Source: an uncultured Clostridia bacterium (GTDB lineage: Bacteria > Bacillota > Clostridia > TANB77 > CAG-508). Taken from it: DNA of 59,179 bases. A model generated the notes under the pieces. The model was given only the letters and a program-made list of their open reading frames with translations, did not search any database and was not told where the DNA came from. Positions 1 to 59,179 of this stretch are shown here, in pieces (position 1 is the stretch's first letter; each line of letters starts with the position of its first letter). Both the position numbers and the translations under genes were made by a program. The stretch spans positions 1 through 59,179 of the forward strand of contig CALXEV010000006.1 of the NCBI GenBank assembly GCA_944387425.1, read 5' to 3'.

Positions 1-152
1 ATTTTTTATTTTTCAAATTAAAGATTGCACAAAATTTTATTTAATATATTTTCGTAATTTTTATATACTAAAAAATGTGCTACTCCCCCTACTCTACTGT
101 TTTTACAAAATATAAAAGATTAGTTGTATTTCAAACTAATCTATAAGTAGAG

Positions 153-260
153 TTATTTAAATCTTTCCTTAGAAGACATATTTTCTTTTGGATTTATATT
201 AGGAATATACATAGGTCTTTTGATGCTTCCTCCATACATAAATGTCCTAGCAATACCAAC
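153..260 (-). pseudogene. possible C-terminal remnant of an unidentified protein
   Basis: Directly after the stop codon of the neighbouring ATPase the same frame stays open for about 35 codons and ends in TAA at 153-155. The peptide includes FMYGGSIKRPMY and ends KERFK. It has no start codon or ribosome binding site of its own and looks like the tail of a decayed or displaced gene. I do not recognise the family. It may instead be chance open frame. Confidence 0.2.
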
Positions 261-1517
261 TTAATATTCCAAACTATTTATGTTATTTAGAAATTCAAAT
301 AAACTCATTGTTATAATTCCATTATCATCTCTCCATGCTTTGATATAATCTTTGGTAATTATAAATTTTTTAAATGAATCATTTATTTTTAATAATGGTC
401 TTTCTTCTTGTTCTCTTTTTTCTGAATCGGGCATACTATAAGCTGATTGAATATAAAATTTATTATTACCTTTATTGGCAATAAAATCAATCTCCAGTTG
501 TTTATAAAAATCTTTGCCATTTTCTTTACCCTTATATTCAATTAAGCCAACATCTACATTAAATCCACGTTTCTTTAATTCTAAATAAATAATATTTTCC
601 ATAATATGAGTTTCTTCTTGTTGTCTGAAATTTATTAAAGAATTACGAATTCCAATATCGCTAAAATAATATTTTGAAGGGGTACTAATATATTTTCTTC
701 CTTTTACATCAAATCTTGTAGACTTTTCTATAATAAATGCTTCCTCTAGATATTGTAAATAGTTTGAAATAGTAGCTGGAGCAATATCAATATTCATTTC
801 GCTCTTAAATGTAGATGATATTTTCTTTGGATTAGTTAATGATCCTATACTAGAGGAAATTATTTTTAATAATATATTTATTATTTCTCTACTATTATCA
901 ATTCTATTTCTTTCAAGTATATCATTTATATAAACATTTTGATTCTGTTCTTCCAAATATTTCATTTTTCTTTCATCTGAATTCATTTTTGTTGCAATTA
1001 TTGGTAATCCTCCATAAGTAGCATATTCAATCCATCCATCTTGTATACTTCCATTATACGCAGACATAAATTCTGAAAAACTTAGTGGGTAAATCCTGAT
1101 TTCTTCTCCACGACCTCTAAATTCAGTTACAATATCAGTAGATAAAAATTTTGAATTACTACCTGTAACATATATATCTATATTTTCAATTCTTAATAAT
1201 CCATTTAATACACTTTCAAAATTTTCAACTAATTGAATTTCATCTAATAATATATAATATAATTTATTATCTTTTATTTTATTTCTAATATAATTACCTA
1301 ATTCTTTATTATTTAATAGTTTTTCATTTTCATCATTATCTAATGCTATTTTTACAATATGACTTTCGTCTACATTATTTTCTATTAGATATTCATAAAA
1401 TAATTTATTTAATAAATATGATTTACCACATCTTCTAATGCCAGTAATTATTTTTATTAATCCATCATTTTTAGTATCAATTAACTTATTTAAATAATAA
1501 TCTCTCTTTATTTCCAT
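261..1517 (-). CDS. AAA-family ATPase with DUF4143-type C-terminal domain
   Basis: A 418-residue protein of the AAA_14/DUF4143 family, common and often multicopy in anaerobes; its cellular role is not settled. The Walker A loop GIRRCGKS lies near residues 26-33 and a Walker B-like strand ending LLDEIQ near residue 95. The GSNSKFLS segment near 119-126 matches the sensor region. The C-terminal half (from about residue 200) has the winged-helix and nuclease-like character of DUF4143. The start is an ATG behind AGAGGTG. The gene stands alone among accessory genes, fitting a mobile or defence-related gene, but that is inference. No signal peptide or membrane segment is visible. Confidence 0.85.
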   Translation of the reverse strand: MEIKRDYYLNKLIDTKNDGLIKIITGIRRCGKSYLLNKLFYEYLIENNVDESHIVKIALDNDENEKLLNNKELGNYIRNKIKDNKLYYILLDEIQLVENFESVLNGLLRIENIDIYVTGSNSKFLSTDIVTEFRGRGEEIRIYPLSFSEFMSAYNGSIQDGWIEYATYGGLPIIATKMNSDERKMKYLEEQNQNVYINDILERNRIDNSREIINILLKIISSSIGSLTNPKKISSTFKSEMNIDIAPATISNYLQYLEEAFIIEKSTRFDVKGRKYISTPSKYYFSDIGIRNSLINFRQQEETHIMENIIYLELKKRGFNVDVGLIEYKGKENGKDFYKQLEIDFIANKGNNKFYIQSAYSMPDSEKREQEERPLLKINDSFKKFIITKDYIKAWRDDNGIITMSLFEFLNNINSLEY

Positions 1518-1565
1518 TTATAACACCTCTTATATATTTTATAATATATGGTTATATTTTGCAAC

Positions 1566-1611
1566 ATTAATCTAAAAAAAACTCCGAATTCGTACTCACT
1601 TTTAGATTAAT
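1566..1611. repeat. 12-bp perfect inverted repeat upstream of the AAA ATPase
   Basis: The arms ATTAATCTAAAA (1566-1577) and TTTTAGATTAAT (1600-1611) are perfectly complementary, with 22 nt between them. It lies 49 bp upstream of the ATPase start, so it could be an operator or a leader hairpin. No T-run makes it a convincing terminator. Confidence 0.45.
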
Positions 1612-1716
1612 AGTTTAATTAATATTATACGTTATTATTAGAATCTTATACAATACATATACATATTATAATTCAAATGTATACAAAATATCAAAAGACA
1701 GTGATATATATAAATT

Positions 1717-1947
1717 TTATAAAAATTGATTACATTCAATAAGTTCCAATGCTTTTAATTTATTCAATTCTTTTGAACTGCTAATTGATTCACCATCAAT
1801 TAAAGTAGATACATCTTTGCCTCCAACTAATAATGGAGCAATTACTATGTTTACGTAGTCAATTAAATTGTTTCTTAAAAATAGCCCGTTAAGATTTCCT
1901 CCAGATTGAATTGTTAATCTTTCAGCATTATATATACTAGATTTCAC
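1717..1947 (-). pseudogene. truncated RibD/dihydrofolate-reductase-like protein, C-terminal fragment
   Basis: The 76-residue reading frame matches only the C-terminal end of RibD_C/dihydrofolate-reductase-like proteins: IQSGGNLNGLFLRNNLIDYV, then IAPLLVGGKD and TLIDG. The N-terminal nucleotide-binding two thirds are missing. An in-frame stop lies just upstream, and the only start available is GTG. A good ribosome binding site (GAGGAG) instead serves an ATG in another frame that stops after six residues, suggesting deletion plus frameshift. Almost certainly non-functional. Confidence 0.7.
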
Positions 1948-2173
1948 TTTGAATCATCTCCTCGCTATCAGCCTTATACAAAACCTTTATACTCATTTAT
2001 TTAGACTAATAACTATATGCCAAAAAAATAAAAATGGCTTAAAATCGATTTTAGAAAGTCATTTCTTATTTTAAAATTTATTATTAGTTTAACAGAAGAT
2101 TGCACAAATTGAAATAAAGATAAAAACAATATTTTATTTAATATATTTTCATAAAATATGTATAAAAAATCAA

Positions 2174-2210
2174 AAAAATTATACACATTTTAAAAACATG
2201 TATAATTTTT
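2174..2210 (-). terminator. intrinsic terminator after the glucoamylase-like gene
   Basis: Arms AAAAATTATACA and TGTATAATTTTT form a perfect 12-bp stem with a 13-nt loop, followed on the minus strand by T-rich sequence. It lies 21 bp beyond the stop of the 2232-3473 gene. Confidence 0.7.
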
Positions 2211-2231
2211 GATATTTTTTTCAATATATCT

Positions 2232-3473
2232 TTAATATGTATAACTATATTTTTTGTTATCCACTGAAAATTCTAATATTTTTAATCCTTTTTGAACAAA
2301 TTCATTTTTCATAAAGTAATTCCATATAGTACTATTCAAATAGTTTTCAATCATTATTAATTCTATTCCTTTATCAATTCCAATATATTCTTTTGCAAAC
2401 CAAGATTTAGAACCTTCTAAATTATATCCATCTTTAAGTCCATATTTTCCCCATAATTTAGGATAATTATTATAATAATACTCCATTGCTTTTATGCTTT
2501 CTTCTGGCGTAAATACTATTGAACCAATTGCACCACATGGAGTTACAGTACCATCATTTTCTACATTTAAATCTACATCACATGGTTTTGCACCACAACT
2601 TATATATCCTTTGGGAGATAAACAGGCTGTTAGCCCCCATGAATTTTCATTATAAGTTTTAAACCTATCCTTGTTATCTATACAATATTGTCTATTAGCT
2701 TTTGTAGCTTTAGTTGAATTTTCAAACCAATCTATATTATTTTTATCTTTTAAATTTTTAAAGTTAATCCATGCATGTGAGAATTGATATGTAAATAAAG
2801 TTCCACAATATGTATATATTATATCTTCTATATTTTTATAATTTGCTTTTTTTCTTTTAAAATCATAATACATGCTTTTATCTATTGTAAATGTAGGTGA
2901 ACCTGCACCTAAAATATATAACATTAATTGCTCTGCATACATATCCCAATGTCCCCAAAAACCTTTTTCTGGGGTATATCCCATATAAAAATAATTTGTA
3001 TCTTTATTTCTATACCATTCCCAATTTATTCTTTTATATAATGTTTCTGCTTTTTGCTTTACTGTTCCTCCAAAATATTCTCCTGCTGTTATTGCACCAC
3101 ATATAAATATTGCTGTATCTATAATTGATATTTCGCAATTCCATTCTCTTTTTCCATTTTGTATATTTACAAAGTGATAATAAAATCCATTTTTTCCTTC
3201 CACATTGTATATAAATGTGTCTAATGTTCTATTTGCTCTGTCGTATGCTTTTTTATAGCTAATCCATTTGTGTTCTACTCCAATTATTAATGATCCTAAA
3301 CCATATCCTACAGAAGCTATACTTGCTATATTATTAGCTAATATTGTTTTATCTCTAATTAATCCATAACCTAAACTTTTTTTATTTGTATTAGCTTCAT
3401 TAATAAAAAACTCATAACTTTTTTTAAGTTCTCTTAATATAAGTTTTTTCCCATAGCATTTAATTAATCTCAT
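2232..3473 (-). CDS. glucoamylase-like glycoside hydrolase (COG5368 type), cytoplasmic
   Basis: The 413-residue protein resembles the glycoamylase domain family (PF10091, related to GH144 and to the hydrolase part of cyclic beta-1,2-glucan synthases), which acts on beta-1,2-glucans or similar polymers. Diagnostic stretches are YGLGSLIIGVEHKWISY near residue 57, MYAEQLMLYILGAGSPT in the middle, SWGLTACLSPKGY, and DGTVTPCGAIGSIVFTPEESI towards the end. These form the alternating helices of an alpha/alpha barrel. No signal peptide is present, so it should act inside the cell. The gene is monocistronic with its own terminator. The exact substrate cannot be read from sequence. Confidence 0.7.
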   Translation of the reverse strand: MRLIKCYGKKLILRELKKSYEFFINEANTNKKSLGYGLIRDKTILANNIASIASVGYGLGSLIIGVEHKWISYKKAYDRANRTLDTFIYNVEGKNGFYYHFVNIQNGKREWNCEISIIDTAIFICGAITAGEYFGGTVKQKAETLYKRINWEWYRNKDTNYFYMGYTPEKGFWGHWDMYAEQLMLYILGAGSPTFTIDKSMYYDFKRKKANYKNIEDIIYTYCGTLFTYQFSHAWINFKNLKDKNNIDWFENSTKATKANRQYCIDNKDRFKTYNENSWGLTACLSPKGYISCGAKPCDVDLNVENDGTVTPCGAIGSIVFTPEESIKAMEYYYNNYPKLWGKYGLKDGYNLEGSKSWFAKEYIGIDKGIELIMIENYLNSTIWNYFMKNEFVQKGLKILEFSVDNKKYSYTY

Positions 3474-3523
3474 AAAAACAACACATCCTCTATAATAATT
3501 ATAAAGAATGTGTTATACTAAAA

Positions 3524-3973
3524 TCAATGGTTATTTATGGTAGTAGTTTTCTTTAAAAACTCCTCTAATTCTATTTCATTACTAAAAATTTCTTCGAAAA
3601 TATTATATAAAGTATCAGTTGCTTCATATTTTCCTATTGCATAACATTTTTTTCCTAATCCATAAGCAATTCCAGATTCTATATGAGCTGCTTTTCCAGC
3701 AGGTAAAACTAATAATAAATTTTTAGAATTCTTTTCTCCTTCTAGATCATTATGAAATAAGTTTAAAACAATATCACTCTTTAAACTTAGTGTTTCAAAT
3801 TCTTTCTGTTTCTCTTCTGGAGTTTGATTTTTATTTCCATATCCCCAATCATCTTTATTTTTTAGAAAACAATAATAAGAAACTTTATATTTATCAAATA
3901 AATTACATATTTTAAGTATGTTTTCTTTATTTCTAGCTCTTCCTGCTATAAAAAATTCATATTTATTTTCCAT
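3524..3973 (-). CDS. nucleoside 2-deoxyribosyltransferase-like protein
   Basis: The 149-residue protein has the Rossmann-like layout of the nucleoside 2-deoxyribosyltransferase superfamily, which transfers or hydrolyses deoxyribose from (deoxy)nucleosides. It starts with a strand EFFIAGRARN, has SDIVLNLF in the middle, and then the hallmark LPAGKAAHIESGIAYGLGK, whose Glu corresponds to the family nucleophile position. I place the start at the ATG behind AGAGGAG, three codons into the longest frame. It lies downstream of no obvious partner. Many relatives are uncharacterised, so the activity is inferred. Confidence 0.6.
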   Translation of the reverse strand: MENKYEFFIAGRARNKENILKICNLFDKYKVSYYCFLKNKDDWGYGNKNQTPEEKQKEFETLSLKSDIVLNLFHNDLEGEKNSKNLLLVLPAGKAAHIESGIAYGLGKKCYAIGKYEATDTLYNIFEEIFSNEIELEEFLKKTTTINNH

Positions 3974-4025
3974 AATCAATCTCCTCTATAACTTACTTAT
4001 TTTTAGTCTTTAGCAAAATTATTAC

Positions 4026-4409
4026 TTATCCATCGATGCTTACATAATAAAACTTTTCAAAAACTCCATCGAATTCCACATCAATAATGTGCACATCATC
4101 TAATGTTTGCTTAGGATATGATAGTCTATTATTGTCTAAGTCAATGATAGCATTTCCTAATGATTTTTTAATAACATCAACATCATTTATTCCAAACATT
4201 TCTTTAATATCAGAAAGCATATATTGTATTATATTTAATAGTTGTTTATCATAATTATTTGCTAAATCTTTTGCATATTGCTCATATTCTGTTTTAATTT
4301 CTTTGCAAACAAAAGTAATGTTGTTTATTATCGCTTTGTATTGCTTGTTCTTTTCATCAAAACTAAATATTGACTTACTTTCTTTCCTAAACTTATCAAA
4401 TATTCCCAT
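4026..4409 (-). CDS. hypothetical protein, 127 residues
   Basis: I do not recognise this family. The protein is soluble and starts MGIFDKFRK, a beginning shared by many small immunity-type proteins. A helical middle is followed by a C-terminal beta region with DDVHIIDVEFDGVFEKFYY. The start has GGAAGTG 8 nt upstream. It lies between the deoxyribosyltransferase-like gene and the toxin-antitoxin locus, in an accessory stretch. An immunity function is only a guess from size and context. Confidence 0.55.
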   Translation of the reverse strand: MGIFDKFRKESKSIFSFDEKNKQYKAIINNITFVCKEIKTEYEQYAKDLANNYDKQLLNIIQYMLSDIKEMFGINDVDVIKKSLGNAIIDLDNNRLSYPKQTLDDVHIIDVEFDGVFEKFYYVSIDG

Positions 4410-4471
4410 AATATCTTCACTTCCAAGTTATTACTTTTAATTAATATGTTTTCATATTTTTTTAAAATTTA

Positions 4472-4501
4472 TTGACTTTATTATAAATTTTGATGTATAA
4501 T
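4472..4501 (+). promoter_or_regulatory. promoter of the antisense RNA
   Basis: TTGACT (4472-4477), an 18-bp spacer and TATAAT (4496-4501) form a strong sigma-A-type promoter reading towards the 3' end of the toxin gene. The predicted start is near 4508. Confidence 0.7.
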
Positions 4502-4507
4502 AAGTAT

Positions 4508-4612
4508 AGAAAGTAAGCAATTACAGGAATGTAGTTGCCCAAAAATAAATTTTGTTAGACTACACATTGCTCTGTAACCAATTTTTAAGCAATGTGTAGT
4601 TTCTATTTTAAT
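4508..4612 (+). ncRNA. antisense RNA antitoxin of a type I toxin-antitoxin locus
   Basis: A transcript from the promoter at 4472-4501 would run about 100 nt to the hairpin 4559-4600 (13-bp perfect arms ACTACACATTGCT and AGCAATGTGTAGT) followed by T-rich sequence. It contains no sensible ORF. It is complementary to the 3' untranslated region and last codons of the convergent 36-residue membrane toxin. This is the arrangement of TxpA/RatA- and BsrG/SR4-type loci. The same hairpin can end both transcripts. RNA ends are inferred. Confidence 0.65.
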
Positions 4613-4713
4613 TGATTATTAACCCATTGTATGTATATTATACATAGCAAGGCTAAATTTATTGTTATTGATATTATTAATCCTATAAATAGGAATGCTA
4701 ATATTTCAAACAT
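4603..4713 (-). CDS. small hydrophobic type I toxin, 36 residues
   Basis: The reading frame starts MFEILAFLFIGLIIS, continues as one hydrophobic helix of roughly 25 residues and ends with a polar tail WVNNQLK. This matches the short membrane-acting holin-like toxins of the TxpA/Bsr class. The start has a very strong ribosome binding site (AGGGGGTG, 5 nt from ATG). The leader folds a small stem (CTTGAT/ATCAAG) just upstream, which could limit translation. A convergent promoter produces a complementary RNA over the 3' end. The frame is too short for standard gene finders. Toxicity is inferred from architecture. Confidence 0.7.
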   Translation of the reverse strand: MFEILAFLFIGLIISITINLALLCIIYIQWVNNQLK

Positions 4714-4774
4714 AGCCTCACCCCCTAACTCTTGATAAGAAATCAAGGTCGAGGACAACCACACATCTGCTTAA

Positions 4775-4823
4775 CTTACTTTCTATACTAAAACATTTTA
4801 CAATAATCTTATAAAAAAGTCTA
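4775..4823 (-). promoter_or_regulatory. promoter of the toxin mRNA with start-site repeat
   Basis: On the minus strand TAGACT (4818-4823), a 17-bp spacer and TAAAAT (4795-4800) precede the toxin leader. Just downstream, the 15 bases at 4775-4789 are the exact inverse of 4503-4517 at the start of the antisense RNA, so both transcripts should begin with nearly the same sequence. Confidence 0.6.
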
Positions 4824-4891
4824 TAATTTTTAATAATTTAGTTATATTTCCTTCAATTCCCAAAAATTTAATAAAAATATTATATGAATTG

Positions 4892-5225
4892 TCATTTTGC
4901 CCAAGCACTCAAAATAATTTTATCAAATAATTTAAATTCACCACTTATTACTTCGTTGATTTGATTATCACTATTTTCTTCATCCTGAGTCATGTTACAT
5001 TGTTCTACATTTTCTGGCATATTAGCAAGTGCTGGTCTTTCGCCATTATTAATTTCTTCTTTTGCTTCTGTATATAAATCATTGTAATCTTCTGCTCTTT
5101 GAATTTCGAATAAATCTCCACCTATTTGTGCTTGTATTTCTTCTGCCATTAATTCTGTATTTCCTGTATGCGAAAAATATGCAATTAATATCTTGCTATC
5201 ACTTGAAAATGATTTTCTTGTTCAT
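4892..5225 (-). pseudogene. frameshifted, truncated flavodoxin
   Basis: An ATG at 5225 behind GGAGGTG opens MNKKIIFK and then stops. In another frame the flavodoxin beginning follows without a start: KILIAYFSHTGNTELMAEEI, carrying the FMN phosphate-binding loop SHTGNT, then GGDLFEIQ and NNGERPAL. After PENVEQ the sequence leaves the flavodoxin pattern; the usual FIGFPIWW-like segment and the rest of the fold are missing. One frameshift plus a C-terminal deletion is the simplest reading. The product would not bind flavin properly. Confidence 0.75.
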
Positions 5226-5278
5226 TCTCTCTTTTCACCTCCCACATGAATTAGTGTTGTAACAATTCTTTCAATTGA

Positions 5279-5309
5279 ATTATATAATCCGGTTGTAAGA
5301 ACCGGTCAA
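5279..5309 (-). promoter_or_regulatory. MerR-type promoter/operator of the flavodoxin remnant
   Basis: On the minus strand TTGACC (5304-5309) and TATAAT (5279-5284) are separated by 19 bp instead of 17. The spacer region holds a dyad, CCGGTT (5289-5294) and AACCGG (5300-5305). An over-long spacer containing a dyad is the signature of MerR-family activation by DNA distortion. No MerR gene is in the window. Confidence 0.5.
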
Positions 5310-5378
5310 TACTTTTTTGAAAATTTTTAAAATTTTTATTGGATATAACAAAAAATAAATAGTAGTTTTTAGTTCCTA

Positions 5379-5975
5379 CTATTTATTTTTGTCATTAAAT
5401 ATTTTTGATTGTATTTTCATATATATATCATACCAACTAAATACTCTTGTCATATTGTCTAATATCAATTCTCTGTTATACCTGCAATCATAGCAAAAAA
5501 CATGTGTATGTTTTACAAATGTTGGTATAGTTTCTGGGCTATCTTCTATCATTATATCTATTTTTAAACTATCAATTTCCTTTGTTTTATCTAGAGAAAA
5601 ATATAGTTCATCATATATTATTTTATTTTTCTCTAGCCAGTTTTTGGTAATTTCTCTAGACTTTTCTCCTTCTTTAGTATTTTCTGTTGTAAAATGTCTA
5701 GAAGTTATAATGTATATGTTATTTCCTTCATCCTTTAGCTTTTTTATTACTTCACTTGCATATTTTCTTGTAGGTTCATTTTGGCAATAATCCCAAAAAT
5801 ATTTTTCTCTATAATTATCTAATATACTTTTGCTCCAATTTACTTTTCCATATTCATATACATAAGGTCTTTTTAATCCTTCTAAATTATTTTCCAATAC
5901 ATATTTTGTTATTGTATCTATTAAGTAATCATCATCATTTGTTAAGACTCCATCTATGTCTATTCCTATATTCAT
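5379..5975 (-). CDS. HAD-superfamily 5'-nucleotidase-like phosphatase
   Basis: The 198-residue protein has all HAD phosphatase motifs: motif I DIDGVLT at residues 5-11 (nucleophile Asp5, acid/base Asp7), motif II ITSRH near 95-99, and motif IV DIMIEDSPE near 139-147, with Lys residues between for motif III. The layout fits the 5'(3')-deoxyribonucleotidase/NT5C-like group that dephosphorylates (deoxy)nucleoside monophosphates. It is monocistronic, with a promoter at 6103-6131. Substrate assignment is uncertain, since many relatives act on other small phosphoesters. Confidence 0.7.
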   Translation of the reverse strand: MNIGIDIDGVLTNDDDYLIDTITKYVLENNLEGLKRPYVYEYGKVNWSKSILDNYREKYFWDYCQNEPTRKYASEVIKKLKDEGNNIYIITSRHFTTENTKEGEKSREITKNWLEKNKIIYDELYFSLDKTKEIDSLKIDIMIEDSPETIPTFVKHTHVFCYDCRYNRELILDNMTRVFSWYDIYMKIQSKIFNDKNK

Positions 5976-6102
5976 ATTTTTCCTCCAATATTTTTTGGTC
6001 TTGCTTCAACTTGAGTACACTTTCTTTTCCTCACTTATTATAATTTTAATTTTATATTCTTTATAATTTGTAATTTATTTTTCAGAATATTTCTTCAAAA
6101 AT

Positions 6103-6152
6103 ATTATATCAGTCTGATTTCCCAAAATCAAGTTTTTTTCATTTTTGGGAAA
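6103..6152 (-). promoter_or_regulatory. promoter of the HAD gene overlapped by an inverted repeat
   Basis: TTGATT (6126-6131), 17 bp and TATAAT (6103-6108) point into the HAD gene. A 10-bp perfect inverted repeat, TTTCCCAAAA (6118-6127) and TTTTGGGAAA (6143-6152), overlaps the spacer and -35 element, as an operator would. No cognate regulator is adjacent. Confidence 0.5.
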
Positions 6153-6196
6153 TAATTATATATATTATATTGAAAACCAAGAACTTTATTTCTTAT

Positions 6197-6225
6197 TGAC
6201 TTATATATTGGTATATATTATAATT
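6197..6225 (+). promoter_or_regulatory. sigma-A promoter of the 47-residue ORF
   Basis: TTGACT (6197-6202), a 17-bp spacer and TATAAT (6220-6225) give a near-consensus promoter with a predicted start near 6232, about 45 nt before the ATG. Confidence 0.7.
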
Positions 6226-6275
6226 AATTCATACTTATTTAAAAACCTTTACAATAATTAATGGAGGTAATTTTA

Positions 6276-6419
6276 ATGAAACGAAAATTAACTGATTTTT
6301 TATTTCGGTTAGAAGATTTTAGATGTTATTTGGCAGAGCTAATTTCATGCACTTTGGGAGCTCGTATTACCATTGCACTACAAGATTTAATTGATTATTT
6401 CGATAGTAGGAAAGAGTAA
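6276..6419 (+). CDS. small hypothetical protein, 47 residues
   Basis: A short frame starting MKRKLTDFLFRLEDF and ending DLIDYFDSRKE. It is not a recognised family; the middle (AELISCTLGARITIALQDL) looks amphipathic or weakly hydrophobic. Support for a real gene is strong for its size: near-consensus promoter, GGAGGT six bases before the ATG, and an intrinsic terminator just after the stop. It lies opposite in strand to nearly all neighbours. A small regulatory or membrane-associated peptide is possible but unproven. Confidence 0.65.
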   Translation: MKRKLTDFLFRLEDFRCYLAELISCTLGARITIALQDLIDYFDSRKE

Positions 6420-6445
6420 ATATAATCGTTTCATTGTATTAGAAG

Positions 6446-6480
6446 TTGTCGCAGAATTTGCGACAATTTCATTTTTTAAT
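6446..6480. terminator. terminator shared by convergent genes
   Basis: TTGTCGCA (6446-6453) pairs with TGCGACAA (6459-6466) across a 5-nt loop, followed on the plus strand by a T-rich run. It ends the 47-residue ORF, and its complement may also serve the 6476-7159 gene. Confidence 0.75.
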
Positions 6481-7159
6481 TTGTTTTTTCCCTAATCTCA
6501 TATACACTCTCATCATTTAAAATAGCCACAATACAAGCATATCCACTATCATCAGGACGAGAAGCATTTGCTTGCTCTATTTTTTGTACATCCTTTAACC
6601 CAGAGATTGTTTCTGCTATAAAATTGCCAGTATTATATCCATTTTCAATGTCTACCCCTTTAACTGTACCATCTTTTAATAATAAGTAAACTACTGGATA
6701 CATTAAATCCTGTCCTTCTCCTCCATAGAAAATTTGATTTACATCTTCAGCATTTACATTACTTATAGTATATTTTTTATTATAGGTTAACTTATTATTA
6801 TCTTTTAATAATTGTTCATTTTGACTAGATTTAATTAAAGTTATAACTACATTTGTATTTTCTTTATCAATATTAAAATATTGTTTATTGATTATTTCAT
6901 ATTGTTCTTCGATTTCATAATAGTTCTTAAAGTCATCTTCCTTTACTTTTACTATTTCAAAATTACTTTTACCTGTATCAATGCTTGTATTATCATCAAT
7001 TACAGTTTCATTTACTGTATTATTAGTTTCATTAGAAGCTAAATTATTATTTTCTGCAACATTATTATTATCATTCGTATTTGTATAATAATATCTCAAA
7101 ATATAAAATCCTCCAACACATATTATTAAAATTAATATTAATATAATAATTTTTTTCAT
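6476..7159 (-). CDS. membrane-anchored extracellular hypothetical protein
   Basis: A 227-residue protein with an N-terminal hydrophobic helix (about residues 3-21) after MKK, then an Asn/Thr-rich spacer to about residue 65 and a soluble domain. No lipobox or cleavage site is convincing, so it is probably a signal-anchored surface protein. I do not recognise the domain. It contains DLMYPVVYLLLKDGTVKGVDI and ends with a short beta-rich segment. The Asn-rich linker is common in cell-wall-spanning proteins of AT-rich Clostridia. No partner gene is adjacent. Confidence 0.65.
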   Translation of the reverse strand: MKKIIILILILIICVGGFYILRYYYTNTNDNNNVAENNNLASNETNNTVNETVIDDNTSIDTGKSNFEIVKVKEDDFKNYYEIEEQYEIINKQYFNIDKENTNVVITLIKSSQNEQLLKDNNKLTYNKKYTISNVNAEDVNQIFYGGEGQDLMYPVVYLLLKDGTVKGVDIENGYNTGNFIAETISGLKDVQKIEQANASRPDDSGYACIVAILNDESVYEIREKTN

Positions 7160-7277
7160 AATTTACTTCCTTCATAAATATTATATTTTTCTATTGTTTA
7201 TTTTCTTTCTTCATTGTTTTCATCATATGCCTTATATTCTAATATGTCAATATAATTATCATTATTTTCATCTTTTT

Positions 7278-7320
7278 TTATTTTTATTAAAAAATCCCGT
7301 AGCTACAATGTAACTACGGG
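7278..7320 (-). terminator. terminator of the 7346-8026 gene
   Basis: On the minus strand CCCGTAG (7314-7320 complement) and CTACGGG (7296-7302 complement) form a 7-bp stem with an 11-nt loop, followed by a long T-run. It lies 25 bp beyond the stop. Confidence 0.8.
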
Positions 7321-7345
7321 AATGAAAGTTAGTTGTCTATGTCGG

Positions 7346-8026
7346 TTAAATACTGTTTAACACAGTTCCGATGATGAAATTCATGTCTCCATTGAGAGGG
7401 TCAAAGGTTCTCAAAAAATCAATTGTCTGTTTAAGTAATGTCCAATTGACATAGGTCATCTCACCTTGGCTCAAAAACTGCACAACTCCAAGTTCTTTGA
7501 CTTCTTCAGTCAAAGAAATATTAGGGTAAGTTTCACGAACATGTGCATTTGTTTTATCCCAATCTTCATGTAGTTTTTTAACCTCTTTTTTGTAAAGAGA
7601 TTCAAAGTTGGGATTATTTGCCTCATGTTCAAGAGCATTTCTGAATTTTTCTTCAATGTTCAAACGTCCATACATGATAGCATCAGTAAGAAGATGCCAT
7701 ACATACCCCCTATAGAAGGGATTTGCCTTCTGGGTATCAGACAATTCTGCCCAACATGCCATTACATCAGGATTACTACTCAATCCATAATGAAGTCCAG
7801 CATTGTTGTCTGCCGTTTCTTTTTGAAGGATACGAGGCAAAAGTTCATCATACTCAGGCATTTCGCTGGTGCGCATAGAATTATACTTTGCACGAGCTTT
7901 ATCAACTCCACCATAAAACTTTACATGCTTCTTCAAAATATCAGGAGCCTCTACTCCAAGGACGAAACTCCGATTTTCCAAAGAATTACCTCCACATGCT
8001 GCAAAATGAAGATAATAACCAGGCAT
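7346..8026 (-). CDS. zinc-dependent phospholipase C-like protein, cassette gene
   Basis: The 226-residue protein has the pattern of the zinc-dependent phospholipase C/S1-P1 nuclease fold (PF00882 type): YYLHF with His7, SFVLGVEAPD with Asp29, GLHYG with His79, and FYRGYVWHLLTDAIMY with His111 and Asp115. These are plausible metal ligands. There is no signal peptide, unlike secreted phospholipases, so a lipid substrate is uncertain. Codon use is less AT-rich than in its neighbours. The gene stands alone with a consensus promoter (TTGACA-17-TATAAT), a leader hairpin, GGAG before the ATG and a strong terminator. It fits a transferred cassette. Confidence 0.6.
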   Translation of the reverse strand: MPGYYLHFAACGGNSLENRSFVLGVEAPDILKKHVKFYGGVDKARAKYNSMRTSEMPEYDELLPRILQKETADNNAGLHYGLSSNPDVMACWAELSDTQKANPFYRGYVWHLLTDAIMYGRLNIEEKFRNALEHEANNPNFESLYKKEVKKLHEDWDKTNAHVRETYPNISLTEEVKELGVVQFLSQGEMTYVNWTLLKQTIDFLRTFDPLNGDMNFIIGTVLNSI

Positions 8027-8048
8027 ATTTTTCTCCTTTCAGTTGTTA

Positions 8049-8118
8049 GTACCGCTATAGCAGTACGGTTGAAATGAAATACAATGCTTATTATATAATT
8101 GTTTTTTTATTATGTCAA
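8049..8118 (-). promoter_or_regulatory. consensus promoter and leader hairpin of the 7346-8026 gene
   Basis: TTGACA (8113-8118), 17 bp and TATAAT (8090-8095) match the sigma-A consensus exactly. The transcribed leader holds a hairpin at 8049-8066 (GTACTGC and GCGGTAC around a 4-nt loop) upstream of the ribosome binding site. Confidence 0.75.
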
Positions 8119-8124
8119 GTAAAA

Positions 8125-9258
8125 TTATTCATTATAAATATCAAATAAATATTGTAAATTAAATTGTTGTAAAATCTTTTTTAAATAATTTCTGTTTTGT
8201 GGCGAACGCAAATCCTCATTAGCAATATAAGGATAATCTTCCCAATATCCATTATTTGAGCCTTGGTCAATACATTTCATAATTGTTTTAGGTTTAATAT
8301 TAACATAGAAACCAATACCATTATTTTTAAAATCTTCTTTTACAATATAATCATCTCTTTTATATTCGATTTCTCTATATATTTCGCCACATTGAAACAT
8401 GATTTTATTAGGGTCGAGAGCAGATATGCTTCTACCATACATTATTGGGTATTTTATTATAGTTGGAAGTTTATCATTTCCTATTATCTCATAATCTCCA
8501 TAATAGAAATTATTATCAAAAATATGTTGAGATGGAAAAGTTTTTAATTTTTTTAATTTTTCAACACTTACATTAGAATCTTCTGTTAATATATGAAACA
8601 TTTCAATAATTAAAGGTCTTCCCATAAGAATGTCCCAATATCTAAATCCATGTTTTCTTCTTTTATATACATCCATTAAGATTCTTCCATAGCCATATAA
8701 ATTTCTTCCCATTTTAACTCTAAAGTAATCGCCTTCTTTATATTTTACATGCTTTCTCTCCTCTTTAGCAAAATTTTGAACATCTTCTAAATCCTGGTCA
8801 GTTGAATCATTTACATATTTGTCACACCATTTTTGAAAATCTTTGATTTTTGTAATATCTTTTACATCATCATCTTTATAAAAAGTTTTTTGTGACGTAT
8901 AATTTCCAATTATAGCATGACCATTGTTAGTTTGTACATAATAATAGATATAAAAGTAATTACCTTCTCCATTAAATGAATTTATAGCTGTTATATTGAG
9001 TTTTTTAGTTTTATTAGGATCTTTTTTTGAATATACAAATTTTTTATCTTCAGTTACTACATAATCAACATCATCTTCTCGATATGACAACATATAGTCA
9101 GACTTTAAATAACTTATAACTTTTTTAATTTTATTTTGCTCGAAAAAAAGGTAAAACTTTTCATTATATCTTCCTTTATAAGTAACTAACTCATATGTAT
9201 CTTTTAATTCTTTTAGTCCCATATATTTTCTGTGAGTATTGTTTAAAAACCAATTCAT
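8125..9258 (-). CDS. Imm26-like domain protein, orphan immunity candidate
   Basis: A 377-residue soluble protein. Residues roughly 172-270 resemble the Imm26 immunity domain: KEGDYFRVKMGRNLYGYGRIL followed by a strand-rich stretch with IIEMFHIL and FYYGDYEIIG. The N-terminal 170 residues and the C-terminal part, with DPNKIMFQCGEIYREI, are beta-rich and not recognised. Imm26 proteins usually neutralise toxins of polymorphic secretion systems, but no toxin gene is near. The start ATG lacks a strong ribosome binding site, but the frame is long and uses the same AT-rich codons as neighbours. Function is inferred only. Confidence 0.55.
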   Translation of the reverse strand: MNWFLNNTHRKYMGLKELKDTYELVTYKGRYNEKFYLFFEQNKIKKVISYLKSDYMLSYREDDVDYVVTEDKKFVYSKKDPNKTKKLNITAINSFNGEGNYFYIYYYVQTNNGHAIIGNYTSQKTFYKDDDVKDITKIKDFQKWCDKYVNDSTDQDLEDVQNFAKEERKHVKYKEGDYFRVKMGRNLYGYGRILMDVYKRRKHGFRYWDILMGRPLIIEMFHILTEDSNVSVEKLKKLKTFPSQHIFDNNFYYGDYEIIGNDKLPTIIKYPIMYGRSISALDPNKIMFQCGEIYREIEYKRDDYIVKEDFKNNGIGFYVNIKPKTIMKCIDQGSNNGYWEDYPYIANEDLRSPQNRNYLKKILQQFNLQYLFDIYNE

Positions 9259-9282
9259 AAATTATACTCCTATCAACTTATA

Positions 9283-9885
9283 TTACTTTTTCAGAGCTGT
9301 TTCGATTTGTTCAATTGAAATTGGACCATTTCTTAAAATTCGTATATTATCTAATGTGCAATCTACTATAGTACTACTTATATTAAATGACACATTACCT
9401 TCCATCATTCCATTTAAAGTAGGACATGACTTTTCTATTTCATCTAAATTGGCACATGTAGGCTCTCCACTTTGATTTGCACTACTCATGAAAAGAGGAC
9501 AACCTGTTTTTTGGATTAACTCCTTCAACACTTTTGAAGAAGCCATTCTTACCGCAATCGTTTTTCTACCATTATTTACATATGTAGGTATATCATCCTT
9601 TTTATTTAAAATTAAAGTGATTGGTCCTGGCATAAATTCTTGAATTATTTTTTCTGCCTTTTCATCTACTATAGCGATACTTTTTATTTGTTCTTTATCT
9701 GCACACATTATTGGGAAAGTTTTTTCAATTGGTCGTTTTTTTACTTGCATTAAATTATCATGTGCTTTTTTTGAATTCATACGAGCACATACACCATAAA
9801 CTGTATCAGTAGGAACACTTATTACTCCATCATTTTTTAGTATTTCAGCTAATTCATTAATTTCCGTTTGTTTATATCTTTTCAT
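9283..9885 (-). CDS. tsaC: L-threonylcarbamoyladenylate synthase (YrdC/TsaC)
   Basis: TsaC makes threonylcarbamoyl-AMP from threonine, bicarbonate and ATP, the first step of the t6A37 modification of ANN-decoding tRNAs. The protein (200 residues) has the YrdC fold markers VISVPTDTVYGV near residue 20, KKRPIEKTFPIM, then MPGPITLIL, and CPLFMSSANQSGEPTC. It lacks the extra C-terminal Sua5 domain. I chose the ATG behind AAGAAGTG, three codons inside the longest frame. It is preceded by the UgtP-like gene in the same direction; the functions are unrelated. Confidence is high. Confidence 0.93.
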   Translation of the reverse strand: MKRYKQTEINELAEILKNDGVISVPTDTVYGVCARMNSKKAHDNLMQVKKRPIEKTFPIMCADKEQIKSIAIVDEKAEKIIQEFMPGPITLILNKKDDIPTYVNNGRKTIAVRMASSKVLKELIQKTGCPLFMSSANQSGEPTCANLDEIEKSCPTLNGMMEGNVSFNISSTIVDCTLDNIRILRNGPISIEQIETALKK

Positions 9886-9899
9886 AAATATCACTTCTT

Positions 9900-10985
9900 T
9901 TATATTTTAAAGTTTTTCAACACAAAATCTACTAAATCTTTTGCTGAATTCCTATTTATAATTTTAGACTGATTTTCTTTCATATGTTCTTGCATATTTT
10001 TATCTTTCAATAACTTATCAGTATTTGTTATTATTTCTTCAATATTATTTGATACTAAGCTAAGATGATTTCTCTCGAAAAACTTTGCGTTATAATTTTC
10101 AACACCAGGTATTGGCATTATATGAATCATAGGTTTTCTTATTACTCCAACTTCAGTACTTGTTAATCCTCCAGGTTTTGTTAATACAGCAGTACTAGCT
10201 GTAATATATTCATTAATATTATTTACAAACCCTTTAACCATTAGATTTGGATTATTTATTTCATTTAGTTCAGAATATAATTCTTTGTTATTTCCGCAAA
10301 GAGCAACAACATATACATTTGAAATATGTTCTAGTAAAGATCTCACAATATCTTTCATTTTTCCAAATCCCATACTTCCAGATGCAATTAAAACAATATC
10401 TTTATCTGTTGGTAAATCAAGATTGTTTTTTACTCTATAAAATGAACTAGAAACAGGTATTCCAAAATCCAATATTATTTCTTCTTTAAAACCTTTTTTA
10501 ACAAAATCACCCTTTAAACTATTGTGAGGTATAACAAAATAATCTGGTTTAGTTTCTTCCCAAAATGGAATAGCATGATAGTCTGTTGCTACATTTATTA
10601 ACTTTAGTTCTTTTCCATCTTTTTTTAATGTTGTTACTGCCATTGCTGGAAATAAATGTGTAGAAATAACTAGGTCATAATCATTTTTTATAATATATTT
10701 ATAAAGTTTGTTTTTTCCTAATTTATTCAAGCCATAAACAGGACTGGCAATTCCTGTTTTACTATATGCTTCTCCTAATCTATAAGCTAGTTTAAATATA
10801 CTACCATTGTTTTTTGTTGAGTCAAGATATATTTTTTCAGATAGTTCTCTTGCATTAGGACCTAATATATCAAAATAATCGACAAAATCACATTCAACAT
10901 GGTTTTCTTTAAATTCTTTTTCTATATAATGACCACAAGCATTATGGCCTCCGCCTGTGCTACATGACAATACTAATATCTTCAT
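9900..10985 (-). CDS. UgtP/MGDG-synthase-like glycosyltransferase
   Basis: A 361-residue GT-B enzyme related to processive diacylglycerol glucosyltransferases (UgtP/YpfP) and MurG. The N-terminal SCSTGGGHNACG is the glycine-rich acceptor loop, and ISTHLFPAMAV and VATDYHAIPFW are MGDG-synthase-type motifs. The C-terminal half has LIASGSMGFGKM, VKGFVNNINEYITAS and TKPGGLTSTEV, the nucleotide-sugar site. It probably adds sugars to membrane diacylglycerol, giving glycolipid and lipoteichoic acid anchor. No transmembrane helix; expected at the inner membrane face. It is separated by 4 bp from the downstream-reading CmpB-like gene, so the two are cotranscribed. Confidence 0.8.
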   Translation of the reverse strand: MKILVLSCSTGGGHNACGHYIEKEFKENHVECDFVDYFDILGPNARELSEKIYLDSTKNNGSIFKLAYRLGEAYSKTGIASPVYGLNKLGKNKLYKYIIKNDYDLVISTHLFPAMAVTTLKKDGKELKLINVATDYHAIPFWEETKPDYFVIPHNSLKGDFVKKGFKEEIILDFGIPVSSSFYRVKNNLDLPTDKDIVLIASGSMGFGKMKDIVRSLLEHISNVYVVALCGNNKELYSELNEINNPNLMVKGFVNNINEYITASTAVLTKPGGLTSTEVGVIRKPMIHIMPIPGVENYNAKFFERNHLSLVSNNIEEIITNTDKLLKDKNMQEHMKENQSKIINRNSAKDLVDFVLKNFKI

Positions 10986-10989
10986 ATTT

Positions 10990-11610
10990 TCACTTCCAAT
11001 TATTATTAAACATATTTTTTAAATATTTACTATTAAAAGTTTTATCTAAAAGTCTCTCATAACTATTATTAGGTTGAATTCCTTTATCAGCTTCTCTAGC
11101 TCTCATTACACAACTTATAGTAAAAATAATATCAAAAACTAAAAATATAGTTAGACAAATTACAATAATTTTATACATTTGAGGATTGATTTTCTTAAGA
11201 AGTTTATCTATTTGTGGATATATAATTTTTATCCATAAAATTCCTAATCCTCCCCAAAATATTGAAAATAGTAAGCAAATACGTCCATTGATATTTAGAA
11301 ACATATTAGAGTAATCCCATGCAGTAAATCCTAGAACTAATTCCATTCCCCAACTCATGATATATTCTAAAATAGAACCACCAATAAATCCTATTAAAAA
11401 GATTTTTAAAAAAGAATCGTTTCTAAATTTATATAATAATACTGTAAGTGCAACTGCACAAATACCATAAGCAAAATTAAATGGTCCAATTACAACAGCA
11501 GAATGATTTATGAATATGCCTTTTGTAATAAGTGACCAAATAAATTCAATAAAGTATCCACAGATACTACTTATTATAAATATATACATTAGTTTATAAA
11601 ATTTTTTCAT
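10990..11610 (-). CDS. CmpB-like putative ABC-transporter type IV membrane protein
   Basis: A 206-residue membrane protein of the DUF1113/ABC_trans_CmpB family (PF06541). I see about five hydrophobic helices: residues 8-25, 40-60, 68-86, 107-127 and 146-168. Family-like stretches are SSICGYFIEFIWS, PFNFAYGICAV, FIGGSILEYIMSWGMELVLG and WDYSNMFLNINGRICL. The biochemical role of this family is not established despite its name. It is the first gene of a pair with the UgtP-like glycosyltransferase, suggesting a link with envelope lipids, which is inference. Confidence 0.7.
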   Translation of the reverse strand: MKKFYKLMYIFIISSICGYFIEFIWSLITKGIFINHSAVVIGPFNFAYGICAVALTVLLYKFRNDSFLKIFLIGFIGGSILEYIMSWGMELVLGFTAWDYSNMFLNINGRICLLFSIFWGGLGILWIKIIYPQIDKLLKKINPQMYKIIVICLTIFLVFDIIFTISCVMRAREADKGIQPNNSYERLLDKTFNSKYLKNMFNNNWK

Positions 11611-11827
11611 ATATTTCTCCTAATACTAGTGTTAATATTGTTATTTATATTTTATATATTAATTTTCAATCATTATCAATAATTTATTATATTATAACAT
11701 TTATATTTAATACAATCAATTTAATTTCCAATATTTTAATAAAATATTTATATTTAACATTTCAATATTACATTATTAAATATATAATCATATAATATCT
11801 CATTGTTAAATAAAAAAACAAAAGAGA
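11611..11827. other. AT-rich intergenic gap
   Basis: Extremely AT-rich. Short poly-T and near-palindromic stretches are present, but no convincing hairpin, RNA gene or ORF with a ribosome binding site is visible. It probably holds the promoter of the CmpB-like gene. Confidence 0.4.
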
Positions 11828-12004
11828 TTAAGATATCTCTCTTGCTAGTTCGATAATTTCTTTAAATGTTCTTTTTTGTGATATGTATTTTAAACTCTCA
11901 GTAGATAAAAGTAAATAATGTTCTAATAAGCAACGATATTCCTCTTGATTTCTAATATTAAAAATCCTTATCATTTGTAGAGATTTCATGAAATATTTTT
12001 CCAT
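11828..12004 (-). CDS. small hypothetical protein, 58 residues
   Basis: The frame begins MEKYFMKSLQMIRIF at an ATG with AGAGGTG six bases upstream; the longer GTG start three codons earlier lies inside that ribosome binding site. It is Leu- and Lys-rich and predicted largely helical, ending KEIIELAREIS. I do not recognise it. A plausible promoter (TTTACA, 16 bp, TATTAT) lies just upstream. It is oriented with its neighbours and is not obviously part of an operon. It could be a small regulator or a chance frame, but signals favour a gene. Confidence 0.5.
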   Translation of the reverse strand: MEKYFMKSLQMIRIFNIRNQEEYRCLLEHYLLLSTESLKYISQKRTFKEIIELAREIS

Positions 12005-12084
12005 ATACAACACCTCTATAATAAATATAGCACATTTTATGTAAATAGTATGTCGAAACTTGTATTATAAGATAAATTTATATA

Positions 12085-12128
12085 AAAAATCAAGTAGAGT
12101 AACATTTCTGATAATCTACTTGATTTTT
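12085..12128 (-). terminator. strong terminator after the 12141-12464 gene
   Basis: A 14-bp perfect stem (AAAAATCAAGTAGA at 12085-12098, complement at 12115-12128) with a 16-nt loop. On the minus strand it ends in a T-run. It lies 12 bp past the stop. Confidence 0.85.
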
Positions 12129-12140
12129 CACATGGTTTTA

Positions 12141-12464
12141 CTATTGAGCAACAGGGACTAGGAAATTTTTCAGGATACCAGAAGTCTCACTCAAGGTGAT
12201 ATAAGACCTTGTAGAAAAAATAGTCCTGAGAGTATTTCCAAAGAATTCATCATTTCTGTTATAACCTTCACGAACTAAATCATGAAGTATTCTACCAGTT
12301 TTTTCGGAACACAGCTTACAATAAACAAAGTTAATGTCAGATGCATAACGATAGATGTCTCCAATGGAAATTCCACTAGAAGGTTCAGAAATCAACATTA
12401 TAGCCTCTAAATCTTCTTCGATGCTTTCAAGAAAACCATTATACGGAACCCACCGGATTTCCAT
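12141..12464 (-). CDS. hypothetical cassette protein, 107 residues
   Basis: A soluble 107-residue protein starting MEIRWVPYNGFLESIEED and ending FLVPVAQ. I do not recognise it. The start is an ATG with AAAGGGAG eight bases upstream; the longest frame would need TTG. Codon use is less AT-rich than in rho, its upstream neighbour. The gene has its own promoter (TTGAAA-17-TAGAAT), a leader hairpin and a very strong terminator, so it is an autonomous unit inserted downstream of rho. Cys residues at about 48 and 51 (YCKLC) hint at a metal or redox site, but no motif is complete. Confidence 0.6.
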   Translation of the reverse strand: MEIRWVPYNGFLESIEEDLEAIMLISEPSSGISIGDIYRYASDINFVYCKLCSEKTGRILHDLVREGYNRNDEFFGNTLRTIFSTRSYITLSETSGILKNFLVPVAQ

Positions 12465-12498
12465 ATACACTCTCCCTTTCAAAAGTTTTTGAAAATAA

Positions 12499-12558
12499 AA
12501 AGGATATCCTCTATATCAAGGATACCTTTATTCTAACACAATCTAAATATTATTTCAA
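12499..12558 (-). promoter_or_regulatory. promoter plus leader hairpin, also positioned as rho terminator
   Basis: On the minus strand TTGAAA (12553-12558), 17 bp and TAGAAT (12530-12535) precede the 12141-12464 gene. The hairpin 12499-12529 (AAAGGTATCC with GGATATCCTTT, one bulge) falls in its leader and is followed by TTTTTATTTT, so it also lies where rho's intrinsic terminator would be. Confidence 0.6.
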
Positions 12559-12576
12559 CAAATTTCGACATTTGCT

Positions 12577-13956
12577 CTAGTTTTTATAATTTCTTAAATA
12601 TGAATCAATTCTAACTAAGAATTCTTCATTATTTTTTGTTTGGGTCATTTGAGAAATTATTTGTTCAGTAACTTCTGCAACAGGTAAATTGTTTAAAGCT
12701 TTTCTTAGTGCAAATACAGTTTCTAATTCTGGTTTTGTTAAAAGTAAGTCTTCTCTTCTTGTTCCTGATTTGTTTATATCTATTGCAGGGAAAATGCGTT
12801 TTTCAGAAAGTTTTCTATCTAGATGTACTTCCATATTTCCTGTTCCTTTAAATTCTTCAAATATTACATCATCCATTCTACTTCCTGTTTCAATTAAAGC
12901 AGTAGCTAAAATTGTTAAACTTCCACCATTTTCAATATTTCTTGCTGCTCCAAAGAATTTTTTTGGTTTATGTAATGCAGCTGGATCAAGACCTCCTGAC
13001 AATGTTTTACCAGAAGAAGGCATTACCAAATTATAAGCTCTTGCTAATCTTGTAATACTATCTAATAATATAACAACATCTTTATTTTGTTCAATAATTC
13101 TCTTAGCTCTTTCTAGAACCATTTCTGCTACTTTAACATGATGTTCGGGCATTTCATCAAATGTAGAATAGATAACTTGTCCTTTTATAGAGCGTTTCAT
13201 ATCTGTTACTTCTTCAGGTCTTTCATCTATAAGAAGAACAATTAGTTCTACTTCAGGATTATTGGCTGAAATACTATTTGCAATTTTCTTTAATAATGTA
13301 GTTTTTCCTACTTTTGGAGGTGCTACGATTAAACCTCTTTGTCCTTTTCCAATTGGTGATATTAAATCAATAATTCTCATCGCATATTCAGTTGTTGTTG
13401 TTTCTAGTTTTAGTCTTTCTTCAGGATAAATTGGTGTTAATTCATCAAATCTTTTTCTTTTCGCAGCTTTTTCTGGATGTTCTCCATTTACTTCACCAAC
13501 AAATATCAATGAAGGAAATTTTTCTCCTTCTTTTGTTCTTGAAATACCTTTTACAATATCTCCTGTATCTAGTTTAAATCTTCTAATTTGAATTGGAGAA
13601 ATATATACATCTTTTGGGCTTGATAAATAATTATCTCCTCTTAAAAATCCATATCCATCAGGTAATACTTCTAATATTCCTTCAACAATTTCGTCATCAT
13701 CATTAGTAACTTTATAATCAACTACAGATTCATTGATTTCATCAAACTGTTCTTCATCATTTTTATCGTATCTAATCTCACTTTTTTTGTCCAATTCTAA
13801 TTTGTTCTCATGTGTTTCATGAGGTTTAGATGTTTCAGCAATTTGTTTTAATAAAGCTACTAATTCATCCTTTTTTAATTTTGATATATTTTTAATATTT
13901 TTTTCTTTTGCAAAATTACGCAATTCTAATAATGTCATGTTTTCTAAATCTGACAT
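12577..13956 (-). CDS. rho: transcription termination factor Rho
   Basis: Rho is the hexameric RNA-dependent ATPase that ends transcription of untranslated RNA. The 459-residue protein has the N-terminal Rho_N helical domain ([14 protein letters not shown]), an acidic linker at about 45-85, and the cold-shock-like RNA-binding domain with GYGFLR. The ATPase core has Walker [11 protein letters not shown], Walker [15 protein letters not shown], the Q-loop region [14 protein letters not shown] and the R-loop [12 protein letters not shown]. It follows divIC after a terminator, so it has separate transcription. Length and motifs are normal for Clostridia. Confidence 0.97.
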
Positions 13957-14017
13957 AAATACCTCCTATATTTAATTTTTCTAATTATGTTTTATTGAGA
14001 TTTTTTTAAGATTAAAT

Positions 14018-14053
14018 AAAAACCCTCAAACTCGAATGTGTTTTAAGGGTTTT
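14018..14053 (-). terminator. terminator after divIC
   Basis: On the minus strand AAAACCCTT and GAGGGTTTT pair around the loop and lead into TTATTT. The 5' arm overlaps the divIC stop codon. Confidence 0.7.
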
Positions 14054-14333
14054 ACATATTACTATCGATATAAACTCTTTCATTTTGTAGATACATTCCT
14101 AGTTTTTCACGTGCTAATTTTTCTATATATTCCAATGAATTTGTGTTCTTTTTTTCTTCTTCTAAATTTTGCTTGTTTTGATCTAATTCATCTTTAGCAA
14201 CGTCAATTTTACTTGATAATCCATCAATTTCACTTTTATATTGTTCTATATTAATTTGTTGCTTTATAACCATTACGCCCCAAATTATAACAACAATGAA
14301 AAATGCTTTTTTTAAAAAACCTTTTTTCTTCAT
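14052..14333 (-). CDS. divIC: FtsB/DivIC-type septum formation protein
   Basis: A 93-residue bitopic divisome protein of the FtsB/DivIC family. It has a basic N-terminus, one transmembrane helix at about residues 10-25, a coiled coil to about residue 66, and the family's terminal SLEYIEKLAREKLGMYLQNE. It recruits and links FtsL/FtsQ-type partners at the septum. The usual clostridial order yabP-yabQ-divIC is kept, which ties it to sporulation-era and vegetative division. The gene ends in an intrinsic terminator. Confidence 0.9.
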   Translation of the reverse strand: MKKKGFLKKAFFIVVIIWGVMVIKQQINIEQYKSEIDGLSSKIDVAKDELDQNKQNLEEEKKNTNSLEYIEKLAREKLGMYLQNERVYIDSNM

Positions 14334-14370
14334 ATGTACTCTCCATGTAAAAAAATATTCTTATATATAA

Positions 14371-14805
14371 TTATTCTCCACTTTTTTCAAAATTCCCCTT
14401 TTTATTTTCAAAATTAAATAATTTTTTTAAGAATTTTGTAAAATTAATAATTATTTCTACTATTTTTTTAATTATTTTACACAAAAATGTTGTTATAATT
14501 TTTATTTTCGACATTATAAAATTAATTATTTTTATCACAAAATAACTTATTGTTAAAGTATATAAAAGTGCACCTATTATGATACCTAAAATCATAAATA
14601 ATCGTATTTCACCATCATTAAAGAACCATATATTATAAATGATTAAAATTCCTGTTAAGATCCAAAATAAAATATCTTCTATATATGTAATAACATCTAA
14701 TGTCTTGTATGTTTTTCTTAATACTCTAAAAAAATCAAATAAAATGCCTATCAACATTCCAGTAAATGAGAAAACTAAAAATAAATATGCCTGATTTTCT
14801 ACCAT
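14371..14805 (-). CDS. yabQ: sporulation cortex protein YabQ
   Basis: A 144-residue membrane protein with helices at about residues 5-25, 42-60 and 68-95, and a lysine-rich amphipathic tail. The start QAYLFLVFSFTGMLIGILFD and LRKTYKTLDVITYIEDILFW match YabQ, which is needed for spore cortex assembly and localises to the forespore membranes. It lies 17 bp after yabP and just before divIC. The tail is longer and more basic than the core family, a common variation. Confidence 0.9.
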   Translation of the reverse strand: MVENQAYLFLVFSFTGMLIGILFDFFRVLRKTYKTLDVITYIEDILFWILTGILIIYNIWFFNDGEIRLFMILGIIIGALLYTLTISYFVIKIINFIMSKIKIITTFLCKIIKKIVEIIINFTKFLKKLFNFENKKGNFEKSGE

Positions 14806-14822
14806 ATCTTACCTTTCAAAAA

Positions 14823-15122
14823 TTATTTAAAAATTTTGCTTAATAATGTTCCTGAACTTTTTTCTATACTCTTTTGGCTATATGATAGACTTGAAATTTC
14901 TCCTTCAATTATAACTTCAGCAGTATCTAAACTTAATTTGTTTATATGAATGTTCTCTCCTTTTACAGTTAATAGACCTAATTCTGTATCAACCATTACT
15001 ACTTGGTCATCAAAACTTAGTACATCGTTAACTCCAGAAACACTAAGTTTTTCTCTGTTTTCAAGTACTAAGTTTTGAATAACATTTGTAGTTATATTTG
15101 TGTTTTTTCTTTCTTCAATCAT
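14823..15122 (-). CDS. yabP: sporulation protein YabP
   Basis: A 99-residue soluble protein of the YabP/YqfC family, involved in spore coat and cortex formation. Its beta-rich core carries RENLKLSVSGV-like sequence (here REKLSVSGVNDVLSFDDQVVMVDTE split by variation), GLLTVKGENIHI and LDTAEVIIEGEISSLSY. It is the first gene of yabP-yabQ-divIC, behind a GGGAGGAG ribosome binding site. A mother-cell promoter is expected, but I could not place one confidently. Confidence 0.92.
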   Translation of the reverse strand: MIEERKNTNITTNVIQNLVLENREKLSVSGVNDVLSFDDQVVMVDTELGLLTVKGENIHINKLSLDTAEVIIEGEISSLSYSQKSIEKSSGTLLSKIFK

Positions 15123-15197
15123 CTTTTGCTCTCCTCCCTTATCATACTAAAATATAATATGCGGAGTTTGTCTGTTTTAGAACTAAAAATGATTGTT

Positions 15198-15470
15198 TCA
15201 TTGTTGATTTTTTATTGCCACAATTAATTCATTGTCTTGGACGACTCTTTCTTCATTCTGATAAGTATATTTTGCTCCAGTAAAATATACGTCATATCCA
15301 AGGTTTTCAAGTCGAATTTTGGCAAATCTTAAAAATTCAGTTTCTTGATCTTCTGAAATATCTAATTTAATTCTAATTTCAAAAAATGAACATACTACAA
15401 AATCTTCATTTTGAGCTATTTTATCCATAAGATATTTTTCTATAATCCCTAAATCTATTTCATTTGTCAT
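15198..15470 (-). CDS. conserved hypothetical protein, 90 residues
   Basis: A soluble protein starting MTNEIDLGIIEKYLMDKI. I do not recognise the family. Predicted helix-strand alternation ends NELIVAIKNQQ. The start is an ATG with AAAGAGGTG upstream; the longer GTG start is inside that site. It lies 22 bp after valS in the same direction and may be cotranscribed with it under the T-box. No catalytic motif is apparent. Confidence 0.6.
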   Translation of the reverse strand: MTNEIDLGIIEKYLMDKIAQNEDFVVCSFFEIRIKLDISEDQETEFLRFAKIRLENLGYDVYFTGAKYTYQNEERVVQDNELIVAIKNQQ

Positions 15471-15492
15471 AAAATTCACCTCTTTGTTTGGT

Positions 15493-17919
15493 TTAAGCTT
15501 GTTTGCTTTCTTCCAAATTTAATTCTATATTGTATATTTCATAATTATTATCAATTACTTTAGTTTCTAAATCTTCTATAAATAGAGTTGCTTTAAAGTC
15601 TTTTATAGAATTACTAATGGCTTCTTCTAATTTCTTTTCTACTCCTATTTCAAGTTTTTTAATTGGTGTTTTTAGTGATACATTATTATTAGTTTTTGCA
15701 CCTCTAGCTTGACTGATTATTTCAATTATTTTATCTCCATATTTGATTTCTTCTTCAAAGTTATAATTTAATGGTTCTATTTTTGTTGTATGAATTGATT
15801 TATTATTATGATAAAGTTCTTGAAATATTTCTTCTGTAATAAATGGGAAGAAAATACTAAAATCTTGTAATAATTTATATAATAATGTATAAACAGTTTT
15901 TTGACCACTATATCTTGGAGTTTCTCCAAATTCTTCAGGTCTATATAGTCTATGTTTTACTATTTCTATATAATTATCACAGAATTCCCAGAAGAATTTT
16001 TCTAATATGTTTAATGCTAAACCTACTTCATATTCTTCTAAATAATTGATAAATTGTTTTTCCATTTCTTGAAAACGACCTAATATCCATTTATCAATAT
16101 ATTCAAAGTCGTTAAATTCTTTGTCTCTATAATCATTCAAATGCATTTCAATAAATTTAGAAACATTCCAAATTTTATTTATTAGTTTTTTACCTCTTTG
16201 TAAGGTTTCTTCACTAAATACAATATCAGTACCAAGTCTACCTGTTCCTGCCCAATATCTAATAACATCAGCAGAATATTGGTTAATTAAATCAATTGGC
16301 TCAACTTTACTATTTCCTTTACTTTTACTAATTTTTTCTCCTTTGCTAGCCATTACAAAACCTGAAATCATTACATTATTCCATGGTTTTTGCCCAAAAT
16401 GATAATAGCTTTTTACAATTGTATAAAAATCCCATGTTCTTATAATTTCACTTGCATTTGTACGCAAGCTCATAGGTTTTAATATATCTTCATAATTGTC
16501 TTTTTCTCCATATCTCATATTAATAAGTGGAGTTACTGAAGATGTTGCCCATGTATCCATTACATCTGTTTCTGGTACAAATTCTGTGCATCCACATTTT
16601 GGACATTTTTCTGTTTTTGGTTTATCAACTAAAGGATTTACTGGTAAATCTTCTTTATTTGCAAATATAGGTTCGCCACATTCTTTACAATACCATACTG
16701 GGAATGGAACTCCAAAATATCTTTGTCTTGAAATACACCAATCCCATGCAACATTATTTACCCATTCATCATATCTAGCATGCATATGTGCAGGATACCA
16801 GTTAATTTCATTTCCAATTCTTAATAAGTCTTCTTTATGGTTCATTATATCAATAAACCATTGTTTCATTACAGAATACTCTACTTCTTTTCCACATCTT
16901 TCATGTGTTTGTACTTCGTGTTCTAAATCTTCTATTTTAACTACATAACCACCATTTTGTAAATCTTCTATAATTTTATTTCTTGCTTCTTTTATTTTTA
17001 AGCCACCATAATTAGGAACTTCTGGTGATATTTTTCCATCTTCAGTAAAGATATATTTTAATGGTAATTTATATTTTTTCCACCATTCAATATCTGTTTG
17101 GTCACCAAATGTACAGCACATTACTACACCTGTTCCTTTATCTATTGCAACTTTTTCATCTCCCATAATTGGTACTTCTACATCTATTACAGGAATATGT
17201 GCAGTTTTTCCAATTAACTGATTATGATTTTCGTCATTTGGATTAACAAATACACAAACTATTGCTGGTAATAATTCTGGTCTTGTTGTTGCAATTGTAA
17301 ATTCTTCGTTTGTTTCAACTGTTCTAAAATTAATATAATTAAATGTTGTTTTTATTGTTTTTGTTTCAAGTTCTGCTTGAGCTATTGATGTTCTACATTC
17401 ATTACACCATAATGCTGGACTTTCTTTATGATAGCAGTGTCCTTTTTCTATTAAGTCTAAGAATGATGCTTGGCTTATTTTTATTGTTGAAGGACTTACT
17501 GTTTTATAATGTATGCTCCAATCTGTACTTACACCCATTCTGCTAAACAACTCTTGGAATTCAGCTTCATATTTATCAGTTGTTTCATAACATAATTTTG
17601 AAAATTCTTCTCTACCGATTTCATGAGCTCTTTTTCCTTGTTCTTTTTCAACTAGTCTTTCACTTGGTAAACCATTATCATCAAACCCAAATGGATAAAA
17701 TATATTATATCCTCTTAGTCTTTTATATCTTGCTAACATTTCTGTTTGTGAATATGAAAATATGTGACCAATATGAATTTTTCCGTTTACAGTTGGAGGT
17801 GGAGTATCTATAGAATATACCTCTCTTCCATCTGGTTTAAATTCATAAATTTTGTTTTCGTTCCAGTAATTTAACCATTTTGCTTCTTTTTCACTTGCAT
17901 TATATTTTTTGTCTAACAT
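15493..17919 (-). CDS. valS: valyl-tRNA synthetase, archaeal-like subtype
   Basis: ValRS charges tRNA-Val. The 808-residue enzyme has the HIGH motif in GKIHIGHIFSYSQ (about residues 46-58), a CP1 editing domain with TIATTRPELL, two zinc-knuckle-like segments (CNEC; CKECGE and CPKCGC), and the KMSKS-type KISKSKGN near residue 535. FDDNGLPSERLVEK is typical of the archaeal-type ValRS rather than the Bacillus type, and the C-terminal coiled coil is short or absent. Upstream is a T-box leader, so expression should follow tRNA-Val charging. ATG follows AAAGGAG. Confidence 0.95.
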   Translation of the reverse strand: MLDKKYNASEKEAKWLNYWNENKIYEFKPDGREVYSIDTPPPTVNGKIHIGHIFSYSQTEMLARYKRLRGYNIFYPFGFDDNGLPSERLVEKEQGKRAHEIGREEFSKLCYETTDKYEAEFQELFSRMGVSTDWSIHYKTVSPSTIKISQASFLDLIEKGHCYHKESPALWCNECRTSIAQAELETKTIKTTFNYINFRTVETNEEFTIATTRPELLPAIVCVFVNPNDENHNQLIGKTAHIPVIDVEVPIMGDEKVAIDKGTGVVMCCTFGDQTDIEWWKKYKLPLKYIFTEDGKISPEVPNYGGLKIKEARNKIIEDLQNGGYVVKIEDLEHEVQTHERCGKEVEYSVMKQWFIDIMNHKEDLLRIGNEINWYPAHMHARYDEWVNNVAWDWCISRQRYFGVPFPVWYCKECGEPIFANKEDLPVNPLVDKPKTEKCPKCGCTEFVPETDVMDTWATSSVTPLINMRYGEKDNYEDILKPMSLRTNASEIIRTWDFYTIVKSYYHFGQKPWNNVMISGFVMASKGEKISKSKGNSKVEPIDLINQYSADVIRYWAGTGRLGTDIVFSEETLQRGKKLINKIWNVSKFIEMHLNDYRDKEFNDFEYIDKWILGRFQEMEKQFINYLEEYEVGLALNILEKFFWEFCDNYIEIVKHRLYRPEEFGETPRYSGQKTVYTLLYKLLQDFSIFFPFITEEIFQELYHNNKSIHTTKIEPLNYNFEEEIKYGDKIIEIISQARGAKTNNNVSLKTPIKKLEIGVEKKLEEAISNSIKDFKATLFIEDLETKVIDNNYEIYNIELNLEESKQA

Positions 17920-17941
17920 AAATTAAAACTCCTTTCAATAA

Positions 17942-18160
17942 AAAAATAGAGCCCTCCCATACAAGGGCGAGCTGAACTCACGGTACCACCTTATTTATTA
18001 TTATTACTAATAACTTCTCAATAGTTTGTAACGCAACAACACGGATATTCTTACTTTTATTTCAGAATATCAACTCAAAAGCTACATTCCATTTACCTTT
18101 AATTTAGAAGTTCTCAGCCTAGACTTCTTTCTCTGTATAATAAGTATAAATGTACTCCTC
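17942..18160 (-). promoter_or_regulatory. T-box riboswitch of valS
   Basis: The minus-strand leader carries the T-box antiterminator core AAGGTGGTACCGTGAG (17977-17992), followed by a GC-rich terminator arm and a T-run ending near 17941. Upstream is a stem I region; a GUA triplet at 18094-18096 is a plausible valine specifier. Uncharged tRNA-Val would stabilise the antiterminator and permit valS transcription. Stem boundaries are estimated by eye. Confidence 0.88.
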
Positions 18161-18188
18161 TTTTTCTTCGTTTTTAGTTATATGTTAA

Positions 18189-18217
18189 ATAATACCATAA
18201 TTTTATGTGAATTGCAA
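18189..18217 (-). promoter_or_regulatory. promoter of the valS T-box leader
   Basis: TTGCAA (18212-18217), a 17-bp spacer and TATTAT (18189-18194) on the minus strand, about 30 bp upstream of the leader structure. Confidence 0.6.
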
Positions 18218-18240
18218 GTTTTTTTGAAAAATTTTAACAA

Positions 18241-18276
18241 AGATGATGGGTCCTATTAGAACCCACCATCTTTACT
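18241..18276 (-). terminator. terminator of the 18288/19116 operon
   Basis: On the minus strand AGATGGTGGGTTC and GGACCCATCATCT form a long stem with a 5-nt loop, followed by TTTG. It lies 12 bp after the stop. Confidence 0.8.
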
Positions 18277-18287
18277 TGAAAACCTAG

Positions 18288-18680
18288 TTAGAAGCCATAC
18301 CAAATCTGGCAACCTTGCCATTTTGACGGAAGTGTATAAACCTGTAGAAATTCTTTGTGAAAACCATGTGTAGAATCCATCATTTTTCGCAATGATGCAA
18401 GAACACACATATTCCCGTTCAGTTTTTGATATCTTAAATAGATATCTTTAGTTTTGAGAATCCGAAGATTTTCCAAACTATCAAAACTATATTCAGGGTC
18501 TTTTTTTGCTTTTTCACGAATTTCTTCTACCATTGGTTGAATACAACTTTCGTCAAAGACCATAACTGCATCCTGACCGTTTTTTGTAGCCCATTCGAGA
18601 ATATTTTTCTCGAATTCCTCTACCTTTCGTGTAGAGAGTGTGTCAAACCATGCCACACCCCTAACAGAAACATCATTCAT
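18288..18680 (-). CDS. hypothetical cassette protein, second gene of a pair
   Basis: A 130-residue soluble protein starting MNDVSVRGVAWFDTLSTRKVEEF; the longer frame start overlaps the upstream gene and has no ribosome binding site, while this ATG has AAAGGAG. I do not recognise the family. Its ATG overlaps the upstream stop by 8 nt (ATGAATGA), which implies translational coupling with the 147-residue partner. Composition is less AT-rich than valS and the alcohol dehydrogenase on either side. It contains VMVFDESCIQPMVEEI and ends IWYGF. Confidence 0.6.
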   Translation of the reverse strand: MNDVSVRGVAWFDTLSTRKVEEFEKNILEWATKNGQDAVMVFDESCIQPMVEEIREKAKKDPEYSFDSLENLRILKTKDIYLRYQKLNGNMCVLASLRKMMDSTHGFHKEFLQVYTLPSKWQGCQIWYGF

Positions 18681-19116
18681 TGCTTTCTCCTTTCGTCTTA
18701 GGCTCAAAAATTTTGGTCTGATTCTCATCATCAACCTCATTATGATAAGCCTTAGGGATATAAGAAAGAATAATCGTTTCTTCAGGTTTAAAAGGCCGCT
18801 GATAAATGATATTACCAGTTTCAAAAATCTGAACTACGACAAGATCAGTATCAGTTTTCTCGCTTGCAAATGGATATACAATGTATTCCACTCGCGTTCT
18901 CACCAAGACACCATCATAACTTCTCATGCAAGTGCCATCATTCAGTGTAAGAGCATAAAAATAGTTGCGGCAAAATCCTTTTTCCATAAGTTCATGCCAC
19001 TCAGCCTTTTTAGCGACAATCTCACACTTGGGATGATGCTTGACAATGTCAAGCAAGGTGTTTTTAAGTGTAGCCTCGGTCACGTTAATCCGGATGTTCT
19101 CAGTTTTCGTACTCAT
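18673..19116 (-). CDS. hypothetical cassette protein, first gene of a pair
   Basis: A 147-residue soluble protein starting MSTKTENIRINVTEATLKN at an ATG with GAGGAGGG nine bases upstream; earlier in-frame starts lack this. I do not recognise the family. The middle is beta-rich (YALTLNDGTCMRSYDGVLV, YIVYPFASEKTDTDLVVVQI). It is coupled to the downstream 130-residue gene. The pair has its own promoter and terminator and a balanced base composition, the same pattern as the other cassette genes in this window. Confidence 0.6.
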   Translation of the reverse strand: MSTKTENIRINVTEATLKNTLLDIVKHHPKCEIVAKKAEWHELMEKGFCRNYFYALTLNDGTCMRSYDGVLVRTRVEYIVYPFASEKTDTDLVVVQIFETGNIIYQRPFKPEETIILSYIPKAYHNEVDDENQTKIFEPKTKGESNE

Positions 19117-19158
19117 CTGTTTACCCTCCTCAATATTCATGAGAAATGAGTTATACAT

Positions 19159-19191
19159 GATGCCGTTTGCATCAAGTTCTATGATATTATA
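19159..19191 (-). promoter_or_regulatory. -10 element and leader hairpin of the 18288/19116 pair
   Basis: TATAAT lies at 19186-19191 on the minus strand; the -35 is weak (TGGATT-like at 17 bp). A leader hairpin GATGC-GCATC (19159-19173) follows. Confidence 0.5.
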
Positions 19192-19238
19192 GCACTATTA
19201 TTTATAAAAATCCATATTTTTAAGAAAAAATTTATTTT

Positions 19239-20402
19239 TTAATAAGCTCTTCTAAATAATTCTATAAAGTCTTCCCTTGAAACTTCTCTTGGATTTCCTG
19301 GTTTACAAGGATCTTGCATTGCTTTATCAGCTAATAATCCAAAGTCTTCCTCTTTTCCTCCAACATCTTTTACTGTTTGAGTAATTCCAACAGATTTTGA
19401 TAATTCTGAAATCATCCAAACAAAAGTATTTATAACATCTTGATCATTTAGATGTTCAGCATCTGGTCTTCCGATATTCATAAGAATTTCTCTAAATCTT
19501 TGAGCTGTTGCTGGATCTTCTCCATTAAATCTCATAACTGTTGGTAATAAAATTGCATTTGCAATTCCGTGTGGTGTATCATAAACAGCACCTAATTGAT
19601 GTGCCATTGAGTGTACTATTCCTAAACCAACATTTGAAAATCCCATTCCAGCTATATATTGGGCTAATCCCATCATTTCAATTGCTTCTTCATCTTTTTC
19701 ATTTACTGCTGATGGCAAGTATTTAAAAATTAATTTTATAGCTTGCATATGGAACATATCAGACATTGTATTATGTGCTTTTGTGATATATCCTTCAACA
19801 GCATGTGTTAATGCATCCATTCCTGTAGATGCTGCAATTGATTTTGGCATAGATGCCATTAAATCTGAATCTACAATTGCTAAAATTGGAATGTCATTTG
19901 GGTCTACACATACCATTTTTATTTCTCTGTTTTCATCTGTAATTACATAATTTATTGTTACCTCTGCAGCTGTTCCTGATGTTGTAGGTAAAGCTATAAC
20001 TGGCATACCTCTATTTACAGTATTAGAATTACCATTTAATGATACTACATCTGCTCTATCTGGATTTGTCATTATTATAGATATTCCTTTTGCTGTATCT
20101 ATACTTGAACCTCCACCAACAGCAACTATTAGGTCTGCACCAGCATTTTTACATGCTTCTACACCATCTAATACGTTTTTAATTGTTGGGTTTGGTTTTA
20201 CTTCTGAATAAACCTCATAAGCTATACCAGCTTTATCTAATACTTCTGTTACTCTTGATGTTACTCCACATTCTGCTAATGATTTGTCTGTAACAACTAA
20301 AACTTTTTTAAACCCTCTTTTTTGTATTTCTCCTGGTAGTTCTTCTCTTGCTCCTTTTCCAAAATATGATGTCTCGTTTAAAACAAATTTGTTAACTGAC
20401 AT
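19239..20402 (-). CDS. iron-containing alcohol dehydrogenase, FucO/lactaldehyde-reductase-like
   Basis: A 387-residue group III alcohol dehydrogenase, reducing an aldehyde with NAD(P)H. The N-terminal domain has the nucleotide-binding VAVGGGSSIDTAKG. The metal site is built from GMDALTHAVEGYI, HSMAHQLGAVYDTPHG, with the expected Asp and three His. The segment PTTSGTAAEVT is typical. The sequence is closest in character to lactaldehyde reductase/1,2-propanediol oxidoreductase, but substrate range in this family is broad. No microcompartment or fucose genes are nearby, so a general fermentative role is as likely. Good ATG with AAGGAG upstream. Confidence 0.9.
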   Translation of the reverse strand: MSVNKFVLNETSYFGKGAREELPGEIQKRGFKKVLVVTDKSLAECGVTSRVTEVLDKAGIAYEVYSEVKPNPTIKNVLDGVEACKNAGADLIVAVGGGSSIDTAKGISIIMTNPDRADVVSLNGNSNTVNRGMPVIALPTTSGTAAEVTINYVITDENREIKMVCVDPNDIPILAIVDSDLMASMPKSIAASTGMDALTHAVEGYITKAHNTMSDMFHMQAIKLIFKYLPSAVNEKDEEAIEMMGLAQYIAGMGFSNVGLGIVHSMAHQLGAVYDTPHGIANAILLPTVMRFNGEDPATAQRFREILMNIGRPDAEHLNDQDVINTFVWMISELSKSVGITQTVKDVGGKEEDFGLLADKAMQDPCKPGNPREVSREDFIELFRRAY

Positions 20403-20466
20403 TATAAAATCACTCCTTCTTTTGAATTTTTTTATATAAAAAGTTAAAAACTTATTATATCAATCT

Positions 20467-21105
20467 TTAGTTTTCTGCATAATCTGATGGTATTCCAAAT
20501 ATTGAATCATCTACTTCATTTGATATTTCAATTTTTAGTAGCTCTTCATTATTATCTCCATACAATGTTTTAATATATACTAAATTATCTTTTTTGTCAA
20601 AATAAAATCTGGTTTTAATTGTAGCTTCATCTATATCTAACATGTTTGATTTCATAAACATTGTACTTCCTGGATATTCTTCATAACTATATTTTTTACC
20701 ATTTACTTTTTCTTCACCAGTTGTATATTCTTTATTTAAAACTTCTTGGAACCATTCTGTTAAAATATTTTGTTCTATATTGTTTTGATTATATATATAA
20801 TATTCTTTCCTGTCATGTAATATATAAGTTGTTTTTTCATTTTCTACAATGGTAGTTGTATGTGAATCTGTTGAATAATTGTCTATTACAGTCTTATCAC
20901 CTTTTTTACCAATAATTGTTTTATTCTGGTCATTTTGTCTAGCTGTAAATAAATATGTGTCTTTACCACTTATATTATCATAGAAAATTTGTAATCTATG
21001 CTTTTGCTCATCCTGTTTTGATTTGATCGAACTGATTATAATAATTCCAACAACTATAACTACTAATAAAATAATTCCAATTAAAATTCTTCTTTTTTTC
21101 TTCAT
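20467..21105 (-). CDS. membrane-anchored hypothetical protein
   Basis: About 212 residues, starting MKKKRRILIGIILLVVIVVG, a signal-anchor or uncleaved signal peptide followed by an extracellular beta-rich domain. Not a family I recognise. It starts right after def; an upstream ATG overlaps the def stop (ATGA), but the ATG at 21105 has the better ribosome binding site (AAGGA, 8 nt). The domain could be a lipoprotein-like outer protein or an adhesion accessory, but there is no lipobox. Confidence 0.6.
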   Translation of the reverse strand: MKKKRRILIGIILLVVIVVGIIIISSIKSKQDEQKHRLQIFYDNISGKDTYLFTARQNDQNKTIIGKKGDKTVIDNYSTDSHTTTIVENEKTTYILHDRKEYYIYNQNNIEQNILTEWFQEVLNKEYTTGEEKVNGKKYSYEEYPGSTMFMKSNMLDIDEATIKTRFYFDKKDNLVYIKTLYGDNNEELLKIEISNEVDDSIFGIPSDYAEN

Positions 21106-21110
21106 CTTTA

Positions 21111-21605
21111 TCATTCCTTTTTATTATTTGTCTCTGGTTCAACATGTTCCAATGTTCCTGGTAACATTTTATCTGTAAATACCACTCCATCTAAATGGTC
21201 TAATTCATGTGCTATTGCTTGAGCTAATAAATCTTTTGCTTTTATTGTGATTTTCTTTCCGCTTCTATCTAAAGCTTCAACAACAACTTCTTTTGGTCTA
21301 ATAAGTTTAGCATATTGATTTGGAAAACTTAAGCATCCTTCTTCTACCTCGTGTTCTCCTTTTGTCTTTGTTATTTTAGGATTTATTAGGACTTTTACAC
21401 CTGTTCCATCATCAATATCTATTACAACAATTCTCTTTAAAACGCCTACTTGTACAGCTGATAATCCAACACCATTATATTTATACATTGTTTCAATCAT
21501 ATCATCTATTAATGTTTGGATTTTTTCATCTGCAATATTATCTACTTCTCTAGATTTTTTGCGTAAAATTTCATCACCTTCAAGTCTTATAATTCTTGTT
21601 GCCAT
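21111..21605 (-). CDS. def: peptide deformylase
   Basis: Removes the N-formyl group from nascent proteins. The 164-residue enzyme has all three motifs: GVGLSAVQVG (motif 1), EEGCLSFP (motif 2, metal Cys) and HELDHLDGVVF (motif 3, two metal His and catalytic Glu). It follows priA as in many Clostridia; fmt, often next, is absent here. The gene overlaps the downstream membrane-anchored ORF by a few bases. Confidence 0.96.
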   Translation of the reverse strand: MATRIIRLEGDEILRKKSREVDNIADEKIQTLIDDMIETMYKYNGVGLSAVQVGVLKRIVVIDIDDGTGVKVLINPKITKTKGEHEVEEGCLSFPNQYAKLIRPKEVVVEALDRSGKKITIKAKDLLAQAIAHELDHLDGVVFTDKMLPGTLEHVEPETNNKKE

Positions 21606-21623
21606 TAAAATCTTCCTTTCTAT

Positions 21624-23858
21624 TTAACTTAAATTATTTGGATTTATATCAATTGAAATTCTTGTATTTTTAAAATTAGCTTCATATATTTCTTTTAAAC
21701 AATTATTTAAAATAATATTAGCTTCATTTGTCATATTTCCTTTTATAATAATTCTCCATCTATACCTGTTTTGAATTCTATCAATAGGTGATGGCATAGG
21801 TTTTAAAATTGTAAATTCTTGTTCATTTAGTTTTTCTTTAAGATATTTATATACAGTTTTTGTAGCTTCTAAAATCTCATTTTCCGACAAACTATTAAAT
21901 CCAATTAGTATTATATCGCAAAAAGGAGGATAATTCAACTGTTTTCGCAAAACAATTTCTGTATCGTAAAACATATTATAATTTTGCTCTTTTGCACATA
22001 TAATACTGAAATTATCTGGATTATATGTTTGTATTATAACTTGTCCTTCTAATTGTTCTCTCCCTGCTCTTCCCGCTACTTGAGTAAGTATTTGAAAAGT
22101 TCTTTCATTAGCTCTATAATCATCTATATTTAAAGAACTATCTGCTGCAACAACACCAACTAAAGTAACATTTGGAAAATGATGTCCTTTAACAACCATT
22201 TGAGTTCCTATTAATATATCTATATTTTCATTTTTAAATTTATTTAAAATTTCTTCATGAGAATTTTTCTTTGTTACTGTATCAATATCCATTCTAATTG
22301 TAGATGCTTGTGGAAATAATTTGTGGATTTCTTGTTCTAGTTTTTGTGTACCTGTTCCAAAATACCTGATTTTTGTACTATGACAATTAGGGCATATTGT
22401 TACAACATTTTCTTCATAACCACAATAGTGACATTTTAATTTATTTTCTGCTCTATGATATGTCATACTAATATTACAATTTTTGCATTTAACTGTATAC
22501 CCACATTCTCTACACATTATAAAAGTAGAATAACCTCTTCTATTTAAAAATAAAATTGTTTGTTTTTTCTGCTTTAAGTTATTTTCAATTGCATTATATA
22601 ATGAAACACTTAGCATTGACCTATTACCATTTGCAAGTTCCATTTTCATATCTACTACTTCTACATTTGGTAATTTAGAATTATTTGCTCTTTTTGAAAG
22701 TTCAAGTAATCTTATTTTACCCTGTTTAGCATTATAATATGTAACTAAATCAGGTGTTGCACTTCCTAATACTAATGGGCAATTATTTTCTTGAGCAATT
22801 TTTTTGGCGATTTCTTTTGCGTCATATTTTGGTATTGATTCTGATTTATATGATGTATCATGCTCTTCATCTATTATAATAATACCAATATTTTCTATAG
22901 GAGCAAAAATAGCTGACCTAGCTCCTATAATAATTCTAGCTTTCTTTTCTTTTATTCTATTCCACTCATCATACCTTTCTCCAATTGATAATTTACTATG
23001 AAGAACTGCTATTTCTTCTTTTCCAAATCTTGAAATAAATCTATCTAGCATTTGTGGAGTTAAAGATATTTCTGGCACTAAAACTATTGCTGTTTTTCCT
23101 ATTTCAAGTGCTTTTTTTATTAATTGTAAATAAACTTCAGTTTTTCCAGAACCAGTTACTCCATATAATAAGAATCTTTCAAATTTGTTTTCTTCTATAT
23201 CTTGTTTTATAGAATCATAAGCTATTTGTTGTTCTTCAGTTAATTTTAAATTATTAGTTTTATTAACACATTTGTTTGCCAATGGGTTTCTTTCTATTTT
23301 CTTTTCGATTATTTCTATATATCCGTTTTTTTCAAGAGTTTTTACTATGCCTCTTGTACCAGTTGTAAATATTTCTATTTCTGGTATTGTAGCCCCTTCA
23401 TTGCTTTCTATGAATTGCAAAATCTTTTTTTGCTTTTCTGATTTTATTTTTCCTATATCAATATCAAATTGAATTTCGTCAGGTGTTTTCTTTAAATATA
23501 CAACATTTATGATTTTGTCTTGTACGTTTTTTTGTTCGTTTTTATTTTTTGTTCCAGGTTGTAACATTTGTTTTATACAATCTGACAAATTGCAAAAATA
23601 CCTTTTAGCCATCCATTTTGCCAATTCAATTTGATTTTGGGATAAATTATGTTTTATTTCTACTATATCTTTTACTTCATATTCAGTATTTTCTTTTAAT
23701 GAAATAACATATCCTTGAGCTAAATTAGTTCCTTTTCCAAATGGAACTAACACTGTACTTCCTACCATTATTAATGGCTCTAATTTTTTTGGAATATTAT
23801 AGTCAAATGTTCTGTTAAGTCTTTTTGCTGAACGATTTATTACAACTTCTGCTATCAT
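21624..23858 (-). CDS. priA: primosomal protein N' (replication restart helicase)
   Basis: PriA reloads the replisome at stalled forks. The 744-residue protein starts MIAEVVINRSAKRLNRTFDY (ATG behind AAAGGAG). It has the N-terminal 3'-DNA-binding domain, Walker A YGVTGSGKTEVY, the DEEH box in IIIIDEEHDTSYKSE, and a cysteine-rich zinc region (CREC...CKNC...CHYC...CPNC). Motif V and VI segments (TQMVVKGHHFP, QVAGRAGRE) complete the helicase. Downstream is def. Confidence 0.96.
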   Translation of the reverse strand: MIAEVVINRSAKRLNRTFDYNIPKKLEPLIMVGSTVLVPFGKGTNLAQGYVISLKENTEYEVKDIVEIKHNLSQNQIELAKWMAKRYFCNLSDCIKQMLQPGTKNKNEQKNVQDKIINVVYLKKTPDEIQFDIDIGKIKSEKQKKILQFIESNEGATIPEIEIFTTGTRGIVKTLEKNGYIEIIEKKIERNPLANKCVNKTNNLKLTEEQQIAYDSIKQDIEENKFERFLLYGVTGSGKTEVYLQLIKKALEIGKTAIVLVPEISLTPQMLDRFISRFGKEEIAVLHSKLSIGERYDEWNRIKEKKARIIIGARSAIFAPIENIGIIIIDEEHDTSYKSESIPKYDAKEIAKKIAQENNCPLVLGSATPDLVTYYNAKQGKIRLLELSKRANNSKLPNVEVVDMKMELANGNRSMLSVSLYNAIENNLKQKKQTILFLNRRGYSTFIMCRECGYTVKCKNCNISMTYHRAENKLKCHYCGYEENVVTICPNCHSTKIRYFGTGTQKLEQEIHKLFPQASTIRMDIDTVTKKNSHEEILNKFKNENIDILIGTQMVVKGHHFPNVTLVGVVAADSSLNIDDYRANERTFQILTQVAGRAGREQLEGQVIIQTYNPDNFSIICAKEQNYNMFYDTEIVLRKQLNYPPFCDIILIGFNSLSENEILEATKTVYKYLKEKLNEQEFTILKPMPSPIDRIQNRYRWRIIIKGNMTNEANIILNNCLKEIYEANFKNTRISIDINPNNLS

Positions 23859-23901
23859 ATTTTCTCCTTTTCTGTTGTATTTTATCACATAAAAAATAAA
23901 A

Positions 23902-23928
23902 AGAAAAGAGTAATCAAAACTCTTTTCT
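23902..23928 (-). terminator. terminator after the CMP-kinase-like gene
   Basis: On the minus strand AGAAAAGAGT and ACTCTTTTCT form a 10-bp stem with a 7-nt loop and lead into T-rich sequence. The 5' arm overlaps the stop codon, so the cluster ends before priA. Confidence 0.7.
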
Positions 23929-24487
23929 ATTCATCTAACCATTTTTTATATTCTCTTTCAATTATTTCAGCAGTTTGCTCAGGTGTTTGTTCTGTAGTAT
24001 CTACAACTAAATCATAATTTGACATATCATCTTTACGAACATGATATAGTTTCCAATATCTTTCATTTTCTAATGATGTTCTTCTAATCATATCTGCCTT
24101 TTGTTCTTCTACTGTATCAAAACTTTCTGTACTTTTTCTCTTAGAATCATTAAAAGCTCTTTCAGCAGCAACATCTATATCAACTGTCAAGTAAACTTTA
24201 AATGATTCTGGAACTGCATACCATCCTAAACGTGCATCAATTATAAAATTGTCATGGTCCTGTGCATATTCTGCAGCACTTTTTTCGATTTGTAAATCAA
24301 TTTCAGGGTGGTCAGCTAAAAATACATTAAAACTTGTTATATCTAGTCCCATATCTCTTGCTAATTTACGAGCATATTCTCCATTTCTATATATTCCATA
24401 ATTTAAATCTTTAATAAGAATTTCTGATACAGTACCTTTTCCTGCTGCTAAATCTCCAGCCAAAGATATAATATTTTTCTTTTTCAT
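23927..24487 (-). CDS. cytidylate-kinase-like P-loop kinase
   Basis: A 186-residue P-loop kinase with Walker A GDLAAGKGTVSE (about residues 11-22) and the compact lid of archaeal-type cytidylate/adenylate kinases (VAAERAF...RKSTESFD). It probably phosphorylates a nucleoside monophosphate such as CMP. Its place is notable: in most Bacillota the gene between remA and rpoZ, or next to them, is gmk. Here this kinase follows rpoZ and a gmk-like gene lies 14 kb away in the glycolytic cluster. The start is ATG after AAGGAAA. Confidence 0.75.
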   Translation of the reverse strand: MKKKNIISLAGDLAAGKGTVSEILIKDLNYGIYRNGEYARKLARDMGLDITSFNVFLADHPEIDLQIEKSAAEYAQDHDNFIIDARLGWYAVPESFKVYLTVDIDVAAERAFNDSKRKSTESFDTVEEQKADMIRRTSLENERYWKLYHVRKDDMSNYDLVVDTTEQTPEQTAEIIEREYKKWLDE

Positions 24488-24506
24488 TTACATTTTCCTT
24501 TCAATA

Positions 24507-24755
24507 TTATTCATCTTCTTCAGTTCCGTTTTCATTAGCTTCTTCTTTTTTTATCTCATCTATTGGCTCAATTATTTCAATTTTTCCTTCTGCAATTTCA
24601 TTTGCTGCTAGTGTAACTGGTGATTCTTCTTTTACATCTGTTTGTGGTTTTGAACCATCTGCAATTTGTCTTGCTCTTTTAGATGTTGCAATTACTAATT
24701 CATATCTATTTTTTGCTTTTTTTAATAATTCTTGAACTGTTGGTTTTACCATCAT
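24507..24755 (-). CDS. rpoZ: RNA polymerase omega subunit
   Basis: An 82-residue omega subunit, which aids RNA polymerase assembly. The core PTVQELLKKAKNRYELVIATSKRARQI and the later AANEIAEGKIEI are the family signatures. An acidic tail follows. It lies between remA and the CMP-kinase-like gene. Confidence 0.92.
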   Translation of the reverse strand: MMVKPTVQELLKKAKNRYELVIATSKRARQIADGSKPQTDVKEESPVTLAANEIAEGKIEIIEPIDEIKKEEANENGTEEDE

Positions 24756-24769
24756 TTTAAATCCCTCCT

Positions 24770-25033
24770 TTAATTAAGTTCTGTTGTTTGTGGTGTAATA
24801 TCTTTATCAACTCTTCCTGCTACAGTTTCAGGTTGAACAGCTGATAATATTATATGTCCAGAATCCATTATAAGAACAGCTCTAGTTCTTCTTCCATAAG
24901 TTGCATCAATAGCAGTTTTTGCATCTTTTGCTTCTTGCACCATCCTTTTTATTGGTGCCGACTCTGGACTTACAATTGCTACAATTTTGTCTGCTGATAC
25001 AATATTTCCAAATCCTATATTTACTAGTTGCAT
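24770..25033 (-). CDS. remA: DUF370/RemA-family regulator
   Basis: An 87-residue protein of the RemA family, DNA-binding regulators of matrix and osmoprotection genes in Bacillus. It starts [20 protein letters not shown] and has [24 protein letters not shown], the usual highly conserved stretches. The ATG has AAAGGGTG upstream; the annotated longer frame starts on GTG inside it. Position next to yicC is conserved across Bacillota. Confidence 0.92.
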
Positions 25034-25048
25034 TTTCTTCACCCTTTC

Positions 25049-25924
25049 TTACTCAATATTTTGTATTTGTTCTCTAATGTCTTCTAGTATAGTTTTAATG
25101 GTTATTACATCATTTGTTATATCTAAATTATTTGATTTTGAACCAATTGTATTAGTTTCTCTATTCATCTCTTGTATTAGAAAATCCATCTTTTTTCCTG
25201 TTGGTTCATCGATGTTTATTAAGTTTCTTAATTGTGATATATGACTTTTTAATCTTGTAACTTCTTCTTCAATAGAGCATTTATCTGCATATATTACAAC
25301 TTCTTGCATTAATCTTGCCTTGTCTAATTCATCTGTTTTAAGTAAATCTTTAATTCTTGCTTCTAATTTTACTACATATTCTTCAATAAGTCCAGTAGAT
25401 AGCTGTAAAATCTCATTTGTCTTTATTTCTATTTGATCAATTTTGTTTAAAATATCAACAGAAATTTTAGCTCCTTCTTTTTTTCTCATCTCAATTAATT
25501 GATCTGTAGCTTCTTTAAGAACCTGTAATAATTCTTGTTTTATTTCATCTTCATTTATATCGTTTTTGATTGTTAAAACATCTGGCATTTTTGTAATTTC
25601 TGTAACATTTATTTCTGTTGATAAATTTTCTTCTTCAGCTAGTTTTTTTAGACTTTCTATATAAAACTTTGCAAGTTCTGTATTAATTTTTATATTATTT
25701 CCGTCTTTTCCGTAATTTTCAAATGTTATTGTAATATCGATTTTTCCCCTTTTGATTTTTGAAATAATATATTTTCTAACCTCATCTTCTAAATAACTTA
25801 TTATTCGTGGTAATTTAATATTTACATCAATATATTTGTGGTTTACAGCTTTTATCTCTATTTGATACTCTCTAGAATTTATACATAAACTACTTTTTCC
25901 GTATCCTGTCATGCTTTTAATCAT
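25049..25924 (-). CDS. yicC: YicC/YloC-family endoribonuclease
   Basis: A 291-residue protein. It starts MIKSMTGYGKSS, then EIKAVNHKYIDVNIKLPR, typical of the YicC N-terminal domain; it ends with the family's C-terminal NTIGSKSNNLDITNDVI and IREQIQN. YicC-like proteins are endoribonucleases in enteric bacteria; in Clostridia the role is less tested. Overlaps the preceding membrane gene by ATGA. Confidence 0.93.
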   Translation of the reverse strand: MIKSMTGYGKSSLCINSREYQIEIKAVNHKYIDVNIKLPRIISYLEDEVRKYIISKIKRGKIDITITFENYGKDGNNIKINTELAKFYIESLKKLAEEENLSTEINVTEITKMPDVLTIKNDINEDEIKQELLQVLKEATDQLIEMRKKEGAKISVDILNKIDQIEIKTNEILQLSTGLIEEYVVKLEARIKDLLKTDELDKARLMQEVVIYADKCSIEEEVTRLKSHISQLRNLINIDEPTGKKMDFLIQEMNRETNTIGSKSNNLDITNDVITIKTILEDIREQIQNIE

Positions 25925-26481
25925 TTTATTTTTTCCTCTTCTTTGTTATTTTTTGTTGTTTCTGTTTTTTTATTTCTTCTTCTAGTAACTTTTTTTACAG
26001 GTTCTTCTTTTACAATTTCTTTTATGTCACTTAATCTATTTAATAATTCTTGTTTTTCTCTTGTATATAATACAGCTGATTTAAGCATATAGTATATTGC
26101 AAATAAGTATGAACCAATTAATACATATGTCTGTGTACTACATCCAAATAATTTTGGCATATGTCTAATTAATAAAGTAAATGTTGCTAACACTAAAAAT
26201 TCTGTTCCGTATATTGCTGTAATTCCATTGTCTTTTTTATATGCTACTTCTATGATAAATATACCAATTAGTAAAAACACTAAACTTGATACATTTATAT
26301 AATTAAGTAATATTTCTTGACTTACTGTTTCGTATAATATGTTAAAAAACATAAAATATATCATAATCATTGATGAATAAGCTAAATTTGCTAATACATC
26401 ACCTGTTACATAACTATTTAGTTTATCAACAGCTTCTTTTAATCTATTTTTCTTTTTTTCTTTTGCATTTTCCTTTTTCAT
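25921..26481 (-). CDS. membrane protein with lysine-rich ends, hypothetical
   Basis: A 186-residue protein with four hydrophobic helices (about residues 35-57, 62-83, 90-110 and 115-135) between basic tails (KENAKEKKKNRLKEA at the start; VKKVTRRRNKKTETTKNNK near the end). The start has AAAAGGGG before ATG. I do not recognise the family. It is coupled to yicC (4-bp overlap) and lies 19 bp after rsmE, so it is part of that operon. Confidence 0.65.
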   Translation of the reverse strand: MKKENAKEKKKNRLKEAVDKLNSYVTGDVLANLAYSSMIMIYFMFFNILYETVSQEILLNYINVSSLVFLLIGIFIIEVAYKKDNGITAIYGTEFLVLATFTLLIRHMPKLFGCSTQTYVLIGSYLFAIYYMLKSAVLYTREKQELLNRLSDIKEIVKEEPVKKVTRRRNKKTETTKNNKEEEKIK

Positions 26482-26500
26482 ATGAACCCCTTTTCTATTT

Positions 26501-27253
26501 TTAACTTTCAAATTCGTACATAATTATACCTAAAACATTTAATGCAACAGTTTCAGTTCTTAAAATCCTTTTTCCAAGAGTTACAATTTTTGCACCATTT
26601 TGTTTTAATAACTCTACTTCATTTTCTTCAAGACCACCCTCAGGTCCAATTACAACGGCTATTTTTATTTCTGGATGTTCTTTCATATTATTCTTTAGTT
26701 GTAGTAATTCTGTTTTTAATTTATTTTTTTGTTCATTTTCATAACATACAATTACAATATCATATTGTGTAATTCGTTTTGCTAGTTCATCGATTTTTGT
26801 TACATTAGCTATTTGTGGTATTATGTCTCTTCCTGATTGCTTTGCTGCACTTTCAGCTATTTTTTGCCATCTTTCTATTTTTTTATTTTCACTTTTTTCA
26901 TCGATTTTAACTACACATCTTTTCATTTTTAATGGAATTATAGCATTTGCACCTAATTCTACAGATTTTTGAATTATTAATTCCATTTTATCAAATTTAG
27001 GTAAACCTTGATATATGTCTATTTTTATATTATTGTCTCCAACTTGTATTTTATCTATTTTGTGAGTAGCTATAATATTGTCATTGATTTTAAATATTTT
27101 ACATTTATAAACATTTCCTGTATCTTCATTACAAATTTCTAATATGTCTCCAACTTGTTTTCTTAATACATTTTTTATGTGAATTATGTCTTCTCCTATT
27201 ATGTTTATTTCTTTTTCACTTTCTTGTTCTTTTTTCACAAAAAACCTTGGCAT
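26501..27253 (-). CDS. rsmE: 16S rRNA m3U1498 methyltransferase
   Basis: RsmE methylates U1498 in 16S rRNA using SAM. The 250-residue SPOUT enzyme has the N-terminal PUA-like domain (VKKEQESEKEINIIGEDIIHI, HIKNVLRKQVGD), QKSVELGANAIIP, and the knot IGPEGGLEENEVELLKQNGA and LGKRILRTETVALNVLGII. It is the first gene of the operon towards yicC-remA-rpoZ, with its own promoter. Confidence 0.96.
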   Translation of the reverse strand: MPRFFVKKEQESEKEINIIGEDIIHIKNVLRKQVGDILEICNEDTGNVYKCKIFKINDNIIATHKIDKIQVGDNNIKIDIYQGLPKFDKMELIIQKSVELGANAIIPLKMKRCVVKIDEKSENKKIERWQKIAESAAKQSGRDIIPQIANVTKIDELAKRITQYDIVIVCYENEQKNKLKTELLQLKNNMKEHPEIKIAVVIGPEGGLEENEVELLKQNGAKIVTLGKRILRTETVALNVLGIIMYEFES

Positions 27254-27275
27254 TCTTTTCTCCTTTAATGTATAT

Positions 27276-27304
27276 ATTATATTACACTTTCAAATAAATA
27301 TCAA
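27276..27304 (-). promoter_or_regulatory. promoter of the rsmE-yicC operon
   Basis: TTGATA (27299-27304), 17 bp and TATAAT (27276-27281) on the minus strand, with the rsmE ATG about 20 bp downstream. Confidence 0.7.
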
Positions 27305-27324
27305 GTGTTTTTTTATAACAAAGC

Positions 27325-27439
27325 TTGCAATTAACATAATTATATGATATAATTGTCAATGTCTAATATTGTATATCGTAGTTATACTTTCAGACTATTC
27401 ATTATTAGAATTTCTGAAGGTTACTACGAAACCTTCAGA
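27325..27439 (+). promoter_or_regulatory. promoter and leader hairpin of the 27466 gene
   Basis: TTGCAA (27325-27330), 17 bp and TATAAT (27348-27353) on the plus strand. The leader carries a 10-bp perfect stem, TCTGAAGGTT (27413-27422) and AACCTTCAGA (27430-27439), about 25 nt before the start codon. Confidence 0.7.
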
Positions 27440-27465
27440 AGATATTTAAACTGGAGGTTAACATT

Positions 27466-27777
27466 ATGTTATCAGTTCCTAAAAATGCTTTTCCTTTCTT
27501 TTGGAGTAAGAAAAAGCCGCCAACCACGTTATATTTGAAAAGTGAATGTGAAGGGTGCTTTGGAGAACTCTATACACTTACATCTTTACCAAGTCTGAAT
27601 GGAATGGTGCTTACTCTTGAAGATAGTGATGAAGTAAATGCCTACTACAATGTTTCAGCACGACCTGATTACATTTCTGAATTCCAAGAAAAATATCATC
27701 TTGCTGACATTACATACTACAATAGTCATCTTTTCAAAATAACATGGTTTGGTGATAATCCGCCACTTGGTATTTAA
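27466..27777 (+). CDS. hypothetical cassette protein, 103 residues
   Basis: A soluble protein with GGAGGT 7 nt before the ATG, starting MLSVPKNAFPFFWSKKK. Not recognised. Beta-rich character with SARPDYISEFQEKYHLADI and an aromatic end FKITWFGDNPPLGI. Less AT-rich than its neighbours. It is divergent from rsmE and convergent with the 27872 gene, with its own promoter, leader hairpin and terminator. One of several such autonomous units in the window. Confidence 0.6.
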   Translation: MLSVPKNAFPFFWSKKKPPTTLYLKSECEGCFGELYTLTSLPSLNGMVLTLEDSDEVNAYYNVSARPDYISEFQEKYHLADITYYNSHLFKITWFGDNPPLGI

Positions 27778-27790
27778 TATTTTAGGAACT

Positions 27791-27834
27791 AAAAAAGAAG
27801 CTTCACTATAAAAAATAGTGAAACTTCTTTTTTT
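27791..27834. terminator. terminator shared by convergent cassette genes
   Basis: AAAAGAAGCTTCACTAT and ATAGTGAAACTTCTTTT form a long stem with a short A-rich loop and a T-run on both strands. It ends the 27466 gene and could also end the 27872 gene. Confidence 0.85.
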
Positions 27835-27871
27835 CACATTCGTGTACTAATGTGATATAATGGTTGTTCGC

Positions 27872-28156
27872 TTATTCGGGTGATTTTGCGGTATTCTCAC
27901 CGCTGTTTTGGCTAGGAATAGCCTCGCCTTCGTCATACTCGCTCTTTTCAGAGCAACAGGCAGTATTGTCGTCTTCCTTGTCTTTGACGGTATTGGACAT
28001 CTCTTTGATTTTGTCCAATACTGCGGACACATCAGTATCCTTAGCATTTGCCATAGCAACAACAGTCAGGATTACACCAGAGGCAAACCCTACCAAAGGA
28101 CCTACAAGATAGACAACACCTGCTACTGCAAGTGCCTTGCCGAACATCTTCTTCAT
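27872..28156 (-). CDS. small membrane protein, hypothetical cassette gene
   Basis: A 94-residue protein with two hydrophobic stretches (residues 5-20 and 23-36: VAGVVYLVGPLVGFASGVIL) and a hydrophilic C-terminal half rich in Asp, Glu, Ser. GGAGAG precedes the ATG. No family recognised. It is more GC-rich than the genes around it and has a consensus promoter (TTGACA-17-TAAAAT) and leader hairpin. A membrane stress or holin-like role is conceivable but unsupported. Confidence 0.55.
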   Translation of the reverse strand: MKKMFGKALAVAGVVYLVGPLVGFASGVILTVVAMANAKDTDVSAVLDKIKEMSNTVKDKEDDNTACCSEKSEYDEGEAIPSQNSGENTAKSPE

Positions 28157-28184
28157 AGTTTACTCTCCTTTTATTTATTTGCAA

Positions 28185-28268
28185 GTTGAATGTACACCTT
28201 CAACATTTGCCAGAGTATTCATACAAGAAAATTAATAATATTTTATCATTTTTAGGTTGTTCTGTCAA
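28185..28268 (-). promoter_or_regulatory. promoter and leader hairpin of the 27872 gene
   Basis: TTGACA (28263-28268), 17 bp and TAAAAT (28240-28245) on the minus strand. GTTGAA and TTCAAC (28185-28190 and 28199-28204) form a leader stem. Confidence 0.7.
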
Positions 28269-28270
28269 CT

Positions 28271-29236
28271 TTATTGTAACCATTCGGGATTTGCTAAATA
28301 CCAATCTATAGTTTTTACAATTCCATCTTCAAATTTTGTTTTTGGAGACCATCCAAGTTCAGCTCTTATTTTACTTGGATCTATTGCATATCTGTAATCA
28401 TGTCCTTTTCTATCTTCAACATATTCAATTAAATCTTCAGATTTTCCAAGACGTTTTAATATCAATTTAACAATATCTATGTTTCTCTTTTCATTGTGTC
28501 CACCAATATTATATCTTTCTCCTGCAACACCATTATGGAATACTAAATCAATTGCCTCACAGTGGTCTTCTACATATAACCAATCTCTTATATTTTTTCC
28601 TGTACCATATACAGGTAGTTTTTGATTGTTTAATGCTAGTTTTATCATATGTGGTATTAGTTTTTCATTATGTTGATATGGTCCATAGTTATTTGAGCAG
28701 TTTGTTACATTTACATTCATTTTATATGTTGTATGATATGCAAATGCTATTAAATCAGAACTTGCTTTTGATGCTGAATATGGGCTACTTGGTTGGATTG
28801 GAGATTTCTCTGTGAAATATCCTTCTTCTCCTAACGCTCCATATACTTCATCTGTTGAAATATGTACAAATTTATTTTCTGAACCTTCTCCCCATGCTCT
28901 TTTTGCAGTTTCTAATAATGTATGTGTTCCCATTACATTTGTTTTAGTAAATACAAATGGATTTTTTATACTATTATCTACATGTGATTCAGCTGCAAAG
29001 TGTATAACACCATTTATATCATATTCCTTAAAAATTTCTTGCATTTTTTCAAAATCACATATATCTGCTTGTATAAAAGTTATTTTATCTTTTACTTTAT
29101 TTAAATTTGCTAGATTTCCTGCATATGTTAATTTATCTACTACTACTACTTTATAGTTTGGATGTTTATTTACAAAATATTCTGCAAAATTTGCTCCTAT
29201 AAATCCTGCTGCTCCTGTTACTAATATATTTTTCAT
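28271..29236 (-). CDS. rfbB: dTDP-glucose 4,6-dehydratase
   Basis: The second step of dTDP-L-rhamnose synthesis. The 321-residue SDR enzyme starts MKNILVTGAAGFIGANFAEY (ATG behind AAAGGAG; the longer frame is not used). It has the NAD-binding TGAAGFIG, HFAAESHVD, STDEVYG, and YSASKASSD with the catalytic Tyr-Lys. It is the last gene of rfbD-rfbA-rfbC-rfbB. Confidence 0.96.
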   Translation of the reverse strand: MKNILVTGAAGFIGANFAEYFVNKHPNYKVVVVDKLTYAGNLANLNKVKDKITFIQADICDFEKMQEIFKEYDINGVIHFAAESHVDNSIKNPFVFTKTNVMGTHTLLETAKRAWGEGSENKFVHISTDEVYGALGEEGYFTEKSPIQPSSPYSASKASSDLIAFAYHTTYKMNVNVTNCSNNYGPYQHNEKLIPHMIKLALNNQKLPVYGTGKNIRDWLYVEDHCEAIDLVFHNGVAGERYNIGGHNEKRNIDIVKLILKRLGKSEDLIEYVEDRKGHDYRYAIDPSKIRAELGWSPKTKFEDGIVKTIDWYLANPEWLQ

Positions 29237-29253
29237 TTTGTTTTTCTCCTTTA

Positions 29254-29832
29254 TTATAAATTTTTGAATAAATCTGTTTCTTTTAATTCTTTTAATGATG
29301 GCCATTTAGCATCTTTTTCAGATGTTAATAAATCTTCTGGTTTTAAATCTCCCATTGGCCATTCTATTCCTACATCTGGGTCATCAAATTTTAGTCCGCC
29401 TTCTGCACTATGATTATATATATCATCACATTTGTATGCAAATTCTGCTTCATCTGATAATACTAAGAATCCATGTGCAAATCCTCTTGGAATCATGAAC
29501 ATTTTCTTATTTTCTTCTGAAAGTACAACACCTTCCCATTTTCCATATGTTTTACTTCCAGGACGTAAATCAACTGCTACATCAAATACTTCTCCTTTAA
29601 TACATCTTACAAGTTTTGCTTGTGTATTTTCTTTTTGGAAATGAAGCCCTCTTAAAACTCCTTTTTTTGATTTTGATTGGTTGTCTTGAACAAAGTTATA
29701 ATTTAGTCCAATTTCTTCAAAATCTGCTTTACTATATGTTTCCATGAAATATCCTCTATTGTCTCCAAATACAGTTGGTTCAATTATACATACACCTTCT
29801 ATTGATGTGTCTATTCTCTTGAATTTACCCAT
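29254..29832 (-). CDS. rfbC: dTDP-4-dehydrorhamnose 3,5-epimerase
   Basis: A 192-residue cupin-like epimerase, third step of dTDP-rhamnose synthesis. Marker segments: DNRGYFMETYSKADF, VQDNQSKSKKGVLRGLHFQ (catalytic His), GEVFDVAVDLRPGSKTYGKW, and FMIPRGFAHGFLVLSDEAEF. It lies 17 bp upstream of rfbB in transcription order. Confidence 0.96.
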   Translation of the reverse strand: MGKFKRIDTSIEGVCIIEPTVFGDNRGYFMETYSKADFEEIGLNYNFVQDNQSKSKKGVLRGLHFQKENTQAKLVRCIKGEVFDVAVDLRPGSKTYGKWEGVVLSEENKKMFMIPRGFAHGFLVLSDEAEFAYKCDDIYNHSAEGGLKFDDPDVGIEWPMGDLKPEDLLTSEKDAKWPSLKELKETDLFKNL

Positions 29833-29855
29833 TACTATTCTTCCTTTCTAAAATA

Positions 29856-30746
29856 TTATTCTTCACCAAATTTATCTTCTGCTACATCTTTTAAGTATTT
29901 ACCATAGTCTGTTTTCATATACTTATCTGCTAATTTTGATAATTCTTCAGCTGAAATCCAACCTTTATCAAATGCAATTTCTTCAGGGCAACAAATTTGT
30001 AATCCTTGTCTTTTTTGTATTGTTTGAACGAAACTTGCTGTTTCAATTAAAGCATCATGTGTTCCTGTATCAAACCATGTCATACCTCTTCCTAGTTTTT
30101 CTACTTTAAGTTGTCCACGTTTCATATATTCTTCATTAACTGTTGTTATTTCTAGTTCTCCTCTTGCTGATGGTTTAACCTTTTTTGCAATTTCAATTAC
30201 TTCGTTTGTATAGAAATATAATCCAGGTACTGCATAATTTGATTTTGGTTCTGCTGGTTTTTCTTCTATAGAAACTGCATTACCTTTTTCATCTATTTCT
30301 ACAACTCCATATGCTCTTGGGTCTTTAACATAATAACCAAATATTGTTGCTTCATTTTCTCTTTCATTTGCTTGTTTTAATTTTTCTGCCAAGTGTTCTC
30401 CATAGAACATATTGTCTCCTAATATCATTGCAACATTATCTTCTCCTATGAAGTCTTCTCCTATTATAAATGCTTCTGCAAGTCCATTTGGTTTTTCTTG
30501 TATTTTATACTCAAATTTCATTCCCCATTGACTTCCATCACCTAATAGAGTTTTGAATGTTTCTGAATCTCTTGGTGTTGTTATTATTAATACTTCTCTT
30601 ATATCAGATTGCATTAATATTGATAATGGATAATATATCATTGGCTTGTCATATACTGGCATTATTTGTTTTGATATAGCAAGTGTTAGTGGATATAGTC
30701 TTGTTCCGCTTCCTCCTGCTAATATAATTCCTTTTCTATTTTTCAT
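29856..30746 (-). CDS. rfbA: glucose-1-phosphate thymidylyltransferase
   Basis: First step of dTDP-rhamnose synthesis: dTTP plus glucose-1-phosphate. The 296-residue enzyme has GIILAGGSGTRLYPLT, KPMIYYPLSILM, ILGDNMFYG, and TWFDTGTHD. It follows rfbD, separated by a REP-like repeat pair (30773-30842). Confidence 0.97.
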   Translation of the reverse strand: MKNRKGIILAGGSGTRLYPLTLAISKQIMPVYDKPMIYYPLSILMQSDIREVLIITTPRDSETFKTLLGDGSQWGMKFEYKIQEKPNGLAEAFIIGEDFIGEDNVAMILGDNMFYGEHLAEKLKQANERENEATIFGYYVKDPRAYGVVEIDEKGNAVSIEEKPAEPKSNYAVPGLYFYTNEVIEIAKKVKPSARGELEITTVNEEYMKRGQLKVEKLGRGMTWFDTGTHDALIETASFVQTIQKRQGLQICCPEEIAFDKGWISAEELSKLADKYMKTDYGKYLKDVAEDKFGEE

Positions 30747-30772
30747 ATTTTTTACTTCCTTTCATTTTAACT

Positions 30773-30842
30773 TTTGGCAATTGGTACCGGTTCTTTTTTG
30801 CAATTTTTTTATTTTTGGCATTTGGTACCGGTTCTTTTTTGT
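30773..30842 (-). repeat. REP-like repeat, two units, between rfbD and rfbA
   Basis: Two copies of a unit that reads GCAAAAAAGAACCGGTACC on the minus strand, followed by AATTGCC or AAATGCC, separated by an A/T-rich spacer. Each contains the symmetric cores ACCGGT and GGTACC. The same unit recurs at 33880 and 56152. Confidence 0.75.
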
Positions 30843-31715
30843 CTATATTCCTAATTTTTTAGCTTCTGCTAAATATCTCTTTAGTCCATCTTTCCAATCA
30901 GGAACATTAATTCCATATTTTTTTAGTTTTTCTTTTGACATTTGTGAATTGTATGGTCTTTTAGCTTGTGTAACTTTCATCATTTCAATATATTCTTCTG
31001 TTGTTACAGGATTTACTTTGCAAGATATACCTTGTTCAGCAAGTATTTCTTTTGTAAAGTCATACCAAGTTGTATATCCTTCATTTGTTGCATTATATAC
31101 ACCATAAGGAATTTTCTTGTCAATTGCTTGATATATTATTTCTGTTAAATCTTTTGCATATGTTGGACTTCCATGTTGGTCTGATACTACATTTATTTCA
31201 TCTCTTGTTGAACCTAATTTTGTCATTGTTTTTACAAAATTATTTCCTCCTACACCATATAGCCAAGCTGTTCTAAATATGTAATATTCATCCATATTAG
31301 CTTTAATTCCTTCTTCACCATGTAGTTTTGTTTTTCCATATACTGTTACAGGTGCTTTTGGGTCATCTTCTTTATAGTCTTTAGAAACATCTAAATCTCC
31401 ACCAAATACATAGTCTGTTGAGATATGTACCAATTTTGCTCCAGTAGATTTTGCAGCTTTTGCTAAATTTGTTGGACCATCTCCATTGATTTTATCTGCA
31501 AGCTCATAATTTTCTTCTGCTTTATCTACAGCTGTATATGCTGCACAATTTATTATATATTCTGGTTTAGTTTTCATTACATAATCCATTACTGCTTTTT
31601 CATTTGTTATATCAAGTTCTGCTACATCTGTTGCTATTATTTCATTTCCTTCAGCAAACTTTTCTTTTACTTCTTTAGCTAACATTCCATTAGCTCCTGT
31701 TACTAATATTTTCAT
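30843..31715 (-). CDS. rfbD: dTDP-4-dehydrorhamnose reductase
   Basis: Last step of dTDP-rhamnose synthesis. The 290-residue SDR enzyme has MKILVTGANGMLAKEV, AAYTAVDKAE, STDYVFGG and YGKTKLHGE (Tyr-Lys catalytic pair). It is first in the operon, with a promoter at 31746. Rhamnose is used in cell-wall polysaccharides; no glycosyltransferases follow directly here. Confidence 0.95.
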   Translation of the reverse strand: MKILVTGANGMLAKEVKEKFAEGNEIIATDVAELDITNEKAVMDYVMKTKPEYIINCAAYTAVDKAEENYELADKINGDGPTNLAKAAKSTGAKLVHISTDYVFGGDLDVSKDYKEDDPKAPVTVYGKTKLHGEEGIKANMDEYYIFRTAWLYGVGGNNFVKTMTKLGSTRDEINVVSDQHGSPTYAKDLTEIIYQAIDKKIPYGVYNATNEGYTTWYDFTKEILAEQGISCKVNPVTTEEYIEMMKVTQAKRPYNSQMSKEKLKKYGINVPDWKDGLKRYLAEAKKLGI

Positions 31716-31745
31716 AATTTACCTCCAAATATTTTTTCCTCGTTT

Positions 31746-31774
31746 ATAATATCATTAAAACTAAAAAAGTACAA
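31746..31774 (-). promoter_or_regulatory. promoter of the rfbDACB operon
   Basis: TTGTAC (31769-31774), 17 bp and TATTAT (31746-31751) on the minus strand, 31 bp upstream of the rfbD ATG. Confidence 0.6.
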
Positions 31775-31871
31775 GACTTTTCCTGTACTTTTTAGAATTT
31801 TAGGTTTTTTTAAATATTTCACCATTATTTTAAGAAAAAAACTGGGTAGAAGAATAATTCTTCTACCCAGC
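31764..31871 (-). terminator. two tandem terminators after the MazF-like operon
   Basis: CTGGGTAGAAGAAT and ATTCTTCTACCCAG (31843-31871) form a 14-bp stem, 15 bp after the operon's stop. A second stem (AAAAAGTACA/TGTACTTTTT, 31764-31793) follows and overlaps the -35 of rfbD. Together they insulate the rfb operon. Confidence 0.8.
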
Positions 31872-31885
31872 AAATGTTATCTTTT

Positions 31886-33025
31886 TTACGAGTTATTGAA
31901 CTTTTTTGCAAACATCTTGATTATAGATACGATACTAATTTTAGAACATTGTTTCTTCAAGTCCGGATAATTCTGAGCCCAGTTGTCAAATATCCTTTTC
32001 AGTAAATTTCTTAAATTTTTACTGTCACTTTCATCATACATTTCAGGATTCTCTGAAATGATTTGAGAAATCAGATTATTATATGTTATTTTTTCAAGAT
32101 GTATCCCAACCTCAAACGCTTTTCTTAGTGTAATTACATTATTAGGCATTCCTATGTTTGCCAAGAATGAATGTAATTGACCATCGAGATCTACATTTGG
32201 TTTGATTTTCTCTAGGGCAGGTCCAATGATTTCTTGAAGTGCTAATTCCTCATTAGAGCTTTTTGGGCAATTACTTTCTTCTGCTTTTGAACTAAAATCA
32301 AAAGTTATAGCAATCTGATTTAATAGCTCTTTAAGAAATTCAGGCTCAACTTTTCCTAAAACCTTGTCGAGTCTTCTAGGGTTAACATATTTAGACATTT
32401 CTAATAAAACGGTGACATCACTATTTTCAAGTATATTAAACGAATTACTATCGATATTGCTAGATTCCTTATCGATTGGAACTAGAAATAACGATCCATC
32501 AGTAGAAATATTGCATACAATAGCATATCCTCTACTGTCACTCATTTCGCCAATAGGATGCTTTCCAAAGTTTACTTGAACAACATCCCCTACAGAAACA
32601 TTTTTGACACGTAATTCGCTTGAGTTGGAATTAGAGTATGAGATTTCAGTAATCATTGTCCAAATATACTTCTGGATTTCTTCACTAGACATACCATGGC
32701 TCATTGCCCAAACAATAGTTTTGATAAATTTCTCGTTAAGCAAATTTTCAATATCTTTGTCAAAAAACTTAACAACTCTATCATTTTCGTTAAGTTCTGA
32801 TTTTTCTTGATTGGTCGTATTATCAACAGAAATAGATTCAATAACAAAGTGTTTGTCAATCACTCCAATAATTGTATCTATCACATCATTATTGACATCT
32901 TTGGCTGTTATAACTCCTTTTTCGAAGTCAATATGCAACCGACATGAAATTTCGTTAATTTCCTTAAGCAAGCTAGCAATAGACTCACTTTTCCATTTTT
33001 CGATTTTAAAAATCACTGTATCCAT
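31886..33025 (-). CDS. MazF/PemK-like domain protein with extensions, second operon gene
   Basis: A 379-residue soluble protein. Residues 1-68 form a small alpha/beta domain (VIFKIEKWKSESIASLLKEI) resembling the start of the upstream gene's protein. Residues about 141-245 look like a MazF/PemK fold: VSVGDVVQVNFG, RGYAIVCNI, FLVPIDKES and RRLDKVLGKVEPEFLKELL. A helical C-terminus follows. Conserved MazF catalytic residues are only partly evident, so it may be inactive or act as a partner of the upstream gene. It starts 18 bp after the upstream stop, with GGAGG. Composition is less AT-rich than eno or rfbD. Novel pairing. Confidence 0.55.
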   Translation of the reverse strand: MDTVIFKIEKWKSESIASLLKEINEISCRLHIDFEKGVITAKDVNNDVIDTIIGVIDKHFVIESISVDNTTNQEKSELNENDRVVKFFDKDIENLLNEKFIKTIVWAMSHGMSSEEIQKYIWTMITEISYSNSNSSELRVKNVSVGDVVQVNFGKHPIGEMSDSRGYAIVCNISTDGSLFLVPIDKESSNIDSNSFNILENSDVTVLLEMSKYVNPRRLDKVLGKVEPEFLKELLNQIAITFDFSSKAEESNCPKSSNEELALQEIIGPALEKIKPNVDLDGQLHSFLANIGMPNNVITLRKAFEVGIHLEKITYNNLISQIISENPEMYDESDSKNLRNLLKRIFDNWAQNYPDLKKQCSKISIVSIIKMFAKKFNNS

Positions 33026-33043
33026 TACTATTTTATCCTCCAG

Positions 33044-33724
33044 TTAATTATTTCTTTTAAGATCAAGTGTAATATCGATAATTTTTTGAACTTCATCCAT
33101 AAACTCTGGAGTCATTCTACCAATATATTTTCTCAATCTCTTTTTGTCAATACATTGGATATGGTCTGCTTCAATCAAGCCAGTGAGTTTTTTTCCAAAA
33201 TGATTAGGGTTAAAGTCTAACATATTATTTTCTGAAAATTCAACCATTAACTTAGACATGCCCCATTTTTGAATCTGACTAGTACATGGTAAAACAACAG
33301 TGTATCTAGAATTGGTGTTTATATCTTCATTTTCGACAACTATAACTGGTCTTAATTTTCCTTCATGCCATTGATTTGGTCCATTAAAATCAGAATAATC
33401 AATCCAACACCAAAACACTTGTCCACGCTTTACATTTGGGAACAATAAGTCATTACCAATTAAAGCATTGTCTGGCAGTGGCTCATTGTTAGAGTTATTA
33501 GATTTTTCGTCTTCCAATGTCTCTAACCATTTAACATCACACGGAAAGTTCTGTACAGAAATAATCTCGATATTATCTAGTAATTCTTTGAAAAGCTCAT
33601 CTGAAACTTTACCATATAGTGAAATGGTATGGTTTGAAACATACTTTTTTCCAGAATGGTTAGATAATATCTTAGTTATCCGAACAATGTCTACATCTTT
33701 AACTTTTAGCTGTAACAAATGCAT
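33044..33724 (-). CDS. PemK/MazF-like toxin candidate, first operon gene
   Basis: A 226-residue protein starting MHLLQLKVKDVDIVRITKIL (ATG behind AAAGGAGG). Residues 1-63 are a small alpha/beta domain also seen in the downstream gene; residues about 99-226 match PemK/MazF endoribonucleases: VKRGQVFWCWIDY, LRPVIVVENED, VVLPCTSQIQKWG and KRLRKYIGRMTPEFMDEVQ. MazF enzymes cut mRNA at short motifs. No RHH or AbrB antitoxin precedes it, which is unusual for mazEF. A promoter and leader hairpin lie upstream. Confidence 0.65.
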   Translation of the reverse strand: MHLLQLKVKDVDIVRITKILSNHSGKKYVSNHTISLYGKVSDELFKELLDNIEIISVQNFPCDVKWLETLEDEKSNNSNNEPLPDNALIGNDLLFPNVKRGQVFWCWIDYSDFNGPNQWHEGKLRPVIVVENEDINTNSRYTVVLPCTSQIQKWGMSKLMVEFSENNMLDFNPNHFGKKLTGLIEADHIQCIDKKRLRKYIGRMTPEFMDEVQKIIDITLDLKRNN

Positions 33725-33801
33725 ATCCTCCTTTGAGTTTTGTCGTATCAAATTTTTAATAGCTTATAAAAAATACCTCCTTTTGATAACATTTCTTGAT
33801 T

Positions 33802-33874
33802 TCTCAGAAAAATAATCCCGAGAAATTTACAAGATAATCTACATAATTATACCACTTTTCATAAATTTTATCAA
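33802..33874 (-). promoter_or_regulatory. promoter and leader hairpin of the MazF-like operon
   Basis: TTGATA (33869-33874), 17 bp and TATAAT (33846-33851) on the minus strand. The leader contains an ATTTCTC/GAGAAAT stem (about 33807-33833). The -35 lies five bases from the repeat at 33880. Confidence 0.7.
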
Positions 33875-33879
33875 GTAGC

Positions 33880-33960
33880 AAAAAAGAACCGGCACCAATT
33901 GCAAAATGGCAAAAGAGAACCGGTACCAATTGCCAAATGGCAAAAGAGAACCGGCGCTAA
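33880..33960 (+). repeat. REP-like repeat, three units, beside eno
   Basis: Three tandem units read on the plus strand as AAAGAACCGGCACCAATTGC, AGAGAACCGGTACCAATTGC and AGAGAACCGGCGCTAATTG, spaced by AAATGGCAA-like links. Orientation is opposite to that of the other two arrays. Confidence 0.8.
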
Positions 33961-33963
33961 TTG

Positions 33964-35295
<1,332 letters not shown>

Positions 35296-35973
35296 TTATA
35301 TTTTAGTGAATTTATCACTTAATATCTGATTACGTATTCTTTGAGTTTCTTGCTTGTTTGCTAAATATTCAACTCTCTGGGTATTTTTGAAATCTACTGT
35401 ATCATATGCTACTACATTTATTTTTCTTTTTAAATAAATTCCAGAAATATATTCCTCTGTTTTTGTGTTATCTTTACTTATATCATTTTCATAATCAATT
35501 ATTGCTCTTTTTTCTTTTTTACTATGTGGTTCAATATGTAAATATTTATACCTCCAGTAAATATGATGATTATAATATGAATCCCCTCCGCCAGTTATCT
35601 TATTATAATTATATTCTATTTTAAACTTGTTGTTTTTTATAGATATAGTTATGTTTGTCCAAACTTTTTGATGACTATTTATGAATTCATCTCTTAGCTC
35701 TTTTATTTTGTCATACAATAATTCTACTAGCTTTAGATATTCATCTTCTTCAATATCAAATTTGGAAGGTACTTCATATACATTTATAAATTTTCTTTTT
35801 AACAGTCCTTTAGGCAAGAAGTAAAAATACATCTCGCCTGTTTGGACTTTTCCAAGTCTATCAATAATTGAGGCATATAAATACAATTCGTCCCACTTTC
35901 CTGGCACAATATAAAAGATTTTTTTCTGTATTTCTTCATATAATTCTTTTATTTTTTTTGTATTTATTAACAC
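35296..35973 (-). CDS. YezG/DUF600-like protein, orphan immunity candidate
   Basis: A 225-residue protein of the YezG/DUF600 type, usually antitoxin/immunity for LXG or other polymorphic toxins. It matches in KIKELYEEIQKKIFYIVPGKWDELYLYA, GEMYFYFLPKG, YEVPSKFDIEEDEYLKLVELLYDKIKELR and KVWTNITISIKNNKFKIEYNY. The C-terminal 70 residues are extra. It sits between gpmI and eno and would be cotranscribed with them; no toxin is near. Confidence 0.65.
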   Translation of the reverse strand: MLINTKKIKELYEEIQKKIFYIVPGKWDELYLYASIIDRLGKVQTGEMYFYFLPKGLLKRKFINVYEVPSKFDIEEDEYLKLVELLYDKIKELRDEFINSHQKVWTNITISIKNNKFKIEYNYNKITGGGDSYYNHHIYWRYKYLHIEPHSKKEKRAIIDYENDISKDNTKTEEYISGIYLKRKINVVAYDTVDFKNTQRVEYLANKQETQRIRNQILSDKFTKI

Positions 35974-35987
35974 AATTTACCCACCTT

Positions 35988-37520
35988 TTATTTTACTAAA
36001 ATACTTTCTCCTGTCATTTCTACTGGTTTTTCAATTCCTAATATTTCTAATAATGTAGGTGCTAAATCTGCTAATTTACCAGATTTAACTTTATAATTTT
36101 CATTATTTGATACTAGTATTAATGGTACAGGATTTGTAGTATGTGCCGTATGTGGTTCTCCTGTTTTATAGTCTATCATTTGCTCACAATTTCCATGATC
36201 TGCTGTGATTATCAATGTTCCATCATGTGCAAGTACTGCTTCTACAACTTTTCCTACACATTCATCTATTGTTTCAACAGCTTTTATAGCTGCTGGTAAA
36301 CTTCCTGTATGACCTACCATGTCAGGATTTGCATAATTTAATATAATTGCATTATATTTTTCGCTGTTTATAGCTTTTACAACATTTTCTGTTACTTCTC
36401 TAGCACTCATTTCTGGTTGTAAATCATATGTTGCAACTTTTGGTGATGGTACTAAAATTCTATCTTCACCTGGATATTGTTTTTCTTCACCACCATTAAA
36501 GAAAAATGTAACATGTGCATATTTTTCTGTTTCAGCAATACGCAATTGTGTTAAACCATTTTTACTTATTACTTCTCCAAATGTATTTACTATTGGTTCT
36601 TTTTTGAATGCTATTTTAACATTTGGCATTGTTTCATCATAACTTGTGAAACATACAAAATATGTTTTTAATTTTTTAGTTTCAAATCCATCAAAATCTG
36701 GATCAACTATAGCTCTTGTTATTTGTCTTGCTCTATCTGGTCTAAAGTTAAAGAATATTACTGAATCATTATCTTGAATTGTCGCTATTGGTGTATCTCC
36801 ATTACATATTACTGTTGGTTCTACAAATTCGTCAAAAACTTCTTTTTGATAAGAATCTTCAATTGCTATTGTTGCAGATGTAGCTTTATTTCCTTCTCCA
36901 TTTACTAAAGCATCATAACATTTTTTAACTCTATCCCATCTCTTATCTCTATCCATTGCATAATATCTTCCTGATATACTTGCAATTTTTCCTACACCTT
37001 TTTCTTTCATTTTTTCTTCTAATTGCATAATATAGCTTTCTCCAGAAGCGGGTGGAGTATCTCTTCCATCTAAAAAGCAATGTACATAAACATTTTCGAA
37101 ATCTCTTCTTTTAGCCATTTCTAGCAAGCCATATAGATGTCTTATATGACTATGAACACCACCATCTGAAACTAATCCTAATATATGCAATTTAGAATTA
37201 TGTTTTTTACAATTTTCAATTGCTTCTATAAATTCAGGGATTGCAAAAAAGTCTCCATCTTCTATAGATTTTGTAATTTTGGTTAATTCTTGGTATACTA
37301 TTCTTCCAGCTCCGATATTTGTGTGTCCTACTTCTGAATTTCCCATTTGTCCTTCTGGTAATCCAACTTTTAATCCGCTTGTATATATTTCAGTTGTTGG
37401 ATATTTTTTCATTAGTTTATCAATATTAGGTGTATTGGCTAGTTTTACTGCATTTCCGTCAGTGTTTTCATTAATTCCAAATCCATCTAATATCATTAGC
37501 ATTGCTAGTTTCTTTTCCAT
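35988..37520 (-). CDS. gpmI: 2,3-bisphosphoglycerate-independent phosphoglycerate mutase
   Basis: The 510-residue metal-dependent phosphoglycerate mutase. Asp12 in MLMILDGFG and Ser62 in [14 protein letters not shown] are the metal and nucleophile sites; [16 protein letters not shown] and [11 protein letters not shown] complete the site. It lies between tpiA and the YezG-like gene. Confidence 0.98.
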
Positions 37521-37583
37521 TTCACTTCATCCTTTCTATTTCTCTTAAAGTCTACAAAGACAACTGCTTTTTATTTTTTGAAA

Positions 37584-38336
37584 TTATTTGTTGTAATTAA
37601 CAATCTTAGAGAATTCGTCTGCTTTTAAACTTGCTCCTCCAACCAATCCTCCATCTATGTCTGACATTTCAAATAATTCTTTGGCATTTGATGATTTTAC
37701 ACTTCCGCCGTACTGTATTATAACTCCATCAGCCTCATTTTGTCCATAGATTTCTGCTAATTTTTTTCTAATTTGCATAATTGTAGTATTAGCATCTTCT
37801 TTTGTTGCAGTTTTTCCTGTTCCAATTGCCCAAATAGGCTCATATGCAATTATAATTTGTTCTAATGAGCTTGCAGGAATATCCTTAAATGCTTTCTCTA
37901 TTTGGCTTGTAACTATTTGTTCTGTTTGACCAGCTTCTCTTTGTTCTAAAGTTTCACCAACACAAACTATAGGTTTTAGCCCATTTGCTAATGCTGATTT
38001 AATTTTTTTATTTACAGTTTCGTCTGTTTCTGCAAAATATTGTCTTCTTTCAGAGTGTCCAATTATTACATATTCAACTCCAATAGATTTTAACATTTTT
38101 CCTGAAATTTCTCCTGTATATGCACCTTTTTCTTCCCAATGCATATTTTGTGCACCTATTTTGATATTAGTATCTTGAACATGTAATAATGCATAAAATA
38201 AATCTATATAAGGTACGCATAAGATAACTTCATTTTTTGTGTCTTTTACTAATGGAGTTAATTCTTGTATGAAATCAATTGTTTCATTTGGTAACATATT
38301 CATTTTCCAGTTACCTGCTATTACTTTTCTTCTCAT
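37584..38336 (-). CDS. tpiA: triosephosphate isomerase
   Basis: The 250-residue TIM barrel: GNWKMN at the start, VIIGHSERRQYF with catalytic His, AYEPIWAIGTGKTA with catalytic Glu, and YGGSVKSSN and GGLVGGASL near the end for phosphate binding. Five base pairs after the gmk-like gene. Confidence 0.98.
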   Translation of the reverse strand: MRRKVIAGNWKMNMLPNETIDFIQELTPLVKDTKNEVILCVPYIDLFYALLHVQDTNIKIGAQNMHWEEKGAYTGEISGKMLKSIGVEYVIIGHSERRQYFAETDETVNKKIKSALANGLKPIVCVGETLEQREAGQTEQIVTSQIEKAFKDIPASSLEQIIIAYEPIWAIGTGKTATKEDANTTIMQIRKKLAEIYGQNEADGVIIQYGGSVKSSNAKELFEMSDIDGGLVGGASLKADEFSKIVNYNK

Positions 38337-38341
38337 AATAT

Positions 38342-38902
38342 TTATCTCCTATCTTTCAAAACATTTCTTATAACTTGTAATAATTTATTTTTTGATTCTT
38401 CAGTATAATCATTTTTGAATACATAATCAAATTGTTCTCTTAAATTTTTGTTTTGCTTATATTCAATAATATGTTCGTCAATTTCTTGTAATCTCTGAGC
38501 TTCTTTTTTAGGAGGTAATCCTCTTTTTCTTAATTCATTTTTTGCTCTTTCTACATCATATGGAATTATATATATAGAAAACACATCTTTTGCATTTCTT
38601 TTGAATTCGTATATTGTACTATAATGCACTTCTGTTACTTGTAGTTCATCAGATTGAAGTGCTTCTTTTCTATAAGCATATTTTGCACCTAAGAATTCAA
38701 AATCAAATGCAATTTTTCCTTGTTTTTTTAATTCATTAAGTTGTTCGTCATTCACAAATTCTTTATCAATTCCATCAACTTCGTTTTTTCTTTTATTTCT
38801 TGTTGTTACAATCGCTAAGTTCTTAAAACCTAGTTCTTTTGAAATTGCGTCTTTGAAGAAAGATTTGCCTGTTCCTGTTATTCCTGATAATGTTACTATC
38901 AT
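38342..38902 (-). CDS. guanylate-kinase-like P-loop protein
   Basis: A 186-residue kinase with Walker A SGITGTGKSFFKDA (residues 6-19) and gmk-like TTRNKRKNEVDGIDKEFV. It differs from canonical guanylate kinase, which has TTR..RPGEVDG and a YGT motif; here AKYAYRKEAL stands in the corresponding place. It may be the functional Gmk moved into the glycolytic cluster, or a divergent paralogue. ATG follows AAAGG. The cluster order Nudix-gmk-like-tpiA is unusual. Confidence 0.65.
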   Translation of the reverse strand: MIVTLSGITGTGKSFFKDAISKELGFKNLAIVTTRNKRKNEVDGIDKEFVNDEQLNELKKQGKIAFDFEFLGAKYAYRKEALQSDELQVTEVHYSTIYEFKRNAKDVFSIYIIPYDVERAKNELRKRGLPPKKEAQRLQEIDEHIIEYKQNKNLREQFDYVFKNDYTEESKNKLLQVIRNVLKDRR

Positions 38903-38940
38903 ATTTACTACCTTTCTAAACTGCATTATTTTCAACTTTA

Positions 38941-39513
38941 TTATCTATTATTTTCTTTATTTTGAGAACCTTTATCGTTATTACAAATCTCCCTAACTTT
39001 TTGAAAAATTTCTTCATAATCATAATCACTTGGAAATTTTGTTTGACCTGTTCTTATTAGTTCAAAACATTCTTCAAGGGGAACCCAACAAACATTTGCA
39101 ACTTCCTCTTCTTGTTGCTTAATCTCTATATTTTTACTTTTTAAGCAAAATACATTGATAAGAAATCTTAATGTTCTTCCATTATTATTGAATTCAAATG
39201 GAATTTCTTTTGGAGTTATTTTCATTACATTAATAGCTTCTTCTAATTCAATTCCAAGTTCTTCTCTAAGTTCTCTTATCATTGCTTGTGTTGGAGTTTC
39301 GTCATTATCTAAATGACCTGAACATAAATCAAGTTGCCCTGGAGTAAGTTCAGTATTAGCTCTTTTTTCCACTAAAACTTCAGCTTTATCATTTAATATA
39401 AAACAAGTTACTCCTTTAAGCCATTCGTTTTGTTCAAGTTTCTTTTCGTGTTTCTTATCAATGATTTTTCTTAAGTCTCCGCTTTTATCATATACCCTAT
39501 ATTGTGTTCCCAT
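38941..39513 (-). CDS. Nudix hydrolase
   Basis: A 190-residue Nudix protein. The Nudix box reads GHLDNDETPTQAMIRELREELGIE, split here as G-x5-E-x7-REL-x-EELG-I, with all metal-binding residues. The N-terminal YRVYDKSGDLRKIIDKKHEKKL and LTPGQLDLCSGH layout recalls IPP-isomerase-like Nudix proteins. Substrate is unknown. It lies between pgk and the gmk-like gene. Confidence 0.8.
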   Translation of the reverse strand: MGTQYRVYDKSGDLRKIIDKKHEKKLEQNEWLKGVTCFILNDKAEVLVEKRANTELTPGQLDLCSGHLDNDETPTQAMIRELREELGIELEEAINVMKITPKEIPFEFNNNGRTLRFLINVFCLKSKNIEIKQQEEEVANVCWVPLEECFELIRTGQTKFPSDYDYEEIFQKVREICNNDKGSQNKENNR

Positions 39514-39541
39514 TTTTTACTTCCTTTACTAAATTTGCAAT

Positions 39542-40726
39542 TTATTTATCTTGTAAACATTCAATTCCTGGTAATTTTTTACCTTCTAAGAATTCAAGTG
39601 ATGCTCCTCCACCTGTTGAAATATGTGTCATTTTATCAGCTAAACCTGCTTTTTCAACAGCTGCTGCAGAGTCTCCACCACCAATTATTGTTGTAGCATC
39701 TAAATCTGCTAATGCTTTAGCTATTGAGTTTGTTCCTACAGCAAATTTGTCAAATTCAAATAATCCAACTGGACCATTCCAAATAACTGTTTTTGCTGTT
39801 TTTAATTCGTCTTTGAACATTTCTATTGTTTTTTCTCCTATATCAAATCCTTCCCAACCATCTGGAATTTCAGTCCAAGCTACTGTTTTGCTTTCTGTAT
39901 CAGGTTTGAATTCTTTTCCTATAACTGTATCTACAGGAAGTAATAATTTTACTCCTTTGTCTTTTGCTTTTTTCATTAGACTAAGTGCTAATTCACATTT
40001 ATCTGGTTCACATAGTGAATTTCCAACACCATATCCTTGTGCTTTGAAGAATGTGTATGCCATTCCTCCACCAATCATTAATGTGTCAACTTTTTCTAAT
40101 AAGCTATCTATAACACCTATCTTATCAGATACTTTTGCTCCTCCTAAGATTGCAACAAATGGTCTTACAGGATTATTTAAAGCATCTCCTAAGAATTTTA
40201 ATTCTTTTTCAATTAGAAATCCTGATACAGATGGTAAATAGTGTGATATACCTTCTGTTGAAGCATGTGCTCTGTGAGCTGTTCCAAATGCATCATTTAC
40301 AAATACTTCTGCCATACTTGCTAATTGTTTAGCAAATTCAGGATCGTTGTCTGTTTCTTCTCTATGGAATCTTACATTCTCAAGTAACATTACTTGACCT
40401 TCTTTTAGGTTAGCAGCAAGTGTTTTTGCACTTTCTCCTATAACATCTTTTGCCATTAAAACTTCTTGTCCTAATAATTTAGATAATTCTTTTGCAACTG
40501 GAGCTAGTGAAAATTCTGTTTTTACTTCTCCCTTTGGTCTTCCTAGATGTGAACTTAATATTATTTTACAATTTTGTTCAATTAAATATTTTATTGTTGG
40601 TAATGCTGAAACAATTCTTCTGTTATCTGTAATGTTTTGATTTTCATCCATTGGTACATTGAAATCACATCTTACAAATACTTTTTTTCCTTTTAAATCA
40701 ATATCTCTAATTGTTTTTTTACTCAT
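39542..40726 (-). CDS. pgk: phosphoglycerate kinase
   Basis: The 394-residue enzyme has [53 protein letters not shown] and [13 protein letters not shown]. Cotranscribed with Nudix, gmk-like, tpiA, gpmI, YezG-like and eno in this order. Confidence 0.98.
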
Positions 40727-40815
40727 TTTGTTTTCCTCCTATTTTTAATTTTCTAAGTTTTACCTTTTTATATATTATTTACCGTTTTCCCTTAGACGAT
40801 ACTATTGTATATCAA

Positions 40816-40842
40816 AAAAGAATACTTTTCAAGTATTCTTTT
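40816..40842 (-). terminator. terminator between gap and pgk
   Basis: AAAAGAATACTT and AAGTATTCTTTT form a 12-bp perfect stem with a 3-nt loop. It follows gap on the minus strand, so it may partly or fully separate gap expression from pgk. Confidence 0.75.
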
Positions 40843-40867
40843 GAGATTTTTTCTATATATAATAATT

Positions 40868-41899
<1,032 letters not shown>

Positions 41900-41921
41900 T
41901 TATTGCCTTTCAGCAAACTCA

Positions 41922-41950
41922 TTTTATACCAATTTTATTTACATTTCAAG
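41922..41950 (-). promoter_or_regulatory. promoter of gap
   Basis: TTGAAA (41945-41950), 17 bp and TAAAAT (41922-41927) on the minus strand, 40 bp upstream of the start codon; AAAGGAGG precedes the ATG. Confidence 0.6.
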
Positions 41951-41967
41951 ACTTATTTGTAAATTTT

Positions 41968-42402
41968 TTATAAATATTTCTTTAATGTTTCCATACTATC
42001 TTCTTGCATAACAACAAAATCATTAAGAATTTGTTTAACATCCTTTTCTACACTTGGATTATTATTTAAAAGTCTTCTACCTTCTATAATGCCCATATTT
42101 GTACCTTGTAAAAGAAGTTCAGAAATTTTTGAATTACTTTGATCACTCATTGTTTTCATTTGAACACCATACCATGTCATCATTTTATTCATAGTATTGG
42201 TTTCTTGTGGTTCTTTTGACGAATACTGTGGATAAATCTCATCAACTCTTTGAGCTATTTTTTTATATTTCCCATATTCAACATCTAATACCTTTCTAAA
42301 TGTCTCATCTCCCACTTTTTCTGAAACATATTTTATAGCATCCATTCCCATTGTTGTTCCTTTATTTACTTCATCAAGTACCTTTACATTTAAATCTTCC
42401 AT
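41968..42402 (-). CDS. conserved hypothetical helical protein
   Basis: A 144-residue protein, probably a helical bundle: MEDLNVKVLDEVNKGTTMGM, EKVGDETFRKVLDVEYGKYKKI, and LLLQGTNMGIIEGRRLLN. It resembles small ferritin-like or DUF2383-type proteins of Clostridia, but clear metal ligands are not visible. It is monocistronic, between gap and sigK. Confidence 0.6.
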   Translation of the reverse strand: MEDLNVKVLDEVNKGTTMGMDAIKYVSEKVGDETFRKVLDVEYGKYKKIAQRVDEIYPQYSSKEPQETNTMNKMMTWYGVQMKTMSDQSNSKISELLLQGTNMGIIEGRRLLNNNPSVEKDVKQILNDFVVMQEDSMETLKKYL

Positions 42403-42479
42403 ATTTAAACCTCCTTATTACCTATTTTTAACAAGCCTATTATTTTTTATACATTTCTTAATTATATTAAGTGATTTAT

Positions 42480-42506
42480 ATATTAATATTTTAAAGTCCA
42501 TGCACT
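42480..42506 (+). promoter_or_regulatory. possible sigma-E-type promoter of sigK
   Basis: ATATT (42480-42484), 14 bp and CATGCACT (42499-42506) resemble the mother-cell SigE pattern ATATT-N13-15-CATACAnT. It lies 51 bp before sigK, as expected for a SigE-dependent gene. One -10 base differs. Confidence 0.4.
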
Positions 42507-42557
42507 TTTGTTTTTTTAAAACATATAATTTTATTATGAGAAAACGGAGGTGCTTAT

Positions 42558-43259
42558 ATGTTTTCTTCACTTTGTATAAGTGGATTTTTACAGTTCTTAC
42601 ATACAGCTATTTTTGCTGTTGGTTATATTTCTGGTACACAATTATTTCCTGAACCTTTAAGCTCTGAAGAAGAGCGAATTTACATTGAAAAATTAAAAGA
42701 TGGTGATGAAGAAGCTCGTAATATTCTTATAGAAAAAAATTTAAGATTAGTTGCTCATGTTTGTAAAAAGTATTCTAATTCTAATGTAGACCAAGATGAT
42801 TTAATTTCGATTGGTACTATTGGTTTAATTAAAGGTATTAATAGCTTTAAACCAGAAAAAGGTGCTAAGCTTTCTACATATGTTTCAAGATGTATTGATA
42901 ATGAAATTCTTATGCATTTTAGAGCTACTAAAAAGTTGAATGCCGAAGTGTACTTAAATGAACCTATTGGTAAAGATAAAGATGATAATGTGATTACTCT
43001 TCAAGAAGTTCTTGAAAATGATGAAAGAAGTGTTGAAGAAGCGGTTGACCTAAAGATGAAAGTTAAATTGTTATATGAAAAGATGAAGAGTATGTTAAAA
43101 GATAGAGAACGAACTATTTTAGAACTTCGCTTTGGGCTAGATGGTCATAAACCTAAAACTCAAATTGAGATTGCTGAGCAAATGGGAATTTCTCGTTCTT
43201 ATGTATCTCGTATCGAAACTAAGGCTATAAATAAGTTGTCTAAGGAGATTAAAGAATAA
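42558..43259 (+). CDS. sigK: sporulation sigma factor SigK, uninterrupted
   Basis: A 233-residue sporulation sigma factor for late mother-cell genes. The first about 26 residues (MFSSLCISGFLQFLHTAIFA) are a hydrophobic pro-sequence, as in pro-SigK, which needs proteolytic removal. Region 2 is RNILIEKNLRLVAHVCKKY with LISIGTIGLIKGINSF; region 4 has ILELRFGLDG and an HTH IEIAEQMGISRSYVSRIE. No skin element interrupts the gene. ATG follows CGGAGGTG. It is one of few plus-strand genes. Confidence 0.96.
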   Translation: MFSSLCISGFLQFLHTAIFAVGYISGTQLFPEPLSSEEERIYIEKLKDGDEEARNILIEKNLRLVAHVCKKYSNSNVDQDDLISIGTIGLIKGINSFKPEKGAKLSTYVSRCIDNEILMHFRATKKLNAEVYLNEPIGKDKDDNVITLQEVLENDERSVEEAVDLKMKVKLLYEKMKSMLKDRERTILELRFGLDGHKPKTQIEIAEQMGISRSYVSRIETKAINKLSKEIKE

Positions 43260-43263
43260 TAAT

Positions 43264-43290
43264 TAAGGGACTGCACATTGTGCAATCCCT
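43264..43290. terminator. hairpin between sigK and the anti-sigma gene, copy A
   Basis: AGGGACTGCAC and GTGCAATCCCT form a stem with a 3-nt loop, between convergent genes. The same 27 bases occur without change at 46813-46839. Confidence 0.7.
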
Positions 43291-43291
43291 A

Positions 43292-44359
43292 TCATTTTAT
43301 AAAAACAAACGGATCTGTAACATAATATGAATTTTCCATTTCTTTTTTATTGTTTACCCAATAATACTCTATTCCAAATGGACCATCTTCGTTTTTTAAT
43401 ATTTTCTCATAACTATGAAAACTAGATTCTTTGTTAATATCAGATATATCTGTCCTTTTTTGATAATATACACCATCTCTAAATTCAACATCATAAATGA
43501 AAGTGCCAGTTCTAATATCATAATTTTCTTTACAATAAATTCTAATAAAACAGTTTTCACCACTTTCACTTTTATTTATAAATTCATCTATTGCATGTAA
43601 ATTATTTGATTTTAGTGCACCATTATATAGTACAAAGCATCCATCTTTTATTGCTTCTTCAATACTATAATCAGTAGGTAAATTTTTAGCATCAACAAAA
43701 TTAGTACTTGTAAATTCAGGAAGTTCGAATTGCACTTTTATATTACTTTTTAAATCTTTATTTAAAATTATCGAATATATTATATTATTCTGTGTATTAT
43801 AATTTGGATTTTCTTTTTGTTTTAATGTTATGTATGTAGTAGTATCATCTGACTTTATACTTTTTATTTCTAAATCCATTTCATGTAATTCACGATTACT
43901 AGCCCAAGTAACAATAAGCATAATTTTTTCACTAAAATCATCTTCGCTCATTTCTGGTAATTCATTTACTCTGCTCTTGTATTTTTTATAGTCAGAATAA
44001 TTGTTTATTATTTTATATAAAAACTTTTCTTCTTCTCCATAAATCATATCATTTTGAGTGAAGTCTGTTTCATAATTACTAACTCCGTTTTCGTCTACAA
44101 ATAGACCACTTGATTCAATATTTTCTTGTTTTAAAATATATTCACTATATATTTTTGCACTAGCAAAACAAACCCCAGTAGTTCCTAAAATAGTTGCCAA
44201 GCCACCGATTAACATTCGATATAATTTTTGTTTCCAGAAACGATTTTTCTTAATATTATTTTTATTTTTTAAAGTATATGAAATCATTTTTGTGTATTCA
44301 CATGGAAGGTCTATTTCTGATTTCAATACTTTTTTTATTTCAAAATCTAATTTATCCAT
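43292..44359 (-). CDS. anti-sigma-like membrane protein
   Basis: A 355-residue protein with one transmembrane helix (about residues 48-68), a short cytoplasmic N-terminus and a large extracellular domain, in the arrangement of ECF anti-sigma factors. I do not recognise the outer domain. It follows an ECF sigma gene directly, the usual sigma/anti-sigma order, so it probably sequesters that sigma until an envelope signal arrives. Confidence 0.6.
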   Translation of the reverse strand: MDKLDFEIKKVLKSEIDLPCEYTKMISYTLKNKNNIKKNRFWKQKLYRMLIGGLATILGTTGVCFASAKIYSEYILKQENIESSGLFVDENGVSNYETDFTQNDMIYGEEEKFLYKIINNYSDYKKYKSRVNELPEMSEDDFSEKIMLIVTWASNRELHEMDLEIKSIKSDDTTTYITLKQKENPNYNTQNNIIYSIILNKDLKSNIKVQFELPEFTSTNFVDAKNLPTDYSIEEAIKDGCFVLYNGALKSNNLHAIDEFINKSESGENCFIRIYCKENYDIRTGTFIYDVEFRDGVYYQKRTDISDINKESSFHSYEKILKNEDGPFGIEYYWVNNKKEMENSYYVTDPFVFIK

Positions 44360-44385
44360 TCACATTTTCTCCTTTATATATTTTT

Positions 44386-44877
44386 TTAGTTTTCCTTTTG
44401 CTCTCGAAATCCTGCTTTTATTGTGTTTTCTAGTTCTTTTAAAATCTTACTTATTTCCTTAGTAGTAAACTCAAATAAATAATACAATGTTATAGCTTCT
44501 TTTTCTTTATAATTTAATTTTTCAATTAAATTATAAAAATCCAGATTTTCAATTTTCTCTTCCTCATTATTAGCATATAAATTAATTTCCTCTTCATTTT
44601 CGAGTTTAATAATTTCCTTTTTATAATATTTTTTGAAAATATTATTACAATTATTTATTAAAACTTTAATAATCCAGGTTTTAAAATAATGAGGTTCTTT
44701 GATTTTCTTTATATTTTTATATGCCTGTATAATTGTTTCTTGAACAGCATCATTAATATCATCTTGACAAGACAGTCTCATTCTAGCAATCTTATATAAA
44801 TCGCTTTGCAAGCTGATGATTAATTCATCAAATGCACTAATATCTCCTTCTTTAAATCTTCTTATTAGTTCTTCCAT
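44386..44877 (-). CDS. ECF sigma factor with frameshifted C-terminal end
   Basis: A 163-residue sigma-70-family factor. Region 2: EELIRRFKEGDISAFDELI and DAVQETIIQAYKNIKK; region 4: LNYKEKEAITLYYLFEFTTKEISKILKELENTIK. After NTIK the sequence reads AGFREQKEN and stops. Adding one A in the run at 44416-44419 would give SRISRAKGKLKKYIKEKM, the normal end of region 4. Thus the recognition helix end is lost by a single-base change, or this is a sequencing or phase-variation event. It is upstream of the anti-sigma gene. Confidence 0.8.
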   Translation of the reverse strand: MEELIRRFKEGDISAFDELIISLQSDLYKIARMRLSCQDDINDAVQETIIQAYKNIKKIKEPHYFKTWIIKVLINNCNNIFKKYYKKEIIKLENEEEINLYANNEEEKIENLDFYNLIEKLNYKEKEAITLYYLFEFTTKEISKILKELENTIKAGFREQKEN

Positions 44878-44995
44878 TTATTCCTCCATATTGTTAATTC
44901 TCTTTATTAATATATCATTTTCATATATTAGACAATATAATTGATATTTTTAGTTGCATAAAGTTATTTTTTTACAATATTGTCCTAAAAAAATA

Positions 44996-45024
44996 AATGT
45001 CAATACTATAAAAGTATCAACATT
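44996..45024 (-). terminator. terminator after the FtsW-like gene
   Basis: On the minus strand AATGTTGATACT pairs fully (two G-U pairs) with AGTATTGACATT, loop of five bases, followed by TATTTTTTT. Confidence 0.75.
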
Positions 45025-45032
45025 TAAAGTCA

Positions 45033-46382
45033 TTATGAATTCATAATAATATCTTTTCTTCTATAAACAGATAATATAAGAGCTAAACAAATGCAATTCA
45101 TAATAAAGTACAAACCACTAAAGTTAATAAATGGTATAAGCACATCTACTTTTATTCCTAAATTCAAGTTCATCAATATATTGGCACTTGCTTGAATAAT
45201 AAAAAACGAGCTTAAACCTATTATTATAAATTTACCATACACATCTTTTATTAACTTTACATTAAATATAAGTTTATAAAACATTAAAAGTATAGATATG
45301 ATTAAAGTTACACCTGCAATGATTCCTAGTTTACCAATTAAATAAACAAAAGAAAATGCACTTTCAGTATGTATTACTTCTTTATCCATTATTTCAGTGT
45401 TTGCCTCACCAATAAAATTTGCATTATCAATTATTTCTTTTTCTAACATTCCTATATATCCCATTCCATTTGGATCTTTTTCCGGATTAATAGAAACATC
45501 AAATCTATTAATAAAATATAATATGCCTCTTTCTCCAATTAGTAACATAAAACATATCAAAACAGCTCCAATAATTCCGTAGAATTTTAATATATTAGTT
45601 TTCCACTTTTCATTTGCGTTCACTATATATATTGTTGCTAAAACGATATATATTATTGACAAAATTACAGCATTAGTAAGTGAAGGTGTCTCTGCTATCA
45701 TTATTATAGAAAACAAACTTAAAACAATTATCTTTAATAAATCTTTTGTTAGAGAAATATTATGTTCTGAATTAGTAATATTTAAGCTAATTTTTAGTTT
45801 ATTATTTGTGTTGTAATCAATTAAAAATCCTACAAAAGCTATTATAAAGAGTGGTACAGATATTACAGTAGGTTTAAAATTAATTCCCATTATAGAAATA
45901 TGTTTTATTCCTCCTATAGTATTTGTTAAAATATCAAAAGCAGGTAATAATAATGCCAGTAATGCAACAAGATATACTAAATTAGAATATTTTCTAATTT
46001 TTCTATAATCGAAGAAATATATACCAAAACCAATTAAAATACCAAATAAAATATTTACTATAATTTCAGTAATTCCTGTATTTTTTGTAGTTTGCTTGCA
46101 AATTGTTATTAATATTCCAAAACTAAATATAAAAAATACTAATAACACTAATTTCCAATCTAATTTAGGTCTATGTATCTTGTTTAAAGCTTTTCCTATA
46201 GATTTTGCTTCTCCCATTTGCTCTAATGCAATTCTTTCGGATTCTTCTTTTGAAAGACCTTTTTTTATGTTTTCTTCTTGAAGTTCTTGAATATGAGAAT
46301 CTATTTCTTCTGCAATTGAATTTCTTATAGGCTTATAATCTATCTCTTGACATACTTCTTTTATAAATTCTTTAGTATTCAT
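45033..46382 (-). CDS. FtsW/RodA-family protein with N-terminal permease-prefix-like domain
   Basis: A 449-residue polytopic membrane protein. The first 75 residues are a soluble helical prefix (IAEEIDSHIQELQEENIKKGLSK, RIALEQMGEAKSIGKALNKIHRP), seen in Clostridia before permease-like proteins. The rest has about ten hydrophobic helices in the SEDS (FtsW/RodA/SpoVE) arrangement, the class of peptidoglycan glycosyltransferases. Paired with PadR. Confidence 0.7.
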   Translation of the reverse strand: MNTKEFIKEVCQEIDYKPIRNSIAEEIDSHIQELQEENIKKGLSKEESERIALEQMGEAKSIGKALNKIHRPKLDWKLVLLVFFIFSFGILITICKQTTKNTGITEIIVNILFGILIGFGIYFFDYRKIRKYSNLVYLVALLALLLPAFDILTNTIGGIKHISIMGINFKPTVISVPLFIIAFVGFLIDYNTNNKLKISLNITNSEHNISLTKDLLKIIVLSLFSIIMIAETPSLTNAVILSIIYIVLATIYIVNANEKWKTNILKFYGIIGAVLICFMLLIGERGILYFINRFDVSINPEKDPNGMGYIGMLEKEIIDNANFIGEANTEIMDKEVIHTESAFSFVYLIGKLGIIAGVTLIISILLMFYKLIFNVKLIKDVYGKFIIIGLSSFFIIQASANILMNLNLGIKVDVLIPFINFSGLYFIMNCICLALILSVYRRKDIIMNS

Positions 46383-46710
46383 ATAAAATACCTCCTACAA
46401 CATCATTTATCCCATTACTAAATATCTTCCATTCCTCTTTTTTATCTTTCAAATACTTTTTGCCATCCTTTGTAATGGTATAATATTTTCTTTTTTTCGA
46501 ATTAGTTGTGTCCCAATATGATGTTATATAACCTTTTGACTCTGAATTGTGTAGTATTGGGTATAATGTTCCTTCTTGAAGATTAAAAATATTGTTTGAT
46601 TTTTCTCGTAATTTTTTAATCATTTGATATCCATACATACTCTCATTTTCTAGAATACTTAAAACAAGCATATCTGTACTTCCTTTTAAAAGTTCCTTAC
46701 TTAATTTCAT
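46372..46710 (-). CDS. PadR-family transcriptional regulator
   Basis: A 112-residue PadR regulator: LLKGSTDMLVLSILENESMYGYQMIKKL, the winged-helix NLQEGTLYPILHNSESKGYI, and the wing SKKRKYYTITKDGKKYL. It overlaps the FtsW-like gene by 11 bp, so they form an operon and it probably controls it. A typical short-type PadR. Confidence 0.88.
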   Translation of the reverse strand: MKLSKELLKGSTDMLVLSILENESMYGYQMIKKLREKSNNIFNLQEGTLYPILHNSESKGYITSYWDTTNSKKRKYYTITKDGKKYLKDKKEEWKIFSNGINDVVGGILYEY

Positions 46711-46812
46711 ATTTACCTCCTTAAATTATACATAGAATTACTATGTGTTTGTATGCATTGTATATCTAGGTATGTCTTTTGTCAATACTTTTTTATAATT
46801 TTATTAAAAAAA

Positions 46813-46839
46813 TAAGGGACTGCACATTGTGCAATCCCT
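46813..46839 (-). terminator. terminator of the bactofilin-like gene, copy B
   Basis: The same 27 bases as at 43264-43290. On the minus strand the stem closes with a G-U pair and is followed by TATTTTTTT, a good intrinsic terminator 29 bp after the stop. Confidence 0.8.
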
Positions 46840-46867
46840 TTTTGAAGGTTTGTGTTACATTGTTTAT

Positions 46868-47452
46868 TTACTTGTTACCAAATCGAATAAAGGAATGATT
46901 GTGAACTGTGATGGCACCCGTATAAGCATTTCCCTTAATACGGACTTCGTATTGAGCATCAATTTTTTGTGTAACATTATTGTTTTCCATAGAAACAGAA
47001 CCGTATGACTTAATATTTCCAACAGAAATATCATTTTCGAGAATGACATCTCCTCCAGCTTCAATATCGCCAGAACAGGAATCACTCACAAGATGGACCA
47101 AAGACTCGGTTTTAATTCCTGTACTATTAGAATTTTCCCCTAAAAGTACTTTACCAATTGCATTAATTTTACCGACCCAACAACAATCACCACTAATTAC
47201 ATCTCCACCAGCAGTAATGTTTTTTCCCAAGCAAGGCATAAATTTATACGAAATGTCTTTATTGGGATTTTCAGGTGTTTCTGAACGAACATATGCAACA
47301 ACATCATTATCGCTCAAAATAACACTTTCTCCTGCATCAATTTCTCCTGTTACAATACAGTCTTTTTCCATATAGAAATTTCCTGTAATGCATACATTTC
47401 CATCAAGCCTAGTTCCTTCAACCATGAACACATCACAATTTAACCGTTTCAT
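46868..47452 (-). CDS. bactofilin-like/polymer-forming beta-helix protein, cassette gene
   Basis: A 194-residue protein with repeated GNVCITGNFYME, GEIDAGESVIL, NITAGGDVISGD, GDIEAGGDVIL and GNIKSYGSVSM, the alternating turns of a right-handed beta-helix as in bactofilins. Bactofilins polymerise as cytoskeletal scaffolds. This may be a related polymer-forming protein with a longer helix. No membrane or N-terminal anchoring segment. Less AT-rich, with own promoter and terminator. Confidence 0.6.
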   Translation of the reverse strand: MKRLNCDVFMVEGTRLDGNVCITGNFYMEKDCIVTGEIDAGESVILSDNDVVAYVRSETPENPNKDISYKFMPCLGKNITAGGDVISGDCCWVGKINAIGKVLLGENSNSTGIKTESLVHLVSDSCSGDIEAGGDVILENDISVGNIKSYGSVSMENNNVTQKIDAQYEVRIKGNAYTGAITVHNHSFIRFGNK

Positions 47453-47496
47453 TGTGAAAACCTCCTTGTTTAATAAATGTGTTTACGGACAAATGG

Positions 47497-47525
47497 ATTA
47501 TAGCACAAATATTTTATCAATTCAA
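47497..47525 (-). promoter_or_regulatory. promoter of the bactofilin-like gene
   Basis: TTGAAT (47520-47525), 17 bp and TATAAT (47497-47502) on the minus strand, about 45 bp before the ATG, which has AAGGAGG. Confidence 0.7.
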
Positions 47526-47568
47526 CACAAAAATGAGAGCAAAAAATCTCGATTAAGTGTTTAAAAAA

Positions 47569-47602
47569 ATGAAAGTATATATTTATAGACATGTACTTTC
47601 AT
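47569..47602 (-). terminator. terminator of the Cys-rich ORF
   Basis: On the minus strand ATGAAAGTA and TACTTTCAT form a 9-bp stem and end in a T-run, 5 bp after the stop of the 47608 ORF. Confidence 0.75.
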
Positions 47603-47607
47603 CCTTT

Positions 47608-47817
47608 TTAATGTTTCTTTAATGGACAATTGCTAGGCTTGGGAATTTTTCCCTCTTTATTGCCTTTGCCAAGCTCATAATATACTTGGTGTTTGCATCC
47701 ATACACATCTTCTTGTTTCTCACAATAAAAATTTGTTTCTTCACAAGAATTTGAACTTATTTGTCCAGTAGATTTCAAATGTTCACATCCATTAGAACAA
47801 AAGTGAACTTCGTTCAC
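47608..47817 (-). pseudogene. Cys-rich cassette protein cut by the TnpB element
   Basis: A 69-residue frame, of which about the last 63 residues look native: FCSNGCEHLKSTGQI, EETNFYCEKQED, YGCKHQVYYELGKG. Five to seven Cys suggest a zinc site. The first codons come from the terminal hairpin of the TnpB element, so the gene's true 5' end is gone. No ribosome binding site. The terminator and composition match the other cassettes. Confidence 0.55.
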
Positions 47818-47960
47818 TTAAGCGCTAATTATTACTTTAGTGCTTTTTTTAAAGATGTTGTTTTTAAGTTTCCACCTATTTCTAGGCAACCCTTTTCTTT
47901 AATGGTCGTTGTTCTCGACCAATATCCATCGCTATTTCTAGGTTTGGACTAAAGATGTTT
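47798..47960 (-). ncRNA. candidate omega RNA (reRNA) of TnpB
   Basis: The 3' end of tnpB and the sequence after it form folded elements (CCTA/TAGG just past the stop, and the terminal hairpins), ending at the right element boundary. In TnpB systems this region is transcribed as guide RNA whose guide is the flanking DNA, here within the Cys-rich ORF. The RNA is not demonstrated. Confidence 0.45.
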
Positions 47961-49150
47961 TTTATATATTTTCTTAATATATTTATACTTCCATTTACAT
48001 CTGCATTTATTATTTTTCCTTTATTTGTTTTAAATAATCCTCTTTCTATTCTTCGTTTTTTGTCATAATTTTCTTTATTTATTTCTTCTTTATCTATACT
48101 ACTTACTCCTGATGTATATTCTTCTGTGATTTTTACTACTTCTATCCCTTCTAATTTTGCTTTATACTCTATCTTTTCTACTAAACTTTGTATTGGCATT
48201 TGAACAAATCTTTTATTATTTTGCATATTTTGTTTTATATCTTTTATATTTCCTATTACTATAGTATTACATTCATTTTCTTGAGCATATTCTATTATCT
48301 GTCTACTTGCTTTATGCATATATGTTTTACTATAATTTCTTCTTTGCTCATATAACTTATTTATTCTTTTTGTATTTTTATATTTCTTGCTTCCTATCAT
48401 CTTCATTTGTATTCCTTCTAGTCTTGCTATTTCTTTATTTATATATCCTATTTTTGATTTTAGACTTTCTCCTGCAATTATTAAACTCTTATTATTCTTC
48501 ATATTTGTACATGTTGCTAAATTGTTCATTCCTAAATCTATTGCCATTATATTTGAACCTTTTGCTTGCTTCTTTTCTTCTTTTTCATATATTATTTCTA
48601 TTTTGTACTTTTCATTTTTTTCTTTTCCTATCTTTATCATCTTTATACTATCTAAATTTACAAGCTTTTCTAATTTCTTTGGTATTAGAAAATTTAAACT
48701 TTTTACTTGGAATTTTTCCTGTATCTTTTTTGATATAGATAGTTTTATTGTTCTTCCTTCTTTTCTTATTGCATATTTTGTAAATGTTATTTGTACTTTA
48801 TCTTCTTTCTTATATCTTGGCATTCTTGGTTTTCCCTTTATTTCTTTTTCTCCTTTTTCATGCATACTTTTTATTGCTATATATGATTTATAATCTCCTA
48901 TATAATTTAATATTATTTGTTGTAACATATGTGAATGCAAGTATTCTGAATGCCAATTTTCTTTTCTATATTTTTTGTATATTTTACTTCCTTCTACATT
49001 TAATATTCCATTTGCATTTATTTTTTCTTTTCCTTCTTTTACATCATAATTTAACATATTATACACTTTGCTACTATGCCACATTAGTTCTTTTATTATT
49101 TTTTCTTGGCTTTTGTTTGGTTTTATTATATATGTAAAAGTTAATCTCAT
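47882..49150 (-). CDS. tnpB: TnpB-family RNA-guided nuclease, zinc-finger-less subtype
   Basis: A 422-residue TnpB. RuvC-I Asp205 in MAIDLGMNNLAT and RuvC-III Asp384 in INADVNGSIN are present. The usual RuvC-II Glu position reads IVIGNIKDIK with Gly, while EEYTSG at 343-348 offers an alternative Glu. The zinc-finger Cys are absent, as in other IS1341-type relatives with RIERGLFKTNKGKIINADVNG. Lies within the element at 47798-49284. It is probably active, but the catalytic Glu assignment is open. Confidence 0.85.
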   Translation of the reverse strand: MRLTFTYIIKPNKSQEKIIKELMWHSSKVYNMLNYDVKEGKEKINANGILNVEGSKIYKKYRKENWHSEYLHSHMLQQIILNYIGDYKSYIAIKSMHEKGEKEIKGKPRMPRYKKEDKVQITFTKYAIRKEGRTIKLSISKKIQEKFQVKSLNFLIPKKLEKLVNLDSIKMIKIGKEKNEKYKIEIIYEKEEKKQAKGSNIMAIDLGMNNLATCTNMKNNKSLIIAGESLKSKIGYINKEIARLEGIQMKMIGSKKYKNTKRINKLYEQRRNYSKTYMHKASRQIIEYAQENECNTIVIGNIKDIKQNMQNNKRFVQMPIQSLVEKIEYKAKLEGIEVVKITEEYTSGVSSIDKEEINKENYDKKRRIERGLFKTNKGKIINADVNGSINILRKYIKNIFSPNLEIAMDIGREQRPLKKRVA

Positions 49151-49284
49151 TACTTCACCTCCCTTAGTCTATTATTTATATCATACCAAACACATTTTCG
49201 CAAGTGCTTTTATAAGTTTTTTCAAAATATTTGATTTTTCCTATTAAAAAAACATTTTATTCAAGTTTGCTCTTGAGCGAACAT

Positions 49285-49486
49285 TACAAGATTTTAGCAT
49301 AATATTTATTACTTTTCAAGTATTTTATTCATTTATACTTGCATATTTTTGCAACTATTCCAATTGCATTTTTTTACCTGACCTCTCTTTAACACTTATC
49401 TTATAACTATTTAAACCTGCTCGACTTTTAATTATGGCGAATTCGCTATAATTAAAATTAGGGATATTAATAGTTTATTCTTGTAT
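49285..49486. other. AT-rich flank of the TnpB element
   Basis: From 49285 to 49486 I see no ORF with a ribosome binding site and no clear RNA fold. It may contain the missing part of the gene broken by the element, but no matching N-terminus is recognisable. Confidence 0.4.
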
Positions 49487-50056
49487 CTAATATTTAATTT
49501 TCAATATTTTTATCCTCATCTTTTTTACGTAATTATCTAAATTTAATTCTTTCTTAAATTCTTCTTCAGTTGGTAAATATAATTTATATTTTGATGCAAA
49601 TATTTGATTATTTTCTTCTGCATTTGCCCTAAGTCTTGATGTGTAAAATCTCCAAGTTTTAAGTCTATTATAATAAAACATTTCAATATATAATTATAAA
49701 AAACTAAATTAATAAAAAAATTTTTTCCATCAAAAGTTATTTTTTGTTGCCTTGCTACAAAAGAAAAACATCTACCTAATTCTAATAAAAACTTTTGCAG
49801 ATAATCTATAATCGCTTGTTCTAAATACTTTTCATAAAAACTAGTTTTTCCTTCTAATCCTAAAAATTCTAAAACATATGGATCTCTATTCTCATTAATA
49901 ATCGATAATGTGACCAACTTAATTCGTCACACAGTGTGTGGCGAATTGGAAAAGCTCGATAAAATTGTCTCATATTTCCCAATATGCTTGTACCATTGCA
50001 AAATTTACAGCAGTATAAACTTTTGATTGTGCTGTTAATACACTTTTTCTAATTAT
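49487..50056 (-). pseudogene. degraded YhcG/DUF1016 PDDEXK nuclease
   Basis: Pieces in three frames line up with YhcG-family nucleases, once found with restriction-type defence loci: VLTAQSKVYTAVNFAMVQAYWEI, then MRQFYRAFPIRHTLCDELSWSHYRLL, NRDPYVLEFLGL, FLLELGRCFSFVARQQKITFDG, LKLGDFTHQDLGQM and the end NQIFASKYKLYLPTEEEFKKEL. Between them lie deletions and frameshifts. It cannot make the full nuclease. Confidence 0.75.
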
Positions 50057-50081
50057 ATAGAATAAACTTATTTTTTAATAA

Positions 50082-50123
50082 AAAATAAAGCATATGATTA
50101 TAAAACATCATATGCTTTATTTT
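50082..50123 (-). terminator. terminator of the ABC exporter operon
   Basis: AAATAAAGCATATGA and TCATATGCTTTATTT form a perfect 15-bp stem with a T-run on the minus strand, 20 bp after the stop. Confidence 0.85.
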
Positions 50124-50143
50124 CGCTTTGTTTTTCAAGTATT

Positions 50144-51976
50144 TTATTCAACTTCATCAATGCAATCTTCAAATTGACTATTATACAATTTCTCGTAAAA
50201 TCCGCCTTTAGTAAGTAGTTCCTCATGAGTACCTTGTTCTACAATATCTCCATGATCCATAACAAGAATTAAATCAGCATTTTTAATTGTAGACAATCTA
50301 TGTGCAATAATAAATGAAGTTCTACCTTTCATTAAATTATCCATTGCTTTTTGAATTTCAATCTCAGTTCTTGTATCAATAGAGCTTGTTGCTTCATCTA
50401 ATATAAGAATTTTAGGGTCTGCCAAAATTACTCTAGCAATTGTAAGTAATTGTTTTTGCCCTGCAGAAACACCACTTGTATCATCACTTAAAATTGAATT
50501 ATAACCATTAGGTAATGTTTTTATAAAATGATGTACATGAGCTGCTTTTGCTGCTTGAATTACTTCATCATCAGTTGCATCTTCTCTACCATATTTGATA
50601 TTGTCTTTTACAGTTCCTTCAAATAACCATGTATCCTGTAAAACCATACCAAACATTTGACGAAGGTCACCTCTCTTGAAGTCTTTTATATTGTGACCAT
50701 CAAGCAAGATCGCACCATCAGTAACATCATAAAATCTCATAAGTAATTTAACCATTGTTGACTTTCCTGCACCTGTTGGTCCAACTATTGCAATTTTTTG
50801 TCCTTCATGAACATCTGCATTAAAGTCTTTTATAATGATGTTATCTGGATTATATCCAAATTTTACATGATCAAATTTTATGTTTCCTTTTAATCCTTCT
50901 GTTGTAAGACCTTCTTTATTAGTTTCAACTTCTTCATCTTCTTCCAAGAATTCGAAAACTCTTTCAGCTGCAGCAATCATTGCTTGTAACATTGCAGATA
51001 CTTGTGCAATTTGATTTATTGGTTGAGTAAATTGTTTATTATATTGAATAAAACTTTGTATATTACCAACTGTAATTGTACCATTAATTGCTAAATATCC
51101 CCCTGCCATTGCTACACCAACATAACCAATATTTGAAATAAAATTCATTACTGGGTGCATCAAACCTGATAAGAATTGTGATTTCCATGCTGATTTGCAC
51201 AATTGCATATTTGCTTTTTCAAACTCTTCTTTTGCTTCATCTTCACCATTAAATGCTTTTACTACAGTTAATCCAGAAAATACTTCTTCTACTTGACCAT
51301 TTACATGTCCTAAATAATCTTGTTGCATTTTGAAATATTTTTGCGATTTTCCTACAATTATTTTTACTAAAAATGCTCCAATAGGCATTACTATTATTGA
51401 TATTAAAGTCATTTGCCAACTTATTGATAACATCATTATTAAGATACCTATAAGTGTACATATAGATGTAATAACTTGTGTAACACTTTGGTTTAAGTTC
51501 ATACTTAATGTATCTATATCATTTGTTATTACTGATAATACTTCTCCATTTGTTTTTTTATCAAAATAATTCATTGGCAATTTATTTATTTTTGCTGATA
51601 AATCATTTCTCATTTTATATGTTATTTTTTGCGCTATTTCAGTCATTGTAAAACTTTGAATAAAGGAGAATAATGCACTTATTAAGTAAAGCCCTAATAG
51701 TGTCAATAATATGCTTCCGACTTTTCCAAAATTTATTCCACCTGTACCTGAAATTTTGCCTACTAATCCATTAAATATTTCTGTTGTAGCATTTCCAAGA
51801 ATTTTAGGTCCTACTATTGAAAATATTGTGCTTCCTATTGCAAATACTAAAACAACAATTATTCCAATTTTGTATTTAGATAAATAATTTTTTATAAGTT
51901 TTTTTGTTGTTCCTTTGAAATCTTTTGCTTTTTCTACTGATTGAGCACCTCTTGGTCCTCCCATAGGTCCTGGCAT
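50144..51976 (-). CDS. ABC exporter, catalytic-site subunit
   Basis: A 610-residue half-transporter: six helices, then the nucleotide-binding domain with Walker A GPTGAGKSTMVKLL, signature VSAGQKQLLTIAR and Walker B ILILDEATSSID with the catalytic Glu. It pairs with the 741-residue partner, forming a heterodimeric multidrug exporter of the BmrCD/LmrCD/TM287-288 type. N-terminus MPGPMGGPRGAQS is Gly/Pro-rich. Second in the operon after the TetR gene. Confidence 0.9.
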   Translation of the reverse strand: MPGPMGGPRGAQSVEKAKDFKGTTKKLIKNYLSKYKIGIIVVLVFAIGSTIFSIVGPKILGNATTEIFNGLVGKISGTGGINFGKVGSILLTLLGLYLISALFSFIQSFTMTEIAQKITYKMRNDLSAKINKLPMNYFDKKTNGEVLSVITNDIDTLSMNLNQSVTQVITSICTLIGILIMMLSISWQMTLISIIVMPIGAFLVKIIVGKSQKYFKMQQDYLGHVNGQVEEVFSGLTVVKAFNGEDEAKEEFEKANMQLCKSAWKSQFLSGLMHPVMNFISNIGYVGVAMAGGYLAINGTITVGNIQSFIQYNKQFTQPINQIAQVSAMLQAMIAAAERVFEFLEEDEEVETNKEGLTTEGLKGNIKFDHVKFGYNPDNIIIKDFNADVHEGQKIAIVGPTGAGKSTMVKLLMRFYDVTDGAILLDGHNIKDFKRGDLRQMFGMVLQDTWLFEGTVKDNIKYGREDATDDEVIQAAKAAHVHHFIKTLPNGYNSILSDDTSGVSAGQKQLLTIARVILADPKILILDEATSSIDTRTEIEIQKAMDNLMKGRTSFIIAHRLSTIKNADLILVMDHGDIVEQGTHEELLTKGGFYEKLYNSQFEDCIDEVE

Positions 51977-51979
51977 ATC

Positions 51980-54205
51980 TTATTCCCCCTTTCCATCATT
52001 ATTTTTTTCTTTATTTGTTTCAATATTCAATTCTTCTTCAGATAATTGTGATAATGCTATTTGTCTATATGTTTCATTATTTTTGATTAGTTCTTCATGT
52101 GTTCCTTGGCCAACAATTTTGCCATCTTCTAACACAATTATTTTATCTGCATTTAATATTGTGCTAATTCTTTGTGCAACAATAATATTTGTCTTGTTTT
52201 TAGTTCTTTTGGCTAAAGCTTCACGCAATTGCGCATCTGTTTTAAAATCTAATGCAGAGAAACTATCATCAAAAATAAATATTTCAGGATCTTTTGCAAC
52301 TGCTCTTGCTATAGAAAGTCTTTGTTTTTGTCCTCCAGATACATTACTTCCACCCTGTGCTATTTCTGATTTATATTTATCTGGTTTTCCTTCAATAAAT
52401 TCTGTTGCTTGAGCAATTTCAGCTGCTTCAACCATTTTTTCATCTGACATATTTTCATTTGAGTATTTGATATTACTCTCTATTGTTCCAGAGAATAGAA
52501 CTCCTTTTTGTGGTACAAATCCAATTGCATCTCTTAAATCTTTTTGTGATAAATCTTTAACATTTACACCATCAACTAGTAATTCTCCTCCTGTAACATC
52601 ATAAAATCTAGGTATTAAATTTACTACTGTTGATTTTCCACTTCCTGTACTTCCAATAATAGCTGTTGTTTTTCCGGGTTCGCAAGTAAAATTAATATCT
52701 TCAAGGATTTCTGAATCAGCATCAGGATATCTAAATGATACATTTTTAAATTCTACTAGTCCTCTTTTTTCTAGATTTAATTTTTTAGTTGTTTCTTTAT
52801 CTTTTATACTTGGTTCTGTTTCAATTACTTCAACTATACGGTTTGCAGAAACAGATGCTCTTGGTAGCATTATTGATATAATTGATATCATTAAGAAGCT
52901 CATTACAATTTGCATTGAATATTGGATAAACGCTAACATATCTCCAACTTGCATTACACCTTGGTCAACATTATGTCCTCCAACCCATATGATTAGGATT
53001 GATACTCCATTCATTATAAGCATCAATGCAGGCATCATTATTGACATTGTTCTATTAACAAATATATTTGCTTTCATTAAGTCAACATTTGCCTTGTCAA
53101 ATCTTTTTTCTTCTCTTTCTTCAGTATTAAATGCTCTAATAACTGATTTTCCTGTTAATATCTCTCTTGTAACTCCATTTAATTTATCAATTAAACTTTG
53201 TAGTTTCTTAAATTTAGGCATTGCTACAGCAAATAATGTTGCAACTACTGTTAATATTACAATTACAGCTAAACCTATAATCCATGCCATTGAGCTATCA
53301 CTTTCAGTCATAACTTTTATAATTCCACCAATTCCTATTATTGGTGCATATACAACTGTTCTAAATAGCATAGCTAATAATTGTTGTATTTGTTGAACAT
53401 CGTTTGTACTACGTGTAATTAATGATGCTGTTGAAAATTCTCTTAATTCTTTTGTAGAGAATTTTAAAACTTTATTGAAGATTTTTTCTCTTAAAGTTTT
53501 TGCCATTTTTGCACCAACTCTAGATGATAACATCATTATTGTTATACCTGAAGCCATACTTACAGCTGCTAAACCTAGCATTTTTAGTCCTGTTGTAAAT
53601 ATGTAACTCATTTGTAAATCATCTAAATCAACACCAGCATTTGTATATATTTGTTTTATATACAAAATTGCAGTTTGTTCTTTTATTGTTTCTTGCATTT
53701 GATCAATTTGTTTTTCTGATTCACTTAGTATTTGAGAAAGTTGTTCTTCTGGTAAACTTTTCAATATTTCAGTTAGTGACATGTTTCCTATTATTGCTTT
53801 TTGCTCTTCTGGAACATTTGCCATAAGTTGAGTTTTTATTTGATTTGCTGTTTCTTCTGTTTGTACTGTTCCAAAGATTATTATTGGGTCTAACATTTTG
53901 TTTGAAAGTTCTTCTCTTTCACTATTGCTTATGTCTTTTAATTCATATTTTTTTGAATCTACTAATTCATAGTTATTTAATATGAATTCATCATCAGTAG
54001 TGAAAAGTAGTAAACTGTTCATGTCCTCTTCTGTTATTGTTTCTGGTACAGAATCTTCTATTCCACCTGCTTGAATTCCATCATTTACTATTTTTGATGT
54101 GTAATTTGGTAATTCAAGGTCAGTAGCTGCTTGTAAACATAGAAGTGCTATTATTACCAAAACAGATAACCATGATTGTTTTAAGTTTTTTAAAATTTTT
54201 AGCAT
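51980..54205 (-). CDS. ABC exporter, degenerate-site subunit with large extracellular insertion
   Basis: A 741-residue half-transporter. Between the first two helices lies an insertion of about 130 residues outside the membrane, rich in charged helix. Walker A is GSTGSGKSTVVN, signature NVSGGQKQRLSIARA, and Walker B IFIFDDSFSALD with Asp in place of the catalytic Glu. That degenerate site is typical of one half of heterodimeric exporters. It begins 1 bp after tetR. Confidence 0.9.
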   Translation of the reverse strand: MLKILKNLKQSWLSVLVIIALLCLQAATDLELPNYTSKIVNDGIQAGGIEDSVPETITEEDMNSLLLFTTDDEFILNNYELVDSKKYELKDISNSEREELSNKMLDPIIIFGTVQTEETANQIKTQLMANVPEEQKAIIGNMSLTEILKSLPEEQLSQILSESEKQIDQMQETIKEQTAILYIKQIYTNAGVDLDDLQMSYIFTTGLKMLGLAAVSMASGITIMMLSSRVGAKMAKTLREKIFNKVLKFSTKELREFSTASLITRSTNDVQQIQQLLAMLFRTVVYAPIIGIGGIIKVMTESDSSMAWIIGLAVIVILTVVATLFAVAMPKFKKLQSLIDKLNGVTREILTGKSVIRAFNTEEREEKRFDKANVDLMKANIFVNRTMSIMMPALMLIMNGVSILIIWVGGHNVDQGVMQVGDMLAFIQYSMQIVMSFLMISIISIMLPRASVSANRIVEVIETEPSIKDKETTKKLNLEKRGLVEFKNVSFRYPDADSEILEDINFTCEPGKTTAIIGSTGSGKSTVVNLIPRFYDVTGGELLVDGVNVKDLSQKDLRDAIGFVPQKGVLFSGTIESNIKYSNENMSDEKMVEAAEIAQATEFIEGKPDKYKSEIAQGGSNVSGGQKQRLSIARAVAKDPEIFIFDDSFSALDFKTDAQLREALAKRTKNKTNIIVAQRISTILNADKIIVLEDGKIVGQGTHEELIKNNETYRQIALSQLSEEELNIETNKEKNNDGKGE

Positions 54206-54206
54206 T

Positions 54207-54818
54207 TTACTCCTCCTTTTTAATTATTCCATATTTTAAATAGTCTATTTGCTTTAAGAAATTTTGTCGGCATTCTTCTTGAGAATTGCCTTTGAAATTC
54301 TTAACAATAGCTCTTCTGGTGATAACATTTAGCATATCACATATTAAGATGAAATCATTTTTTACGTTAATTTTAAGTGATGTTTTGTCAAACATTTCAA
54401 AATACTTTATTATATTTTGTGGTTTTACACTTTTTATTAAAGTAAATAAACTTTCATCTGATAGTCTAAGGTTTATAAAAATTTGTTTAAAAAATTCTTG
54501 TTCAGTATTTTCTACAAATTTTTTTACCATAAGGTCATAAAGTTCTATGTAAGCATCAAAAACATCACCTTTTGTTTCATATATTTTATTTTTTATTTTA
54601 GTATCAATTTCATCTGCATTTTCTTTTAAAATATATGCTAACAAATCTTCTTTGCTTTCAAAATATTGATAAAAACTTCCTCTTGCTATTTCTGCATTTT
54701 CTACAATGTTCTTTATTGATACTTGTTCGATTGGGACTCTTGCAAATTCTCTTTTTGCAGCATTTAGAACTTTTTGCTTTTTCTCTTCTGAAAGCTTTAA
54801 AAAAGTTTCTTTTGGCAC
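54207..54818 (-). CDS. TetR-family repressor
   Basis: A 203-residue regulator. The HTH lies in the first 50 residues: KKQKVLNAAKREFARVPIEQVSIKNIV then AEIARGSFYQYFESKEDLLAYIL. The C-terminal ligand domain is divergent. It is first in the operon with the ABC exporter and should repress it through the palindrome at 54855-54897. Confidence 0.9.
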   Translation of the reverse strand: MPKETFLKLSEEKKQKVLNAAKREFARVPIEQVSIKNIVENAEIARGSFYQYFESKEDLLAYILKENADEIDTKIKNKIYETKGDVFDAYIELYDLMVKKFVENTEQEFFKQIFINLRLSDESLFTLIKSVKPQNIIKYFEMFDKTSLKINVKNDFILICDMLNVITRRAIVKNFKGNSQEECRQNFLKQIDYLKYGIIKKEE

Positions 54819-54854
54819 TTAATCACTTCCTTTTTTATATGTTTTTTGCATAGC

Positions 54855-54902
54855 AAAATGACACTACGTCATAATTGTAATGACGCGGTGTCATTTTGTC
54901 AA
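54855..54902 (-). promoter_or_regulatory. tetR-exporter promoter with overlapping operator
   Basis: TTGACA (54897-54902), 17 bp and TACAAT (54874-54879) on the minus strand. An 18-bp inverted repeat (54855-54872 and 54880-54897; 16 of 18 match, core ATGACAC/GTGTCAT) covers the promoter, well placed for TetR binding and repression. Confidence 0.75.
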
Positions 54903-54931
54903 GTGTTTTTATGTGAAACTTTTGTGAATTT

Positions 54932-56077
54932 TTAGTCTCCTAAGCATATTCCTATGCTTCTTGCTGTTTTTACTAAATCATCATCCATTGTAACTTTTCT
55001 TAAGTTACTTTCTTCTGTATTTCCTGAAACTGCTCCTATTTTTTTGTTATTTCCTACAACATCTTCTAATGATGCATAATCTAGTTTTCCGTTTTTTATT
55101 ACAGTTAAAACACCAAATTTTCCATCTAATGCTAGTTGCATTGCTTTAGCTCCATATTTTGTAGATAGAACTCTATCAAATGCTGTTGGTGTTCCACCTC
55201 TTTGCATATAACCTAATGTAGTATTTCTAGCTTCTAGACCTGTTAATTCTTCAAGTTGTTTTGCTACAACTTGTCCAACTCCTCCAAGTTTTGTATTGTC
55301 TACTCCAGCACCATTGTTTCTTGTATTTGCTACTGTTATAGTTCCACCTTTTGGTGCAGCTCCTTCTGCTACAACTACTATACTAAATTCTTTTCCTTGT
55401 TCTCTTCTTTCATTGATTTTGTCAACAGCTTTATTGATATCATATGGAATTTCAGGGATTAATGCAATGTCTGCTCCTCCAGCTATTGCTGATTCTAAGG
55501 CTATCCATCCAGCATATCTTCCCATTACTTCTAATACCATTATTCTATGATGTGTTTCTCCTGTTGTATGTAGCCTATCCAATGCTTCTGCAGCAACAGA
55601 TACTGCTGTATTATATCCAAATGTAATTTCAGTACATGCAACATCATTGTCTATTGTTTTTGGTACTCCAATAACATTTATTCCTTTTAAAGAGAAATCT
55701 CTTGCAGATTTTTGTGTTCCATCTCCTCCTAATGTAAACAAACAATCAAATCCATCTTTTTTGATATTCTCTACACATACATCTGATAAGTCTTTGTATT
55801 CAACAGTACCATCTTCATTTACTACTTTATAATTAAACACATTTGCATTTGTTGATGAACCAATTATTGAACCACCTTTTGGTAATATTCCTGATGCTGT
55901 TGAATTATTTGATGTACTAAGTTTTACAAAATTGTTTTTTAATAGTCCATTATATCCATCTATAAAACCATAACAGTCTACTCCATTATTCTCGGCTGTT
56001 TTTATTATTGCTCTTATTACAGCGTTAAAGCCTGATACATCTCCACCATTTGCTAATATTGCTACTTTTTTTATCAT
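54932..56077 (-). CDS. pfkA: 6-phosphofructokinase
   Basis: The 381-residue enzyme phosphorylates fructose-6-phosphate. The start is the ATG with GGAGG; a longer frame upstream is made of the REP-like repeat. It has LANGGDVSGFNAVIRAII, LGGDGTQKSA and PKTIDNDV. The Gly after GGD favours ATP and the Lys in PKTIDND is more common in pyrophosphate enzymes, so it belongs to a mixed type. MGRYAGWIALESAI and GGTPTAFDRVL support the family. Apart from the glycolytic cluster. Confidence 0.9.
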   Translation of the reverse strand: MIKKVAILANGGDVSGFNAVIRAIIKTAENNGVDCYGFIDGYNGLLKNNFVKLSTSNNSTASGILPKGGSIIGSSTNANVFNYKVVNEDGTVEYKDLSDVCVENIKKDGFDCLFTLGGDGTQKSARDFSLKGINVIGVPKTIDNDVACTEITFGYNTAVSVAAEALDRLHTTGETHHRIMVLEVMGRYAGWIALESAIAGGADIALIPEIPYDINKAVDKINERREQGKEFSIVVVAEGAAPKGGTITVANTRNNGAGVDNTKLGGVGQVVAKQLEELTGLEARNTTLGYMQRGGTPTAFDRVLSTKYGAKAMQLALDGKFGVLTVIKNGKLDYASLEDVVGNNKKIGAVSGNTEESNLRKVTMDDDLVKTARSIGICLGD

Positions 56078-56151
56078 ATGAATTCCTCCAATCTCTTCTA
56101 TTATTATACCAATAATTTTATTTTTTACAAGTGTTTTTTTTAATTTCAATT

Positions 56152-56245
56152 GGGACATTTGGTGCCGGTTCTCTTTTGCCAAAATGACATTTGGTGCCGG
56201 TTCTCTTTTGCCAAAATTGCATTTTGTACCGGTTCTCTTTTGCTC
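56152..56245 (-). repeat. REP-like repeat, three units, between aspartate kinase and pfkA
   Basis: Three tandem units of about 33 bp, each read on the minus strand as GGCAAAAGAGAACCGG followed by YACCAAATG or ACAAAATG. The first unit can pair with the end of the aspartate kinase gene (GTACTGGTTCT with AGAACCGGTAC). Confidence 0.8.
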
Positions 56246-57209
56246 AAGAACCAGTACAAATTTTATGAAATTCATCTAAGATTTCATCTTTTACTATTTC
56301 TTTAAAAACAATAGATATTTTAGTTCTACTTATATCTATATTAAATATTTCCAAATTATTTTGATTAGCTATCTCTATAATCTTTCCCAGTATTTCATCT
56401 TTTGAACTCATTCCATATCCAACAACTGAAATTCTAGAAACATCTTTTTTTACAATACTTTTAATCCCTGTGTCTTCCATTTTGTGAGATATTACTGTTC
56501 CAGGATTATTGTTAAATGTTGAGCCAGTAATTATTGGTACATCATATTTTTCTCCTATTTCTACACATCTATCATGAAGCACTTTTGCTCCTTCAGATGA
56601 AAGTGATTGCATTTCTTCATATGAAATATTTTTTAATTTTTTTGCTTGAGGTATTTTATTAGGGTCAGCTGTATATATTCCATCTACATCTGAATATATG
56701 TAGCACTGTTTTGCTTTTAATTTAGCAGAAAGTGCAACTGCTGTTGTATCTGATCCCCCTCTTCCTAATGTAGTAATATCTCCTTTTGAGTTTATTCCTT
56801 GAAATCCTGTTATTATAACTATATTTCTATTCTCTAACTCTTTTGTTATTCTGTCTGGAACTATATATTCGATTTTTGCACTTTGATTTTCTTCACTTGT
56901 GTGAATTCCTGCCTGCCAACCTGTAAGTGATATGCTTTTATATCCAAGACACTGTAAAAGTATTGATAATTTACTTGCACTTATTTGTTCTCCTACGCTT
57001 AATAAAACATCCATTTCTCTTTGGTCTGGTTTTAAAGATAATTCTTCAGCTTCTTTTATAAGCTTATCTGTTGTTTTTCCTTGTGCTGATACAACTACAA
57101 CTACATTATAATTTTCATCATAAAATTTAATTATCCTTCGTGCAACTTTATTTAATTTTTCATTGTCTGCAACAGAACTTCCTCCAAATTTTACTACTAT
57201 AGTGTCCAT
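56244..57209 (-). CDS. aspartate kinase, short form
   Basis: Phosphorylates aspartate, first step to lysine, threonine and methionine. The 321-residue protein has VVKFGGSSVADNEKL, the later TTLGRGGSDTTA, and EGAKVLHDR. After the kinase domain only one ACT-like region (SRISVVGYGMSSKDEILGKI) remains, while typical enzymes have two (about 400 residues). The end runs to the repeat. It may thus be feedback-altered. Start at ATG behind AAGGAATG. Confidence 0.85.
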   Translation of the reverse strand: MDTIVVKFGGSSVADNEKLNKVARRIIKFYDENYNVVVVVSAQGKTTDKLIKEAEELSLKPDQREMDVLLSVGEQISASKLSILLQCLGYKSISLTGWQAGIHTSEENQSAKIEYIVPDRITKELENRNIVIITGFQGINSKGDITTLGRGGSDTTAVALSAKLKAKQCYIYSDVDGIYTADPNKIPQAKKLKNISYEEMQSLSSEGAKVLHDRCVEIGEKYDVPIITGSTFNNNPGTVISHKMEDTGIKSIVKKDVSRISVVGYGMSSKDEILGKIIEIANQNNLEIFNIDISRTKISIVFKEIVKDEILDEFHKICTGS

Positions 57210-57316
57210 ATAATACATTCCTTCTTTAAGGTTTATTCCCTTATATGATAATATACAATATTTAATTAAATATCATATATTCTATTATATTATGTTTAGT
57301 TAAGAAATGTGAAGTT

Positions 57317-57862
57317 TTATAGTTCATCAATAAAAAAATTAGAATTTATTTTTGCAAATTTGCGTCCATCTTTATCTATTAAATATAAATATAATTCAAG
57401 ATTATCTGCTTCTAACAATTTAGGATATAAAGTTAATTTCCATAAAATCAAGTGTTTAGCTTTTTCAGGATGTTCTAAAGCATCATGTATTAAACTTGAT
57501 GGATAAAATTCGTTTTCTTCAAGTATTTTAAAATATAAATCATCTTTTTGCATATATTCATCACTACCCATTTTACCATCTTCTAATATTTTAAAAGAAA
57601 TATATTCAGCTAGTTTGTCAGCAAATTTTTCACCAATATCTCCTATGGTACTATGAGAATATGTTTTTTTAGTTTTTAAAATAGAATCATCTTTATGATA
57701 TAATAAACATCTTGTAATTCCTTTTACAATTTCAAAAATCATTTTACTTTCACTGTTATCTTCAGTTATTTCTGGACTAACAGATAAATAAATATGTAAA
57801 TTATCATTCTCGTCTAGACTTGCTCTATCTTCGGTTTGATTTCCGAACTTTAAAACTATCAA
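57317..57862 (-). CDS. hypothetical protein, 181 residues
   Basis: A soluble protein, starting MIVLKFGNQTEDRASLDEND. I do not recognise it. The sequence is helix-rich in the middle (DIGEKFADKLAEYISFKIL) and ends KINSNFFIDEL. It overlaps the end of the upstream gene by 38 bp in another frame, suggesting coupling. No catalytic motif seen. Confidence 0.6.
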   Translation of the reverse strand: MIVLKFGNQTEDRASLDENDNLHIYLSVSPEITEDNSESKMIFEIVKGITRCLLYHKDDSILKTKKTYSHSTIGDIGEKFADKLAEYISFKILEDGKMGSDEYMQKDDLYFKILEENEFYPSSLIHDALEHPEKAKHLILWKLTLYPKLLEADNLELYLYLIDKDGRKFAKINSNFFIDEL

Positions 57863-59179
57863 ATGATAATATTCTGTCTCTTATCTCTTCTTTTGGTAAT
57901 TTAGTTATTTCTTGAATTGCTAATGCATATCTACATATTATTTCAGCCAAACTAATTCTACCATATTCATTTTGAGGAGAAGTTCCGGAATACTGTATCA
58001 ATAAATTATTTGAATTCCATCCAGATTTATTGTTTTGCTTATCTTCTCTAATTTTTCTATTAATTGCTTGTTGTGTATCAGCAAAGAATCTATCTTTTAC
58101 GAAAAAGAAATTTGGTAAATCACTATAATTACCATAAATAGTACATCTATGTATATATTTTGAAGAAATATACAAATTGAAATTTTGTAATAATACTAAT
58201 TCAGCAATTTGTGGAATTTCGACAATAAATGGATATTCATATTCTTTAGTAATAAAATCTTTAAATGATGTACTTTTTCTAGGAGAATCATTCCATAGTT
58301 TTAGAATTTCTTGAGTAAATTTTGAACTTGCTCCATTGACTTTTTCAAGAGGCATAGTCAAATTTAAAAATCCTTGTGGTTTATATTCAATTTTGATTCC
58401 GTTAATTCCATCAAACTCATTTGCATCATCTAGTGAAATAAATTTTGTATTTTTTATATTAAATGCAAATTCACTATGACCAATATGACAGTTAAACAAT
58501 GTGAGTTCTCTATAATAGCCTGAATAATCACCAAACATATTCTCATATTCAACATATTCTTGTAACATTGTGTCTTTTTTGAAAAATCTTAAAGTAAACA
58601 AGCCTTCTCTACCATATTTTTCTATTCTTAGTATTGCTATAATTTTTTCATAATCATTTAAAATATTATCTATATCTTTTAATTGTAAATTCTTGTCCAT
58701 GAATTGTAATAATTCTGCATCATCAGATTCTCTATGAATTTTGTCTATTATTTCACTTACAAGTTCTGCATAATATTTTCTTTCTGTTTCATTTTCAATC
58801 AAAAAGGTTTGGGCAACATCACTTTGATTTTGTTCACACAGTAATGCTTTCTCGTAAAATTTTACCTTATAAAATTTTCTTTTAAATTCTTCTGGTATTT
58901 CTTCGTCAAATATATTTATTATTTTTTCTATATTTTCTAATGACTTTGAAATTTTACTCATTTCAGAATTATAATTTAATTCTTTTTTTGCCCATAATTC
59001 TAGGTCATAATAATCTGTTTCTATTTGTTCCCTCAATACATCTAACGCATTTTGTGTTTTCTCAAATAAACCTCCTGGTTTTAAGAAATCTCTTTTATTT
59101 TTTTCAACATATAAATCTATATATCTTTTGGCTTCTACTATTATCTTAAGCTTTTCTGATATTTCTCTATCCCCAAGTT
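57825..59179 (-). CDS. hypothetical protein, 5' end outside the window
   Basis: The frame stays open to the window edge, so the start lies beyond 59179 and the ATG-less part at 59036 is not the true start. At least 450 residues are visible. It is acidic-basic mixed, with a probable coiled coil at the visible start (KLKIIVEAKRYIDLYVEKNK) and a beta-rich centre (LFNCHIGHSEFAFNIKNTK; GINGIKIEYKPQGFLNLTMP). I do not recognise it. It is coupled with the 181-residue gene. Confidence 0.65.
   Translation of the reverse strand, partial: LGDREISEKLKIIVEAKRYIDLYVEKNKRDFLKPGGLFEKTQNALDVLREQIETDYYDLELWAKKELNYNSEMSKISKSLENIEKIINIFDEEIPEEFKRKFYKVKFYEKALLCEQNQSDVAQTFLIENETERKYYAELVSEIIDKIHRESDDAELLQFMDKNLQLKDIDNILNDYEKIIAILRIEKYGREGLFTLRFFKKDTMLQEYVEYENMFGDYSGYYRELTLFNCHIGHSEFAFNIKNTKFISLDDANEFDGINGIKIEYKPQGFLNLTMPLEKVNGASSKFTQEILKLWNDSPRKSTSFKDFITKEYEYPFIVEIPQIAELVLLQNFNLYISSKYIHRCTIYGNYSDLPNFFFVKDRFFADTQQAINRKIREDKQNNKSGWNSNNLLIQYSGTSPQNEYGRISLAEIICRYALAIQEITKLPKEEIRDRILSFDSFKVRKSNRR

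Follow-up and report, generated by a model that had tools for sequence, protein, structure and literature searches.

What controls a MazF-like protein when none of the usual antitoxins is encoded beside it and its partner gene specifies a second protein of MazF fold? In the MazF systems described so far, the antitoxin is of the AbrB, the RHH or another unrelated type (PMC2701414). The window analysed here, a stretch of 59,179 nucleotides from an uncultured Clostridia bacterium with a genome of 1.4 Mb, carries two consecutive minus-strand genes between those for enolase (33964-35271) and RmlD (30843-31715). Gene A (33044-33718, start assigned by homology) encodes a MazF/PemK protein, and gene B (31886-33025, 379 aa) a MazF-fold paralogue with an altered active site. 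The answer that we prefer, at just short of an even chance, is that the two would form a self-contained toxin-antitoxin-like module in which B controls A.

An earlier note on this locus, made from the DNA letters alone, had described a tandem MazF/PemK-like pair at 31886-33724, devoid of an AbrB, RHH or Phd antitoxin and equipped with its own promoter, a leader hairpin and a double terminator. Both open reading frames are located there, but the start of gene A is most likely the TTG at 33718 (224 aa) rather than the ATG at 33724 (226 aa), as homologues begin at an equivalent MLQL and the spacing to the Shine-Dalgarno sequence (33727-33734, minus strand) fits better. The other elements of that description stand. 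No AbrB, RHH or Phd gene adjoins the pair, whose flanking genes are those for enolase and RmlD, and the leader upstream of A contains no minus-strand ORF longer than 41 aa, so that no candidate antitoxin ORF lies there. A consensus scan places a promoter at 33874-33846 on the minus strand (TTGATA, 17 nt, extended TATAAT), and its -35/-10 layout is conserved before the other A-B operons. Past the end of B, a sequence scan reveals two terminator-like hairpins on the minus strand, at 31871-31841 (14 bp stem followed by a T run) and 31793-31764 (13 bp stem). PADLOC and NCBIfam scans gave no useful match. Elsewhere in the window, a YezG-like immunity protein (35296-35973, minus strand; PF04634, E 2.9e-29) is encoded between the enolase and phosphoglycerate mutase genes, in a glycolytic neighbourhood, and a T-box leader is found at 17960-18177 (minus strand; RF00230, 121.7 bits).

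Sequence and model comparisons identify the product of gene A as a clear member of the MazF/PemK family. Its MazF/PemK domain (33047-33442), which holds the catalytic Arg and Thr, matches the Pfam PemK_toxin profile with an E-value of 5.5e-17 (62.4 bits for a cut-off of 23.1), and the AF2 model of a full-length A relative superimposes on B. subtilis MazF with a Z of 16.6 and an rmsd of 2.0 over 115 residues. The corresponding domain of B (32279-32608) is degenerate and reaches 16.6 bits with the same profile (E 0.0095), under the cut-off. Comparing the PemK profiles of B and A with hhalign yields a probability of 97% and a score of 61, versus at most 15 for column-shuffled controls. The AF2 model of the window's B matches MazF structures with a Z of 10.7 and an rmsd of 2.9 over 95 residues, with weaker Foldseek E-values (best 8e-3). 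The MazF fold proposed for both proteins in the earlier note is thus borne out by structure prediction, and B appears as a diverged MazF-fold protein, related by profile and fold only. The input alignments contained 15 sequences for the A relative and 16 for B, and the models have mean pLDDT values of 73 and 74, respectively; given a pTM below 0.4 and poorly defined linkers, they do not predict the domain arrangement.

Arg25 and Thr48 are required for MazF activity (PMC7354611). The equivalent Arg is present in 20 of the 21 A proteins, as is the Thr, with a Ser in the remaining one, and the window's A has both. At the Arg position, B proteins display a His (17/30) or, in three of 30, an Arg, while the Thr is kept in 20 of 30. 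The window's B has the Arg, with an Asp at the position of the Thr, and some other B members have lost the His or the Thr. The active-site region of B has a conserved motif of its own, GEisGgHVhAIVC...VPITK, in which the Glu is kept and usually the His/Thr. Since the Thr is retained in two thirds of the B proteins and the His, present in most, could act as acid/base, the B active site is altered rather than plainly dead. The contrast between the Arg and Thr of A and the altered B fits the earlier suggestion that one protein of the pair, itself altered, blocks the other. When PemK domains are placed in a tree, the B proteins make up a separate clade, whereas A groups with canonical MazF proteins; only this split is used, because many forks are weak. 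Several genomes of the same family also encode highly similar solitary PemK proteins of 197 aa with a helical N-terminus (L218 5417-6010, L219 3662-4255, L220 6085-6678), which likewise have a His in place of the catalytic Arg.

Searches of relatives, the class, the order and a genome collection brought together 21 A-B operons with A first in all of them, so that homologues do not always occur singly and the pairing idea of the earlier note stands; these counts are not phylogenetically independent, and they come from one lineage and from fragmentary assemblies, most of the genomes being MAGs and some loci lying at contig ends. The operons sit at different chromosomal sites with flanking genes that vary by locus, and the distance between A and B ranges from -29 to +18 nt, except in G586, where the B start is frameshifted. 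Within the sampled genomes they are confined to one order of small-genome Clostridia, and those relatives whose records carry a name belong to uncultured Clostridia, the majority from animal guts. The B profile finds matches in 32 of 385 genomes of the order, some of them weak PemK matches only, and a 398-genome sample of the phylum gave no match at E 1e-6 except in the window's own genome. Where E-values were obtained on small sets of ORFs, they do not apply at genome scale. No full-length relatives turned up in phages, plasmids or viral contigs. A weak match on a phage-like contig (G076, L033) was set aside, as it is a PemK-like protein among tail genes and not a pair. The pairwise distances of A follow those of B (r 0.82, Mantel p 0.0002), the pattern that joint inheritance of two genes should produce. 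That the pair travels together through these relatives suggests that B, and not a usual antitoxin, controls A.

The two genes differ in how they occur alone. Some ten B genes stand without an A next to them. Searching 385 genomes with the C-terminal domain of A returned 14 strong matches, all within A-B operons, a search that is blind to short A proteins such as the window's. The N-domain search of 247 genomes retrieved eight pair members, one weak match at chance level and one A without an adjacent B. This lone copy, the only one found (G545, L316 5212-5838), shares the same leader and is catalytically altered, the active-site Arg being replaced by Lys and the Thr by Met; its genome also holds a complete A-B pair elsewhere. 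In G433, a stop codon interrupts A while B is intact. An asymmetry of this kind would be expected if A were a toxin and B its controlling partner, but the cases are few and related by descent. The roughly ten solo B genes and the altered state of the sole lone A argue for the toxin-antitoxin-like module, as does the conservation in A of the catalytic Arg and Thr that B has altered.

The main rival, in our estimate unlikely and already raised in the earlier note, is that A and B are two subunits of one regulated endoribonuclease, in which B would help to form the RNA-binding groove or would provide an additional active site of the His type. B would then be needed for activity or specificity, and the module would be a regulator, not a toxin-antitoxin pair. 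The Glu, the usual His/Thr and the distinct conserved motif of B are in keeping with such an enzyme, as is the PemK domain that B retains in 20 of 21 pairs, and the DNA-binding-like tails described below suggest a regulatory role. The one paired B that lacks the PemK domain while keeping its N- and C-domains (L127) speaks against this reading, as do the solo B genes, the loss of the Thr in the window's B and the loss of the His or Thr in other members. The L127 protein also bears on the module with B as controlling partner: if B neutralises A there, another domain must do so.

It is less probable that A is regulated by other means, through a MazE acting in trans or a transcription factor as proposed for MazF-mx/MrpC, and that B is an independent accessory protein. 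Control of a solitary MazF by a transcription factor is on record, since MazF-mx of Myxococcus xanthus has no MazE and is tied to the DNA-binding regulator MrpC (PMC4803016). A canonical 118-aa MazF (L299 1994-2350; C20:5499-5834 in the window's own genome) also has no adjacent MazE, and most of the relatives that were searched have one like it. A MazF without an adjacent antitoxin may thus be normal in this lineage, so the missing antitoxin beside the pair is weak evidence. Against an independent B stand the strict A-then-B order, the overlap of the two genes in most of the 21 operons and the correlated distances. MrpC is not linked to its MazF and its part as an antitoxin is contested, whereas in the A-B pair the MazF paralogues themselves include a DNA-binding-like domain; in concept, MazF-mx/MrpC is the nearest precedent for the pair.

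Both proteins open with an N-terminal domain, at 33542-33718 in A (profile 83.5 bits; topology from the AF2 model of a relative) and at 32810-33025 in B, where two helices forming a linker follow (32624-32773). The earlier note had described a similar 65-residue alpha/beta domain in both. The similarity holds for the topology, which is b-a-b-b-a-b in both AF2 models, but not for the sequence, where hhalign (0.8%) detects none above shuffled controls. The N-domain is found in all 21 paired B proteins (one frameshifted) and in six of the ten solo B proteins (Fisher p 0.007, a value that ignores the relatedness of the genomes). Directly upstream of one solo B lies a free-standing 71-aa ORF (L209 7595-7810) that resembles the B N-domain by a weak profile match.

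The long helical tail noticed in B turns out to be a domain (31895-32254), and its relation to a Spo0A-like domain in A goes beyond the earlier note, as do the promoter-proximal motif and the covarying leader arms described below. In A, a C-terminal domain of about 120 residues is present in 20 of 21 proteins, and the window's A, the sole one without it, is an unusual member that has lost it. When compared with a Spo0A_C profile derived from these genomes, the A domain gives an hhalign probability of 89% and a score of 37.8 (shuffles at most 12.2), and its profile retrieves receiver-Spo0A_C proteins in a genome search, ranked below the A members, with E-values down to 4.6e-9. These matches point to a detectable homology with the Spo0A_C DNA-binding domain. 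We call the domain Spo0A_C-like because the Pfam scan reported no PF08769 (Spo0A_C) match among the seven A proteins scanned. A structure search with the A model listed no Spo0A or ferredoxin-fold partner, as the MazF domain fills the list. The B domain is a weaker relative of that of A (hhalign 50%, score 28.6; shuffles at most 17.6), of which the window's B keeps a diverged version. Each A-B operon retains at least one C-domain, in A only in four, in B only in the window and in both in the rest; this retention is suggestive only, since the losses are so few. The A proteins resemble Spo0A_C response regulators in this profile relation, and divergent receiver-Spo0A_C proteins are encoded several times over in these genomes, but A has no receiver domain. 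Spo0A_C proteins are expanded and divergent in the window's genome (C23, C24, C13, C45, C18) and in many relatives, some with two Spo0A_C domains (L229) or no receiver domain.

Alignment of the leaders shows that the operons have in common, upstream of A, TTGA...TATAAT followed by ATTTACATAATTTTGTAA. The element TTTACATAA is conserved at pair promoters and lies between the -35 and -10 in G038, G397 and some solo B promoters, a shift into the spacer that points to a DNA site and not an RNA site only. The window's version (33825-33846, half-sites TTTACA and TACATAA on the plus strand) is diverged, with no exact match to TTTACATAATTTTGTAA. As the signature of a wider regulon the motif was rejected: in 15 genomes, TAATRTTWACATAA has 27 matches, eight of them at pair promoters, versus 31 for the reversed control. 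Unlike in Spo0A_C regulators, no relaxed 0A-box (TGNCGNA) occurs upstream of the 20 A-B operons outside the window, and the single partial match is in the window.

These departures of the window's copy raise the possibility, in our view improbable, that the pair is a decaying remnant with no present function in this genome. The window's A alone among 21 lacks the C-domain, its B lacks the catalytic Thr and its promoter motif is diverged; however, neither ORF is broken, the Arg and Thr of A are conserved, and the promoter, leader hairpin and terminators are all present.

Between promoter and gene A, the transcript contains a stem-loop (33794-33834, minus strand) with outer UCUUG/CAAGA and inner AUUUCUC/GAGAAAU arms and a folding z of -3.3 in the window. 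The stem-loop is real and conserved, and its arms co-vary: in 16 of 27 leaders the fold is more stable than in dinucleotide shuffles (p<0.05), and the mean energy is -10.3 kcal/mol for cognate arms versus -4.1 after swapping (permutation p 5e-5). Some leaders have no clear hairpin. RNAalifold on the MAFFT alignment of the leaders returned no consensus structure, probably because arms are aligned by sequence, and the arm-swap test was used instead. After the stem-loop, 50-75 nt before the A start, most operons have a Shine-Dalgarno-like AAGGAGG (33776-33783, minus strand, in the window) with no conserved ORF behind it; a leader peptide was ruled out, as frames and start codons are not conserved. 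It resembles the STAB-SD of cry3A, a 5' leader sequence that stabilises mRNA and does not start translation (PMC4113751), yet it is preceded by a covarying stem-loop. Direct repeats of 31-32 nt with the core GAACCGGYRCYAATTG form short arrays at 33878-33963, in the intergenic region by the operon, and at 56154-56243 and 30778-30834; the core has 27 exact copies genome-wide in both orientations, and the reversed control pattern has none. The array at 33878-33963 was considered as a ToxI-like antitoxin RNA and rejected, as the repeats are dispersed genome-wide and it lies upstream of the promoter. That the leader RNA itself is the antitoxin of A, as in type III systems such as ToxIN, whose toxins have a MazF/Kid-like fold (PMC5086642), is highly improbable: a covarying stem-loop does lie just 5' of A in most operons, but it is a single hairpin with no tandem repeats and no terminator before A, it is not clear in every leader, the same leader precedes solo B genes, and the operon has a second protein.

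Returning to the module in which B controls A, the following mechanism can be proposed. A would act as an endoribonuclease, which we hold to be very probable, and would probably be bound by B, via the N-domain and/or by B occupying one place in the MazF dimer. With the same fold and an altered active site, B would hold A in check, a step to which we give an even chance. The repressor role of an AbrB, RHH or Phd antitoxin would fall to the Spo0A_C-like domains that form part of A and/or B, with the conserved promoter motif as their presumed binding site; this step could equally well prove right or wrong. The N-domains unrelated by sequence, the window's A with no C-domain and a B that is perhaps not dead count against the module. 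Like MazEF/PemIK (Kid-Kis) type II systems, it has a MazF/PemK fold with the catalytic Arg/Thr, in a two-gene operon of patchy distribution at varying loci. Unlike them, it has no AbrB, Phd or RHH antitoxin and a partner that is itself of MazF fold, the toxin comes first and the partner second, and both proteins have an N-domain in addition and, in most cases, a Spo0A_C-like tail. In the open-access literature, we found no papers on the A-B arrangement or on a MazF domain fused to a Spo0A-like domain.

Whether the pair embodies a new antitoxin principle, with a MazF checked by a MazF-fold paralogue and with toxin, inhibitor and Spo0A-type repressor contained in two proteins, we regard as possible and rather doubtful. 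In type II systems, antitoxin and toxin generally have no common ancestry; if B is a controlling MazF-fold paralogue, the pair would show the origin of an antitoxin by toxin duplication and, if true, would provide a simple system for testing the silencing of MazF by hetero-oligomers. Through the fusion of MazF to a Spo0A-like domain, an RNase module would be connected with a family of regulators that has expanded in these gut Clostridia with small genomes.
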